From NCBI GenBank assembly GCA_024195585.1, contig SWBL01000095.1:86944-150943 (forward strand): 64,000 nucleotides of DNA, in the 5' to 3' direction. The notes below the pieces were generated by a model, which was not told where the DNA came from, ran no database searches, and saw only the letters and a program-made list of their open reading frames with translations. Origin of the DNA: Aureobasidium sp. EXF-3400 (Eukaryota; Ascomycota; Dothideomycetes; Dothideales; Saccotheciaceae). Position numbers and translations under genes: made by a program. Positions 1 to 64,000 of this stretch are shown here, piece by piece (positions within the stretch are counted from its first letter, which is position 1; the number at the start of each line of letters is the position of its first letter).

Positions 1-206
1 TGATCGCGTTCGACGGGTACATCATGGGAGAGAATGCATATTGCGTATGGCATTTTGGCAGACTTGACAAGAAGAAGGCGACCTGAGGCGCCTGTCTAGC
101 AACAGTCAACCGCATCTGCAACGACGTCGACGAGCGCCATCTCGACTGTCAAGCTAAAGGCCCTCCGCTGCGACGCTCCTTTCGTACGACGAGCAGCGCC
201 GTCGTC
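1..206. other. Upstream region of the histidine kinase
   Basis: This left-edge stretch lies upstream of the presumed start codon at 207. I see no open coding segment or RNA gene in it. It is most likely 5' UTR and promoter. Confidence 0.4.
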
Positions 207-3200
207 ATGTCACCTTCTGCTCCAACCGCCTTTGCGGCCAAGTACGATGGTGAAATCGAAGGCGTCAGGGCGCGCGAGTTCTACAAGCATGTCAAGATCC
301 AGGATTGCCTTCAGCCACTGTTTACTGACCCCGCACTTGCAGATACTATGAACCCTTTGACAACCTCATGAAAACGAGCAATGAGAACATCAACTCTGGT
401 TCACAAGGTCGCGCCGCCTCTTTCGACGATGCCCTCGCTGCTTATGCCCAGTTTATCTGCCTGCGACTGCGCATCAGTCGCTGTCTCGTTTCCTGCTTCG
501 ATCGCAACCACCAATACATCCTGGCCGAAGCCACTCCAACTCTCGATCTTAGGACTTCCAAGGCCGATGATCCCAACGACGACCTATGGATGGGCTCAGG
601 CATCCAAGAACGTGGCACACACCTGTGTGAGCGCACTCTTGAGCTGGCCGACGAGAAGGTAGACGATACCCACGATGGCATCTTTGTAGTGCCCAACATC
701 GCAGTAGACGACTGGTACAAGAGCCACAAGCTGCACGTCACTGTGCCTGATCAGACTTGTTTCTACGCTGGCACCGCCATCCGGAGTCCCTATGGCCCTG
801 TCATTGGCGTCATCTCCATTCTAGACACCAAGCCCAGAGACGGTTTCTCGGATTCAGACAAAAGTTTCCTCCAACACATGTCAGACACCATCATGTCTCA
901 TCTCGACATGGTCAGATCGAAAGAAGAACATCGCCGTACATCCCAGATGGTCGTTGGTTTGGGCTCCTTTGTAGAGGGCAAGGATCACGTTGATATGGAT
1001 ATGCATTCCAAAACCCTGCCCAAGAGCAGCCACGTCGAACATCAAGGTACCCCTCCTCCAACTCCTGGAGCTTCCACTTCCAGGCCGCCAGAACTGGCCC
1101 ATATCCAACAAGAGAATCCACCCATGGATCCAGGGAAACTTAACGACATGGACGATAATCTCAGCTTTGAAAATCTCCAAGCTCAAATGTTATCGACCGA
1201 CGTTAAATCTACTTTCCAACGTGCTGCTGGAATCATCAAAAATGCTATCGATGTTGAAGGTGTCGTGTTTCTCGATGCTTCTGTCGGAAGCTTCGGCGCT
1301 CTAGTCCAGTCGGTGCCTGCTGCCTCTGACGACGACGCTGCTTCTTACTTCACTCGCAATGCTGCCTCTAACAAGGAGTGTCATGTCTTGGGAAGCGCAG
1401 GCGAAACCGATCCCAATCTCTCTATTACCGAAGGATTCTTGCACTCTTTCTTGACTCGCTACGGCCAAGGGAGAATTTTCAACATCGACCCCAAAGAGAT
1501 TGAGCTGCACATGACGCAGCCCAGATCACCCGACGAGTCGGAGGACTTTGGCCAAAAGGTCGAGCCGGAAGAGGATCAGCATCCAGACGACGAGACGCGA
1601 GAACAAGTGCGTCAACAGAGACAAAAAGACCTCGCCGACCTGAAGCGCTTGTTTCCAACAGCTCGTTCTCTAGCATTTGTTCCCATGTGGGATGACCACA
1701 GAATGCGTTGGTTTTGTGGTGGCATCATTTGGTCTAACAGGGCGATACGTTTGCTGCACAAGGACTCTGAGTTGAGCTTTCTGCGAGCCTTCGGAATGGC
1801 AATCATGTCCGAGGTTGCCAAGCTTGACACCGCCATGGCAGATAAAACCAAATCTGATTTGCTCAACAGCATCAGCCACGAGCTTCGTAGCCCCTTGCAT
1901 GGTATCCTGGGCAGTATAGAATGTTTGGAGTCATCGGACCTTGATCCCATGCAACACGGTTTGGTTGAGACTGTCGAAACCTGTGGACGCACACTTCTGG
2001 ATACTATCAACCACCTGCTCGACTTCAGCAAGATTAACAACTTTACCCGTAACAAGTCTAAGCGTCAGAAGAATTCCGAGACAAGACAGGCCGACATGTT
2101 GAGTCTCGACTCAACCGTACACTTGCCTACAATCACCGAAGAAGCCCTGGAAACTGTCGTTGCAGGCTACACCTCCGCTGCAAGTTCTCGTCAAGAGTCA
2201 AACGCCAACCAGGCATCCAAGCATACCCACATGACCCCTGATCGGGACGTGAAGGTCATTGTTGACATCGAGGCTAAAGATCACGAAAACTGGCTGCTTT
2301 GTTCCGAAGGAGGAGCGTGGAAGCGTTTAGTCATGAACTTGGTAAGCATGCTAACATTTGGACGGAACGGAATCTAGATACTGACCTCATTCACAGACTG
2401 GCAATAGCTTGAAGTACACGAACGACGGTTTCATCTCCGTACATCTCGCTTCTCAGGAATTACCGAGAGATGGCGAAGGACTCAAGAGAAGCCGTGTCAC
2501 ATTGACCATCAGAGACACCGGCAGAGGTATGTCTAAGGAATACCTGCAGAATCATTTGTTCAGACCTTTTGCACAAGAGGACCCTCTCAACCCTGGAGCA
2601 GGACTCGGCCTTTCTATGGTGCGGCACATTGTCAGCAATCTTGGTGGTGAGATATACGTAGAATCCGAGTTGAACAAGGGCACCGAAATCCGCGTCGAGG
2701 TCATCATGATGAATCCAGTTTCGGGCCCAGAAGCGAATGACGAAGCCTTTGTCATGACTGAAGCAGCACAAAAGCTTCATGGCATCAAGACAGCATTTAT
2801 AGATCCTCCGGTTAATGGGGAATGTTCGGCTCAAAGATCACTTCGCAAAGCGCTCGACAAGCAATGCTGGGGTTGGTTCAAGATGGAGTTCAATACTGTC
2901 AGTGGAGTAGACAAAGTCGGAGATGCAGCAGTGGTGCTTATAACATGTCGCAAACTGCTGGACCTCAAAGAAGAGCTGGTCAAGCTCAACAGACCAGTCA
3001 TAGTCCTCTGCGAAAGCAATATACGACTTCGACAGGCGTACCTCGCGAGCGAAACACTTCGAAAGGCAGTCACGACCGAGTTCATTGCACAACCCTACGG
3101 ACCTCGCAAACTGGCACGCGCGTTTGTAACGTGTAAAGAGCTACAATCACCACAGCTGGAGGATATCGTCTTGTATCGAGATACGGAACTCACGACGCTG

Positions 3201-3737
3201 CCGAGCATGCCCGCCTCGGATGCCCGAGAACATGATGACAAGCAACCGTCACACTCGCACGAACTGACGACATCACGGGTCACACCCAGCCAGGGCAAAG
3301 CAGCAGCCGAAGAGACAAAGGGCTCGGCAGAACAGGCAGACGGACCCAGACCTCTACGCCTTCTCCTTGTCGACGACAACAAGATTAATCTCCAATTGCT
3401 GGTGCGCTACTGCAAATCGAAAAAACACGATTACGCGACAGCAGAAGATGGCGTGGAAGCTGTGGAGGCCTTTTGCTCGCATCAACAAAATGCAGCGACC
3501 AAGTTTGATTTCATCTGCATGGACATCTCGATGCCGAGGATGGATGGATTGGAAGCTACGAGGAGAATCCGTTCTTTTGAACAGAGCAATGGCATGGAAG
3601 CGAGCAAGGTCATTGCATTGACGGGATTGGCGAGTGCAGAAGCACAGCAGGAGGCATTTTCATCTGGAGTTGATCAGTTCATGACCAAGCCTGTGCGACT
3701 AAAAGAGTTGGGTGAGGTGTTGGCTGGCAGACGATGA
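207..3737 (+). CDS. Hybrid histidine kinase (GAF-HisKA-HATPase-REC)
   Basis: A cytosolic two-component phosphorelay sensor, predicted at 1139 aa from exons 207-286, 343-2341 and 2397-3737. Residues of about 30-190 resemble a GAF sensor domain. The HisKA H-box (SHELRSPLHG) puts the phospho-accepting His at about residue 539. The N-box (MNLTGNSLKYTND) spans the second intron. G1 (DTGRGMS), F (LFRPFAQED) and G2 (GAGLGLSMV) boxes follow. The C-terminal receiver domain has LLVDDN, the phosphorylatable Asp of CMDISMPRMDG (about D1069) and the conserved Lys of MTKPV. Intron 2 (2342-2396) is a normal GT-AG intron. Joining the first ATG exon in frame needs a GC donor (AA|GCATGT, 287-342), which gives REFYKYYEPFDNLMK. 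The kinase core is certain, the first exon less so. The input signal is unknown and I do not assign a fungal HK group. Confidence 0.88.
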
Positions 3738-4870
3738 TTTCATTCTGTTTTCTTCTCATTTCTTTGTTACGATGACATTTTGTGTTTATGCGAAAATAAG
3801 ATCATGTGGCATGATGGACGGCAGGGCAGAGGTTGAAAGATGTCACTCAGCGGGTATGGACAACGAAAAAACGGTCCAGTCATTTTCTCGTTATGGCAAT
3901 TCGACTTTTCGCATGCAAAGGTATAGCAAAAACGAAAGATACCCGAGGATACCCATTGATGGGGAAACGGTTTATGGGCTGGCTCAGGAGCTGTTGTTTA
4001 TTGAGGGTGTACGAACGGGTTGTGCAGCCCTATGATTGTAACTATTATGGATTTGTCCCAGCACTTTGGATAGAACAACAACGAAATCGAAATGAAGTTC
4101 AGGATCTAATATACTTTGGTGTATCGCAATGATGAAAGTTTTTGCGAGATATGAGCGAGATTTGTATGGATGCTGTCAATTTAGAAGATCGGGGCCATGG
4201 TAGAATAATTCAAGATGTTTGATGGGTGGGTTTGACAGCAATCGGTAAAAGGCGTTCTTTCATTTCTGGTTGAGTTGCGGGAGGGGCCGTCTTGTTGGTA
4301 ACTACCTGGCCAAAGAAGAAAGAGCACTCTCGGGAACGTTTGTTTGGGTTGGAAGTGGGAAAGAACAGGCTGATGAGGTTTGATGATTTTATTGGGAAGT
4401 TGCGACGACGGGAAATCAAAGTGGCTTGGCTCGGACTGTGGAAATTGCTTTGAAGGAGTGGGAACCAATGGGAGACGTCACTTTTTAGGTTCTGGTTTGA
4501 GTGTTTCAGTTTGGCATTTGCGCAGCAGTCGGTAGCAGGCCTGGTAAGAAGAGGTCTGGTGCCATTTTGTGGACTGAAGGCCGATGTTTTGATGGTCTGT
4601 GGATGCTTCGGCCTTTGTGTGTTGGATGTTGCTTGGTTGTTGCAAGTTGCAGGAGCTTGCTGACGTTTTGCACGGCTTTGCTTTCTTCCTCTCATCAGCT
4701 TCGATCTACCACCAAACACAACAAGACACAACAACGCCAATACACGAAAAACACTTTGGATGCTCGATGCCCGGAGCTTCGGTCGACAGCGCTTATACGA
4801 AACACAAACATGAGTCCAAGTCTACTCCTGAAATTCGTATAGACATCGCAGCAGCACTGGAAGAAGCACC
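3738..4870. other. Intergenic: kinase 3' UTR and TBC gene promoter/5' UTR
   Basis: The stretch holds the kinase 3' end and the leader of the next gene. The last 200 bases are rich in CA and AAC (ACAACAAGACACAACAACG), typical of a fungal 5' leader. Open frames on either strand have no recognisable family and are not called. Confidence 0.45.
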
Positions 4871-7282
4871 ATGAGCCGAACCATGGCTCCCACGGCTTCA
4901 ATCAATGCCGTCCTCGCCAACCAGCATTACCACGCCCAGCAGCAGCAGCGACAGGAGACGCCCGACTCGCCCGTCTCTCCTTCGCAGCCTACCACGCCGC
5001 AGTTTTCATGGCCGCGCAGAGTCCGCAGCCCTGAACCTCATCTCCCGCTGCGCAAGGCCTCGCCCGAGCGCCTGCGACAGAGGATGCCCAGCTTGCCCAC
5101 CACAAAGACCAGACAGAAGCCTGCCAACTTGTTCATCACCACTGATGCTGGTAAAGAGGCTTTGAAACCTGCGACTGCTGGCAGTGTCGCTCCGCCGCAC
5201 AGCTCGAGGGTCAATGTCAAGAGCAACAAGTGGTGGGAGAACACCGACGATGAGAAGAGTCCTGCCCGTCAACGCAACTTTTCAAATGTCGAGCCTCGTT
5301 CGCGTCCTCGTGAACTCTCCATCGCCGGCGCTACGCTGAAGCGACAGGGTAGTTGGCCTCTGGAAGACAATAGCCCAGTCTCAATGCCTGTACCTGAAAT
5401 GGACCGCAACGAAACGCGAACCAGCTATCGCTCGCAAATGACATCGACAAGTAGCCACATGGACTCGACGTCGGGTACAGCACGCAGTAGTATTGCAACC
5501 GCCGACAGCTCTGTTTCGGACTGTGTCAAGATTGACTATGTCGACGATGAGGATGACGCAGATGACAACATGTCTCGCTATGAAGATGATTTGTTGGATA
5601 TGTACATTGCTGGTTTCGGCACACCTGTCAACCTCAGTGTCGACTTGCGCGAGTCGATGCGGAAGTCGATGCGTTTGAGTATGGCCAACTCTCGTACAAA
5701 TAGTTTCTTGCATGCTCCCAAGAGCTCTGTCGATACGCTGGGTGTGCGTCCTGGCACGTCGCCGTCTGGGAGCGAAGTTGGAGGTGGCTCGCACCGACGC
5801 AGTCATTCTGCTAGCATGGTTGATCGTAAGAGTATCCTTGCAGATGCCAATCTTACTCCCTTCGACAGGAACAACAAACCTACCTTGTCGCACAGCAGAA
5901 CCTCGACTCAGATCTTGTCTGGCCGCGACTTGCCCTCCGAACCGCTCTCTGCACCGCCACCTACCGTCGAGCCTTCTCCCGTCCTGTCTCCCATCATTGG
6001 CTCACCCGTGAGCACCAGCATTCCTTTGCCTCCTTCGAAACCCGTTCCTCGCGATCGCTATGGCTTCAAGAAGACTTCTCTTCACATTGCTGTTGAAGAT
6101 TTTGACGCATGGGAGAAAGAGTACAACATCCATCTCGAAAGAAGACGGAATAAGTGGAATATCTTGATGAAGCAATTTGGCTACACGACTGAGAACCCCA
6201 CACGTTTCCCCACCAAATCCGAAAAGATCAAGAGATATGTGAGAAAGGGGATACCACCGGACTGGCGAGGCGCTGCTTGGTTTTGGTATGCTGGCGGTCC
6301 CAAGAAGTTGGCTGAAGACCCTGGGTTATATTGGAATTTGCTCAAGAAGGTCAACCAGGGCGAGCTGAGCGACAATGACCGTGAGCACATCGAACGCGAT
6401 CTCAATCGTACATTCCCAGACAACGACCGCTTCAAACCTGACAATCGACCCACAACCTCAGAGCAGAGCCGTGGTATTGGCGAAACTGAGAACGAGACTC
6501 CGATGATCAAGGCTCTGAGACGAGTGTTGCAAGCCTTTGCTGTTCACAACCCAAGTATAGGATACTGTCAGAGTCTGAACTTCATCGCCGGCCTCCTGCT
6601 CTTGTTCCTCAAGGAAGACGAAGAAAAGGCATTCATCCTACTGAACGTCGTGACCACTGAACATCTTCCTGGTACTCACGGTGTAGCATTAGAAGGAGCC
6701 AACATCGACATTGCAGTTCTCATGACCTCTATCAAGGAATCTCTTCCTGCCATCTGGGCAAAACTAGACGACAAGCCGGGCACACCAGGCGCTGGAGGCG
6801 TACCTCGATTACCCACTGTCAGTCTGGCAACAACAGCATGGTTCATGTCCCTCTTCGTCGGCACTCTCCCCATCGAATGCGTCCTCCGCGTGTGGGACTG
6901 TCTCTTCTTCGAAGGTAGCAAAACCCTCTTCCGCGTCGCCCTCGCCATCTTCAAATCCTCGGAACAAACCATCAAAGCCGTCTCTGACCCCATGGAAATT
7001 TTTCAACTTGTGCAATCCTTGCCTAGAGGAATGTTGGACGCCAACGCGCTCATGGAGACATGTTTCCGCAAACGAGGAGGCTTTGGAGGGTTGAGTCAGG
7101 ATGTTGTGGAGAAGAGGAGGGAGGAAGGAAGGGTTGCTACTAGGAATGGGAGGACGCTTACGGTTAGTGAGGGCAGCGGTAGAGGAAGATTAGGTGGGGG
7201 TGATGGAGATGCTGGGAGAAGGAGCTTTATGAGGGCGAAGAGTAAAACTCGGTTTTCGAGAAGGCAGACTAAGGGGTCGTAG
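4871..7282 (+). CDS. TBC-domain Rab GTPase-activating protein (Msb3/Gyp3-like)
   Basis: This accelerates GTP hydrolysis by Rab GTPases in vesicle transport. The single-exon product is 803 aa. Residues 1-390 are low-complexity, Ser/Pro-rich and probably disordered. A conserved block starts at about residue 395 (DRYGFKKTSLHIA). The TBC domain follows, from about 450 (KRYVRKGIPPDWRGAAW) to about 710. Both catalytic fingers are present: the arginine finger in ERDLNRTFPDND (R513) and the glutamine finger in GYCQSLNF (Q567). The YGFKK block and the RKGIP-x-WRG signature fit the Msb3/Msb4 (Gyp3/Gyp4) branch, whose yeast members act on Sec4 and Vps21-type Rabs. The subfamily is an inference. The C-terminal 60 residues are Gly/Arg-rich. 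An in-frame second ATG at 4883 is an alternative start. Confidence 0.88.
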   Translation: MSRTMAPTASINAVLANQHYHAQQQQRQETPDSPVSPSQPTTPQFSWPRRVRSPEPHLPLRKASPERLRQRMPSLPTTKTRQKPANLFITTDAGKEALKPATAGSVAPPHSSRVNVKSNKWWENTDDEKSPARQRNFSNVEPRSRPRELSIAGATLKRQGSWPLEDNSPVSMPVPEMDRNETRTSYRSQMTSTSSHMDSTSGTARSSIATADSSVSDCVKIDYVDDEDDADDNMSRYEDDLLDMYIAGFGTPVNLSVDLRESMRKSMRLSMANSRTNSFLHAPKSSVDTLGVRPGTSPSGSEVGGGSHRRSHSASMVDRKSILADANLTPFDRNNKPTLSHSRTSTQILSGRDLPSEPLSAPPPTVEPSPVLSPIIGSPVSTSIPLPPSKPVPRDRYGFKKTSLHIAVEDFDAWEKEYNIHLERRRNKWNILMKQFGYTTENPTRFPTKSEKIKRYVRKGIPPDWRGAAWFWYAGGPKKLAEDPGLYWNLLKKVNQGELSDNDREHIERDLNRTFPDNDRFKPDNRPTTSEQSRGIGETENETPMIKALRRVLQAFAVHNPSIGYCQSLNFIAGLLLLFLKEDEEKAFILLNVVTTEHLPGTHGVALEGANIDIAVLMTSIKESLPAIWAKLDDKPGTPGAGGVPRLPTVSLATTAWFMSLFVGTLPIECVLRVWDCLFFEGSKTLFRVALAIFKSSEQTIKAVSDPMEIFQLVQSLPRGMLDANALMETCFRKRGGFGGLSQDVVEKRREEGRVATRNGRTLTVSEGSGRGRLGGGDGDAGRRSFMRAKSKTRFSRRQTKGS

Positions 7283-7924
7283 ATGAGGGATTTGCTCTTA
7301 TGAGGCCTGTGTTGCTTTGGAGAGCTCCTATTCTTGGAAGTTTTGAGACTTTGTCGGTTGGATACAAAGATTCTCACTTTTCTTCTTGTTTTCTTTCTTC
7401 TTGACACTTGTTTGTCACAATCTTGTGGATATACATACATATTTTCTTGGCATGGCGTTTTTTTCTATCAAGGAGTAATTAGGCTTGGTTCATGCATTCC
7501 AGACAACACAAATGTCTAATCAAGGCTATCTCATATGCGTCAACTCTGCCTTTTTTGAACAACGCTTAAAGTGAGTTTCTCTTTGCTTAATTCCACCTTT
7601 TTGGGGTTCCAATCTTGTTTTTACTCGCCCTAGTCTCATCTCGTTCACTTTTCGACTGAGTCGTTTATATTCACTTGTCAGTGGTTTTTCAGCTCTATAT
7701 ATAAGAAAGGCTCTCTTAATCTTCTGCCCAACTTTTTTTTTCCTTTTTTGCAATAAATGCCACCGAGCCACTTGTTTATTCTCTGGAGCTGCTGTCTCCT
7801 AAGGATACGGAGATGATATTGGCTTTGTAACAAGCAAGCACTAGGTACATGAGCAGGTCGGAAATGATGCTTTTCTCGGCTATGTTACTTGGTCTGTTAA
7901 TGGGGTTATGTGGGGTTTCAAGGT

Positions 7925-8085
7925 TGTGGGTTGTGAAGAGGAAGGATGGGAAGGGGAAGCATAGGAAGGGGAGAGACGGGAGGGGGGGGAAGGATGAGGA
8001 TGGGAACAGGAAGGGGAGAGAGGGCAAGGATGGGAAGGGGAGAGTAGACAGGGGGAGGGATGGGAAGGATGGAAGAGAAACCTTG
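7925..8085 (+). repeat. Imperfect purine-rich (GGGAAGGGG-type) repeat
   Basis: The plus strand is almost free of pyrimidines for about 160 bases. It is built from degenerate GATGGGAAGGGGAG-like units with many runs of three or more G, including an eight-G run near 7984-7991. Sequences of this type can form G-quadruplex or triplex DNA. Open frames crossing it are low complexity and not credible as genes. Confidence 0.7.
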
Positions 8086-8519
8086 AGTGTCTTATAAACA
8101 TGACAAAGCTCGAATTGCGAATGTGTCTAGATAAAGAACTACTCTGGTATTTTGGTCAAGCATGCTGAAAGTAGCAAGTTGACCGCATCTGCATTTGAGC
8201 GAGGGGATGATCAGGTGCTGTTTTGTTTGATTTGTTCTCATTTGTTTTAAGTTGTTAGCTCTAAATTAATAAAGAAGAATAAGTACTATAAAGATTGTCG
8301 GTAGGGCAGTTTCCACCAAGAAGATAACACCTCAACTAAAGAGCTCTTTTGTATTACTTACATCTGCTCTTTGCATAAACACAGCTCTTGTATCCAATTC
8401 ACTAGCCTTTGACTACAATGCCCAAGAACAAAACATCACCATCATCGACAGTTAAACGACGCTTGGTTCTGGACATCAAACTCGAAAACAACATTGCAGG
8501 CATCAATCACCGGCTGTTG

Positions 8520-8550
8520 AAGTCGGCTTCCAAGTCGGCTTCCAAGTCGG
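8520..8550. repeat. 12-bp tandem repeat, about 2.6 copies
   Basis: The unit AAGTCGGCTTCC occurs twice in full and once in part. It is a short simple-sequence repeat with no visible function. Confidence 0.7.
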
Positions 8551-8957
8551 GTCTTGTGTTACTACAAGGCAGAGCCAGGCCACAATGAGCAAGGAAGGTA
8601 CATAAACAAAACTAGAGGCTATTGCCATCTCCAGCGAGAACAGTTTCTTTCTCGCTAGCGGGTTGTGCAGTTGTTCAAGTTTTAGCATATGGGAAGCAGG
8701 AAGAAGAGCAGGAAGGGAAAGGGATCTGAAGGGCCTCTTTGTTGAGGGGTGTGAGGCAGAGTGAGTCAAGCGGAGAAGACGTGCAGTTGCGCTTCCCGAG
8801 GGAAAGAAGAAGGATAAGGGGTACTAGGTGAGATAACATGTCTATGCAGAAACCCTCTTTTACATATCTATAGCTAACAGTGTGGACAATCCTTGGTTCA
8901 TGGTATAGCAAAGCTCCTTCGGATATGCCTCTCTATCCTCTGCAATCTTGCTTTGTC

Positions 8958-10365
8958 TCACAGCAATTCCTCCAATGCTTTGTGCATATCACTCATCGAC
9001 CTCGTCTTCCTGACCGGCGCCTTAACAGCAGTCTTGTCCTTACTCAAACTCTTGAGGAACTTCTCTCTATTGCCGCCGACCAGGTTCAAGTGCTCAGCTA
9101 CAGTAGTAGCAGGTGTCTGTGCCAACCACTGCTCAGTACTGAAATCCTCAAACTTGCTCGCTCTAAACATTTCCAGCATCTCCACTGGCTCTGTGCCAAT
9201 GTTTTCGACGTAATGTGCATTGTTCTTTGGCACAATGCCTACATCTCCAGCTTGATAGTTGAACGTTCTTGCATTCCCAGACGCAGCGAAAATCGTTACT
9301 CGAGCGTGTCCACGTAGGAAAAATGACCATTCGTCGGCGTTGGGGTGCCAGTGCATTTCTCTCAAACAACCAGGATTGATGATTACATGTGCTGCTGCTG
9401 TCGTTTTCGAGATAGGAAAATTGGAAGTGTCTGTGATGCGTACCTCGCCTCCTGGAAACTTTTTTGGTGTTTGGGCGAGCATCCGATGGGTGAAGCGGTG
9501 TTTTGAAGGTGTACCCACATTTTTGCGGTCAGACTCTAAAGACCCAGGAATCGTGCCTTGGAAAATGTATTTTTCCTTCTCGGAGAGCAAATCAAAGATC
9601 TTTTCGTCGACGCGGAAGTTTTTCGCTAGGATTGACTTGGGCGTTCTTGCAATGTAATCAGTAAGCAAAAACGTACTATCCTCTGAAAAGGTTCCATCGT
9701 CAAAGATCAGAAGGAATTCAACGCCTTCTTCGCCTGTTCCTTGAATACCGTGTGGAAATCCGGTGGGGAAGTACCATAAATCGCCTTCGGAGAGGTCATC
9801 GATGTAGGAACCGCCTTCAAGGTCGAGGACACTGATGCGGCAGGTGCCTTTGATGATATATGCCCATTCGGATTCGTTGTGCCAGTGCAATTCGCGGTAG
9901 ACTCCTGGGCCGAGACGCATGTTCACGCCTGCGAGTTCCTTTGAGGTAGGAAGTTCGCGGACGGTGGTTTCCCTTGCCCAGCCGCCTTCTTCGAGACGGA
10001 CGTGGGAGTCTGTGAAGGACCTGTGGTGGTTGGTTTAGCGAAGGACATGATAATTTAGGCGCTGAGTTGGTACGAACCACTTCATGTTTGGCATCTTGCC
10101 ATGGTCTGTTTCTGGTGGACAGACGGTATCTGGCTCTTGACGCATGCGGTCTGGGTTCTGAGGTCCAAGGATGTCATTGCCTTTCTTGCCGCGTCGAGGC
10201 ATGGGACTGTAATCTTCTGTCAACGATGGATCTTTGAATTGATCGTTACAGTACTGACACTGAGTCTTCTCCATGTTCGACCTTCTCAAACGCATCCAGA
10301 GCCTCGAGCAGCTTCAAGCTGGCAGCTCGTCTTTCTTCGAGAACGCTCTTTGGAAATTTGGTCAT
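8958..10365 (-). CDS. Bicupin oxalate decarboxylase
   Basis: This converts oxalate to formate and CO2 with Mn bound in two cupin domains. The 432-aa model has exons 10365-10259, 10206-10078 and 10020-8958. The introns are 10207-10258 (GTCAGT) and 10021-10077 (GTTCGT), and both junctions restore conserved text (MPRRGKKGND, KWSFTDSH). Cupin 1 metal ligands are H124, H126, E130 and H169; cupin 2 ligands are H302, H304, E309 and H348. The active-site lid reads SEDST (191-195), where Bacillus OxdC has SENST, so the catalytic Glu (E192) is kept. That favours decarboxylase over oxidase chemistry. No signal peptide is visible (it starts MTKFPKSVLEERR), so the enzyme is probably intracellular, unlike secreted fungal relatives. 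It is convergent with the TBC gene. Confidence 0.93.
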
Positions 10366-11058
10366 TGTGAGTGGTGAGTCGTGTCAATGTTCAGGAATGT
10401 GTCAATGTCAATCTTCAAGAGAGCATCCAAGGTGTAAATACTCTTCAATGAGATGTTCAGAATGATGACTGGATCATGCTGTCAACATGAACGTTGTGTT
10501 TGATCTGCCGGTTATTGGTCTGAGGGTGAGTACGTCATGAAAACATGCGGGGAAGCCGCGAATGCATGCATCCATGTTCGGGGTCGAGTTCCGGGGTTTG
10601 ACACATTTTCCTTCTCTCCTGTTTATGCTGTTGGTTAGTGAGACGATATGAGAGAATTAGCAAGGGACGAACCCAATCGAAAGGCAGAATAACCTGGCCT
10701 CTACGAAGATTTGCGTCGCCGTACGAGACTATTTCTTGATTCGATGCGCCATCAAGGTAGGCAAAGCTTGAGGACGGAATGCTAAGGGAGAACAAATGCC
10801 TTCCAGCACTTTACTCTGAAGTTAACCATAAATCTAACAAACATATCAACAATCCTTGCCGTAGCTTCCACGGCCCGGATTCCATTATAAGAATGTGTTT
10901 GCAGATGTCACATCCACGAAATATCTTGCTGGCAGCTGGCTGTGGGCTTGTTTTTCTCTGCGACATTGATGACGACGGTGCACGGACGCAAAATTGTCTT
11001 TGGCAAAATCAATGACCAGCACCATCCTTTCAGCTTTTTTGCAAACACAGCAACCACC
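10366..11058. other. Divergent intergenic region (oxalate decarboxylase / DUF1275 gene)
   Basis: This lies between two divergent genes and should hold both promoters. I see no coding segment in it. The frame of the DUF1275 gene stays open back to an upstream ATG at 10942, but that extension has no family resemblance. Confidence 0.4.
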
Positions 11059-11893
11059 ATGCCGGACGTCGAGGATAACCAAGGACAAGGGAAGAGCCGT
11101 ATGAGCTCGGTGCGGGATCACTTCGACGCAGAACTTACAGAATCATGGGGCGACTCGGTCCTTATCGCCAGTAGCTTCATCACTGGTCTACTGGACTCGG
11201 CGGTATTCAATGTGTGGAACTGCTTCGTTTCGATGCAGACGGGTAAGATATGTCATCCATATCAGAGAACCCTCACGACTAACGTCGGCAGGTAATACAC
11301 TTTATCTCGGTCTTGGTGTTTCTGGGCAACCCAAATCATCGCCATGGCGCTGGGCGAAGTCTGGAATGTCCATCATTTCATTCGTGATGGGCGCATTCAT
11401 CTTCAGCCGCTTCATGAGATATCTTGGACCTCTTCGCCGAAGTACACTGGTATACTCTTGGTTAATCCAGGCTGTGTTGATATACATCTGCGCCGTCCTG
11501 GAAAACACTGGTGTCGTTCCCAACAATGCAGGCGACGTTTTGCCCGACAACTTCATCGTCCTTTTGCCCTTAGGCCTGTTATCGGTGCAATCCGCCGGCC
11601 AAATGGCCATGTCGAGGATTCTCGGTTATGGCGAAGTCACCAGTGTCGTCCTAACAAGCTCATACTTTGATTTTGCTTTTGACGACAAAGTGTTCGACGG
11701 ACCAACTCGTAACGTTAAACGCAACCGCCGATTAGGAAGCATGCTGATGGTGGTTTTGGGTGCCATTACCGGTGGCTTTTTAACCCAGGACGAAGATATC
11801 TCGAAGGTTTTGTGGTTTGCCGGATCGCTCAAAGTCGCAATCGCAATCTTATGGATGTTCTGGAAGTCGAAGGGATCAGTTAGATTGGAATAA
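11059..11893 (+). CDS. DUF1275 (YoaK-like) membrane protein
   Basis: A 261-aa integral membrane protein of unknown function in two exons, 11059-11242 and 11292-11893. The 49-nt intron (GTAAGA...GGCAG) joins SMQTG to NTLYLGLG. About six hydrophobic segments are visible: SVLIASSFITGLLDSAVF, the NTLYLGLGV region, SGMSIISFVMGAFIFSRF, TLVYSWLIQAVLIYICAVL, FIVLLPLGLLSVQSAGQMA and a C-terminal pair around MLMVVLGAITGGFL and VLWFAGSLKVAIAILWMF. The order TGLLDSAVF...FVSMQTGN...GQMAMSRILG is characteristic of the DUF1275 family, which is widespread in bacteria and fungi. The start was chosen as the ATG before PDVEDNQGQ, which gives a normal short cytosolic N-terminus. Confidence 0.85.
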
Positions 11894-13215
11894 TGAAGTC
11901 CACGTGGCTCGAGTCAATGGAAGGAGAGGTTGACAGATGCCATCAGAGAGCGAGATTGGCAGTCGTAGTGGTGCTCGTCAATATCCGGCCCGACATGACT
12001 CTGAAGCTTATCCAACAACATGGGCATGAGCCCTAATCGTCAACAATTTGATATCTCCTCACCTGACTCCGTATCAATGTCCACGGGGATTCCGTTTGTG
12101 TAGCGCGTGTGCCTTCAAACAGCATTTTGTGGTGCTCACGAAGCTGCTCCTCGGCTTCATTAAACCTGACAAAACCAAAGCCTGTCAAGAAAATTTCAGC
12201 GCCGTGACTGAGTCGTACATGTCCGAGTGTAATGCACGCCATCCCGGTGGTCGCGCAAGTCGATCTTCACTATAATCTCCAGACTGTCTCCATCATTTGA
12301 GTAGATCCTTCGCTTCGAGATGACCTTGAACAATTACCGGTGGCCCAATTCCGGAGTGGATTCCTGTATGACATGTTGGTTCATCATATATGGGACTTTT
12401 TTTTGCTTACAAACGAAAGAGGTGATTTTTTTGCTTATGCTAGTATCAGAAAGACACAGTTGCCTCCGGCAGCAGTGGCGTGGCCAAAGAGAGCCGATAG
12501 AATGTCGCTTTTGGTGGGCACTATCCTGCTTCTTGATGGTGTTGTGCATTTCCAGAGTTACGATGTAACAGTCTTGAGCACATGGGCACCGATTGCCACG
12601 AAGGAGTGACCTGTCGTTCCTTACTCGTGTTGCGAATGCGCACTTCGCGTCCAGTGATTTGACTTTGACAGAAGATTTGATCATTTCGGCATTCTTGTCA
12701 AGATTGTGCAGCGCACATTCGATCGCGCGGTTCTTTGAAAGACATCACTCCACTCCAGTCCGAGGATCATATGCAGCTGCTTCGTACGTATCGGGCGGAA
12801 TCCCAAGGGGTTGTCTCATCCTTTCGCACATTTATCCACCGTAATGTTTGGTAAAGAGGGGGGAGTAAAGTGTGAGACAGGGTCGGTAGGGCAGTACGGC
12901 AAAAGTCGAAGGTTTGGTTTGGTAAAAAAGCCACCGACGCCACGGCCCACCCAAACACTTCGGTCCCTTTGGACCCTCTCTTTAGCCTTCGCTTATGGAA
13001 ACACAAGACAACATCGCTTTCAGTTGCCTATGTCTGGTGCAGTGTTATTGTAAGCGTACATGCAAGAATATCTCCACTGCTTGGTGACTTTCATGACATT
13101 ATGTCGACAGCCTAGCGCTAAATCTATGAATAGGCCGAGCAACCGGTATGATCTACAAGGGGGATCTGCGAGACTAAAGTCTGCAACCTTCGACTGAAGG
13201 GAATGGATACAATTC

Positions 13216-13349
13216 TCCCCGTGTGCGAAAGACAGTCACAGTGTAGCTATAGAAATGCACAGTACTTTGAGAAGAATGTAGTTTCTACAGAGAGAACCTG
13301 ATGGAAAAGCGATTAGTTGCAGATTGTGACTGTCTACAGCACACGGGGA
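13216..13349. repeat. Imperfect inverted repeat, 24-nt arms, 84-nt loop
   Basis: The left arm at 13217-13240 (CCCCGTGTGC-GAA-AGACAGTCACA) pairs with the right arm at 13325-13348 apart from one central 3-nt mismatch; the next base pair outward also matches. A smaller hairpin (TGTAG-TTT-CTACA) sits inside the loop. It could be a fold-back element, a structured noncoding RNA or chance. No coding frame uses it. Confidence 0.6.
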
Positions 13350-14600
13350 TGATGTATGTCATTTTTAACTGTCTTGGAGTCACTTTACTACGAAATTCGA
13401 AGTCTCACGAAGAGCAAAGAAGACTTGAATAGATACGGAGCTTGAATCGACTTCGAGACGAGTATCAGTAGTTGTTCAATGGCGTGCGGACCTCACACCG
13501 TTCACAACGTCTCTGCATGGTCAACAGATGCTTAACATGTACACATGTTGAGAACAGAGCGGATCTTGTGCTTGGCGTTGTACCGATCAAGAAGTCCGAG
13601 CGCTTGCACACACTCTAAATCGACTCCTCTGTGGAGAGAGAAAAACGAATCCTTCCGCGCACTCGCGCCCTACTCTTAGCTTCCATCCCGAGTTTCCCGA
13701 GAAGAAGAGGAGAACGCGAGCCTTGCCAGAACGATCCCGATGTGCTTCTCAAGAAGGTAGGTGATGTATCACTCGGAGTGTTGATCATTTCTTCCATGCG
13801 AGGACCATGCGAAGCTATTGCTCCAGTATCGACAAAACCTTCCGCTCTGCTCGTCCGATACCTGCTTACACGAGGTCACCATGCATGAACCGTCGACTTG
13901 CAGAAAACCTTCTCCATCTACAAACGGTCGAACAACAGACTCTCGCAGTTGAATCGTAGAAGCTCACTCAAGTCTCACTCCCATTCAACTCCCCAGCATT
14001 CCCAAAGCTTCTAAGCAAAGGTTTCACTTCGAAACACGAGTTAGCGTCGAAAACGTTCATTCTTTGACTGAAGCCATCCAGTCAGAAACCAACGGGTCCA
14101 GCCATGGTCCGAGTCAGCTGGATCAATTCGGATCTTTCTTGCCGCAGTACCTGAACGCCATCTTTTCTGGGACGGCACGGGCTGGTCCTGCAAAAGGTTA
14201 GGTCCCGTCTCTAGAGGTTCCATGCCTTTGACTTTGTCTGCCAAAATAGTGCCCCATCTGCACGTCGTGCACTGTCTAATTTCGAAACATCATCGGGATC
14301 CATTATTACCACGCCAAGTTCGTCTACACAGGGCCCGGACGGCAGGTGCAGACAGGAGACTATTGTCTCACCTTGCGATTTGAGATCTCACTCACCTGCC
14401 AAGAAAGTCTGTGAGTACAGCGTCAGTGGTATGAGGTCCGTCCGTGATGAGCCTATGCTACTGTGAGCATGGTACACAGCCTCGAGGTGGACATTGCTTT
14501 ACGGATGAGAACGATCGGGTCCCAAAATGGTTGCATCACTCAGATCGAGAGCCGAAAACATCAACTGGAGTGTAAGTAGAGCCTCTAGAGGTGAGTTTGG

Positions 14601-14707
14601 TATAAGAATCACCACCTCCCACCACTACCAAACACCTCCTCATCACTATCATCCGCTTTCTTTTCTCATCTACCTGTTCCTTCGTTCTATCAGGTATCAT
14701 TTCAAAG
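14601..14707 (+). promoter_or_regulatory. Putative core promoter and CT-rich leader of the PAN-like gene
   Basis: A TATAAG box at about 14601 precedes a long CT-rich leader (CACCTCCCACCACTACC and following) that ends just before the ATG at 14708. In filamentous fungi this arrangement marks strongly expressed genes, and it agrees with the biased codon use of the gene. The assignment is inference. Confidence 0.5.
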
Positions 14708-16332
14708 ATGCGTTCTACCGCCTTCGCTTTGGCCGCCGTTGCTGGCATGGCCGCTGCCTCTCCCATGCCCCAGGACCTCGACTTCTCTATGCTGGACTCC
14801 GCTCCTGAGGTCGCTACTGGGCCTACTGGTGTCGCCGTCGTCGAGGAGGCTTCCATTGCTAGCACTGTTGCCGTCAGCACTGTTGCTACTGCCAGCGCTA
14901 CTGCCACCGCTGGCGCCAAGCGTGACCTTGAGAAGCGTACCTTCGGTCTCTTGAACCCCTGGTACTTCTACAAGGGTCTCGAGTGTGAGATCTTCCACAA
15001 CTGCGGCAGCCAGGGCAGCTCCCAGCAGGGCTGGGGCTGTGGCAAGCCTACTCAGACCAGCGCTACCTGGTCCCTGATCACCACCTCTGCTCCTCCCACC
15101 AACCTTCCTGCCTACTCTTACAGCACCCCCTCGGGCTCTTCTACCGCTGATGCCGTCACTGGCTCTTCCTCCGCTGCTGTTTCGACCTCCAGCTCGGCTG
15201 CTGGCACTACTACTCAGGCTCCCAGCACTACTGCTGATTCTAGCGCCCCCTGCCCTACCAGCCCCGAGGAGGGCACCTACTGTGGGTTCATCAACCCAGA
15301 AGATGCGTGCGCGCCTCAACCTGCAAGATTTCTCCTTTCCAATCTTCTCAGGATACAATGCTAACTAAGTTTCAGGGTGGCTACGGTCCTCAGGTCCAGC
15401 CCGACACTGTCGACGCTTTCTACTCTTACGCTCCTTTCCACTCCATGGCATCTGCTGCCCCTACTGTCGTCCCCAGCTCGGACAAGACTCAGTACACTCA
15501 GGTCTTCAAGGACCTTGACGCTGCCGTCTCTGCTAACTCCTACATTGGTCTTTACACCTTGACCTCCTACAACGCCCAGGAGTGCGCTGCCAAGTGTGAT
15601 GACACTGACCTCTGCACTTCGTTCAACATCTACATTGAGCGTGACCCCAGCCTTGCCCCTGCCAACAACGACAACACCACCTACACTCCTTGGGAGACTT
15701 ACTGCCCTAACCCCTCTTCCATCACCAACTACAAGTGCACTCTCTGGGGATCTACTCTCTCTGCCGATCTCGCCACCAACAAGGGCGACTACCGCGAGCA
15801 GTTCCAGACTGTCATCACCGGCTCCGATGCCTACGACAAGACCAACGTCACCACTCCTTCTTGCTCGGTCCCTGATGCTCCTGCCAGCAGCTCCGCCATC
15901 GCTTCTTCCGTTGTTTCTCCTTCCAAGCCCACTGGCCCTGCCGCTCCTCCCGCTGGTGGCCCCAAGAAGCCTACCCTGAAGCCCGGCCAGAACTGCGGCC
16001 CCAAGGCCATCTCCGCCCCCAAGTACCACATGGGCAGCAAGTTCATCCCCGGTCCCTTCAACCCCCAGGTCTGCGCCAACTACGCCATTGAGCAGAACAC
16101 CTTCAACCGCAACGCCGCCGTCAAGGCCGGCAAGCACAGCTACACCCCTTGCAAGATGTTCAACTCGTACTTCTTGCACAAGGACAACAAGCCTTTCGGT
16201 ACTTACTGCTCGCTGTTCGGCGCTGCTCTCGACCACAACAAGTACGCTACTTTCGGTGGCAGTGGTTCCTACCAGACTCACCAGTCTTGGACTTTCGAGT
16301 TTGAGTTTGATGTTAGCTACTCCAGATGTTAA
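14708..16332 (+). CDS. Secreted fungal PAN/Apple-like protein
   Basis: A 523-aa secreted protein of unknown function in exons 14708-15322 and 15376-16332. Residues 1-18 (MRSTAFALAAVAGMAAAS) are a signal peptide. A Lys-Arg pair in KRDLEKR (about 75) is a likely Kex2 cleavage site, followed by TFGLLNPWYFYKGLEC. A Ser/Thr-rich linker leads to the block TYCGFINPEDACAPQP|GGYGPQVQP. A Cys-rich PAN/Apple-like module follows (AQECAAKCDDTDLCTSFNIY, with later KCTLWG), then a Pro-rich linker and a C-terminal Cys-containing domain. The junction uses a GC donor (CT|GCAAGA) with a strong branch point (GCTAAC) before TTTCAG; only this restores frame and the family text. Third codon positions are overwhelmingly C or G, so expression is probably high. 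Homologues are common in ascomycetes. Confidence 0.83.
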
Positions 16333-17271
16333 ATTATCTGTGAGGGGACTTCGTTTCCTGGAATATGGAACGATTGGAGAAGAAAGGAGAACTAATTACT
16401 ATCATTAATATTCACAAAGCACGTCCTTGATGGAGTGTCTCCGAGAAAGAGAGGACAAAGGGATAAAGCAACAGAACTATCATTAATATCACGAGCCCCT
16501 GTACAAAATTTTAGCATTCTATTTAGCCAGATTTACGAATCAATTCATTGTTTACATTCAACATACTTGCTCCAAATATGCTACTCAAGAATTACATCTG
16601 ATGCAATGCATGATATCTTCCAAGAAAAAAAAAAGCGGGATCTTGAGAGTTTAATGAAGCCTTTTGCCATATCAGACTTTCCTTGAAGCGCTTCTTCTAT
16701 GAACATCGTTGTGCAGCTCGACAGCTGCTGCATCGAATAAACTTTCAGAATGAAGATACGCGTCGGTCGCGGCAGAAGAGATGAGTTGCCAGCTTGTTGG
16801 CTGCGATTAACACCCATGGGATTCTCAAGGCACCGTCGGTGCGACACAAAGATTGAGTATTAAGAAACGCATTGCTGAGGGTTTGTCACTTTATAGCACA
16901 TGGAGAAGAGGGTTGTGCACAATTGATAAGTCGGAAGTTGCGAGGTCTCAAATAGTCAAAACACCTTCGTTCTTTCCTTTCAAGATGATGCTGGTAGACT
17001 CCAAGAATTGACACTCCACAGGAAAGTGCTTATGACCCGGTGCCTTCCTCAGAGCTCCAATTCTGCAAACAGCAGAACTCCTTGTTGCCTCGTGCTCGGA
17101 GCGGGTCATTGCGTGTTCAAGCAAGTTCCGGCTCACTTCTGCACTGCGTTTGCACGCTACCCTTTGTGGGCATTTGTACCATCAACTTGCTTTCACTTCC
17201 ACTTTTTCAACCCTTCAACTTGACACACTCAATCTTCTAATCCCAGCACATCCTCCACCACGCATCACAAG
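16333..17271. other. Intergenic, no gene seen
   Basis: This lies between two plus-strand genes: the 3' UTR of the PAN-like gene, then AT-rich sequence, then a CT-rich leader before 17272. No coding or RNA gene is supported. Confidence 0.45.
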
Positions 17272-18462
17272 ATGGCGTTGCCTGGCATCGAAGGATTCAA
17301 GAATGTGTACGAAATTCTGGAAGCTGTGTCAGCTGGCGACAAAGTCAGACTCCGTCGCGCTGCACGCAAGATCCGTCTCGTCTTGATGTGTGCCGACGAC
17401 ACTTGTCTGAGCGAAGAGCACCGCGCCTGTTTGACTGCCATCCTCGGTCTTCTGGTGACCGACTGGGACGAAGCTGAGGTGAGCTGTCCCTAATGATTGC
17501 AAACATTACCAGCACTGACAGCCTGAATAGAAACTCCGTCTCGAGGCAGCTCAATCATACCTTCATGTACGCGCCAAGGCAGCTCTCTGCTGCGAGAACG
17601 CCATTGCTCGTGTCGAAAACAAGTTGCGCCACCTCCTGCTGGAAGAGCTCAACGGCAAACAGAACAAATACACACCTCCTGGAAAGACCTTGAAGAGCAT
17701 TAAAGTCCGCAATGAGCGCGAAGCGAAGCAGAACTTGCAAGAGCTTGGCCTGGAATTCAGATACCCCTTGTTGAAGAAGTATCCTGAACGCGCCTTTGCT
17801 CACTCCGCCTTGAAAGATGTGCTTGAAGGAAGAGCCCTCGAACAGGTAAGTCAAGAACTTACAAGTTGTGATACACTGCTGACTCGATTCAGAAATTCAA
17901 CGGCTTTGTCGAAGTTGAAGATGCGGATCTGCTGGACTTCCTCTTTGACGGCTATTTCGAAGCACTCTCGGCGCATCACAAGATGGACGCTCTCAACGAC
18001 TTCGACCCTGACATCGACGAGGCTCCCATTGCCACTTTCTCCAAGACAGAAACTTCAACTACTGTATCCCAGCCCAAGATCCTGTCGTCCGAGGAAGCCG
18101 AGCGCAAGAGAGTCAAGAACAAGAAGCGCAACCTGCGTAAGAGAGTCGCCGAGAAGGCTAAGAAGAAGGAGAATGTCGCTTCGACCTCCGCACCTGAGGT
18201 TGAAGCCAACGCCGAGCCCAAGGTGAAGCTGGAGTCAAGCATGGCTCTTATCAAGATCAGCTCGTCGTCGGAAAGTCCGTCGTCAGACAACGATGCACTT
18301 CCAAAGATCAAGTTTGTTCCCCAGCCCAAGGACAAGGTTTGGATGAGGCATCCTTGTTTGAGCTCGGAAGAATGTAACGACTTCTTCACACAGCTCCAGG
18401 AGGCTATGCTTCGCGTGCCTACAGCCAACTTGGAGAGACGTGTTTATGGTTCCCAGACTTGA
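17272..18462 (+). CDS. Conserved-looking basic protein, function unknown
   Basis: I do not recognise the family. A clean three-exon model (17272-17478, 17531-17845, 17893-18462; introns with GTGAGC and GTAAGT donors, all phase 0) gives 363 aa. The N-terminal 190 residues are helical with charged heptad-like stretches (KLRLEAAQSYLHVRAKAALCC). A highly basic segment at about 250 (KRVKNKKRNLRKRVAEKAKKKE) looks like a bipartite nuclear localisation signal or RNA-binding patch. The C-terminal third is Ser-rich and acidic, ending in a short ordered block (VWMRHPCLSSEECNDFF). The in-frame splicing and even codon use argue that it is a real gene. Confidence 0.7.
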
Positions 18463-18898
18463 TCGCTCAGTGAAAATGCAGAGGACTGCCACGGAGGGTT
18501 ATTTGCTAAGTCTGCAAGATTAGAGACCTCGAGCGGGTTTGGAATTTTAGAAGCTGGGCATGGCTTTGTACAGTAGTTCCATCACGTATTGAAGACTTGT
18601 GTTCGTCGCGACGCGTATCACTGTTCCATGTTCGTTGGTCACCAACATTGCATACATGTGTGTCGCACGCAATTGATGGGTTAAGAACAAGCATGTTGAA
18701 TCGCCTGCACTTCTTCGCGGGTATATATGGGCAGTAGATGCACGAGAAGTTGAAGGAAAGAACTCTCGAGGAGGACAGAAATTGGGTTGAATCCGCGGGC
18801 TTGGCAAATGTCACAGACAAAGGCACACTCGATCCAAAAACAACTTCATTTCATCAAGGAAATACATCTCTCCTGATCTCACTGACTCAAAGTCCTTC
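18463..18898. other. Convergent 3' intergenic region
   Basis: This sits between the 3' ends of the basic-protein gene (plus) and the HeLo-like gene (minus). No gene is seen. Confidence 0.45.
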
Positions 18899-19882
18899 CT
18901 ATGGACTGCTTGCAGGACGCCAGCGATTAGCCAGAGCAGCATTGTGGCCAACCTTGTTGTGGATGCCGACGAGTACGGTGCCCTTCTTGCCGACACTCAC
19001 ATCTCCAATCTTCTGCTTCACGTCCGACACCTCTTCGACATTACTTATTCCGACGGCGCCATAGCCCAATTCTGCGATGGTGACGTTTCCGATATCCTGG
19101 TTGGTTCGAGTCGCGACCGATGACTTTGCGACGTACTCGCTCACGGTCGCAAATTGACTGACCACCATACGGGCTCGAGAGATATCGCGGAGTTCTTCTT
19201 CGACTCTTTCTACGTCGTCGATGTCGCCAGTATCTTCCGACTGCTTTTTGACGATCTGGAGTCGTTCCTCCTCTGGTCGCAGACCCTCGATCACAGCTCT
19301 TTGAGCAGCCAGGAGTCTGGTAGCCTCTCTTTCTTGCGTCATCAGCTCGAAGATACGTTCTGTGGTGCGCGTGTTCTCGACCTGCCCTTGTCTACGAATC
19401 GTCAGCGTTTCAAGTCGACCAGAAGACGACTGGTCTACGTACAAGGCACAACAGTTCAAGGCCAACATCACCGTGTCCTTACAACTACCCAGTTGTACGG
19501 ATAGCTGAGCCATCTTAGTACTGTGTAAGACGACGTTAATGTTGTCGAGGAAAGACAGTTTGTCGCCGGACATTGAGTGTCTGGTCCATTGTTTCAAGGT
19601 AGACGCGAAGTTCTCGCAAACAGTCTTTAGCGTTTTCAATGCCTGAGATAGTCTGGATTCGTCCAACAATTTATGCCAAGTTGTTGTCTGTCCGCCACTA
19701 TCCAAGATCTTCTCGAGGTGACGAACGACCGACTCGGTATCGTTGAGCTCGGCTCTTATCTGACAGACTGCTGTGGGTGCGCTTTCGATCTTGTCGATCA
19801 AGTCGATAGTTGCGTGTATCGCGTGGGCAGCAGCGGCGACGATGCCAACCACACCAGCTACAATGCTGAACGGATCGGTCAT
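18899..19882 (-). CDS. HeLo-like protein with two C-terminal amyloid-type repeats
   Basis: A single-exon 327-aa protein. The N-terminus (MTDPFSIVAGVVGIVAAAAH) and the helical domain to about residue 150 resemble the HeLo-like N-terminal domains of fungal STAND and HELLP-type proteins. The Gly/Ala-rich hydrophobic first helix is the type thought to insert into membranes. A coiled, charged region follows (about 160-250). The tail carries two repeats: QDIGNVTIAELGYGAVGISN at 262-281 and QKIGDVSVGKKGTVLVGIHN at 290-309, separated by eight residues. The NLR encoded divergently 328 bp away has one copy of this motif at its extreme N-terminus. This matches the effector side of HET-s/NWD2-like amyloid signalling, so a programmed-cell-death executor is inferred. 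The repeats are seen directly; the function is not shown. Confidence 0.8.
   Translation of the reverse strand: MTDPFSIVAGVVGIVAAAAHAIHATIDLIDKIESAPTAVCQIRAELNDTESVVRHLEKILDSGGQTTTWHKLLDESRLSQALKTLKTVCENFASTLKQWTRHSMSGDKLSFLDNINVVLHSTKMAQLSVQLGSCKDTVMLALNCCALYVDQSSSGRLETLTIRRQGQVENTRTTERIFELMTQEREATRLLAAQRAVIEGLRPEEERLQIVKKQSEDTGDIDDVERVEEELRDISRARMVVSQFATVSEYVAKSSVATRTNQDIGNVTIAELGYGAVGISNVEEVSDVKQKIGDVSVGKKGTVLVGIHNKVGHNAALANRWRPASSP
18956..19015 (-). other. Amyloid-type repeat R2 of the HeLo-like protein
   Basis: It encodes residues 290-309, QKIGDVSVGKKGTVLVGIHN. It shares 10 of 20 residues with the NLR copy R0. An 18-residue tail follows. Confidence 0.75.
19040..19099 (-). other. Amyloid-type repeat R1 of the HeLo-like protein
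   Basis: It encodes residues 262-281, QDIGNVTIAELGYGAVGISN. It aligns without gaps to R2 and to the NLR copy R0, with Q1, I3, G4, V6, G17, I18 and N20 identical in all three. Confidence 0.75.
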
Positions 19883-20210
19883 CTGAACGATGAATGCGAT
19901 AGTTCGTGGGAAGCAGACGCTACACCAGATGCTCGAGCGTGTCGGATTGTTGGCTACACGAGGCTGAAGTTGGGGCGGTATAGCCGTAAGCGCTTGTGGC
20001 GTTCATGCAGATTGCTGATCCGTCGCATGTGAGGGGCCTGATCGGCCTCAAAAATACACTCATGCCTCCCAAACTACTTTGATCAGCGTCGCACATCCCA
20101 GTACACTGAATTGGCTAGCACTATTGGCGTCATCCTGCCAGTTGCCTTGCAACGCATTTCGAATGCTTGTCCATCCATCGTGCGTATAGTCTTTGTCAGT
20201 ACTGCCAACA
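19883..20210. promoter_or_regulatory. Shared divergent promoter of the HeLo-like / NLR pair
   Basis: The two start codons are 328 bp apart and point away from each other. The region should contain both promoters, so the partners can be expressed together. I see no obvious named operator or TATA pair. Confidence 0.55.
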
Positions 20211-23141
20211 ATGTCGGACCATCCTCGGCCCATAGAGCAATGGATCGGAGATGTGACTCTGGGCGACAATTCGACCGCAAATTTTGGCATCTTCAACCAT
20301 CAAGTTGCTCAAGAACAGCGAAGTGCACAGCAAGCCTTGTTCTTTCGAGAGATGTACAATCGACTGCATGAAATCTCAGGTGCATCCCCCGGCACTTGTT
20401 CTTGGATCCTCGAAAACCAAACTCTCAGGGATTGGCAGAATGCGCCATTCGGACTCCTTTGGCTCAAGGGCACGCCTGGTGTTGGCAAATCCACCATCAT
20501 GAAATACCTGTGGAATCACTTTTCTCTGTATACTAGCTCGGGAACTAGCTCGGAACTACGAATCACGGCATCTTTTTTCTGCCATGGCCGAGGAGTTGAT
20601 GTTCAGAAATCTTCATCTGGTGTTTATCGCTCCTTGCTGCATCAGATCGTCCAGCAAGTGCCCTCGTTATCGGAAGATCTTGAGGAGAAGTTCCAGAATC
20701 ATTGCAAACCACGAGGACCACATGGCTCTGCCTGGGATTGGACGGAGTCTGAGCTGAAGAGTCTCACACAGGACCATCTTCTTAGGTCTTGTTGTGATTC
20801 TGAACTGCTTATCCTTGTTGATGCTCTCGACGAGTGCGGAGAGGATAGCGGCCGGGAGCTCCTTGCTTTCTTCCGAGATCTCGTCACCGCTTCCGAAGCA
20901 CAGAATGGCCGTGGATTTAAGATATGCGTTTCATCCAGACATTATCCACTTGTCCGATCAGATGTGTTATACCAGATCATCGTGGATGGGAAGAACTTAG
21001 CAGATATCCGAACATACGTCGCTCGGAAGCTCGACTCTTACTGCAAAAGCGTTCAAAGATACGATGAATTGTTGTCTTCTATAGCTTCAAGAGCTGGAGA
21101 GAACTTCCAGTGGTGCGTTCTGGTGGTTGCAAGGGTTGTCCGATTCCTGGAAAGCAGGAAGCCTGTGGAACTTATATTGCAGGAAATCCAAGAAACACCT
21201 CAGGAACTATTTCAGTTGTATCGCCAGATTGTCCGGTCGTATTTAGACGATACGAGAGTCAATCTACGGGATAAAAAGCAGTTCTCTGATCTGTTCCAGT
21301 GGATGGCTCTTGCGAAACAGCCACTCACAGTCCCTCAGTTAAGATATGCTCTATGGGTCGATCATTCCGAACTATACGCCTTGCAACAGACACCGTACGT
21401 CGATCTGCATGAGGATGGTTCCCCTGGTCCAGATATTGAATACCTGTCTTGCGGACTCGTAAGAACGATCATGGCTAAAGGATCGGATTACTTCTTGGGG
21501 CCTCGCTATAGTCGTCCTGTGGTTGAGTTCATCCATCATTCAGTCCAGGAGTACTTTGTCAGCGGGCCGGGCATCCGAGAGCTCCGAGGTCCTGATCAAG
21601 CGACAACAGCCACACGCATGGCAGCACTCGAAATTGTAAGAACATGCGTCAAGTCTGTCCTTCTGTCTCAACCACAAGCAGAAGCTCATGCTCGACATCC
21701 GCTGCTCGCTTACGCTTTGGACTACATGTTCGACCATGCTCGAACAGCTGAAGAAGGACAGCCAGCGCAGGACGATCTTCTGAAGATACTAAACTTTCCG
21801 CAAGATAATATTGTAACGAAGATGGCAGAGTTTGATTGTTCTAGGTGGTGGGAGGTGTACAACTTGAATCCAAGCCTCTTGCACATTGCGGCATATTTCG
21901 ACATTCCCAATCTTGTCAGCTGCGTACTCGATCTGGCACCTGAAATGAGCATCAACGCTCGCAGTCCGATAGGAAGAACAGCACTACACGTTTCTGCAGC
22001 AAAGGGCAGTCGCAGCGTTATGGATAGACTTCTCGACATCAGTGAACCTTTCACATTGAAGTCGATGATACCTCGGCGGAGACGGGGATTGAGGGTTCTA
22101 GATTTGAACGTCCGCGACGATTTCATGAAACTTACACCAATGATGATAGCTGCTCGAGTCGGCCATGGCAGGATCGTGGAGCGACTTATTCAGACGCGAA
22201 GAGCAGACTTGAACGCAAAAGATCGTGATGGTGTCACGGCATTGCATTCGGCAATCAAGAATGGGCACATGGATACAGCCAAGGTCTTGTTGCGTAATGG
22301 AGCAAACACGCGGGCTAGAGACCGATATGGGGAAACTCCATTGTCACTTGCCTTAACGCGAGCGTTGGGAAGACTCGATGCATTCCCAAGTTCCATGGCC
22401 ATTTTCTGGTCTATTCTTCCTCAAGCCAGGCAAGACTTGTACTCGAGAAGATACTACAACGAAAGTCAGTGGCTATTGCCCATACCTCCAGGTCCTGGAC
22501 CTATTCCCAAACCATCGCCGTTGCAAGAGGGACTCTCAAGTGAAAGAGGCTACGAGTTCGCACAAGGTCTGCTTGATCGTGGTTTTGACCCTCACACCCC
22601 AGACGAATATGGTTGTGTCTGGTTCTTATATCTTAGCGGTAAAGCAAATTCTACGGTTCTGGATTTACTAAAAGCGCTTCCCGGAGCTAACATAAACTTC
22701 AAAGATAGAGATGGCCGAACACTTCTCGCGCGACTAGCGTCCTATCCGTATATTCCTAACTGGCTGTTTTATGATGTCCTCGAGATCCCTGAAGTGGATT
22801 TCCAGACGAGGGACAAGTACGGGAAGACTCTATTAATCATTGCAGCTGAAGAAGGTTCTTTTGAGGTGTTCAAATTCCTGCTGGCAGATTGCAGATCTGA
22901 TCCCCAAGCAGTAGACCGGAAAAAGTTGTGTGCGCTAGACTACGCGAGAAAACGGAGAGATGCTGCTCGGGAAAAACTCACTGTAGCAGAAGCTAAGAAG
23001 CTGCGTGAAGAAGGCTTCTACCGCGATCAGTTGAATGAAGCGTCCAGAATTGTCGAGTTACTGGATGAATACTCCTATCTTGGACGAAGGTCTATCCATT
23101 CGCGGCAACTTGCGGCAAGCTCTCGTGGGATTCAACCCTGA
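20211..23141 (+). CDS. NACHT-ankyrin NOD-like receptor with N-terminal amyloid-type motif
   Basis: A single-exon 976-aa STAND protein. Residues 10-29 (QWIGDVTLGDNSTANFGIFN) copy the repeat found twice in the adjacent HeLo-like protein. The NACHT NTPase follows: Walker A GTPGVGKS (87-94, Lys93) and Walker B LLILVDALDECGED (Asp204, Asp207, Glu208). A winged-helix-like region reads QWMALAKQPLTVPQLRYAL. The C-terminal third has ankyrin repeats (TALHVSAAKGS, LTPMMIAARVGHG, DGVTALHSAIKNGHMDTA, YGETPLSLAL, YGKTLLIIAAEEGSFEVF). The expected role is ligand sensing by the ankyrins, NACHT oligomerisation and templating of the partner's repeats. I chose ATG 20211; upstream in-frame codons lack an ATG. 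The ankyrins look diverged rather than near-identical copies. Confidence 0.9.
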   Translation: MSDHPRPIEQWIGDVTLGDNSTANFGIFNHQVAQEQRSAQQALFFREMYNRLHEISGASPGTCSWILENQTLRDWQNAPFGLLWLKGTPGVGKSTIMKYLWNHFSLYTSSGTSSELRITASFFCHGRGVDVQKSSSGVYRSLLHQIVQQVPSLSEDLEEKFQNHCKPRGPHGSAWDWTESELKSLTQDHLLRSCCDSELLILVDALDECGEDSGRELLAFFRDLVTASEAQNGRGFKICVSSRHYPLVRSDVLYQIIVDGKNLADIRTYVARKLDSYCKSVQRYDELLSSIASRAGENFQWCVLVVARVVRFLESRKPVELILQEIQETPQELFQLYRQIVRSYLDDTRVNLRDKKQFSDLFQWMALAKQPLTVPQLRYALWVDHSELYALQQTPYVDLHEDGSPGPDIEYLSCGLVRTIMAKGSDYFLGPRYSRPVVEFIHHSVQEYFVSGPGIRELRGPDQATTATRMAALEIVRTCVKSVLLSQPQAEAHARHPLLAYALDYMFDHARTAEEGQPAQDDLLKILNFPQDNIVTKMAEFDCSRWWEVYNLNPSLLHIAAYFDIPNLVSCVLDLAPEMSINARSPIGRTALHVSAAKGSRSVMDRLLDISEPFTLKSMIPRRRRGLRVLDLNVRDDFMKLTPMMIAARVGHGRIVERLIQTRRADLNAKDRDGVTALHSAIKNGHMDTAKVLLRNGANTRARDRYGETPLSLALTRALGRLDAFPSSMAIFWSILPQARQDLYSRRYYNESQWLLPIPPGPGPIPKPSPLQEGLSSERGYEFAQGLLDRGFDPHTPDEYGCVWFLYLSGKANSTVLDLLKALPGANINFKDRDGRTLLARLASYPYIPNWLFYDVLEIPEVDFQTRDKYGKTLLIIAAEEGSFEVFKFLLADCRSDPQAVDRKKLCALDYARKRRDAAREKLTVAEAKKLREEGFYRDQLNEASRIVELLDEYSYLGRRSIHSRQLAASSRGIQP
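20238..20297 (+). other. Amyloid-type motif R0 at the NLR N-terminus
   Basis: It encodes NLR residues 10-29. It aligns gaplessly over 20 positions with R1 and R2 of the neighbouring HeLo-like protein (7 of 20 identical in all three, 10 of 20 to R2). Only nine residues precede it, as expected for an exposed amyloid nucleator. Confidence 0.75.
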
Positions 23142-23192
23142 GACCTCTCCATTCTTTTGTTCTTCGCACTCGGACACCGAACCTTGGCACAA

Positions 23193-24768
23193 TTACAGCC
23201 TAAGTTTCTTCCACTTCCACAAAGCGCCCCAACCACCAAACACTGATGCGAGCCCTGTGAATACGATGAGCGGACCATAGCTTGACTGGACTCCGAACCC
23301 ACTACCAACAATTCCGCCATATTTCTCAGTGCCAGCTTTCAGTAATGGTACACCAACCAACCCTCCAGCAACATAACCGATGCCTCTGGCGCCATTCAGC
23401 AAGCCATAAACCATACCTGAATCGATTGCCTCGTTTGATTGTCTCGCTTCACTCTCGAGATCATTCATCAAGCCTCCCCACGTCGCACTATATCCTCCGG
23501 CGAAGAAGCCAAAAGTGATGGAAAAGAGAACCAGCGTTGCCAGGTTACCTTGAGTGGTCAAACCCCAGAGAAGGAAAGCGCTCAATGCCGAGCTCAAGCC
23601 AGAAATACAGGTGACAGTTGTGGCTGAGAGTGTGAAATGCTTGTTCTCACTCAAGTAGCCAAAGAATGAGGATGAAGCAATGCCAGGAATGTTGAATAGT
23701 GTGAGCAAGAGCGTTGCAGAAGTCTGAGAGAGCTTGGCGACTTCGCTGGCGTAGGTGTTGAGGTATGTTTGTGGTATTCCGTAACCGGCGGATTGTAGGA
23801 TGATGGCTACGCAGTAGATGTAGATGGTTCGATGATGCAGGAAGTGCCAGGGGATTTTGCGGGTTCTGGGCGTGTCTGTTGTTCTTGCGTCTTGCTCGGC
23901 GTCAACTCCTTCGCTCGCTTCTTGTGTTGCTACAGCCAAAGCTGAGGGGTGTGTTGGAACCAGAAGAATTGTGAATACACTTGTACCAGCGACCAAGACT
24001 GCCCAGATCCTGAGCGTGAAGCGAAAACCATGCTGATCCAGAAGCCCGGAGAACAGAAAAGGACACACTGAACCAACAATATTCTTGCAGGATAGCGTAA
24101 TCCCATAGGCCAACGCTCGATGACTCGTCTTGTACCACTCACCTAAAGACAAAGTCATAGGACTGAAAACCAGAGCCGATCCAAACGCAGCAAAGACGCC
24201 TTGCGTAAACACCAGATGCCAGACATTGGTGCTGAAGCTCGACAACAAGTAACTCACACAGGCAATGACAGTACCCAGCAAAGCAGCAGTCTGACGATAT
24301 CGAGCCCATCGCTTGGTGAAAAGGGCAAAGAGAAAAGGCATGGAGAGGTACATGACTCCATTGGAAGTCATACCGATTATACCGGTCAAGTCATGGCTTC
24401 CTTGTAAAGTCCAGTGTTTGAGGTAGTATTCTTGGAAGATACCGTAGCTCATTGCAAAGCCTGGAGTATGCTGATGTTAGGCTATGCGCAAGATGTGGAT
24501 TTTTTGCGAGATACTACAATTGGGCCTAGGCAGTGTTGAGATAACTGTGGGAGAAAGACTTACCCCATATAGGAAGTTGCAAAACGGCGGACCCAAGAAG
24601 GACGCATGCCATCTTTCTGCTTGAGCCAACTCGTCTGCGTGGACTATGTTCGGTGCTAGTCAAGCTTTCATCGTGGTCAATGACTTGGAACTCTGTTTCA
24701 AGTCGTGAAGCTGAGCTCGGCTGAGCTTGGAGCTCAATCGCTTGACCAGGACCTTCGCTTTTTGCCAT
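23193..24768 (-). CDS. MFS transporter, monocarboxylate-permease type
   Basis: A plasma-membrane or organellar major facilitator of about 490 aa with exons 24768-24564 and 24460-23193. The 103-nt intron (GTAAGT...CTCCAG) joins LPIWG to FAMSYGIFQEYY inside the first membrane helix. About 12 hydrophobic helices are visible. The N-terminal pattern YGIFQEYYL and the GYGIPQTYLNTYA segment after the central loop fit the fungal SLC16-like monocarboxylate permease branch; the substrate cannot be read from sequence. The central cytosolic loop is acidic and Thr-rich (about 240-260). An in-frame ATG at 24837 would add 23 residues. The gene is convergent with the NLR gene, their stop codons only 51 bp apart, and is probably unrelated to it in function. 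Confidence 0.85.
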
Positions 24769-25235
24769 GATTGGTGTCGAGCGTGAAGCATTCAACTTGC
24801 TAGTCTTTCCATGTGATGAATGTGCAAAGAATAACATGGAAGGTCATGCGACATAAGTATGGTATATATCCGATGACTCAGTGATATGTACATGAGGGGT
24901 TCTGACCAATGAGCGTTTGTGGGATTCCCGATCTTGAACCTACGCAACTTACATCTACGATCTTTCTTTCATCGCTCGACGGCAACTCTAGAGGTGCGAT
25001 GGATGTGCTCAAGTGCATATACCTAGATTGAAGGCTCGAAGTTCGAACGAGATGCTCGACCTCGTCCAGTAGGATGGTTTAAGCTAAACGATGGACATAT
25101 AGCAAAAGAGGTAGGAGGCAAGAAGAGCCCTTTCTCCCACATCTTTCTCTTATGACAATAACACAATTCATATCTTTAGAATTATTCATTTGATGTCATA
25201 TTCATATTCATAACAAACATAACCATCATCCTTCT
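24769..25235. other. Intergenic: MFS promoter and LEA-like gene 3' UTR
   Basis: Upstream sequence of the MFS gene and the AT-rich 3' UTR of the small gene to its right. No further gene is seen. Confidence 0.45.
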
Positions 25236-25610
25236 TTACAGACCAAGATGGTTAGGGTTACCTCCACTAGCAGGAGCACCACCACCACTTGAACTTCCTC
25301 CGGTAGCGCTCTTAGCACTATCTCCAAGTCCTATTTCTTGCCATCAGCTGCTGACTCTTTTCCACTGGAAACTCTTTGACATACCCTTGGTGGTGTCACC
25401 AACACCCTTGGTAGCAGAGTTGACGGTATCGCTAGCGCCCTTTCCAACGCCTTGGACGGTGTTGCCGACGGTATCGGTGAGGCCTTTGCCGGTCTTGCCT
25501 ACTGTGTCTGTGAGACCGCCGAGAGCACCTTTTTTCGCGTTGGATTAGCTGTTTGTGACAGAATGGGAGGGCTACCAGAGCAGGAGGTGGATACCTTTGT
25601 TGTCAGACAT
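25236..25610 (-). CDS. Small Gly/Thr-rich LEA-like protein (84 aa, three exons)
   Basis: Exons 25610-25595, 25528-25385 and 25330-25236 join in phase (introns with GTATCC and GTATGT donors) to an 84-aa protein starting MSDNKG|ALGGLTDTVGKTGKG. Most of it consists of 8- to 11-residue variations on GLTDTVGxT / GVGDTTKGLGDSAK, an amphipathic pattern like LEA-type or hydrophilin stress proteins. It ends in a Gly/Ser-rich tail (GGNPNHLGL). The first coding exon is only 16 nt. Similar small proteins are common and often abundant in filamentous ascomycetes, but no biochemical role is assigned here. The phase-perfect splicing, repeat periodicity and C-ending codons support a real gene. Confidence 0.72.
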
Positions 25611-26286
25611 GATTGCTTGGGTATAAGATAAAACAAGATTGAGGGAAATTGTGTAAAGTGGAAGGACAGAGCCTGGAAGAAAGAGTAGATGGTGGTATAT
25701 ATATATGCTAGTACTTGCACGAGAGAGATGAGGTGCAGGCAGGCAGGCAGGCAGGCAGGCAGGCTGAAATATGCCGGACACACGTCACTTCAGACAGGGA
25801 TGTTTGCTCCTCAATGATCTACGCGGCATGGCATACTCGCAGTGCATGTTCCTGGCAGGTACTACATCCAGTAATCTCCAGCCACACTTTACTTCCCATC
25901 GATCCAATCAATAGCCACGGCGGTGGCCGGAAACAAGTCCATGCTGCACGCAACAGACTCTAGACTTCTCGTCAATTGAACAGAGCACAGCTGGACCTCC
26001 GGTAGCTCGATGTCACGAACGTGTCACTTCGCGGCAGAGATACTGACGCCTTTGCTCGAAAACAAGGAAACAGATGAGGGGAAGGTTGGAGCTCTCCTCC
26101 CGCACGACGTCAATTCAGGGAAAGGTGGGGTATGGCATGTCAGGAACACGACGCTCTCGTCATTGTGCACAACAACCATCTGTAAGAATATCAATGTGCA
26201 TAGTATTATGTATATAGAAATAGCCAAAAATCAAACTACTTGTGAACTGTCAAGCCTCCCAGAGTATTGAAAATATGGCTGGCAAA
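25611..26286. other. Promoter of the LEA-like gene and phosphoesterase 3' UTR
   Basis: A TATATATATATA stretch at about 25697-25707 lies some 90 bp upstream of the LEA-like start and could serve as its TATA element. A CAGG tetranucleotide repeat lies just beyond it. Nothing else is recognised. Confidence 0.45.
25736..25764. repeat. CAGG microsatellite, about 7 copies
   Basis: A perfect tetranucleotide tract (CAGG on the plus strand) in the upstream region of the LEA-like gene. Its length is likely to vary between strains. Confidence 0.85.
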
Positions 26287-28220
26287 TTAACAAGCCCAGT
26301 TCTTATGCACCCACTCGCTAAGCACATCCGTGAAACTCATGCCATCGAATGTGGTCTCTACATCCTCAACTCCATAGCTTTCACCCAGGAACCTCAAGGC
26401 TAGAAGAATCCAGCGCTCGATGAACTCATTGTATACAATATCCACAGTTTCGAGATCTTTCTTGTCGGATGGCAGATTCACTTCTGCTTGAATGCAGTTG
26501 GGAACATCGTAGAAGCGGATGGGAGCGTGGATTGTGTCGTCGCCGTCTTTGCCTGCATCGTCGATTGTTGTGTAGCCCGGCACGAGAGGAGTGTCATGTT
26601 TTCCACGTCCAGCGGCTTTCAAGACTTCTTGCCCAAATTCACGTTGGAGGGTTTCGTCAAGGGTTGTATCGTCTTCGATCTCTTGTTGGGTCCAGCTTGT
26701 GACGGGTGGTTTTGGCGGTGCGAGTTCCCAGAGATTGCGAGGAGTGAATTTGCCTAGGTCTCTGTGGACGGCGCTCATGACCATCATTTCTGATAGGAGG
26801 ATCTTGCCCTCGTTGTTGAGCAATTGCAGCAATTGCCTTGCTGCTTTGTAAGGCACGTTCTTCAGTCTGTGAAAGCCGCTTGTGAATGGCGAGACAAGGA
26901 ATGTGGTATCAATGGTGAAGGGCCCTTCAAAGATGTCGAAACGCATAGCACCAGTGTTGGTGATGACGAGTTGAGGTGACTTGGTCGCGTTCCGAGCAGT
27001 ATCAGGCAGGACTTCGTTCTCAAGCCAAGTCAAGATATTCGAGTCTGAAGGATAGGGAGCTCTGTTAAGCCAGTAGTCTCTAGGAGCACAGCCATATGTA
27101 TGATCGAGATTCAGATGTTTTCTGGCAGCTGAGATAGATGCAGATACATTGCGTCCAGCTTCGGTAGGGAAGGTAGTTTCGTTCTTGCCAGAGTGGCGAT
27201 GCAGTGAGTAGAGGTTGTTGTCGATGTAGCGACGCTTGAACTCGGGAGTCGCAGCGACTTCAGAACTGTTCTTGTGGTGGTCGAGACCAGAAATGGACAT
27301 GAAGCCAAGGGTTTCCATGTAACGACCACTTTCGAGACCGTAGGAAATCTTGTCGAACTTGTGGTAATCCCTGATATGGGTGTGTCCACCGAAGAAAGCG
27401 ATTGGAGTATCCCATGCTACGCTGCGGATAGCTTTGTAAATGGCATCAAACTCGTGCGAATCGGAGACAGGTACATGTCCAGCGACGACGAAAAGGTCAA
27501 CATCCTTTTCGCGAATAGCATCTTGGAACCACTTCTCCTTGATAGTGTCTTCTACTCGCTGAACGACGGTGTTGTTGGCGTTACCCTGAAAGTTGAATAG
27601 GAAGCCAAAGGCCATGATCCTGATACCTTGATTCTTGGTGGTGAACTTTCTGTACCTCTGTGCAAGAGGTTGCAATTTCCCGGTATCCGGGTTGTAGATG
27701 TCTAGATTGGAAGCAATGTAGGCCTCCTTGAAGTTGGGTACGGTGTAATAATACTCATTGTCAGACGAGTTCTTCTTATAGAGTTCGTGGTTGCCCGAGG
27801 TGATGATGTCTATGTTTTGGTGTTTGAAGATGTCAAACGTGTATTGTCCCTTGGGGTTTGATGCATCATAAAGACCATTGCCTTCTACTCGGTCGCCCGT
27901 GTCTACGAGCAGAAGATCACTGCCATCGTTATCGGCTTTCTGGCGGAGATGATGAGCAAAAGAGATGTAATCGCCCCAGTCAGCAGAATACTGAGGCCTA
28001 AATTGTCATGTCAGGCAAGTTTTCCATGAGTACAAGCACAACAGACTCACTCCTGCAGGTGGCCGCCATGCCAACCATGTGTATCTGTTGTCGCCAAGAA
28101 GTTCAATTGACCCCAAGGCAATTCTCGCAAAGGAGCTTTGACTGGCTCAGGAGCCGAAGGTTGGGCAGCAAGCACCGCTGGAGCCAGGGCTATAGAAAGC
28201 CAAAAGTTGTCGAATATCAT
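26287..28220 (-). CDS. Secreted/vacuolar calcineurin-like phosphoesterase (5'-nucleotidase family)
   Basis: A 626-aa metallophosphoesterase with exons 28220-28051 and 27997-26287; the 53-nt intron (GTGAGT...TTTAG) joins HLQE to PQYSADWGDY. The N-terminus (MIFDNFWLSIALAPAVLAAQ) is a signal peptide. The two-metal motifs appear in order: TDTHGWHGGH (D46, H48), DTGDRVEGN, SGNHELY, AGHVPV and GGHTHIRD. A C-terminal 5'-nucleotidase-type domain follows (LVITNTGAMRFDIFEGPFT). The overall form matches the yeast YHR202W-type vacuolar phosphatase; hydrolysis of nucleotides or related phosphate esters is inferred. Several N-glycosylation sequons are visible. It is divergent from RNPS1, with 212 bp between start codons. 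Confidence 0.88.
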
Positions 28221-28432
28221 TGTTTTTGTCGCGGTTAATGAGAGATACACAACGGGCCATTCGGGTGGTTTTTGGTCGCGTCGCTGCCAAGCACGTCATG
28301 CGTTGCTGCGCGAGTCAGACACTGAAAGCTCGGACGTTTCTGAATGGCGGACCTCGACTTTCGTCAGAGGCCGAAACAGTTTCGCAAGCTGCAGTCTTAT
28401 CTTCTCACAATAGCAATTGTCCACCCAACACG

Positions 28433-29375
28433 ATGCATTCACGATCGCCTTCGCCGAGACGTGATGCTGCATCTCGCAGTCCGTACTCTAGAGCTTCGCG
28501 CTCGCCGTCGCGCACACCCCGCCGCTCAATCTCTCCTCGACCATCACCTAGCCCGCAACGCCGCAGCAGATCTCGCACACGCACACGCAGTCCCGCTCAC
28601 TCGCGCAGTCGCAGCCGTTCCCATCGCGCTCGTAGCACATCTCGAGGCCGCGACCGCAGTCCCACGCCTCCAATGCCTCGAAGCTCAAAAGTGAGTTAAT
28701 GCTTCGCTGCTCTGTACGTTTCACAGCAAGCTAACATACTCTACACAGATTGTGATTGAGAAGTTGACGAAAAACGTCACACCCGCCCACCTGAACGAAA
28801 TTTTCAGCACATATGGCGCTATTGCCGATCTCGACATGCCATTAAACAAATCCTTCAACACAAATCGCGGAACCGCATACGTTCTATACACAACACCAGA
28901 GGCCGCCGAGCGTGCGATAGCACACATGCACGAAGGCCAATTGGACGGCGCGAAAATCGGCGTTAGCATCGTGTTACCGCGTCGCAGATTCAGCAGATCT
29001 CCACCCGCAAGACGTCCACCACCAAACCGCTTCGGAGAGCCACACAGATACAGGGATATGGCCGTTGCAGCAGCAGGAGGAAGAGGTGGAGGTGGCAGGG
29101 GAGGGAGAAGACGAGGCGATGATGGAGATACCTATCGTCCCGGTCCTGCAAGAGATGCACCACCCAGAAACAGGAGTCGTAGCCCGAGAAGCAGGAGCCC
29201 GAGCCGCAGGAGCCTGAGCAAAAGTCGCAGTAGAAGTTTGACGCGCAGCCCTCCACCCAGGAGAAGAGGAGGAAGCCCTAGAGGAGGAGGTAGAGGTGGC
29301 GGTAGACGCAGGAGCCCGAGTTACAGCAGTTACGGCTCGCGCAGCAGAAGCAGAAGCAGAGACCGCAGACGATGA
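28433..29375 (+). CDS. RNPS1-like SR-rich RNA-binding protein
   Basis: Predicted at 294 aa from exons 28433-28690 and 28749-29375; the 58-nt intron (GTGAGT...CACAG) joins MPRSSK to IVIEKLTKNV. An N-terminal Arg/Ser domain (about 1-85) precedes one RRM (about 87-165). The RRM contains IVIEKLTKNVTPAHLNEIF (RNP2 region) and GTAYVLYTTPEAAERAI (RNP1 region). Gly/Arg-rich and further RS stretches complete the protein. This order (RS-RRM-RS) is that of RNPS1, a splicing activator and exon-junction-complex accessory protein in the nucleus. The RRM text and domain order are seen; complex membership comes from the family. Confidence 0.87.
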
Positions 29376-29876
29376 ACACTCCACTTGACCGCAACGAATC
29401 AGTTGCTTCGCAGGAACGCTTGGAAAACATGGACCAGCCGCAGTTTCGATACACACCGGACCTTCCGAGTCAAATGATCCAGCAGTGTCGCGACCAGGTG
29501 CTCGTATTGGCATTTGGTGGGATCTCACTGTCCTCGGCTATAGAAGTCATCAGAGGCACATTAGAGGCCAAAAGCAAGATCAGAGACGAGGCAAGTGGAG
29601 TCAAAGAGCACAAAGCATCACGACATCACTCGGCCCAAACATTCCGTACCAAAGGCATTGCAGGATGAACTAGATGCACGAATCAAGACTAGAGCCCACT
29701 GCTGCTAATTGCAATGTCAAAAGGACACATGCTGACCAAGGTTATAGAAAAAATTAGATGAAAAAATGCTATCGAATAAACTACAAGAAAAACATCCGTC
29801 CTATGCATACCTATATGTAACCATGCCCAAACCCCCATCCATAACGCCAGCACAAAATCAAAGTCATAGTGTGAGC
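29376..29876. other. Convergent intergenic region (RNPS1 / ATG15)
   Basis: A 98-codon frame starts at the last bases of RNPS1 (ATGA overlap at 29372) and runs to 29668, but nothing supports its translation and it is probably 3' UTR. The remainder is AT-rich. Confidence 0.45.
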
Positions 29877-31823
29877 TCATAGATCAGTCTTGATGTTGCT
29901 TCCATCAGCATGTTGCCACTCCTTGCACTTGCCCACATAATTCCTCTTCAAACACTTCTTGTGGATTGAGGTGGGCTTGGATTTTGAATCTGTAGGAGAG
30001 GGATCAACACAGATGAAGCCATACCACTCTTTCGATGTGCACTTATGAGAGGCAGTGGATGTGTCTGACACCGAAGTGCTTGTTGAAGATTGCTTGGTCG
30101 AGGTAATCGAGTCATGGCAACCAAACCATCCGGGTGTTTTGCACGTGGTACTGGAAGTCGTAGTTGTCGCTGAAGAGGAAGATGATGTGGCAACAGTTGA
30201 AGTTGTGGTGACAGTCGGCGCGGGAGCAGGTGTGGCAAGGCCACTGGTCTCGGTCGTTGTAATCGTCGTCGTCTGTTCTTCGCGGCATCCGAACCAGCCA
30301 GGCGAGAGACAAGTCGTCGTCGTGATTGTTTCTGTCGTCGTCACAGGTACCGTGGTACTGCTAGTCTCGTCTAAGCATCCCCACCAACCAGGCGTCTTGC
30401 ATGTTTCTGTCCTAGTACTTGTGGTTGATGTTGTAGAGGAAGAGGAGCTAGTTGTAGTTTCGGTGCCGTTGCTTTCGAAAAACTTCCACTCATAGCAATC
30501 GATGCAGTCTTCGTCTCGTTTGCACGAAGGTACAGTATCGTATTTTTGAATTACATCGTGGATGACATTGCTGATCTTATGAGTACCAATTGCCTGTCTC
30601 CAGCCAAAGTCTGCGACTGTGTCGTAAGTACATGTGCTTCCGGTATGGCAATTTCCCTGGAAAGCGTATCCACCGATGGTGCAGCCAGAAAACGCAGTGT
30701 TGCAGGTTCCGTCATAAATAGGATCCGCAGTGTGCCCGAAATGATAGGCGCCAGTGTGAGGACGCTTCTTGTGGTCACCGATGTGATATCCCGGAGGGGT
30801 GGGAAGGCCAAGACGACTGGCAGCAAGTGCTTCAGGGAATGTCTCGAATGTGACGGTAGGCAATCCAAAGGTTAGGCCGAGCAGCGACGTAACAACACCA
30901 CCTAGCGAATGGCCGGTCAACCAGATATCTGCATTAGGATAGAGCTCGGTGACATTGTGGTATAGATCCTGAGCAGCTTGGTAGTAATTAGCTTTGTTCC
31001 GGAGGTTTTTGACTAGGCAGGTCGAGTTGCAAGTGAATGCTGATGTCTGACAGTCGCAGACTTGCTTCCACATAGGCTGACCGCCCTGACCGCAGCAACA
31101 GCTTCCAAACAAGTTATCATTGAGCTTGTCGTTTCCGGTCGTGTCTGCACCATCAAAGACAGCGGGCGAGGTTCCCTTCAGGCCAATAATAACAGTCTTG
31201 TTTTCGGTATCGGCGAAGATGTGGCCGCGCAAGCCGTCGCTCTCCCACCCAAAGTCCTCAGTGTAGTTGAAACCTCCTCCAACGTCGATCCAGTCACCAG
31301 TATGTGGTTTGAGAACGTAGGCGTTGGAAGCCATACGGGCAAAACTCAAGATAGTCTGCTTGTCGGTGATATTTGGGCCGTCTATCTCGTCCATGGACCA
31401 AGCAGAGGCGGGTAGAGAGACAGCTTCTCCACGCATCTGGCCAGCTTCCAGCAGACGATCGATGGTAGAGCGACGGCGATCGGCTAGGCGTTCTATGGTC
31501 ATGGGACCTGAGTTGGTACGGTATGAGTCGGTGGGCGAGACGGTGACAGCATAGTCGGCGTCGTCATCTTGGATGTGCTCGAGGGTGGTAGCGGAAGTGA
31601 CATGGACCTTTCTCAGGAGGTTCGGGTACTGGTGTGAGCCCTTGTGGAAGATGTGCCTCAGAGTGAAATCATGTTGTCGTGATGGAGCAGGGGTGTTATC
31701 GATGGGGATGGGAGGCAGCAGCAAGGCGTCTTGGGGACTCTGGCGGCGAGCAGCTGTGGCGGGCTCGACGGCGAGTGAAGATAAGGCGAGTAGGTGAAGC
31801 AGAAAGTCGGAGCTGCTCCTCAT
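29877..31823 (-). CDS. atg15: ATG15 autophagic-body phospholipase
   Basis: A vacuolar lipase that breaks down autophagic-body and multivesicular-body membranes. The single-exon product is 648 aa. The N-terminus (DFLLHLLALSSLAVEPATA) is a signal anchor. The lipase class 3 core is clear: GLKGTSPAVFDG, a Cys-rich loop (NLFGSCCCGQGG), the nucleophile elbow GHSLGG (Ser306), the Asp in FGHTADPIYDG and a late His region (GTHKISNVIHDVI). ATG15-specific text includes GCTIGGYAFQGNCHTG and CIDCYEWKFFESNG. The C-terminal tail, from about 450, is Ser/Thr-rich and carries three C-x-(T/S)PGW-x-GC units plus a degenerate fourth. It is divergent from the VPS9-domain gene (437 bp between starts). Confidence 0.95.
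   Translation of the reverse strand: MRSSSDFLLHLLALSSLAVEPATAARRQSPQDALLLPPIPIDNTPAPSRQHDFTLRHIFHKGSHQYPNLLRKVHVTSATTLEHIQDDDADYAVTVSPTDSYRTNSGPMTIERLADRRRSTIDRLLEAGQMRGEAVSLPASAWSMDEIDGPNITDKQTILSFARMASNAYVLKPHTGDWIDVGGGFNYTEDFGWESDGLRGHIFADTENKTVIIGLKGTSPAVFDGADTTGNDKLNDNLFGSCCCGQGGQPMWKQVCDCQTSAFTCNSTCLVKNLRNKANYYQAAQDLYHNVTELYPNADIWLTGHSLGGVVTSLLGLTFGLPTVTFETFPEALAASRLGLPTPPGYHIGDHKKRPHTGAYHFGHTADPIYDGTCNTAFSGCTIGGYAFQGNCHTGSTCTYDTVADFGWRQAIGTHKISNVIHDVIQKYDTVPSCKRDEDCIDCYEWKFFESNGTETTTSSSSSTTSTTSTRTETCKTPGWWGCLDETSSTTVPVTTTETITTTTCLSPGWFGCREEQTTTITTTETSGLATPAPAPTVTTTSTVATSSSSSATTTTSSTTCKTPGWFGCHDSITSTKQSSTSTSVSDTSTASHKCTSKEWYGFICVDPSPTDSKSKPTSIHKKCLKRNYVGKCKEWQHADGSNIKTDL
30008..30401 (-). 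repeat. Cys-rich PGW repeats in the ATG15 tail
   Basis: Coding units lie at 30375-30401 (CKTPGWWGC), 30285-30311 (CLSPGWFGC) and 30117-30143 (CKTPGWFGC), with a degenerate CTSKEWYGFIC near 30008-30040. They are separated by Ser/Thr-rich linkers of varying length. Confidence 0.85.
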
Positions 31824-32260
31824 TGTGGTTCTGCAGAGGGAGAGAGGGCTCGAGATGTTGTTGAAGAGCAGCTACTCGGATAACATAGCGATTAGGGTAG
31901 ATGATTCGGTGCCCTTGTGTCATGCGGGCACAACGGGTACATTAGTGGGAAACATCTGGGGTTTTCTTGGCATCTGTCATGGACAAAGCGAAAGCCACAG
32001 ACAAGATGAACGCGCGGATTCCGCAACTGTGGCTCGACACGAAGGTGGGGTCTGTCCGAGTCAACACTTCACACTGAGGGCACACGACATAACCACAACC
32101 AAGTCCCATGATTTTCCCTTCCGCTGCCTTGTGATGCACCTTGCATGAGTCTGTCACTACTCTCGACCTCGACTATACGGCCCTTCCTTCCCCGACGTCC
32201 TCGGTGAAGTTTCCAAAGCCTGCCGCCCGTCGCCCAGTACAGACCCTGCAGATCACAAAC
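31824..32260. promoter_or_regulatory. Divergent promoter region ATG15 / VPS9-domain gene
   Basis: This separates two divergent genes that both act on the endosome-vacuole system. The VPS9 frame stays open leftwards to about 32141 without an ATG. No TATA element stands out. Confidence 0.4.
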
Positions 32261-34483
32261 ATGTCCAACTCGTCCTCTCCAAAACAGGCCCCCAGGCCAC
32301 GCCCACTACATATATCCAGATCCTTCACTCGTTTGGACCCAAATCCCGAATCTCTCCCGGCCTCGCCGTCTCGTGCGAGAGCTAGTACTATCCAGACCAT
32401 CCCGGAAGCAAAGGATCTGACCTCTTTCTCCCACGGCGATGTCTTTGAATCTGTCGACGAGGAAAAGGCCGAGGAACCTGCAATCAATGTTCCTCCCACA
32501 TTTGACCAACTTCCCATCGAGATCCGTAGTCTGAGCGAGCGCTTTCTCAAGTCTCTGTCTGCCAGGACCCACGCCAACCCTCTGAACATTGATACCATCT
32601 CCGATCTATTCCAGGATTTCTACGAGCAAGCCGAGTCCCACATCTCGACCCATATCGCCACCCTCTCCATTCGCCTATCTAGAGAGAAATCCCCTTCCCG
32701 CTCCGCTGCTACAAAAGCACTTGGGGGTGCACTCAGGGCCAGGAAACAAAGCATTGAACAGACCACCTCTACAAATGGCCAGGGCGAACAACAGATGCTG
32801 ACTGCTTCTGAAGTTGCCGATCGTCGCAAGGCTCGCAAGGATCTGGAGATACAAAGGCTCGCCTTGGAAGAAGCTGTCGAAAGAGCTGTGTGTGAAAAGG
32901 TCTACGACCGCATATATAGACATAGAAGTGCCGATGATGAAGAGAGAGATGCAAAGCTCAGATCAAGAACTGCTGCCTTGTCGCTGGTCGGCATCGGCCT
33001 GAAAGAGCTACATGTCGACATTGACCCAGCCAAGGGCAATGGTCTTCCAACCGATGAAAAAGAGTTACATGATGAAATCTTCAAGCTGCTGGCCCCAGCT
33101 AGAGACCATCTCCAACGTATGGACGACCAACGCTACCCCTTAGGAAAGCTGCAGATGCTCACCGAGGCTCACAAGAGCATTGTTGAAACACTATCTCGCA
33201 TATTCCCTTCCTCTTCATCTGCTGATGAAGTCCTCCCCACGCTCATCTACACTCTGATGACTTCACCTCCGGAAACAATAAACGTCATCAGCAACTTGCA
33301 CTTTATCCAGCTTTTCCGCGCACGCGCAAAGGTCGATGGCGAAGCTGCTTACTGTCTGGTCAATCTCGAGGCTGCCATCTCGTTCCTTGAGACAGTCGAT
33401 TTAGCTTCCCTAAGAGCCGATGAGGCTTCTCAGGGTGGCTTCAAACAAGAAACCCGTAGTGAGAAACCCACAGACTTTGCACGTCCATCCAGTTCCAAAT
33501 CCCTTGCCCCTGGCTTGACAACAACATCAGCCACTTCTTCAGACCTTAGTCCAGGGGACACTTCCCTCAAACCCCTTCCTTCCCAAGCTTCCTTGAGCAA
33601 TTCGCCCCGACCAGGATTCTCTCAGCGACGCCTATCATCACTGATACAAGCACAAGCCGAACGCATTGAAGCTGGTCGAGATGAACTTATGAATTCCGCT
33701 GATCAGGCCTTTGACGCCATCAATTCGACCCTCGAGAACAGCTTCAAGTTTCTGTTTGGCCGTATGAAAGAGCAAGGAGCCGGGACCGAAGACTCTCCCA
33801 TTGTGATGCCTCGAACTCTCGAAGACGCCCGTAAGCTTGTCAGTTCACCACCTCTAGTACCCATGGACAGCCATCCAAGCTTTGCCGAGACACTGTCCTC
33901 AAGTCCTTCAGCAGAACCGCTTTCGGCTCCTAGGGTCGACAACACTATGCTGAATCTAGTTGGTGGTCGTTTGCGCGAACGCAGCGTAGACAGCAACCGC
34001 AGCACAGGCAGCGGCAAGCGTGTCATCTTTGCGGAAAAGTCAATCACTGCCGCACTACCCAACAGTTCCATCTCATCCTCGCTTCCCACACAATCCGCTG
34101 TCGAATCCATGGGCAACCTCATGAATTCCATCAACCCCCTATCACGTTTCGGCGGCTTTGGCAAATTCGGCCGTTCCGCGTCTGGCAGCGGCGCTTCCAC
34201 CCCTTCCACACCTGCTGCTTCCTCTGCTGCCATTGCTGAGAAGACCAAGCAATTGGGACATATCCCCGAATCCGAAAAATCTCCTGCTCAGAACAACAAC
34301 GTACAAGCAGAAACAGATCTGGATGCCCTGGAGGCACTAGCACAGTTGAAAAAGGCAACTCCCCCGATCCAAAAGTTTGTCGATGCGAAGAGTGCTTCGG
34401 AGTTGAGAATTGGTGATGTAGAAGAGTTGTTGAGGGATTATCAGCGATTGGCTGCTTTGATCAGAGAAACTGTCACCTTATAG
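32261..34483 (+). CDS. VPS9-domain Rab5-type guanine nucleotide exchange factor
   Basis: This activates Rab5/Vps21-class GTPases in endosome-to-vacuole traffic. The single-exon model is 740 aa from the first in-frame ATG (MSNSSSPKQ); upstream codons are open but lack an ATG. Residues 1-85 are disordered. A helical bundle follows (about 90-310). The VPS9 core has ADEVLPTLIYTLMTSPP (Asp322, the position expected to destabilise bound nucleotide) and GEAAYCLVNLEAAISFLETVD. The C-terminal half is Ser-rich with an amphipathic helix (SSLIQAQAERIEAGRDELM) and a final helical block (IGDVEELLRDYQRLAALI). I see no CUE domain, so it may be a Muk1-like rather than a classical Vps9 protein. Confidence 0.85.
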   Translation: MSNSSSPKQAPRPRPLHISRSFTRLDPNPESLPASPSRARASTIQTIPEAKDLTSFSHGDVFESVDEEKAEEPAINVPPTFDQLPIEIRSLSERFLKSLSARTHANPLNIDTISDLFQDFYEQAESHISTHIATLSIRLSREKSPSRSAATKALGGALRARKQSIEQTTSTNGQGEQQMLTASEVADRRKARKDLEIQRLALEEAVERAVCEKVYDRIYRHRSADDEERDAKLRSRTAALSLVGIGLKELHVDIDPAKGNGLPTDEKELHDEIFKLLAPARDHLQRMDDQRYPLGKLQMLTEAHKSIVETLSRIFPSSSSADEVLPTLIYTLMTSPPETINVISNLHFIQLFRARAKVDGEAAYCLVNLEAAISFLETVDLASLRADEASQGGFKQETRSEKPTDFARPSSSKSLAPGLTTTSATSSDLSPGDTSLKPLPSQASLSNSPRPGFSQRRLSSLIQAQAERIEAGRDELMNSADQAFDAINSTLENSFKFLFGRMKEQGAGTEDSPIVMPRTLEDARKLVSSPPLVPMDSHPSFAETLSSSPSAEPLSAPRVDNTMLNLVGGRLRERSVDSNRSTGSGKRVIFAEKSITAALPNSSISSSLPTQSAVESMGNLMNSINPLSRFGGFGKFGRSASGSGASTPSTPAASSAAIAEKTKQLGHIPESEKSPAQNNNVQAETDLDALEALAQLKKATPPIQKFVDAKSASELRIGDVEELLRDYQRLAALIRETVTL

Positions 34484-34934
34484 ACTTGTTTTGTGTTTCT
34501 TCCTGGGTGTGTTTTGACTTTTGAGGGTTGGGCGTCTCTTGGGTAGCATTTTGGTCAAAGGGTTTGTTGGTGTACAAGGCGTATGGATTGGAACTTTGTT
34601 GGCTATGGAGCCTGCGTGGGATTCAGGGGTGTAGCACAAAATGCCTATTTCGAGGATAGAGGATCTAAGTAAAAATTGTATTTTGGCATATACGGTATGC
34701 CCTTTTATATCAAAGCCGCTTTTCCCGACAGCTGGTGCTTGTCGGTCATCGAAGGGATAAATGATGTGGAGGCCGGGTCTTTCTGATATCCCTCGTCTTT
34801 TTGGGCATCTCGGAACCGCCTTTCCCTGTCCCACGTCAAAATTTCGACTACAGTACCCACAGCACAAAAGGTATTACAAGTAGCTCGACTCATTGATTTC
34901 CCCTTTCGTTAGATCACTCGAAACCCTCCCACCA
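34484..34934. other. Convergent intergenic region, no gene seen
   Basis: This lies between the 3' ends of the VPS9-domain gene and the TRAPPC12 gene. Open frames here are short and unrecognised. Confidence 0.45.
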
Positions 34935-36372
34935 TCAAGAAGCCAACTTAAACTCGCCCATCTCCCTCTCAAACCCACCAACCTGCATCTCCTGGTTTCC
35001 CCCACTCCTGCCTCCCATCTCCGCAACCCTATCCACCAATTCCAATTTTCTCTCTCTAGCTCTTTCTGTTCTCAACTCATAAACCGTAGATAGATTTACC
35101 AGCAACGCAGGAAACAAGACCTCGTCTTCTGTTACCAAAGCCTCTAGGATTTCTGATGCCAGAGTGACGTTGTTGGTGTAGAGGTATGCGATGGCGAGGT
35201 TGTGTTTTAGGAGTGGGTTCGAGGGATACTGCTCAGTGAGGGAGAGTAAAGATGACAGCGCGAGAGAGTAGGAGGAAGTTGAGAAGTGCAAGAGGGTTTC
35301 CAGGATTTGGGATTGCAGGGTTGAGGATGGTGTTGGGGGTGAGTAGGAAGATAGGCATTTTTTCGCTGCTTGCGTATCCCCGATCTTGAGCAAAAGCAGT
35401 GTTTTCCTCATACACATTTTGCCGTTTGTGTCGTCGTCTGCATTGTCAGTACTTCCAGCAGCAGCAAAAGACAGAGTGTCCAAATGTCGTTTTGCAGTTT
35501 CCAATTCCCCCATCTCGATGAGTTCACCAGCAACCCTGAGTCCCAAATCGCCTAATCTGTATTTCCAAAGCTTAAACGCGGTATCGTCTTTTTCCACTCG
35601 CGCTTTTTGAGCCAGAACACGACATTCAGAACTCAAACCGTACAATCCCATAATAGCCCTTCTGTGCAGATCCGCAGTGCCCAGGACCGAGAGTTTGAGA
35701 AGTAATAACCGTAACGACCAAGGCACTTGCATCAGAAAAATTTCGCGATGAGGACGGGTGTAGGAACTACTTTCCCTTGCCAGTAACTCAGATAAAGGTT
35801 TTGCTTCTTTGGCGGCTAGAGAGCTTTGGTTGCAGAGTACCAAGCAAGAAAACCTTGTATACAGCAGTTCGAAGATTCTTTGAGTGGAAGAGGGAGTAAT
35901 AGACCCGGAAGTCAGGATATCGGTGGCTTTGTCTGCGGCGTGGAGGAATCGCCGATTAGACAATAGGGTTTCTAGATCTGTGTCTGGGGCTGGTTGGGTG
36001 GAGGAGTCGAGAAAAGGAGAAGCGAGGTGGGTAGTCGGTACAGGAGCGTACAGAGAAGGACGAAGCAGCAGAGAAAGATCCAGTTGCATGGTTCTCGCTG
36101 CAGGGCTTTTGGAACGCGTCCGTACTGCTGCGGGATTCTGTTGGACGACGGGAGAGAGTAGAGACGAGGCAGGCGATGCTGTTCGCACGGGCATGGAAGT
36201 GGGTGCTGGTGAGGGCGGCAATGCGGTTTGTAGTGCTGGTGTTGGTGGTTGGAAGCTCGGTATAGCTCTTTGAGCGATCGCTATCAGCTTTATTGTCTTT
36301 TCGAGAAATGGTTTGCTTGCCAACTCACGATACGTCTACATCCAAAGGACCCTTTGTGCTACGCCGTGGCAT
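34935..36372 (-). CDS. TRAPPC12-like trafficking complex subunit
   Basis: A 458-aa TPR-type protein of the TRAPP tethering complex (ER-Golgi/autophagy traffic). The model has exons 36372-36329 and 36267-34935. The intron 36268-36328 (GTGAGT...CTCAAAG) is the only nearby choice that keeps frame, giving MPRRSTKGPLDVDVS|AIPSFQPPTPALQ. A Pro/Ser-rich N-terminus precedes helical repeats: LETLLSNRRFLHAADKATDIL, MQVPWSLRLLLLKLSVLG, LALSSLLSLTEQYPSNPLLKHN and LAIAYLYTNNVTLASEILEALV. The MQVPWSLRLL block and C-terminal TPRs are typical of TRAPPC12. An ATG inside the intron (36323) could start a slightly different N-terminus. Family assignment is good, the exact start moderate. Confidence 0.75.
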
Positions 36373-37112
36373 TGCGACTAGCCATGTGTTAGCTGTTTAT
36401 TGGGGTTCGCGAGGGACTCAAGGTCATACCGCGTCTGGTGTCGCTCGACGGATACCTGGAGTGCCCCTGCTCGGGTCTTTGTGGTGCGGCCATGTCTGAT
36501 AGGTGGTTTGCAAGGTATGAGGGGGAGATGGTGTTCTGAATGTTGTTTGTGACGTCCTGATGCTTATCTCCTTTTATCGCCGGCTATACCAGTAATTTCT
36601 TGCTACCTAGGACACCCTGCCTATATCTGCTGTCCATGATACATTCGATATCAGCCGTCCAGTAGCAACCGAACTGTTGCAAAACAGAATAGCGACAGCT
36701 AGAATGCTTGTAATTCATGGCAAGTACACTCACGTTGTGTGTCCTGTTCAATTGAGTGAAGCTCTGGGAAGGCTCGTACAGCCATGGTTGCTCTTGAAAC
36801 ACTTTTCATCATAAGATTAACTATCGCGCTTCGAAACACATTTTTGGAGATATGTATCTATTTGGATGCTTTTATGGTATCCAACTCGAACAGAACAAGA
36901 TTGAAAAATGTACGCTAGAGTATGGAAAGAGCCAACAGCAAGAAGCCCCGTTACACTCCTGATTGCACCAATGCCTTACACCCCTATCCTTTCGCATCCA
37001 TCTTGAAACCCATATCCATAAAGAGTTGACGCTTCTTTTTTTTTAATACAAATCGGCGCGAGCTTCGTGTAACATTAATCGAGGCATTCGTTGCGTGGGA
37101 ATTTGCGTAAAA
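36373..37112. other. Intergenic: TRAPPC12 promoter, RER1 3' UTR
   Basis: No further gene is recognised. An A/T tract with eight T (around 37030-37045) lies in the probable RER1 3' UTR. Confidence 0.45.
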
Positions 37113-37931
37113 TCAGTTGCTGTTCTTGGCACCGTAGTTCTTCTTGCCAAAGTCCCATGGGACGTATCTGTACTCTGTGAATTTGTTTGTTAGCTCTCAA
37201 CAATCTGACAGTATATATAGCTCGGAATCTCTTACTCAGCATGTGCTGGATCTGGCGGCGCATGGTCAAGACGACGAGAATCAACCAGTAGACAACAAGA
37301 ACAGGCCAGAAGACTGGCAAGTTGAAAATCTCGCTCCATGAACACAAGAAACCAATGACAATAGCGCGGGTGGCTGCGTGCCAGAACTTGAACTCGGGAA
37401 GACGGCGCACAAACGGCTTGAACTCATCGGTCGACTTTGTGGGAAGGTCTCCACTACTGCCTTCTTCCATGTCCTCGGTGGACTCGAGACCGGGATCAAA
37501 CTTGGGCGAGATGAAAGCGAGGAATAGGTTCAGGAGGTAGATGCCCAGAGAGTATGCGACTTCGGATCAAAAGTGTTAGAAAGGCTCGTGCTCGGACATG
37601 ATAGGTAGGATGTTCATACCAATATACCAGCCTTGAGCGAAGAAGATGCGCAAAGCGAACATGACGAAGATAACACCAGTTCCAATCCAGCGATATGTCT
37701 TGTAGGGTGTTGACTTGTCCAGGTAGGATTGGTAAAGCTGCATTAGAAGCATGATTCTTAGCCTATACTCTGGTATGCGTATTGTCGGTCGCACATGGAC
37801 ACAAGACAAACAAGGTCCATCTCTTTTCCAGGTGTCTATGGGTTGACAGGGGCGAAGAAGCTCACCATTCCGGCTCTTGTTGTTTGGGCACTGACGGCCG
37901 CAAAGGGAGTATCGGGTTCAGGGCTGTCCAT
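37113..37931 (-). CDS. rer1: RER1 Golgi-to-ER retrieval receptor
   Basis: A 189-aa membrane receptor that returns ER membrane proteins from the early Golgi. Four exons: 37931-37866, 37737-37620, 37559-37236 and 37174-37113; introns have GTGAGC, GTATGA and GTAAGA donors. The spliced product reads in family order: LYQSYLDKSTPYKTYRWIGT, FFAQGWYIVAYSLGIYLLNL, AFISPKFDPGLESTED, RRLPEFKFWHAATRAIVI, LTMRRQIQHMLKYRYVPWDF and GKKNYGAKNSN. Four membrane segments are visible. The length equals the usual RER1 size. The N-terminal exon is short and acidic (MDSPEPDTPFAAVSAQ). Confidence 0.95.
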
Positions 37932-38343
37932 GATGGGACGGAGACGATGCGAGTCGGGCTGAATCTTGAATAGTTCGATCGCAGTCGGTATGCGACGAGG
38001 TTGCTGAGGGTGCGGCGACAAAAAGCAGGGGTTTGTTGATGTGAACAGGTGTTGGCGGGCAACCGCTGGAACTAGCAACTCGTTCGCTCAGCCTCAATGC
38101 GTGGCGGTACATACATGCACAGACCACACGCCCTCTAGCCACTCTGAATGCTTACCATCTACAATTCACAAGAAAACAGGCACCAACTTTCATAATCCTA
38201 GAAACATTTGCAATATCCATCAGAGCCCAAATAACGACAGAGGTATCATCAAGCAAACCGCCCAACCACACCAGTCCAAACGCCATGATCATGCCAGACC
38301 ATCCGACACGACCAATTCGTCAAGCCATTATAAGCATCCCTCT
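37932..38343. other. Intergenic: RER1 promoter and NDC80 3' UTR
   Basis: No gene is seen between two minus-strand genes. Confidence 0.45.
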
Positions 38344-40729
38344 TTACTCGTCGAGGTCCATCTCTTCCACCTTCGTTTCGAGATCTTCACCGTACTTCTC
38401 ATCATCAGCACCCATCTCCTCCCTTTCCTGCTCCTCACATTCTCTTTCAACCTCCTGAGCCACAAACTCTTCGTAGCCCTCGAGACTGCTCTGAATGTGT
38501 ACCTTGAACTTGATAATGTCGTTCAGCATGCGCTCAAGCTCCGTGTGCAGCTCTTCGCGAAGTGCTGAAGATGCTACTGTCAACTGCTCATATTCGAGGT
38601 TGGTGTTCATTTCGCGTTGCTCCATCAGCTGCACTGATTCTGTAAGTCCAGCACGCATCCTGGCGAGCTCCTTTTCCATCTTCTCGATTTGCGCATCCGA
38701 AGCCATCTTTTGCGAGTTCGTGATCTGTTGCATGTTAGTAAGAATGCTCGCGTACTCGCGGCTCCGCTGTGAATTACCTCTTTCGTCTTTTCAAACTCGT
38801 CCTCCGCAGCGCGTACGCGATGCTCCAGCGTCTCCGTCTCGGCCTTCTTGTCTCCAATGGCTTCCTTGATCTTGTCGAGTAGATCTTGGTTGTTCATGTC
38901 AGCCTCAAGAGCGTTGTTTCTGCGTTCGCTAATCTCTTTTCGGAGATTGATCATGTTGCTCTTGAGGCTGCCTCGGACATCCAGATTCAGCAAGTGATGC
39001 GGTTGATATCCAGTGCCTGTCTCCGCTAGTAGGCGATCAGAGTCTTGTGGTTGCTCGCCTATCTGAGATGATCCAAATGCAGGACCCTCGTTAGTGGTGA
39101 GGATCAGTTCATACTCTTGACCGTGAGCATTTGGTGCGTCTGGAGGAATGACACCGATCTCGTATGCCATGCGGTTGTACTTGGAAACCACAGCTTCAAG
39201 CTCTTCAAGCCTCTGAGCTGCTTCTGCTTCCTTCTTGGCGATCGCATCACGAGTCTCTTCCAGTCGCAAGTTTGTACTTTCAACACCAGTCTGAAGTCGT
39301 TTGCGTTCAGCTGTCATGCGGTCGATATCCTGCACAGTGATTCCTTGTCGATCGACCATTTCTTGCAAGCTATTGCGTTCTTGCTCTGCATCTGCAAGTT
39401 CCTGATCAAGACGCTGCATTTCACTCTCCAGCATGCGCAAACGATCCTCGTACTTCTCAACCTTCTTGTCGATGCTGTTGTTGTAGTTCTCGAATTTTAC
39501 TCTGTCTTCCTCAAGAATCTTGTTTTGCTCATCAAGTTTTGCCAGACGAGGAGCAGTCTTGCCGAGTTCATCAATCTGCTCCTGTAGCTGCTTGCTCTCC
39601 GCTTCTAGAGCCTTGACCTGCTCGAGGTTCTGTTGATTAGAAGCCTCGAACTTGGCCGCCATAGCATCAACATGTGGTTGTATCAGCCTTTGGATAGCTT
39701 CTTCGTCATCCTCATCATCGTCATCGTCGACGGACAACCAGGTACGGTAAGCATCGCTCAGGAACTCGAAGGTAATGCGATCAGCCGAAACATCATGCCC
39801 AGATTCGATACAAGCCTCGTCGTAGGTGCCAACACTAAAATGCTCCATCATCTTTGCGAGTTGCATCATCCAGTGGAGCATGCCGAGGAAAGTGAACCAA
39901 TTGTTACCTCCTACAGCGGCAAGTTGTGATTTTGTGATGTTTCTTTCGTATGGGTAGCGAAGTTGCTTCAGGAGCGGAGGGACTTCCTGATCGATGTTTT
40001 TCTGGAAGCGGTATGCGGGATCGATGCAATGGTAGAGGAACTGGAACATCATATTGAAGTCCTTTTGGGTGGGGGATGTCATGGTCTTGTGAGTCAGGGT
40101 GTGCTTCATTTCCATCTCAAAGTTGCGTTGGGTAAGAAACTCCATGAGTTCTGTACCCATCTGGTTCCGAGTGTTTGGGTCGCGTAGCCTGCGAGGATCC
40201 TGGGGAGGCTGATTGGAAGGAGGGGCAGTCGCGAAGAAGGATTGGTGACCCATAGGCCCACCAAAAGCAGCCGAAGGACGAGCACTGTATACGCTGCTGC
40301 GGCGCTGAGAGCTGTCGCCTAGCTGAAGAGCAGGAGCCGGAGTGCTACTGACTGGCGCATAGCTCTTTCTACCTCCAGTACTGTTGAACATGTTCTGAGT
40401 CGAGGGGCGTTTGACGGTGGATAGGCCAAGATCGGCGAGGTTTGTGCCAGAAGATGCGCGCTGGAAGTCAGGCTGCCTAGGAAATCCCGGTGCTAGAGAC
40501 ATGCGAGAACCAGACGTTGAGCGAGCATGCGAGGCGGATTGCATCTGGCCGAGGCCGAAAGAACTTTGTCGCTTCATGGCCGAGGCCGGCATGGGAATTG
40601 CAGATACATTGTGATTGATTGGGCCGAGTGTCTGTGTCGAGGTCAGGTGTGTTCTATCAGAAAAGAGCAGGCGACATGACTGACCTCGCGAGGGCGGCGC
40701 ACAGAAAAGATGCCCTGGTCTTGCGACAT
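38344..40729 (-). CDS. ndc80: Kinetochore protein NDC80
   Basis: A microtubule-binding subunit of the outer-kinetochore Ndc80 complex, 759 aa. Exons: 40729-40685, 40631-38778 and 38724-38344. Intron 1 (GTCAGT) joins [15 protein letters not shown] to TLGPINHN. Intron 2 (GTAATT, branch TACTAAC) joins EKTKE to [11 protein letters not shown] basic disordered tail (about 1-150) includes RQSSFGLGQ and KRPSTQN, likely mitotic phosphorylation and microtubule contacts. The calponin-homology domain spans about 160-290 ([20 protein letters not shown] through [18 protein letters not shown]). Long coiled coils follow, interrupted by a loop around [19 protein letters not shown]. The C-terminal end is acidic (KVEEMDLDE). 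Confidence 0.95.
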
Positions 40730-41105
40730 GGTGTCGCCTAGTAGATGTTGACTTTATACAATGTTTTTCGGAGATTTGATAGGTATAGGCCAGTGAGCAA
40801 GAGGTCGCGAAAGAGGGCGTGCAGCAAAATGTCGTCAGTAAACAAAAGTTGTGAGCGTTGCGAAAGGCCAAAGTAAACACAACCGACGGCCATCAACAAT
40901 GCCAAGGCCGACAGGCTCGAGCACGAGCACGAGCACTCGAGGGAACAGGGTCTCCCCACAAATGCCTCGGCTCATGAGTGGGCGCATCGGCCTATGACAC
41001 TTTGCCGGCCGCAGGTCCATCTCCATCTTGACCACCTTTGTGTTGTCGACGTCTGTCTTGCATCTTCATTGAAGTTTGGTCCATCTGAGATATCAACTTG
41101 CCAAG
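40730..41105. promoter_or_regulatory. Divergent promoter region NDC80 / PEX14
   Basis: The start codons of the two genes are 376 bp apart on opposite strands. A short simple tract (GAGCACGAGCACGAGCACTC near 40918) is the only visible repeat. Confidence 0.45.
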
Positions 41106-42251
41106 ATGGTGCGCGAGCAGCTCATTGTCAGTGCTGTAAGTGAAGCCTCAGTCAAGTCAACTCTGACATGTGCGACAAGCTAACCATTGCTCATAGGTCT
41201 CGTGTATGCAACCATTCTTCTGCTTCCCTCACACCCAATCTGACATCGTTTTCTAGTTCTGCAAGATCCGTCTGTTGCCTCAGCTCCTGCTGACCAGCGA
41301 ATCGCTTTTCTCCGCTCCAAGAACTTGACCCAAGAAGAGATCGACCTTGCTCTACAACGCGCCGGCTCAGAACCACCGACTTCCTCCCCTCCACAAACAC
41401 AAGTACAGCAATATCAGACCCCACCACCTCAACAATACAGCCAGAATGCCTACTGGCAACAACCTCCACCACCGCCTCCCGAGCTGCCACGACGTGACTG
41501 GCGTGATTGGTTCATCATGGCAACTGTAGTAGGAGGTCTAGGTTTTGGCGCCTACACCGTCGCAAAACGCTACATTTATCCTTTGATTGCTCCGCCTACA
41601 CCGCCTCAGCTCGAACAAGACAAGGCTGCCGTCGATGCCTCCTTTGAGAAAGCCTTCGCTCTGCTTGATCAACTCGCAACAGATACACAAGACCTCAAGT
41701 CGTCTGAGCAAGCTCGCACAGAGAAGCTTGATACTGCCCTCTCCGAGGTCGAGTCGGTCATTGGCCAACTCAAGGATGCCAGCAGGAGACGAGATGACGA
41801 AGGAAGGAGACTGAACGATGAAATCCGTGGTCTGAAGGACATGATACCTGCTGCCATGGAGGCACAGAAGAAGTCGGCTGACCAGCGCTTGACCGACCTG
41901 GCTACTGAAATGAAGAGCCTAAAGACATTGATCAACAACCGCATGTCTGCGCCGGCACCAAGAAGTCCTAATCCCTCTGCTCCTACCTTCAACCCTGCCA
42001 CTGGAAGCGGTGCTGCAGCTGCAAGTGCAGTGTCAGCACCAGAGCCTACCCCAGCTGAACCCACCTCGACACCAGCTGCAGAGTCCAAGTCTTCGGTTCC
42101 GGATCGTTCCTCTACATCGAGTCCCTATGGACGCTCAATGAACGGACGTGCTGCCATACCTGCGTGGCAATTGGCCGCCAACAAGAAGAACCAGGAAGCC
42201 AAGGAGAAGAGCGGCACTGTCGAGACTCCTGCTGAGAATGCCACTGCTTAG
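41106..42251 (+). CDS. pex14: Peroxin PEX14 (with a 7-nt micro-exon)
   Basis: A peroxisomal membrane docking protein for PTS receptors, 343 aa. Exons: 41106-41135, a 7-nt micro-exon 41197-41203, and 41257-42251. Introns 41136-41196 (GTAAGT...TCATAG) and 41204-41256 (GTATGC...TTCTAG) are both consensus. Only inclusion of the micro-exon (GTCTCGT) restores the conserved N-terminal domain VREQLIVSAVSFLQDPSVAS, followed by RIAFLRSKNLTQEEIDLAL. A Pro-rich SH3-type ligand (PPPPPPELPRRD) precedes a membrane segment (DWFIMATVVGGLGFGAYTVA). Coiled coils follow (about 150-250), then a disordered Pro/Ser tail. The role and membrane topology are known for the family. Confidence 0.94.
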
Positions 42252-44007
42252 TAAATGCAACATGAGTGTTGTATGTACGTATATACGAGATGTAGTCTTG
42301 TTAGGCTTCAAAAATAGCATGAACAATCTTACGAGCTCAACTACCCATGCACTACACAGCCTTTGATGATGACGAAGCCGGAAGACTACGGAAGTAAAAC
42401 CAGACAAGATCAGCAGAACATCAGACATCCTAGAAGAGCTTCTAGAAATGTTGTCGGCAAGGACGAATCGGGACAAGGTTGTACAAGGGCTCGTGGGAAA
42501 GTCTAGCCTGTGCAAACAACATGTCAACATCAAGTGGTCTTATCAGAGTTTGGGATTCTCGACCAGTCAGAGAGGCAGTGAGAGAAACGACCTATATAGG
42601 TGGAGCCGAACCATCGTGTCGAATACGCCAGATTCGGCCGAGAGGATAACTCGACGTGAGTTGTAGTCTGATGGTGAAACCTCTCCACGCAGCATGATTG
42701 GCCAGCTCGCCCTGGACGAGAGTTGAAAATCCAATGTCTGTTTCGTATACGCCTTTACAAGGTTGGATCCGGGTCGCTGAATTGCACTCATCGCAAATCT
42801 CCTCGTGGCGTGGTATCTTTCGAGCTAATAAGCGACAACGTACAGCGAAGATCTTGGGGCGGATGGTCGAAAGGAACGCCAGCTCTTTCTGAACCTTTGC
42901 TCCGTTAGATCCAAGATGCAAACAAGCAATGCTCACCTGATTCGATTGTAACCAAGCATCGGTACTCGAGTACAATCGTGAATCTGCCCAGATGCCTTCT
43001 GTCGCTTATCTGAATCAAGTGAGATTTGGAGGCGTTCGTCTCGGAGAAAAAGCCGTCGAACAAACAACGTGGGAATCCTGTTTGTGGAGTTTTAGCCAAA
43101 GTTGACTTTCTTGACGGCCCACTGGTCAGTCGAAGCCAGACAGACTTCTAATACACTTTTGCTTCGGTGTTGCATCCGACTGTTGAACCAGCTCTTTCTC
43201 AACTTTGTTTCCTTTCTGTCATCTATGTTATCTAGGGATAGGTGATCGAGGACATAAGTGTGGTGTGCAACCCTCATCGGGAGGCTGTTAGGGCTGATCT
43301 GCACGGCCATGTGTATGATCTGCAAGGGCACAGCATGGCACGCGGGCCGGGAGATCAGATATAGTATTGCCGATTTTGTAGGAGCCGTGCTTCTTCTCAC
43401 CCTACCACCTCTGCGCCTTCTTTCGCTTCGCCTTCGAGAACTTGGGGCACGTTTTTCGTAATCTGCCATTCGAGAGCGATACCTAGGAAATGGGTTGGCA
43501 GATTGTCTGTTGACCGCACGCTAGCTCGAATCTTGACGAACTACTCTTCTCCATCTGGTAACTGTCATGGATCTTCGCTGTCTCGCTGGCGATATATACT
43601 TTGTAACTTTGATCCAGGGTCGAAGCGAACCTGCTTCGTATCCGTTGTACCAACTCTGAATGGAACACACCCTGTTGCCCGCCGTTTAGCGTCTTGAACC
43701 TCAGCGGTTACGCTCCAATCAGTCGAGTCCGCCCTCTGGTGATATGCTGCCGGTAGTCGTCGTCTACTGTTGGCTGAAACTGACACGACCTCGCCTGACA
43801 CTGCCTGCTCACAACTCCATGAAACCTCCACTAGGGCTCGCTTTTCTGAAAGCTTGAAGCTAAAGTCTGTATGCATGACTTGTTGCTACTCACTATCGCC
43901 CTATATGGGGCTCAGCTCCCATATTCGAAACAAGGCCTTCCTTTCCCTCTTACTCGTTCTGTTCTCTGTCATCAGTTTGATTCATATCGAATAGATTGCT
44001 CCAAGCC
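42252..44007. other. 1.75-kb stretch without a supportable gene
   Basis: Minus-strand open frames of 100-130 codons occur (for example 42592-42975, 43092-43469 and 43565-43876), but I could not link them by splice sites into a recognisable protein. The stretch should contain the PEX14 3' UTR and the promoter of the seven-TM gene. Confidence 0.4.
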
Positions 44008-45623
44008 ATGTCTGATGGAGGCATGATCCCAGTGGATGCCCAGGGTTTGGCAATCGTTGTCTTGTTGTACACAGTTGCCAATGCTGTGGCCGCTGGATTG
44101 GTGATCCTTATGCATATGCGCCACGGTGATCCTTTTGGATGTAAGCCTGCAAGCTAGCTACTCAGAGGCCAACGCTCTCGCATGTACTAATATATCTGTC
44201 TGCAGATGTCCCACTATGTGCATGCTTCATGATTGTCAACATCGTGGCCGCCTTCATCCAGCAGATACACTTCTTCACCAGCTTCGAGACCATCACGACC
44301 GCTAGCTATAACTATCAGATCAGTGGCAATTATACTGGCAAACCGGCTTTTACTGGAACGTATACGCCCTTGGATACTGCCCTTTACGAGATTCAATTGT
44401 ATTGCTACAATGTTGAATCATTGATCTTCTTATCATGGATCGCTGGACTTTGGCGTCATGTCTGGCGTTTGCGTATCGAGTTTCTTGACAAAGGTGGTCA
44501 TCTTGTTTCTACATCTGTCAAGATCGCCTCTGTCATCGTGCCAGCGATTCTGATTGGCATCGCCAATGCTTCTTCTGTCGACCGTACACCTGGAGTCTCC
44601 CTGATCCTCTGCAACATCTTGTGTAAGTCGACTCGTCCTGTTCCACGATCGATTGAAAGCCCACTAACCATCAAGATAGTGGCTGGTAGCGTCGCAATTG
44701 GTCTAATACTCTTGGCACTCGTCTTCTACAAATACGTCTCGATCCAGAAGTACTTGAGTGACTCGTCATCAGCGAAGAATGGCTTCTTTGCACGCCTCGG
44801 GTGGCGTATCAGATTCTCCTTGCCCAGCACTTCCAAGACGAGGAGTCAAAGAAGCAGAGCCATGGGAAGCCAAACTCAAAGCCAGATGCAGAGTGTCATG
44901 CATAGTCAGCTGCAAAGTGGGAACTTCAACCGCAGTGTCAACAACCAAACCGAATCACAACTACCTGCTCGCGAACCAAAGTCTGGAGCACGCAAGAACG
45001 ATTCCATGTACGACAAATGGCTGCTGATTCGTTTCTGCATCTGTTTCGTCCTGCTATGGTAAGTAAAAACCTCAATCATGCTACCCCTGATATCGCTTGC
45101 ATCCGCTAACCCTCGCAACAACAACAGCATCATGCAGATCTACCTCATCTACTACTCGATCGCTCGCTACCTCGGCTCAAAAGCAGATGCCAAAACCGCC
45201 AAGCTGGACTTGTCCGCAGGCTCCGCCTTGGTCTCGATCGTCATGTTCATCCCTGGAGTAACACTAGGACTATTGATCTTCATCGTCTTCGGCACAACAG
45301 GACCCTTCCGTCGCGACTACTCCCGCTGGGCGCGTTGCCTCGTATCCAGCTGTCTAGGCCGCCGCAGCAGTCGCAACTCCCTCGCTTCAGGATCGCTGCA
45401 TCGCACTGAGAGTGTAGTGCGTTTGACCAACCTCGACCGAAAGCCTAGCCAAAACAACAGCACGAATGAAGAGGCGGTAGGAGGATTGGGGGCTAAGGGT
45501 CCTGACGGCGACTATAGAGTTTCCGTCATACCGCTTGCGGGAGAAGACAGTGATTACGAAGAGAGACAATTGGGTATGGGTATTATGATGACGAGGAGCG
45601 TCAAACAGAGTGATGATAGATAA
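44008..45623 (+). CDS. Seven-transmembrane, GPCR-like fungal protein
   Basis: A 474-aa membrane protein in four exons: 44008-44140, 44206-44622, 44680-45058 and 45128-45623 (donors GTAAGC, GTAAGT, GTAAGT). Seven hydrophobic helices are visible: GLAIVVLLYTVANAVAAGLV, LCACFMIVNIVAAFI, NVESLIFLSWIAGLW, VKIASVIVPAILIGIA, LLAGSVAIGLILLALVF, RFCICFVLLCIMQIYLIYY and VSIVMFIPGVTLGLLIFIVF. The long loop between helices 5 and 6 is Ser/Gln-rich (SQTQSQMQSVMHSQLQ), and the C-terminal tail is charged, the topology expected for a G-protein-coupled receptor. I see no motif of a named fungal GPCR class, so the receptor role is inference. Intron 2 is 57 nt with no in-frame stop. Confidence 0.77.
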
Positions 45624-46547
45624 ACAGACTGCGCCATCACCAACTACTTAATCAAAATTTTTTCTTTGTCTACCTGCTTTTCTAATGTTGACGCGTTGGC
45701 TTGTAAATGTCTCTCACTCCCAATACAGTCATACCATGATCACCGCTACCTGCTATAGATAGGCGAGAAGAGAGGTTCATAACCCATGCATGGCCAGCAG
45801 CCGAGATAGATCCGCGATGAGACTTCGATGTTTGTGCCTAAAAAGCCAATGACAGAACTGAAAAGCAACAACCAAGCAGATACAGTAATTCAAACCAAGC
45901 AAAAGAGCAAAAAAAGCGACAGAATAACACAGACCCAAGTAACAAGAGAGGAAGAAATGACATGACAGAAGTGAAAAGTGACGATCCTGATAACCAGAAC
46001 AAAGGTAGTGACAACCAGTCGTTGGAGAGGAAAAAAGCACACTCATAGTCAAATTCAAGAGGTGGTGAGTTGAGCAACAAGATAAAATAGTGGATGTGAC
46101 CAGAAACAGAACAGAAAAGCCGGGTCGTGGACTGCAGTGACGAAGCAAGCAGAAAACGAGAAAGGCAAAGAGCGATCCAGAAACGAACAGAAGTTTTGAA
46201 TCAAGGAACCAGCAGCCAAGTGGGTATAAGCAAGGTGCGAGTTGACAATACAAATGAGCAGGCGCAGCAAGCACTAAGAGAAAAGCGCAAACAACACCAA
46301 ATTCAAGAAAAAGGGACAAAGTGCAAATGTAACTGAAATGGTGCCTACAAGGCAAAAAATTGTATATTGGTAGAAAGAAGAAACGAGGCTTTCAATGCTC
46401 AGTCGCCGCAAGTAATTTGCTCACTAAACTCCAATTTTTCCTCATGCCGCTGCTTGATCATCCACCCACATTCGCACAATCTTTTTTCTTTTCGATTGTG
46501 CAAATTTTTCGTTCTTTTTTCTTCTTTTTTTGATTCTTGTTCATTCA
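45624..46547. other. Convergent intergenic region
   Basis: This lies between the 3' ends of the seven-TM gene and the importin gene. A pyrimidine-rich, T-run-rich segment at about 46475-46535 probably belongs to the importin 3' UTR. Open frames here have no recognisable content. Confidence 0.45.
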
Positions 46548-49500
46548 TTAGATGCCACCGTTGAGCGGTGCTGCTCCTTCAGTAACCTGCTGTGCTAGAG
46601 CGGCCTGCTGAGCAGCAATCTGATCGGCCTGGTTCACGGCCGTTTGGATGATTTGTTGCTCCTCGGGACTCAGCGTCTTAGTCAGATCCTGGTAGAGTTG
46701 GGGCTGTTGTTGCTGAAGTTCTGTGAGATGTCAGTAATCTGTCTTCAGGAGCGTATAATCGGGATCTGAACTTACGGAAAAGTGCGTGCTTGAACATGCC
46801 ATATGGCTCGACCTTATCCAAAGGCGTCTCAAGCAATGACTCCTCTTCCAACTCATCATCATCGTCGTCATCACCGATTGAGCTGAACTTGGATGCCTGC
46901 TGCGAGAGGAAGTCAAGGTAAGCGGCGCTCTCGTCCTTGATGTCGTCCGTCTCGCCCTCGATCTCCTCAGCTGTCCAGTCAACCTCACCCTCCCACTCGT
47001 CATCTTCCTCATCGTCATCATAATCACCACCAAGGCCAAAGTCATCTTCCCGAGTTGCCTCCTCACGGTTCTTGATGGCCGCAGGAAGAGTTTGGAAAAG
47101 ACGGACAATACCTTGGAGCAGACGAGGCCAGCCAGGTTGCACGCTAACGGGTACCTGGTCTGCAGGCAGAACAATCAGCGAGGTAATGGCAGCAATCGAC
47201 AACTTCTTATCGTGAACACGAGTGAAGATGTCGATACTTGAGAACCACAAGCTGAAGAACTTGTTAGTCTGGCCGTTGGACTCAAGAATGTGCAATGCGA
47301 GGCTGGGGTTGTAGTAAAGGGCGTTGATAACAGTCTCCATCAGGTGAATGCGGTACGACTTGACCTTAACGTCGTCGTTGTTCAACACAGTCATGGCGAT
47401 CATAACGAACTCAGGAATGTAGTTGTCAATGTGTCCACGAAGAGTGAGCATGAGCATCTCAGCAAGCTTGCAGCCGCAAATACGCTCGACGCCGCCAACA
47501 GAATCGTTCTGGAAGATGGTGCGGATCATGTCCACAATGGCTTCCAAGTATTGAGGATGATGGATGAGAGCCTCGCTTCCGTAGTTGACGAAGTTTTCGA
47601 GGGCAGGGAGCATATCTTCAAGGTAGAGCTCAGCACCAGACTTGAAGGTTCTGTGAATGAGTTCGAAAGCGTTCCACATTGTAGCGGAGATGGTCTTGGC
47701 GGCGAAAGTGCAGCTATCAATAATCTCAAAGACTTCGTTGTAGAGATCGTACAACTTGTGCTCCAGAGTGATGGTAATAACGGGCATGAGAATGGTCTCG
47801 AGGTGTGCCAGGACATCAGGAGTGCTCTCGAGGGTCAGGATGAGAGTACCAATGGTCTGAAGAACACCCAAAGCAGTAATGCTCTTGTCGTCCAAGAAGT
47901 CACCATATTCGTCATCACCCTCCTTTGACGAGTTGCGCTCGATCAGCTCACGAACGATACGAAGGTAAGTATCGCGAAGCTGCTCACTGAGGGCAACAGC
48001 GAAAGGAGTAAGCTCAGCTGCGAAGACCTCGACAAAGTCCTCCATGACGTTGGCAAGAGCGTCCACATCGACTTCGTTAGCCAACTTGAGCAGCTGTTGC
48101 ATAATCTGAGGAATATCGCCTTGCATGGAAATGCGGATGACGTCGTGACGGATAAGGGGCTGCAGAGCGAGCGAAGCCTCGACACGGACTGGCAACTCGG
48201 GATCGGCCATGGACTCGAGGATGTTACGGTAGATGATGAGGAGGTTGTTGGAGTCTTTGAAGTCGAGAGCCTCGAACTTTTCGAGAGTGTCGCATGCACG
48301 AGCACGCAAGTAACCGTGAGGGCTGCGGAACTCGGGGAAGACGTGTCTGACGAAGAAGAACTCGACCTGGTCTGCAATGGGGCTCTTCTTGCCGAGAATG
48401 ACACCTGAGAGTGTTCCAATCATGCGCAAAGCACCCTCCTTTTCTCTTGGGTTCTTCTGGTCCTCGGGAGCAGCCTCGTAGCGGTTAACCACGTCGTTAA
48501 TGTAGTTGAGGACGGAGAAGGTCTGCTTTCTGCGGGCCTTGGTCATGGTGACAAGGAAGTTTGTAGCGGCAACATCGGGAGCGGAAACCTCTTCGTAGAA
48601 GTTAAGCTTGCGGTGGAGGTACTCGGAGGGGTCGGTCTCGAAAAGCTCGATGTCTTCGTCGGACTGGCAGAGGACGGGGAAGATCAGGTGCTGGATCAAA
48701 ATCTGCATGTGCGGCTTGAGGTGGTCCCACATGGTCTTGGGCTTGATACACTCCTCCATGAAGACCAGAGTGAAGCTCAAGCAAGGCTTGCTCAACCACG
48801 TAGTCTTGCCAACCCACTTCTCGATCTGTCCCAAGTAGCCCTTCAGGATCTCAGGCGCAAAGTCCTTGATGAAGGTCTTTGCGAACTCGGCGTACTCGGC
48901 CTCATTCTTGGCCAGGTTTGTGGGGTTTCCGTATCTGTTTTTGTCAGTTACTCTCATCCCTTCCCAGCTCTTTGTCTTGACTCTGAACGTACCTGACGTA
49001 TAGTCTGTTCAAGTTGACGTATGACCACTTCTTGCATTTGAACCAGTGGTTCTGCTCGCGCTCGTCCAAATCCTCAACCATCGACTCTGCCGGAGGATCC
49101 TTTGCGACAATATTCAGGAAAAGAGTACACCAGCCGACGATTTGCTGTTGCTCGCGCAAGTGGCGGGGGAGCTCGAAGTAAATGGCGTGCTTGTAAGCCT
49201 TGAGGACAGTGCGCAACATCTCTCCAGCCTCGAGACTGGTCTCGTTGACCAGGCTGTTGGCGATTGCGAGCAATTGAGGGAAGGTCATCTCAACAATCTT
49301 GTCAAAGTCTTCTCTTGTCTCGCCCATCTTGAAACGGTAGACACGGCAGATGGCCAACAGGCACTGCAGACCAGCGAAAACGCTTCCGGCATCTTGCTGG
49401 TTCAGGAGGTTGACGGTGATGTTGAGGAAATCGGGCCACTGCTCGGGGAAGTCGTAATGAAGGATCTTTTGCAGGGTAGCAACGAGCTGAGCACGGATTT

Positions 49501-49915
49501 GCGGCGGCGATGCGGCGAGGATAGGGACGAGACGCTGGCGGATGACGTGCTTGTCACCTTCAGGGACGGCCTTGAATCGTGACTGCTCATTCTCGATGGG
49601 AGCCCAGCCCTTGGTGATGCGGTTCTTGAGGTAAACGACGGCTGGCAAACAAAGTCAGTCGCAGCAGTGCATGATGCGGATACGGGGCAGGCTCACTAGA
49701 CAGACGCACTGCAGGGTCCTGTTCAGCCTCGAGGATGTTCAACAGGGCCTCGCAGAAGCCGGGAGTGTCTTCGGCCTGTAGAGGGAGTCAGTCGTGTGCC
49801 TCGGGAAGTCATTGGTTGGTGGTACATTTCGCAAATCCAGCTCTGCCTGGCGACGGGCATCAGCATTTGCGGACAGAGTAGCCTGGATACGAGTCCTTAG
49901 GGCGGCGGCGTCCAT
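46548..49915 (-). CDS. nmd5: Importin-beta family karyopherin (Nmd5/Sxm1, importin-7/8 type)
   Basis: A nuclear import receptor of 1049 aa. Five exons: 49915-49826, 49775-49697, 49641-48993, 48934-46776 and 46720-46548; all four introns are 50-58 nt and every junction is in phase. The N-terminus (MDAAALRTRIQATLSANADA) and importin-beta N-terminal domain (DPAVRLS|TVVYLKNRITKGW) bind Ran-GTP in this family. HEAT-like repeats fill the protein (RAQLVATLQKILHYDFPEQW, FYEEVSAPDVAATNFLVTM, LYEVFE-type helices). A strongly acidic segment near residue 930 (GDYDDDEEDDEWEGEVDW) matches the acidic loop of importin-7/8. The last exon adds QLYQDLTKTLSPEEQQIIQT. Nmd5 versus Sxm1 cannot be decided by eye. 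Cargo is probably ribosomal proteins or signalling proteins, as known for the family. Confidence 0.9.
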
Positions 49916-51014
49916 GATGGATGAAAGAGTCCGGTGAAGATGCTGGTTCCCTCGGCTGTGGGTACAAGAGCTCGAGGTAGTGAATGCACTTGCGCCCCTC
50001 CAGAAATTAATCGAAAATGGTCAAGCCCGGTCGGCTCTGAAGTGTCGGATTCCCTTTGAATCTTGGGCTCAGGGTCTGCTGCTTTTTCGACACGAGCCAA
50101 GCAAAAGTCGACTTTTTGTCCGACGCTGCCAACAGCAACACCCGGAGAACACAACAAAAACAGGGGGCACCGTTGAGCAAGGAGACGAGCCTCAATCTTC
50201 CACGTCCAATATGACAGGAACAGTCAGACAGCTCAGTTTCCCAATGCAAGACGTGAAGAGCAAGAAGTGAATGAATCCAGCAGTCAACCAAGGCTCTGCA
50301 AAAATTTCTAATACCAATAATAATTCGAAAACATGGCTCAAACTCGTCATTCACATGCTGACCATCATATAAACTCTCCCCAACGCCAACCACATGAACA
50401 TTTCTGGCCCTCACCTTATCGCTCATCATGTAAATGGCTCAACGGCGTCGCCTTAGGACTGGGTAGCCATGTCGAGACCAAGTCAAAAGTTTCGCATCAG
50501 CTAGTCGTCACTCGAGGACTTCTCCCAGTGAATCCTGATCGCCAGTTCTACTGGCCAATATCAAACATCAATGTAAAGTTTGGAAAACAATTAAAGAGAC
50601 GTCCCAGACTCGTGAATTTGCACTCGGAAGATTTAATCGCCTGGGGCATTGAAAGTTGCTATAATGTTCGCTTGAGACTCTGCTGTTGACAGATAGACCC
50701 ATTTTCCATACGAAATAAATCCATGATCAAGGTGTTCTCTGATTTTTCAAGATCGCATGACTTCTGATAGCTCGTAGGTGGTAGCTTGATAGTATCGAAT
50801 GAAAATCGAACAAATTCACATGTCTTGGTTGTGTTTTTGACTTAACGCAAGGTGACCGCAGCTCTGCAGTTTGGAGTTGGAGCAAAATTTCGATGTCGTC
50901 GCTGGTTTGATTGCGTCACCAATCGCGATCAAACATTCAGCTTCGATTATTCCATCTCAGCACTTTACTTCTATAAACACATCGCCTGAGCAAAATTACC
51001 TGATTTTCTGGAAG
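49916..51014. other. Divergent intergenic region importin / SKI2
   Basis: A 1.1-kb stretch with both promoters. The SKI2 frame is open upstream to an ATG at 50871, but those 48 codons are not conserved-looking and probably lie in the 5' leader. No further gene is seen. Confidence 0.45.
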
Positions 51015-54000
51015 ATGGACGATCTGGCGCCTGCGCTGCAAAAACTGCGCCTTGCAGATGCGCCTTCTGGAGGAATTGATGCCATTCTTGACCAACAACG
51101 CCCACGGAAGCGCACACGAAGGTCGCCTGATCACATCCGTTCCAGCTTGGAGAAGGACTTCCTGGTCCCATCTACATCCTTCAGCACACCATGGCTCGAC
51201 CGTCTGCAGCAGCGTTGGGATTGTCCAACAAATTACGAGGAGCTCTTCGAGCTGGCTCCTACTCAAACGCGTACCATCATCAGATTTACTCGTGAAGGTC
51301 TCGAAGGACGTGTCACTGGCTACAAGGAAGTCACTGTCCCAGCAAACAGTGCCACAGCAAAGAATTCAACTTCGATCCTGAGAAAGCCTGCTAACCGCGC
51401 AGATTTCGTGCGTGGTGCTGCTGGATTCTTCCCATTTGCTCCTGGTGGTCTTGATGCAGTCGAAGCCACTGCCGCCGCCGAGGAACAGCTTCTGCTCGGA
51501 AACCAAACCAACGGTACTGTCAAGCAAAGTGGGTTGGACAAAGTCATCAACTTCGGCCCTGACGGTGCTCTGCTTGAGCTTCCTCCTGGATTCACTCGTG
51601 GCCTTGACCTGCAAAAGAAGGGCCCCACTGACCAGGCGACCGCACAGGAGGTTGAAACTGTGTTGGAAGAGGAGCCTCAAGACCCTGCCACTGCTAATGG
51701 AGACACCGATGAAGCTAAACCGGCTGACGAGGATGAAGACGAGGGAGAGGAGGAAGAATTGGACGCACTTCTTCCCGTTGAATTTCCCGCATTGGCTGCC
51801 AGAGGTCAGCTAGGTTTGTCGAGTAGCAAAAGATCTGGTCACGAATGGGCGCACATGGTTGATGTCAATCGGCCCATGCCCAACTTTCGAGATCTGGTCC
51901 CGGAGATGGCTCGTGAATGGCCATTCGAACCTGATACTTTCCAAAAAGAAGCCATCTATCACCTGGAAAATGGCGACTCTGTTTTCGTGGCTGCTCACAC
52001 CTCTGCTGGAAAGACTGTCGTTGCAGAATATGCCATTGCATTGGCAGCTAAACATATGACCAAGGCCATCTACACTTCACCTATCAAGGCTTTGAGTAAC
52101 CAAAAGTTCAGGGACTTCCGTCAAGAATTCGATGATGTTGGCATTCTGACAGGTGATGTACAAATTCGTCCAGAGGCAAGCTGTTTGATCATGACTACCG
52201 AGATTCTAAGAAGTATGCTCTACCGAGGAGCGGATATCATCCGCGACGTCGAGTTTGTCATCTTCGACGAAGTGCACTATGTCAACGATCTAGAAAGAGG
52301 TGTTGTTTGGGAAGAGGTCATCATCATGCTACCCGAGCACGTTACTCTTATCCTGCTCTCTGCCACGGTACCAAACACTCTTGAATTTGCTTCATGGGTC
52401 GGCCGTACCAAGAAGAAGAACATTTACGTCATCTCTACACCCAAGCGTCCTGTGCCTCTGGAGCATTATCTCTGGGCAGGCAAAGAGATGTACAAGATCG
52501 TCAACGCGGATAAGCAGTTCATCGAGAAAGGCTGGAAGGATGCAAATGATGTTCTGTCCGGCAAAGACAAGATCAAGGCAGCCGAGGAGAAGCAGGAAGC
52601 TGCTGCCGCTGCCGCTAGAGGCGGAGGCTCACAAAGAGGTGGTCGCGGCCAGACACAACGTGGCGGTCCACAGAGAGGTGGTGCTCAGCGCGGCGGAGCG
52701 CAACAACGTGGTCGTGGAGGCGCACCTGCTCCCCGTGGTCAGGGCAATATCGCCCGTACCGGTCGTGGAGGTGGTAGAACGACAGCAGCTCAAGACCGCA
52801 ATATCTGGGTGCACTTGATCCAGCACTTGCGTAAGGAAGATCTGCTGCCCGCTTGTATTTTCGTCTTCTCGAAGAAGAGATGTGAGGAAAACGCAGATGC
52901 ATTGTCGAACCTGGATTACTGCACAGCAACCGAGAAGAGCGCGATCCACATGATCCTGGAGAAATCACTTGCTCGACTGAAGCCAGAAGACCGCCAGTTG
53001 CCTCAGATCAGACGTCTGCGCGAGCTGCTTAGCAGGGGTATTGCAGTTCACCACGGTGGTATGCTTCCCATCGTGAAGGAGTGCGTCGAGATTCTGTTCG
53101 CCAAGACCTTGGTCAAGATTCTGTTCGCTACTGAGACTTTCGCTATGGGACTGAACTTGCCAACCAGGACTGTCGTATTCTCAGGTTACCGGAAGCATGA
53201 CGGTCGCCAGTTCCGCGATCTTCTGCCTGGAGAATATACGCAAATGGCTGGTAGAGCTGGAAGAAGAGGTCTGGATCCAGTCGGTTCAGTGATCATCGTC
53301 GCTCCAGGAGCCGATGAAGCACCACCTGCTGGTCGACTGAGACAGATGATGCTGGGTGATCCTACCAAGCTTCGCTCGCAGTTCAGACTTACCTACAACA
53401 TGATCCTCAATCTTCTTCGTGTAGAAGCTCTCAAGATCGAAGAAATGATCAAGCGCAGTTTCAGTGAAAACGCCACTCAAGCATTGTTGCCTGAGCACGA
53501 ACAAAAGGTCAAATTGTCAGAAGCAGATCTTGCAAAGATCAAGAGAGAGCCTTGCGACATCTGCGACAAAGACCTGGAAGAATGTCACACCGCAGCCATG
53601 AAATACCAGCAGCTCACATCAGATTTGCACCTTGCTCTTCTGAGCTCACCTATCGGTAGGAGAATGCTGCAACCAAAGAGATTGGTTGTGTACAAGAGAG
53701 ATGGTGTCAGGACTGTTGGCGTTCTGCTACGTGAAGGCGTTTCAAAGGGCATCTCTCCCAGCCTTTCGGTCATGGAAGTTGTTCCTTCAAAGTCGAAGAG
53801 ACAAAACGCTGACCTGCTGCCCTACCTGCCTCGATACAGGCGTCGTTTCACTCCACAGCCTGCAGCTCCTGAGCAAATGAAACTCAGACTCGCAGCCGTG
53901 CCATACAGTGAGCTTGAATGCTTGACTGGAAGCACTTTGCAGTTTGACGTCACTGGTGCATCGAGCAAGATGCCAGAAGCTATGGAGCAGTTGAAAGAGC

Positions 54001-54848
54001 AGTTATTGGGTGCATGTTCCAGCTGGACATCAGCCACCTGGCAGGAAGCCGACTACTCTAGAATCAAGGAAATCGGTATCCGCAACATTCTGGACGAGCG
54101 CAGCAAGGCAGCCTACGATGCTCAAGAGAACAGAGACTGCGTCCTTTGCGAGAACCTGGAGAAGCACTTTGCTATGATGCACGACGAGTGGCTCATCAAG
54201 GAGAACATCAATCAGTTGCGCGCTCTGATGTCAGACCAGAATCTGCAGCTGCTGCCCGACTACGAGCAGCGTATCGCGGTACTCAAGGATCTTGGGTTCG
54301 TGGACGAAAACTCTCGTGTTGAGCTTAAGGGCAAGGTCGCATGCGAGATTCATTCTGCCGATGAGCTCGTACTGACTGAGTTGGTTCTTGAGAACGTACT
54401 TGCCGATTACGAGCCAGAGGAGATCGTAGCCTTACTCTCTGCCTTTGTGTTCCAAGAGAAGACCGATCAAGTTCCGACTATGACGCCAGCATTAGAGCGC
54501 GGACAAGAAACCATTATCAAGATCTCTGAGAAGGTCAACCACTACCAGACCCTCCACCAGGTCATCCTGTCTGCGGACGACTCCAATGACTTTGTGAGCA
54601 GACCCAGATTCGGTTTGGTTGAGGTCATCTATGAGTGGGCACGTGGTATGTCATTCAATCGCATAACTGACTTGACGGATGTGATGGAGGGTACTATTGT
54701 GCGTGTCATTACACGCCTGGATGAGACTTGCAGAGAAGTCAAGAATGCAGCAAGAATCATTGGTGACCCTACACTGTTCACCAAGATGCAGACCTGCCAG
54801 GAGATGATCAAGCGCGACATTTGCGCTACAGCATCGCTGTACATGTAG
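51015..54848 (+). CDS. ski2: SKI2 DExH-box RNA helicase
   Basis: The helicase of the Ski complex, feeding RNA to the cytoplasmic exosome for 3'-5' decay. The single-exon product is 1277 aa from MDDLAPALQKLRLAD. The N-terminal arm contains the Ski2-specific block DFVRGAAGFFPFAPGGLD. Helicase motifs are intact: I AHTSAGKT (Lys333), Ia SPIKALSNQKF, II DEVH (418-421), III SATVPN, IV-V FVFSKKRCEENAD and FATETFAMGLNLPTRTVVF, VI QMAGRAGRRGLD. Between the two RecA folds (about 530-595) lies an RGG-rich insert (RGGGSQRGGRGQTQRGGPQ). The arch (CDICDKDLEECHTA) and C-terminal helical domain (RGMSFNRITDLTDVMEGTIV) follow. MTR4 is excluded by the FVRGAAGFFPFAPGG block. Confidence 0.95.
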   Translation: MDDLAPALQKLRLADAPSGGIDAILDQQRPRKRTRRSPDHIRSSLEKDFLVPSTSFSTPWLDRLQQRWDCPTNYEELFELAPTQTRTIIRFTREGLEGRVTGYKEVTVPANSATAKNSTSILRKPANRADFVRGAAGFFPFAPGGLDAVEATAAAEEQLLLGNQTNGTVKQSGLDKVINFGPDGALLELPPGFTRGLDLQKKGPTDQATAQEVETVLEEEPQDPATANGDTDEAKPADEDEDEGEEEELDALLPVEFPALAARGQLGLSSSKRSGHEWAHMVDVNRPMPNFRDLVPEMAREWPFEPDTFQKEAIYHLENGDSVFVAAHTSAGKTVVAEYAIALAAKHMTKAIYTSPIKALSNQKFRDFRQEFDDVGILTGDVQIRPEASCLIMTTEILRSMLYRGADIIRDVEFVIFDEVHYVNDLERGVVWEEVIIMLPEHVTLILLSATVPNTLEFASWVGRTKKKNIYVISTPKRPVPLEHYLWAGKEMYKIVNADKQFIEKGWKDANDVLSGKDKIKAAEEKQEAAAAAARGGGSQRGGRGQTQRGGPQRGGAQRGGAQQRGRGGAPAPRGQGNIARTGRGGGRTTAAQDRNIWVHLIQHLRKEDLLPACIFVFSKKRCEENADALSNLDYCTATEKSAIHMILEKSLARLKPEDRQLPQIRRLRELLSRGIAVHHGGMLPIVKECVEILFAKTLVKILFATETFAMGLNLPTRTVVFSGYRKHDGRQFRDLLPGEYTQMAGRAGRRGLDPVGSVIIVAPGADEAPPAGRLRQMMLGDPTKLRSQFRLTYNMILNLLRVEALKIEEMIKRSFSENATQALLPEHEQKVKLSEADLAKIKREPCDICDKDLEECHTAAMKYQQLTSDLHLALLSSPIGRRMLQPKRLVVYKRDGVRTVGVLLREGVSKGISPSLSVMEVVPSKSKRQNADLLPYLPRYRRRFTPQPAAPEQMKLRLAAVPYSELECLTGSTLQFDVTGASSKMPEAMEQLKEQLLGACSSWTSATWQEADYSRIKEIGIRNILDERSKAAYDAQENRDCVLCENLEKHFAMMHDEWLIKENINQLRALMSDQNLQLLPDYEQRIAVLKDLGFVDENSRVELKGKVACEIHSADELVLTELVLENVLADYEPEEIVALLSAFVFQEKTDQVPTMTPALERGQETIIKISEKVNHYQTLHQVILSADDSNDFVSRPRFGLVEVIYEWARGMSFNRITDLTDVMEGTIVRVITRLDETCREVKNAARIIGDPTLFTKMQTCQEMIKRDICATASLYM

Positions 54849-56260
54849 ATAGAGCCGTAGCTTTGCTTCGAGATCATCAGGGTTCTTCCTCACATCATCC
54901 CCATGTCCAACGCGCAATATCAATAATATTTCACGAGGTCGTTCTCAATCTAGGTAAAGAAAGAAGGCGCATCCACGTTGCGAGCTGGTGCTTGCATTTG
55001 TGGACGCTAGCCTCTGTACGCGCTAGAGTAAATCACAACATGTTGAAGCAGACGTTGTTTCCTGAACTTCGATACATATACATATCTGGCATAGTAGTGG
55101 TAAGCTCTTGTATCAACAAAGCTTTAAATCAAATAGAGAAGGCGCAACACTCCCAACGCTGCCAAAAGAACATCACTTTCCACCACAAAAGAGACGCAAA
55201 AAACCAAGCTCCCTGTTTAGAGCTGGGAAAACCCCCCACCTGCCTGCAAAGTATTCTACCTTTGTCAGGAGAGAAAGAACGCCAAATGGGTTCCGCTATA
55301 TCTGAGGATCTAACTAAGGACTTCTAGGAGTTCTTTTGCACAGAGGGAGTTAACTGATTTTATCAATTGCGCCATCTTCTGTCAATTGCTGGAAAAAGAG
55401 AGGCGCAGTTGGCATATAAGGTGTTGGCAACAAAAGGAAGGTGAGCGGGGTGACTTCGGACACAGTACGTTATGATTTTCAAGCGTGGGGTATTAAACAT
55501 ACTGTGACCGCTAAACGGTTTCTCTTCCTCATTCATTTCCTGCCAAATGTGAACGATTAAGATGGGACGCACCTCTTTCCCCATAGTTTGTGTAGCTCCA
55601 CAGAACAAGCTTCGCAAGAGCCTGATAATATCTTTCGTGGCCGAACTTAGGAGGATTAGGCGATCATCTCGTCAGGCGATCATCTCGTTAGCCGATCATC
55701 TCGTTAGCCGATTGGTGATGATGTGTCATGTATTTAAAACTATCATCTCGCACCGATTAAATTGCACAGAGTTCATATGGAACAGACAGATGAAGAGCTT
55801 GGTGGAAATGGTTTCCACCATTTTGGAACAGTGAGATGGGTGTATGTCACGTGCAATGGTAGGTGTTGAATTCACAGTCCACTGTTTCCTGCATTTGCGC
55901 GACTGGAACTTAACGATGATGCAAGTCTCAGAAACCGCTCAAGATTGCCTGTAATATCAATTTGTGGGTTGCTCTGCATATCGAATCGTGTTGCATTGGA
56001 CTGCTGAACCGGTCTTGGCAAGTGTCGAGTAATGACCATGGACTAATGCGTGTGCAGATTGTATACGGCCTGAGTGAAGGGAGAAACGTCGAAGTTAAGG
56101 TCGGCACTAAGCTTTGTTTGAGCCATTCGTTTGGGATCTTCAGCCACGGCCCTGCTACTCGGGCCAATGCCTGCAGCCCTGAAGATCTTGCCATTGCCTT
56201 AAGATCTTGCCATTTTCATGCCGTGGTTTCTGAATACTGCTATAGGCACAAAACAATTTC
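54849..56260. other. Convergent 1.4-kb intergenic region with short repeats
   Basis: This lies between the 3' ends of SKI2 and the pseudo-phosphatase gene. It contains three 16-bp tandem units (55659-55706) and a 14-bp direct repeat (AAGATCTTGCCATT at about 56182 and 56201). No gene is supported. Confidence 0.45.
55659..55713. repeat. 16-bp tandem repeat, three copies plus a remnant
   Basis: The unit GGCGATCATCTCGTTA (with single-base variants) is repeated head to tail at 55659, 55675 and 55691, followed by a partial unit. A related TATCATCTCGCACCGAT lies about 30 bp further on. No function is apparent. Confidence 0.8.
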
Positions 56261-57248
56261 CTATGAGAAGTCAATCAGAGCTTTACTTTCACCGGCGAGC
56301 AATATATCCTTGATGCTGTTCCTCGTTGGCTCAGTCACACCAATGGTATTGAAATACGCCGACACAGAGCCATACCTGCCTTCCAATCGCTGCCTCAACA
56401 CTCTTGCCCACCGCGACCGATCTTGAGCCCAAGCAGAGGCTTCAAATCGTACATCCTTTTCCCACCGTCTGTTGCTCTCTTCGTCCAACTTGAAAGGAAG
56501 ACCCTCACTGATTTGTAGGTATATGTGCTCGATTGCCGAGAAAGGAGTGTCGAGAACCAGAAGCAAGAGAAAGACCAACAGTGAGTTGTCTCTCATGATG
56601 CAGTCGCCACTGATGATGAGAGGGTAGAAGTCTGGTTTGCACAACACCTCGTTGAAGAGTCTTCCTATGATTGGTCCAGACAGAATGAGGATCAAAGAGT
56701 TGTCGTCGACATTACTCCGTTTCCACAGCAGATCCCTGCTTATCTCCAGCAATGCTGGATCTCTGCGATTCTTGGTGGCTGCTGCGTCCCTCTCGAATTT
56801 CCTGAGTGTTGATTTTGTTCAGCACATATCGACTCGAATACGTAACAAGGGTGTTTGCTTACCATCTGGAACGGGAAGGCATTTCGTTCAAGGCGTTCTT
56901 GATGAATGCATCAGATCGAAGTACCACGAGGCAAGACTTTAATCCAAGAACATCTTCTATGCAGAAATTCTCGCCCTTCTTGTCTAGTGCTGGGCCATCG
57001 AAGACATAACGACGGCCGTCTGGCCTTGGAAGTGTTTTGACGGTGGTCTTCATCCCCAAATCCGCTCGCAGGTATCGCTTGTCGATTGCAGAGGCAAAAT
57101 CGATGGGTGTGCTCACGAATAGTAGACCTTTCTTGAGTTGTGAGGCTTGTCCTGATGGATCGCTGATTGCACCAACATCGCGGACGATTATCTTGGGTGA
57201 CAAGCCTGAGATGGCTGATTGATTTGCTGTGGTCTTTTCGTTATCCAT
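56261..57248 (-). CDS. Y_phosphatase3-like protein lacking the catalytic P-loop (pseudo-phosphatase)
   Basis: A 308-aa protein with exons 57248-56863 and 56801-56261; the intron (GTAAGC...CTCAG) joins PSRSRW to KFERDAAAT. The framework of the fungal/bacterial tyrosine phosphatase family is visible: KIIVRDVGAISD (family FRDVGG), KKGLLFVSTPIDFASAID (family GLLFRSA), a C-terminal LVFLLLLVLDTPFSAIEHIYL and LEGRYGSVSAYFNTIGVTE. Where active members have HCxxGKDRTG after a Pro-Leu, this protein reads ISGDCIMRDNS (Cys196 is displaced and no Arg aligns), so catalysis is not expected. It may be a binding pseudo-enzyme or a decaying gene; its open frame and clean splicing argue against recent decay. 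An ATG at 57257 would add three residues. Confidence 0.68.
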
Positions 57249-57711
57249 GATAATCATGGGCTATTGACAATTCATTCCTTGCTGGAACGACAAAGGGCAA
57301 CACAACTTTATTGGAGCATACTTAATCGTTTTCAAGCCTGCAGTCCTGCATCACGACACCCATGACGCTAGATGAGGAGAAAGTGTGGTCTTGAAGGAGC
57401 GGATCGTCGCTCAATCAGATCACGAGTTCCTGAAATAGCACTTTTACTGATAAGGGCAAGAGATGGGTCAAGAAAGATCGTCCAATAGCTTTCTCCAAGC
57501 AGCAAAAAGCGAGAAGATCATTCTAAGGAAAGAATCAAGCAAGTTCTAGAAAAGTCGCTTGGAGAGTCTCTAGAAATCCTACCGAGGCAAGCAAAACAAG
57601 ATTCACGTCTCGCTTTTCGGGATACGGCCGTATAACAGCACAATTTACGAAGAAAGACCAAGACTATACACTTCTTTGATTATGATAAAGAGTCGATTGT
57701 TCAAAGCTAGC
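57249..57711. other. Intergenic, no gene seen
   Basis: Promoter of the pseudo-phosphatase gene and 3' UTR of the amine oxidase gene. Nothing else is recognised. Confidence 0.45.
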
Positions 57712-59197
57712 TCAAGTCAGAAGATCCTTAATCACCTCTGCTGCCGCACGCTCACCACTCCGCACAGCACCTTCCATATATCCCTTCCACTCTCCAGCAG
57801 TTTCCGTACCAGCAAAGTGCAAATCCATCCATGGTTCCCTCAAACTCCCACCACCAAGCGAAGAAAGCACGCCAGGAGGCAACCCAGTACAAGGACATCC
57901 CCACCCAGAGTACTCATCCTTGATCCATTCATAAGTAACCAGTTGGACAAACTCCTTCTCAGCGATATCTTGAGCGTTGAAGAGCTGCCCGATTTGCTTT
58001 AGCAGACTTTGTTCTCGGTCTGCGTCTGATAGTTCGGCCCATGCGAAACCAGGCTTGCCACCTAGGAAGCAGGTTAGGATGTGTTTGTTGTCTGCTGGCG
58101 AACTGGTGTCATGTATCACGCCTGCAGGACCGATGAAAGATTGTGTCAGGCCACAGAAGCCTTTGTCAACCCAGAATGGCGTGCGGAAGACCATCATGGC
58201 TTTTGTGTAGTAGCCGTATGTCGTCGACTCGATCCAAGTCCGCTTGCTTGTGGGTAAGTCCGGCGAGAAGGAAATGGTCCTGAGTACTGGCGTTGGCACA
58301 GTGGTGATGACCTTTCGAGCACGAATGATCTGGTCTTTGGTATGTACTTCCACGGCGCTGTTTCCAGTATTGTTGTTGATGGCTGTGACTGGACTGGATA
58401 GACGTATCACGCCATCTGGCATATCACTAGCAAGTCCTTTCGAGAATAACTGCATCCCTTGACGTACACGGAGATGCTGGCCACCACCTTTTCTGTCGGA
58501 TCTCATCTGTAAAAGGCCACCTCCAGATTTGCAGTAGTTGAGAAAGTACAATGCAGACAGGTCTTTTGGTTCTTGTCCGAGCATTGCGCGTGTCCATACA
58601 GTCGCTGTAGACATGCTTGTTTCGCTGGCCTCCCGTGATTGTAGGTATGCTTCGAAACTCATCGAGTCGAGGGTCTTGTCGTCAGGGTTGAAAGTATCCA
58701 AGGTCTGGCAATCTGCCTCGCACATATCGCGGATTCGTGCAACATCCTGTTTTGCTGCAGCATCGAACTGGTTTGATCAGTCTTTGGTTCAGAATAGCAT
58801 GACAAGGTTAAGAACTCACAGATGGCAATTCTCCATACGGAAAACTCGAGATAGCACCACTGGCATCTTGGATAGCACAACTGCCAGTAGTGTTTTGCTC
58901 GATTAGTTCAGCTTTGTATTGCTTAGCCAATGCATACACTTGAGTCTGGTTGACATCGTTGATCCAAGCAGCTCCCAAGTCAACTGTTCCCTTCCCGTCA
59001 GGAAGCTGTTGACTCCAGGTTTTACCGCCGACGCGATCTCTTGCTTCTAGAACGATGCATGAGAGACCTGATTTGATGACATCGCGGGCTGCTGTTAGAC
59101 CAGCAAGTCCAGCACCGATTATGACGACGTCAGCCTCCTCGCTGGTCGCATGATTTGCTGAGCGTTCATTTCCATTAGTGGCCAGAGCATCAGACAT
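57712..59197 (-). CDS. FAD-dependent amine oxidase (MAO-N-like)
   Basis: A flavin monoamine oxidase of 477 aa that oxidises amines to aldehydes with release of ammonia and H2O2. Exons 59197-58820 and 58767-57712; the 52-nt intron (GTGAGT...ACCAG) joins GELPS to FDAAAKQDVA. The Rossmann motif GAGLAG is at 28-33, with the ribose-binding Glu at 51 in VLEARDRVGGKT. The FAD-contacting DLGAAWIND block follows. The C-terminal MAO signature is LHFAGTETAGEWKGYMEGAV. The substrate-domain segment YYTKAMMVFRTPFW is typical of fungal MAO-N. The C-terminus (IKDLLT) is not a PTS1 peroxisomal signal, unlike many MAO-N enzymes, so the protein may be cytosolic. Confidence 0.9.
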
Positions 59198-59941
59198 GCT
59201 GCTGAATATATCGTTGCACCAGCTCAGGGACTGACGTCTTTTTGATCAAATATGAATGACCGATTCAAGTCAGCCTAGAGAACGAGGAAGTCAAGATCCG
59301 TTATCGTCGTCGGCCGTGACATGCTGCCCGGCGCCTCAGCCGGAAGCTTATCAATTGTCCCGCCATATCTTCCACTCCACTACCCCGACAACGGGAAGCC
59401 AGGTGTTCGTGAACGATTCATGGCGTGTAGGGAAAGGAGGCCTATCTTCGCCGAGGCGGAAAGGCGGGGCTGCCCTATCTACACAAAACCGGTTCCGCAT
59501 CACCGTCAGACCCTTATCAATAGCACACAGTCGTCTGGATTGCCAAAATTCAAGATCTGCTGTTCTTACCATTGTCGCAAAGCCGCCGTGAGTTGCACAT
59601 GAACCTAATTCGAACGCAATTTAGCTTTGTTCGTGCAAAGAAACGATATCGAATATTGCCAAGACACTTATATACTTGGAGGCAGCGAAGGGCACTCAGG
59701 TCGTGTTTTTGATGATGACGACACATAAAGTCCTCATCATTACGCACAATTAGAAGAAACACAACACACAAGGTCAGATTTCATTGCTCATTTGTTCTTC
59801 TGATACAGTTGCGACATTAAGATTCATCATCTCATCAGTCCCTCATCAACACCTGCGGACGCAGCACCACAAAAAGCTGGCTAGGTTCCTGTAAATCGCA
59901 TGCACTACATGCGAAGACAGACACCTGGCTTTATGTCTTTT
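59198..59941. other. Intergenic, no gene seen
   Basis: Promoter of the amine oxidase gene and 3' UTR of the carboxypeptidase gene. Short open frames only. Confidence 0.45.
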
Positions 59942-61782
59942 CTAAAAGATCTTCTGCTGAGCATAGATGGTACCATTACCGGTGAAGTTACCGGTCTGAG
60001 TGGTAAAGTCTCCGTCGTAGGCGAAGGAGTCAATGCGACCAAGAAGCAGCTCAATGGCACGGTAGGCAGCGCCAGGAGCGTAGCCGGGAAGCTCGTGTCC
60101 GGCAAGCTGGACTTGGTAGAAGGTGAGGCCTCTCTCAGAACCCCAGTATCCGACCTTACCAGCGCCGGCGAGAGCACCACCATTGTACTCAGGATGGTAG
60201 GGAACGTCGAATTCCTTGCCAGGGTATTCCTGGAGACCTTGCTTTCCGTTCCACGACATGCCTTGAATGGAAAGAAGAGTGCCGTTGGTTGAAAGAAGCA
60301 TGTCCAGGTTACCGGAGCCGATGATGGTGTTGTTGGTGTATTCAATGACACGCTGGAGAGTTCCGTCAAGAGCAGGGCCCTTGCTGGTGTCGCTCAGCGA
60401 CTGGTTGTTGTCGGCACCTCCGAAGACGTTGACGTTGGTGCATTGCTGCCAGTTGGTACCAACGGGAGCGTTGATGGCCTTCTGAACATCAGTACGGTTG
60501 AAGTAGACGACCTCTCCAGAAGGAATGTAGTCGCCGACGTTAACACCTCCAAGAACAGACCAAGGGTGAGGGCAGGTCTCAGTAATGTGGTAGATGTTGA
60601 AGCAAGGGTTGACTAGCAGGATGGCTTCGTATACGGTGTCAAACATATCGCATGCGTATGTGTCAGATGCATACGGATCGAGAAGAGTAGGGAACTTTTC
60701 CTGAGGAGGAGGGAAGGTAAGGTACTTCTCCAGGTACGATGTGTAGTTGCACTGGTCGGCACGGTCATGGATCTGCTGCAAGAAGGTCTCGTTGAGGTAG
60801 ATGACATTCTCCCAGTAGTCAACAAAAGGAACAATGACGGCCTGCTGCTGGGCTGTCTCGTCTCCAATGATGGGGTCGTTGATTGCAATTCCCTGATTTT
60901 GTCAGTTTTTTTTTTGTGATTTGTCGTTCTTCTGAGCGGTCTTACCTTGAGGTTGTAGTAGACAGTATCGGCAGCGTTAATGAAAGCATCGGCGATGTAA
61001 GGCACGTAGAAACCTGTAGTGAATCGGACGATCAGCAAGAGTCATGTAGCGCGTCTGGTAAGGAATGCTAACCTGCGTAGGATTCGCCAGTCAAGTAAAC
61101 CTTCCAGTTGTGGAGGTTGAAGGCGTCAACAAATTGCTTGTAGAAACCGATGAATTCGAGACCGAGCTCGACTTCGTTGGTGATGTTAGGTACACCCTGA
61201 GAGAAGCCGACACCGATGGGCTGTTCAACCCAAAGCATGTTTGTCAGGTTGACCCACGTGTATGGGTTCGCGACAGGCTCAAGAGTTCCAGCTTCCCAAG
61301 TGAAGGGGCCGTTCTCTGTCAGAAGACCACTAAGGGAACTGCAGCCGGGGCCACCATTGAACCAAATAGCAATCTCATCTGTGGCGTTGGGGTTGGTCGA
61401 AGGGAAGAACCAAAAGAAGAGCTCGCGAGTCTCGTTGGCTGCACCACTGATGGGCAGAAGACCGGCGTACGACTCGCCAACGTCGAAGTTGACATCGGGG
61501 AGAGCAGAGCCATTGACCCAAAATTCTGTGATGCGATTAGTCGCTGCACTCGAATCGTGGTCAAAGGAGAAACTCACTCTCGGTCACGTTGTTGAGGTAG
61601 GGCGAAGCTCTCTTCTGCAGTCTTGGGTGCTCAAAAGGCTTTCCCATCTCTCTCTTCTCAATGATGGGAGCCTTTGCTCTCAATTGCTCGGCACGTTCAA
61701 AAACATTGCGGCCAGGAGAAGAGGCACTGACCGAGGCAGCCAACCCAAGGGCGGCGCCAATCTGAAGCAGTGAAAAGCGCAT
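59942..61782 (-). CDS. Secreted serine carboxypeptidase (S10 family)
   Basis: A 558-aa serine carboxypeptidase with exons 61782-61578, 61525-61073, 61013-60946 and 60892-59942 (introns 52-59 nt, all in phase). The signal peptide is MRFSLLQIGAALGLAASVSA. A propeptide ends near the dibasic LQKRASPYLNNVTEK. Substrate-binding text is FNGGPGCSSLSGLLTENGPF. The catalytic triad is Ser217 (GESYAG), Asp439 (GNLDMLL) and His508 (LAGHELPGYAPGAAYRAIEL). The segment WVEQPIGVGFSQG is also diagnostic. Many N-glycosylation sequons occur. It acts outside the cell or in the vacuole, removing C-terminal residues from peptides. I start at the second in-frame ATG because it opens the signal peptide directly; an ATG at 61803 lies seven codons upstream. 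Confidence 0.94.
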
Positions 61783-62709
61783 GATAGTAATGCTGTGGAT
61801 CAATGCTCCAAGAATGTTGGATGCTCAAGAGAAAGTCAAGCAGGCGTGGGCCTGGCGGTGTTTATAGCATTGTCGCATGGTCCTTCCCTACCTCGCGTGC
61901 CAGGCAGCAAATCGCGCAGTTGCATCGCCTGTCAACAATCGCATAGCTCTGCAATGATCTTTCCCTGCTTAGGCAGGTTAAGTTTAACATTCTCGTAAAC
62001 AGAGATAGACCATGCCGTCATAGCACAATTTCTGGGGATATAGATCCGGGGCTAATCAGTAGCACCTGCCCAGGAAAGTTTAGAGGGTGGTCCAAGTTGG
62101 AGCTCGATTGCTTGAACCTCGTAAAGCCGTCGCTTGACCGATCCGAGTCTTCTTGATTGCACCATTCCGCCGTGGCACTTCGCGACAGCTGGCTCGAGAG
62201 GCGTGCAAGACCCTCGATTGTTGATAGGGGTGGATGGGCGGATGTTGTTGCGAGAGGAAAGCACGACAGGTCGTCAAGCGCGAATAAAGTGGGGCCGTGC
62301 AGCAGACACTTTTCACCGACTAGAATCAAGGCATTGTGATGCACAAGGAAAGAGCAAACCTGCCGGAACCCTGCGATCTCATGCAGTCTCGTGTACTCCC
62401 GCGGATAACAGTAGATGCAACATCTTATGTAAGATCTCTTGGAAGCCATCTTGACCTGCCTATTTCGCTCCATGTTTGCGACTTTTGCTTTTGTATGGGG
62501 TGTCGCGTGCATGTCCAAGACGGCACGCGAGGAATGTCGAGGTCATCATAATAGATCCAGACACCAATCTCCTCAATCGTTCGGCTTGATTGATGCCGCG
62601 ACTAATGCCTTGCAGGTGGCATCTGTGTGACTTTGTACGCTGAGGGAGACAGCGTCACGCGTCTGCGTATCAAATCAGTAGCTGGCATGCGTACGCCCGT
62701 TACATTCAT
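61783..62709. other. Intergenic, no gene seen
   Basis: Promoter of the carboxypeptidase gene and 3' UTR of the MscL gene. Short overlapping open frames on both strands have no recognisable content. Confidence 0.45.
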
Positions 62710-63384
62710 TCAGTCGTCTCTTCCATCTAGCCAGCTCGTACAGTTGAAGCAACGCTTTGCCTATGCATGGTCAGACACTCCAACATAGGTAGGCACCAAG
62801 AAGAGGCATACCTTCATACTAATCTTCTTGCGACAATACTGGCACTTCTTTTCATGCTTTATGATGGTCTCGTCATGGCTGCAGTAAATGTACGCTCTGA
62901 CTATAGCATACAGTGCGATTCCTATGCCCAAAAACTTGAAAACTTTGTTCAGGAAAGTCCTAAGACATCGAAGGTCAGCTCTGGCCTGGTCGTGGTCCCA
63001 ACTCCCTACTCAAATGAAGAAAGAGAGAAGGGCAAAAGAAGCGAAAGAGGAGACCTACCCATACGCCATAACAACAGCGCCATCTTCAAGCGCCTGCTGG
63101 ACAGTATTATACCCCATGGTCTTGTTCTGCCCATGTCTCAAAGTCGCAAACCGCTCATCCAGGTTACGGCTCAAGAACGGCAGTAACGAGATCGGAGGCA
63201 ACAAGATATCGCTAACGAAACTGGAGACGACGGTTCCAAACGCAGCAGCGAGAATGAGTCCAACAGCGACTTCAAGCACATTGTCTCTGAGAGCAAAGTC
63301 GCAGAAATCGTTCCATGTGCTGCTCAATGCTTTGCGGGAAGAGGCTGTGGTGGGTAGGAGAGGTGTGCTTGGGGATGTGGCCAT
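62710..63384 (-). CDS. mscL: MscL-type large-conductance mechanosensitive channel
   Basis: A 174-aa membrane channel homologous to bacterial MscL, which opens under membrane tension. Exons 63384-63059, 62959-62812 and 62760-62710; introns 62960-63058 (GTAGGT...CTTAG) and 62761-62811 (GTATGC...CATAG) are in phase. The N-terminal amphipathic and pore helix is WNDFCDFALRDNVLEVAVGL followed by ILAAAFGTVVSSFVSDILLP. The second membrane helix (VFKFLGIGIALYAIVRAYIY) lies in exon 2. The cytosolic tail carries C-x2-C-x10-C-x2-C (CQYCRKKISMKAKRCFNC), a probable zinc ribbon, ending TSWLDGRDD. Without the last intron the frame would end after 18 different residues, so the zinc ribbon supports the splice. 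The cellular membrane in fungi is not evident from sequence. Confidence 0.9.
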
Positions 63385-63907
63385 TTTGGTTCGGTGTCTT
63401 GTTTTCAGCCCGCTCTGTTTGGAAGAAAATCTGAAGATGTGGCGATGAAGAGGACTATAGAGGTGGTTGTGTGCTGATGCTTGGGTGCCTCGGAAATTAA
63501 GAGGGAGTCGGTGACAGGTAGGGCCACCAAGACTTGAGACGCTAGCCGTTAGTGACCTCTGCCTAGGTACCTATATAGTTCGAATCCTCCAAACGTCTTC
63601 CTTCTAAAGAGACCGTTACATCTTGGAGACTGCAATGAGGAGGTGAATCTATGTATGATACACAATCACCGCATCTCCATCACACTACATTCGAGTCCCT
63701 ACCGAGTGTTCTCGAACTAATACTGGACGATCCGCCTACCCTTGAATATCGGCCACAAATGCTTTGAGAACGGCGTAGTAGGATACTTATATCTTTTTCA
63801 TCAACCCATCTAGTCTCTTCTCTTGTCCATAAGCGCTTATTCTGAGATTGATTTGCTAGCAACGGCACGTGAAGTTGATATATTTTGTCTAAACAAACAC
63901 ATCCAGC
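63385..63907. other. Intergenic: MscL promoter and 5S upstream region
   Basis: No protein gene is recognised. The end of the stretch holds the TATA-like element of the 5S rRNA gene. Confidence 0.45.
63879..63886 (+). promoter_or_regulatory. TATA-like element upstream of the 5S rRNA gene
   Basis: TATATTTT lies 29 bases before the presumed 5S start. A TATA element at about -29 is known for Neurospora 5S genes, so the spacing suggests a functional Pol III promoter. Confidence 0.55.
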
Positions 63908-64000
63908 ACGTACGGCCACAGTCAGCTGAAAACTGGGCATCCCGTCCGCTCTGCCATACATAAGCAGTTGAACGGCAGATTAGTACTACGGTGGGTGACC
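63908..64000 (+). rRNA. 5S ribosomal RNA, 3' end beyond the window
   Basis: The sequence starts ACGTACGGCC and contains highly conserved 5S blocks: GGGCATCCCGTCCGCTCTGCC (positions about 63934-63954), the following ATACATAAGC, and GGCAGATTAGTACTACGGTG near 63976, ending in GGGTGACC at the window edge. About 93 of the usual 118-120 nt are present. Its place between protein genes, rather than in the rDNA repeat, fits the dispersed 5S genes of Pezizomycotina. Confidence 0.93.

Follow-up and report, generated by a model that had tools for sequence, protein, structure and literature searches.

Known two-gene amyloid-signalling systems of fungi

In Podospora anserina, the effector HET-S carries two C-terminal repeats of an amyloid motif (HRAM1) in addition to a HeLo domain, and the NACHT NLR NWD2, which has WD repeats, carries one N-terminal copy; the genes het-s and nwd2 are described as divergently transcribed neighbours. 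The HELLF/FNT1 pair of the same species is reported to combine a HeLo-like domain and a doubled C-terminal HRAM with a neighbouring NLR, and HELLF, whose motif is HRAM5, was solved as a HET-s-like beta-solenoid (PMC7889193). The catalogue of such effectors published by 2015 (PMC4518210) lists 155 HeLo-related proteins in which the HRAM is doubled; an NLR lies adjacent in 98 of these cases, and only 38 of the proteins match PF11558, the canonical HET-s prion-forming domain (HRAM1). Q at position 1 of the motif (position 3 in the numbering of PMC4518210) is described as the signature of HRAM2, which is found in pairs of a HeLo effector and an adjacent NLR. Most HRAMs are reported to lie at positions 5-9 of the NLR.

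Two other families of amyloid motifs have been described. In HELLP/PNT1, a HeLo-like effector is reported to be activated by its NLR through the PP motif, which is pseudo-palindromic about a central Q and single in the effector (PMC4518210), and this system includes a second effector of the lipase type. The sigma motif, as described, is built of repeated submotifs and spans about 40 residues; the effector has one copy, and in the NLR the motif usually lies at positions 50-99.

The locus considered here lies on one contig (C95) of the 53.4-Mb, 717-contig assembly of Aureobasidium sp. EXF-3400; the window, that is, the whole stretch of 64,000 nucleotides that was analysed, corresponds to positions 86944-150943 of this contig. 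The window has genes of eukaryotic type, and their domains and motifs suggest an ascomycete. Among them is a divergent pair, very probably a fungal cell-death module in which two genes communicate by amyloid signalling as in HET-S/NWD2, through an HRAM motif that is probably HRAM2-like. The motif is assigned to the HRAM type because of the domains of the two proteins, its occurrence at three places, a second and diverged pair in the same genome, the in-register charges, the published core pattern and weak matches to HET-s-type structures. By analogy with the described systems, the window pair would form amyloid, cross-seed and cause cell death.

The gene pair in the window

The features of the pair are as follows.

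18899-19882, minus strand: HeLo-like effector gene, a 327-codon ORF with PF17111 at residues 2-151 (E 6.3e-12)
19443-19882 and 18899-19391, minus strand: probable exons of the effector, 310 aa spliced and 327 aa unspliced
19392-19442, minus strand: probable in-frame intron of 51 nt, with GTACGT donor, CTGAC branch-type sequence and TAG acceptor
19040-19099, minus strand: R1 motif, found by motif search and DNA pattern
18956-19015, minus strand: R2 motif, found by motif search and DNA pattern
18902-18955, minus strand: tail of 18 residues behind R2; its Trp recurs in the paralogue on contig C7 (alignment)
19883-20210, no strand: 328 bp between the two divergent start codons
20211-23141, plus strand: NACHT-ankyrin NLR of 976 aa (NPHP3_N E 2.1e-32, Ank_2 E 5.1e-29)
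20238-20297, plus strand: R0 motif, NLR residues 10-29, found by motif search and DNA pattern
20391-20939, plus strand: NPHP3_N/NACHT-type NTPase, residues 61-243, with Walker A at 87-94 and Walker B at 200-209
22140-22358, plus strand: best-scoring of three Ank_2 stretches, NLR residues 644-716

The preliminary description had proposed a HeLo-like effector domain, which was borne out by PF17111 (45.8 bits against a cut-off of 27.2), the HeLo-like domain according to PMC9815663. Both ORFs lie where that description had placed them, and the gene models were amended in two respects: the NLR very probably starts at the ATG at 20211 (the codon at 20193 is TTG), and an intron was added to the effector. 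In the PF17111 genes on contigs C7, C565, C8 and C100, the open frame ends at one common codon, with a GT donor after the second base of that codon. Because of this interruption at the same codon, together with the GTACGT, CTGAC and TAG sequences of the window gene, the 51-nt intron is very probably removed from the effector transcript; this comparison took in five of the seven PF17111 places of the genome. On splicing, the repeats move from residues 262-281 (R1) and 290-309 (R2) to residues 245-264 and 273-292, respectively.

The receptor agrees with the description of fungal NACHT-ANK NLRs in having a NACHT-type NTPase, Walker A and B motifs and C-terminal ankyrin repeats. The Walker motifs are intact (GTPGVGKS at residue 87 and LILVDALDEC at residue 200), and the Pfam NACHT model itself scored below its cut-off on this protein (20.5 vs 26.7 bits). 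No relatives of the NLR were found in prokaryote genome contigs or in viral contigs, as expected of a fungal gene. The frames of both effector and NLR are uninterrupted from end to end.

A link to pigment biosynthesis, after the Pfam name PigL_N, was considered and rejected; nine of the ten other window ORFs scanned belong to general or housekeeping families and the tenth gave no match. About 2 kb past the gene pair, the window contains a 33-bp repeat in two copies (25449-25514) and a perfect GCAG tetranucleotide run of 7.5 copies (25735-25764).

The shared motif

The three motifs, R1 (QDIGNVTIAELGYGAVGISN), R2 (QKIGDVSVGKKGTVLVGIHN) and R0 (QWIGDVTLGDNSTANFGIFN), are 20 residues long each. 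It had been claimed that the minus-strand effector ends in two such repeats and that the NLR 328 bp away has a single gapless match to them at residues 10-29; the ORF, the positions and the spacing were reproduced, with R0 counted from the ATG at 20211. The identities reported for the motifs were also recomputed without change: seven of the 20 positions (Q1, I3, G4, V6, G17, I18 and N20) are identical in all three, and R2 and R0 agree at 10 of 20. The corresponding counts for R1/R2 and R1/R0 are 9 and 8. The R2/R0 match is the top gapless 20-mer match of the whole effector against the whole NLR. The three-way gapless BLOSUM62 score is 117. Shuffling the last 100 residues of the effector and the first 60 of the NLR 2000 times, with composition preserved, gave 73 at most; when the whole effector was shuffled, none of 300 shuffles reached 117 and the maximum was 66. 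Taken by itself, the internal R1/R2 repeat is less secure than the three-way match, because its observed score of 41 was reached by one of 300 whole-length shuffles.

That the likeness is due to chance or composition, or that the motif is of the PP or sigma family, is barely credible. The motif is short, and two other HeLo-like/NLR pairs of the genome (on C8 and C100) have a different, N/Q-containing stretch in common between effector and NLR, which lends this explanation what weight it has; yet composition-keeping shuffles never reach the three-way score of the window pair or that of the second pair on C7. As for the PP motif, pseudo-palindromic and single as described, the window motif has its Q at position 1 and none in the centre, and the effector has two copies. 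The sigma motif, described as about twice as long and usually further in, was likewise rejected, since the window motif has 20 residues, is doubled in the effector and begins at NLR position 10.

The motif was also sought as a DNA pattern (Q-x-I-G-x-V-x-hydrophobic-G/A), which occurs at 21 places in the genome, compared with 10 for the backward control pattern. The pattern was derived from motifs that include the three window ones, which therefore match by construction. The C95 and C7 pairs account for five of the 21 matches, each with G at position 17; among the remaining 16, G17 occurs in two, neither of which resembles a member. The R0 motif of the C7 pair, with E at position 4, was missed by the pattern.

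Related pairs in the genome

PF17111 was found at seven places of the genome, five of them over the cut-off. A divergent NLR stands beside five of the seven, namely in the window and at the following four places.

C7, region C7:84500-92500: effector 2027-3042, minus strand, and NLR from 3297, plus strand; divergent pair
C565, region C565:2500-12000: effector 4425-5384, plus strand, and NLR 3983-2197, minus strand; divergent pair, more distant
C8, region coordinates: effector 1757-2876, minus strand, and NLR from 3115, plus strand; divergent HeLo-like/NLR pair
C100, region coordinates: effector 2050-3206, minus strand, and NLR from 3421, plus strand; divergent HeLo-like/NLR pair

At the two other places, on C51 and C210, none of the ORFs listed nearby was recognised as an NLR. 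On C210 (region C210:7500-16500, 4544-5612, plus strand), a weak PF17111 match adjoins an ORF with a GMTGSGKS-type P-loop, and the two are perhaps one spliced HeLo-like/GTPase gene.

For these comparisons, the HeLo-like genes of the window, C7, C565, C8 and C100 and the C565 NLR were taken as products spliced across the inferred introns. The C7 NLR has one in-frame TAA in its ankyrin region, at about 5052-5054 of the region, and may be truncated; its part before the stop was used. The C7 pair is 48-50% identical to the window pair in the effector and 47% in the NLR, and all three places carry the motif (R1 QEIGKVDIAESGYAAVGMSN, R2 QRIGDVKVGNKATGFIGMHN, R0 QTIENVVIGDNSSAYIGSFS), with a three-way score of 89 that none of 1000 shuffles reached. 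A gapped comparison of the C7 effector with its NLR gave only a moderate score, which was reached by 27 of 1000 shuffles. In the C565 pair, the HeLo-like gene has two HRAM-type repeats at its end, and the NLR has a putative R0 with the same core pattern in a short first exon, followed by an inferred 56-nt intron; with 11 of 1000 shuffles reaching it, the three-way score (51) is weaker than those of the C95 and C7 pairs.

On comparing the window pair with the C7 pair, it was found that R1 (70% identical) and R2 (60%) are the best-conserved segments of the effector, the other segments being 38-50% identical. At codon positions 1, 2 and 3, the identities are 95, 85 and 30% for R1 and 90, 80 and 60% for R2. 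R0 is 50% identical, which is not above its surroundings at 46-58% (residues 30-60, 58%; NACHT, 54%).

The in-frame stop of the C7 receptor would suit an explanation in which the motif is of the HRAM type by descent and cell-death signalling has since been lost, either through an effector inactive like the HET-s allele or through a decaying receptor. We consider this highly improbable, as the window effector and NLR are open over their full length, the Walker motifs are preserved and the protein sequence of the motif has been kept while third codon positions differ.

Within the reading of the window pair as a signalling module, the two related pairs may also be considered together. The C-terminal half of the C7 effector has a local score of 48 against the N-terminus of the C95 NLR and of 34 against that of its own NLR. 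Because of this better score with the C95 receptor and the in-frame stop in the C7 receptor, it is conceivable that the C95 and C7 pairs form one network, in which one receptor would drive the two HeLo-like effectors of both contigs by way of a motif variant (Q1, G4 in most copies, I/M at 18, N20 and no charge at 13) that would be an HRAM subclass of its own with a Q ladder at position 1, a suggestion that we regard as rather doubtful.

The effector and NLR of the C8 and C100 pairs share an N/Q-containing stretch unlike the window motif, which we presume may be of the sigma type. In local comparisons, the score of the effector with its own NLR was reached by 32 of 1000 shuffles for C8 and by 55 for C100, and for the C100 effector the C8 NLR is the better partner (score 44, against 35 for its own NLR). 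Visual inspection of the ORF ends near the eight HeLo (PF14479) matches of the genome revealed no doubled motif, and no window-type motif was seen in the N-termini of the ten NLR-related genome places, out of 35, that were read by eye. Genes with HeLo (PF14479) occur in clearly similar couples across contigs (C72/C27, C115/C228 and C309/C89), a possible sign of partial duplication of the genome or of a hybrid origin.

Comparison with the HRAM class and with described pairs

HRAM effectors have an N-terminal HeLo, HeLo-like or sesA domain, which is PF17111 in the window effector, and two C-terminal repeats of about 21 residues with a linker of usually 6-18; the window effector has two repeats of 20 residues with an 8-residue linker that is not G-rich. 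The adjacent NLR has one N-terminal copy, R0, at residue 10. The hydrophobic core residues at positions 3, 6, 8 and 16 and the G17 of HRAMs are present in all three window motifs. Position 14 is G in R1, V in R2 and A in R0, so that R1 is without the expected hydrophobic residue (positions 3, 6, 8, 14, 16 and 17 correspond to 5, 8, 10, 16, 18 and 19 in PMC4518210). An R or K at position 13 is absent from the three window motifs (Y, T and T), as is a large polar residue at 18 (I in all three), and of the polar preferences only Q1 fits; PMC4518210 describes the basic residue at 13 and the large polar ones at 1 and 18 as preferences and not as strict requirements. All six motifs in the C95 and C7 pairs have Q at position 1, and by this residue alone the motif is tentatively classed as HRAM2-like and the pair likened to HRAM2 NLR/HeLo pairs. 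PF11558 did not match the window sequence; its profile gave no match over the whole genome, but control genomes gave none either, so that this genome-wide negative says nothing on absence.

The charges of R1 and R2 are complementary in register. Over the C95, C7 and C565 pairs, six in-register positions have opposite charges and none like charges (D2/K2 and E10/K10 in C95; E2/R2, K5/D5 and D7/K7 in C7; E4/R4 in C565). When the outward R2 positions were shuffled 20000 times, 35 shuffles equalled this pattern, a count to be read with the relatedness of C95 and C7 in mind, as the three pairs are not independent samples. When the register was shifted by one or two positions, only one or two opposite pairs remained. 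An anti-correlation of R1 and R2 charges was reported over 155 pairs and explained by in-register stacking (PMC4518210).

The preliminary description had likened the layout to both HET-s/NWD2 and HELLP/PNT1. The first parallel holds in the two effector repeats, the single NLR copy and the adjacent genes, and it extends to the divergent transcription, the core pattern and the G of the motif. Unlike HET-S, the window effector is HeLo-like and the window sequence is without a PF11558 match; the motif has Q1 and I18 where that of HET-S has N at both positions and a positive charge at 13, and the NLR ends in ankyrin repeats where NWD2 has WD repeats. The second parallel is confined to the use of an amyloid motif by an NLR to activate a HeLo-like effector; it fails on the motif, PP being single in the effector, and on the second, lipase-type effector of that system. 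The fitting parallels are HET-S/NWD2 and HELLF/FNT1. The latter shares with the window pair the HeLo-like domain and the doubled C-terminal motif beside an NLR, and differs in its HRAM5 motif, the window motif being without the core Q and having I-G-D/N-V after position 1.

Structural comparisons

A profile of the three effector C-termini was compared with the PDB, and the sole match was 6eka from Podospora anserina, which we take to be HELLF, with both repeats in register at a weak E of 0.59; the reversed control profile matched an unrelated chain at E 1.4. The single-repeat profile matched six PDB chains and the window effector C-terminus alone matched two, all of them unrelated. With one of three forward searches positive, the link to 6eka is suggestive only. 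The full effector gave ten PDB matches at E 0.61 or worse, with HET-s among none of them.

A model of the C-terminus, at low confidence (pLDDT 51), has two equal three-strand rungs with the strand sets 28 residues apart. In a Foldseek search with this model, the best three of four matches were HET-s(218-289), although weak (E 3-6, TM-scores of about 0.2). For the full effector, AlphaFold2 without alignment gave a mean pLDDT of 44.8, and the resulting Foldseek list is not meaningful for the HeLo-like fold.

As the evidence on the window motif comes from sequence and the structural model is of low confidence, the motif might instead be a homotypic interaction element that serves for docking, like a conventional adaptor or scaffold of the beta type, with no spread of an amyloid template. 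This is improbable, as the doubling, the core and G17 pattern and the opposite in-register charges match those of the HRAMs described as beta-solenoids in PMC4518210. The earlier proposal of an amyloid-signalling system is thus upheld in kind, by the second pair, the charge complementarity and the weak HET-s-type matches, with amyloid and cell death as its predicted outcome.

Proposed mechanism and significance

A mechanism can be modelled on NWD2/HET-S as described in PMC5485727 and PMC4518210. The ankyrin end of the NLR would sense a ligand, upon which the NACHT domain would oligomerise and cluster the R0 copies. The clustered R0 would nucleate a beta-solenoid and serve as the template that converts R1-R2 of the effector to the same fold, with two rungs per monomer. 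The HeLo-like domain, which has a hydrophobic segment at its N-terminus, would then attack the membrane and kill the cell. Ligand sensing, oligomerisation, templating and membrane attack are thus all predicted from the described systems.

NACHT-ANK receptors with prion-like N-termini have been described before (PMC4986451, PMC3321046), and the ankyrin end of the receptor is therefore not new. With this locus, the described systems gain a well-supported amyloid-signalling pair whose receptor has ankyrin repeats, along with a paralogous pair and a weaker third one, all within one genome. Their sequences are offered for probing how much divergence the HET-s fold tolerates, and for asking whether related motifs in one cell cross-seed or stay insulated from each other.
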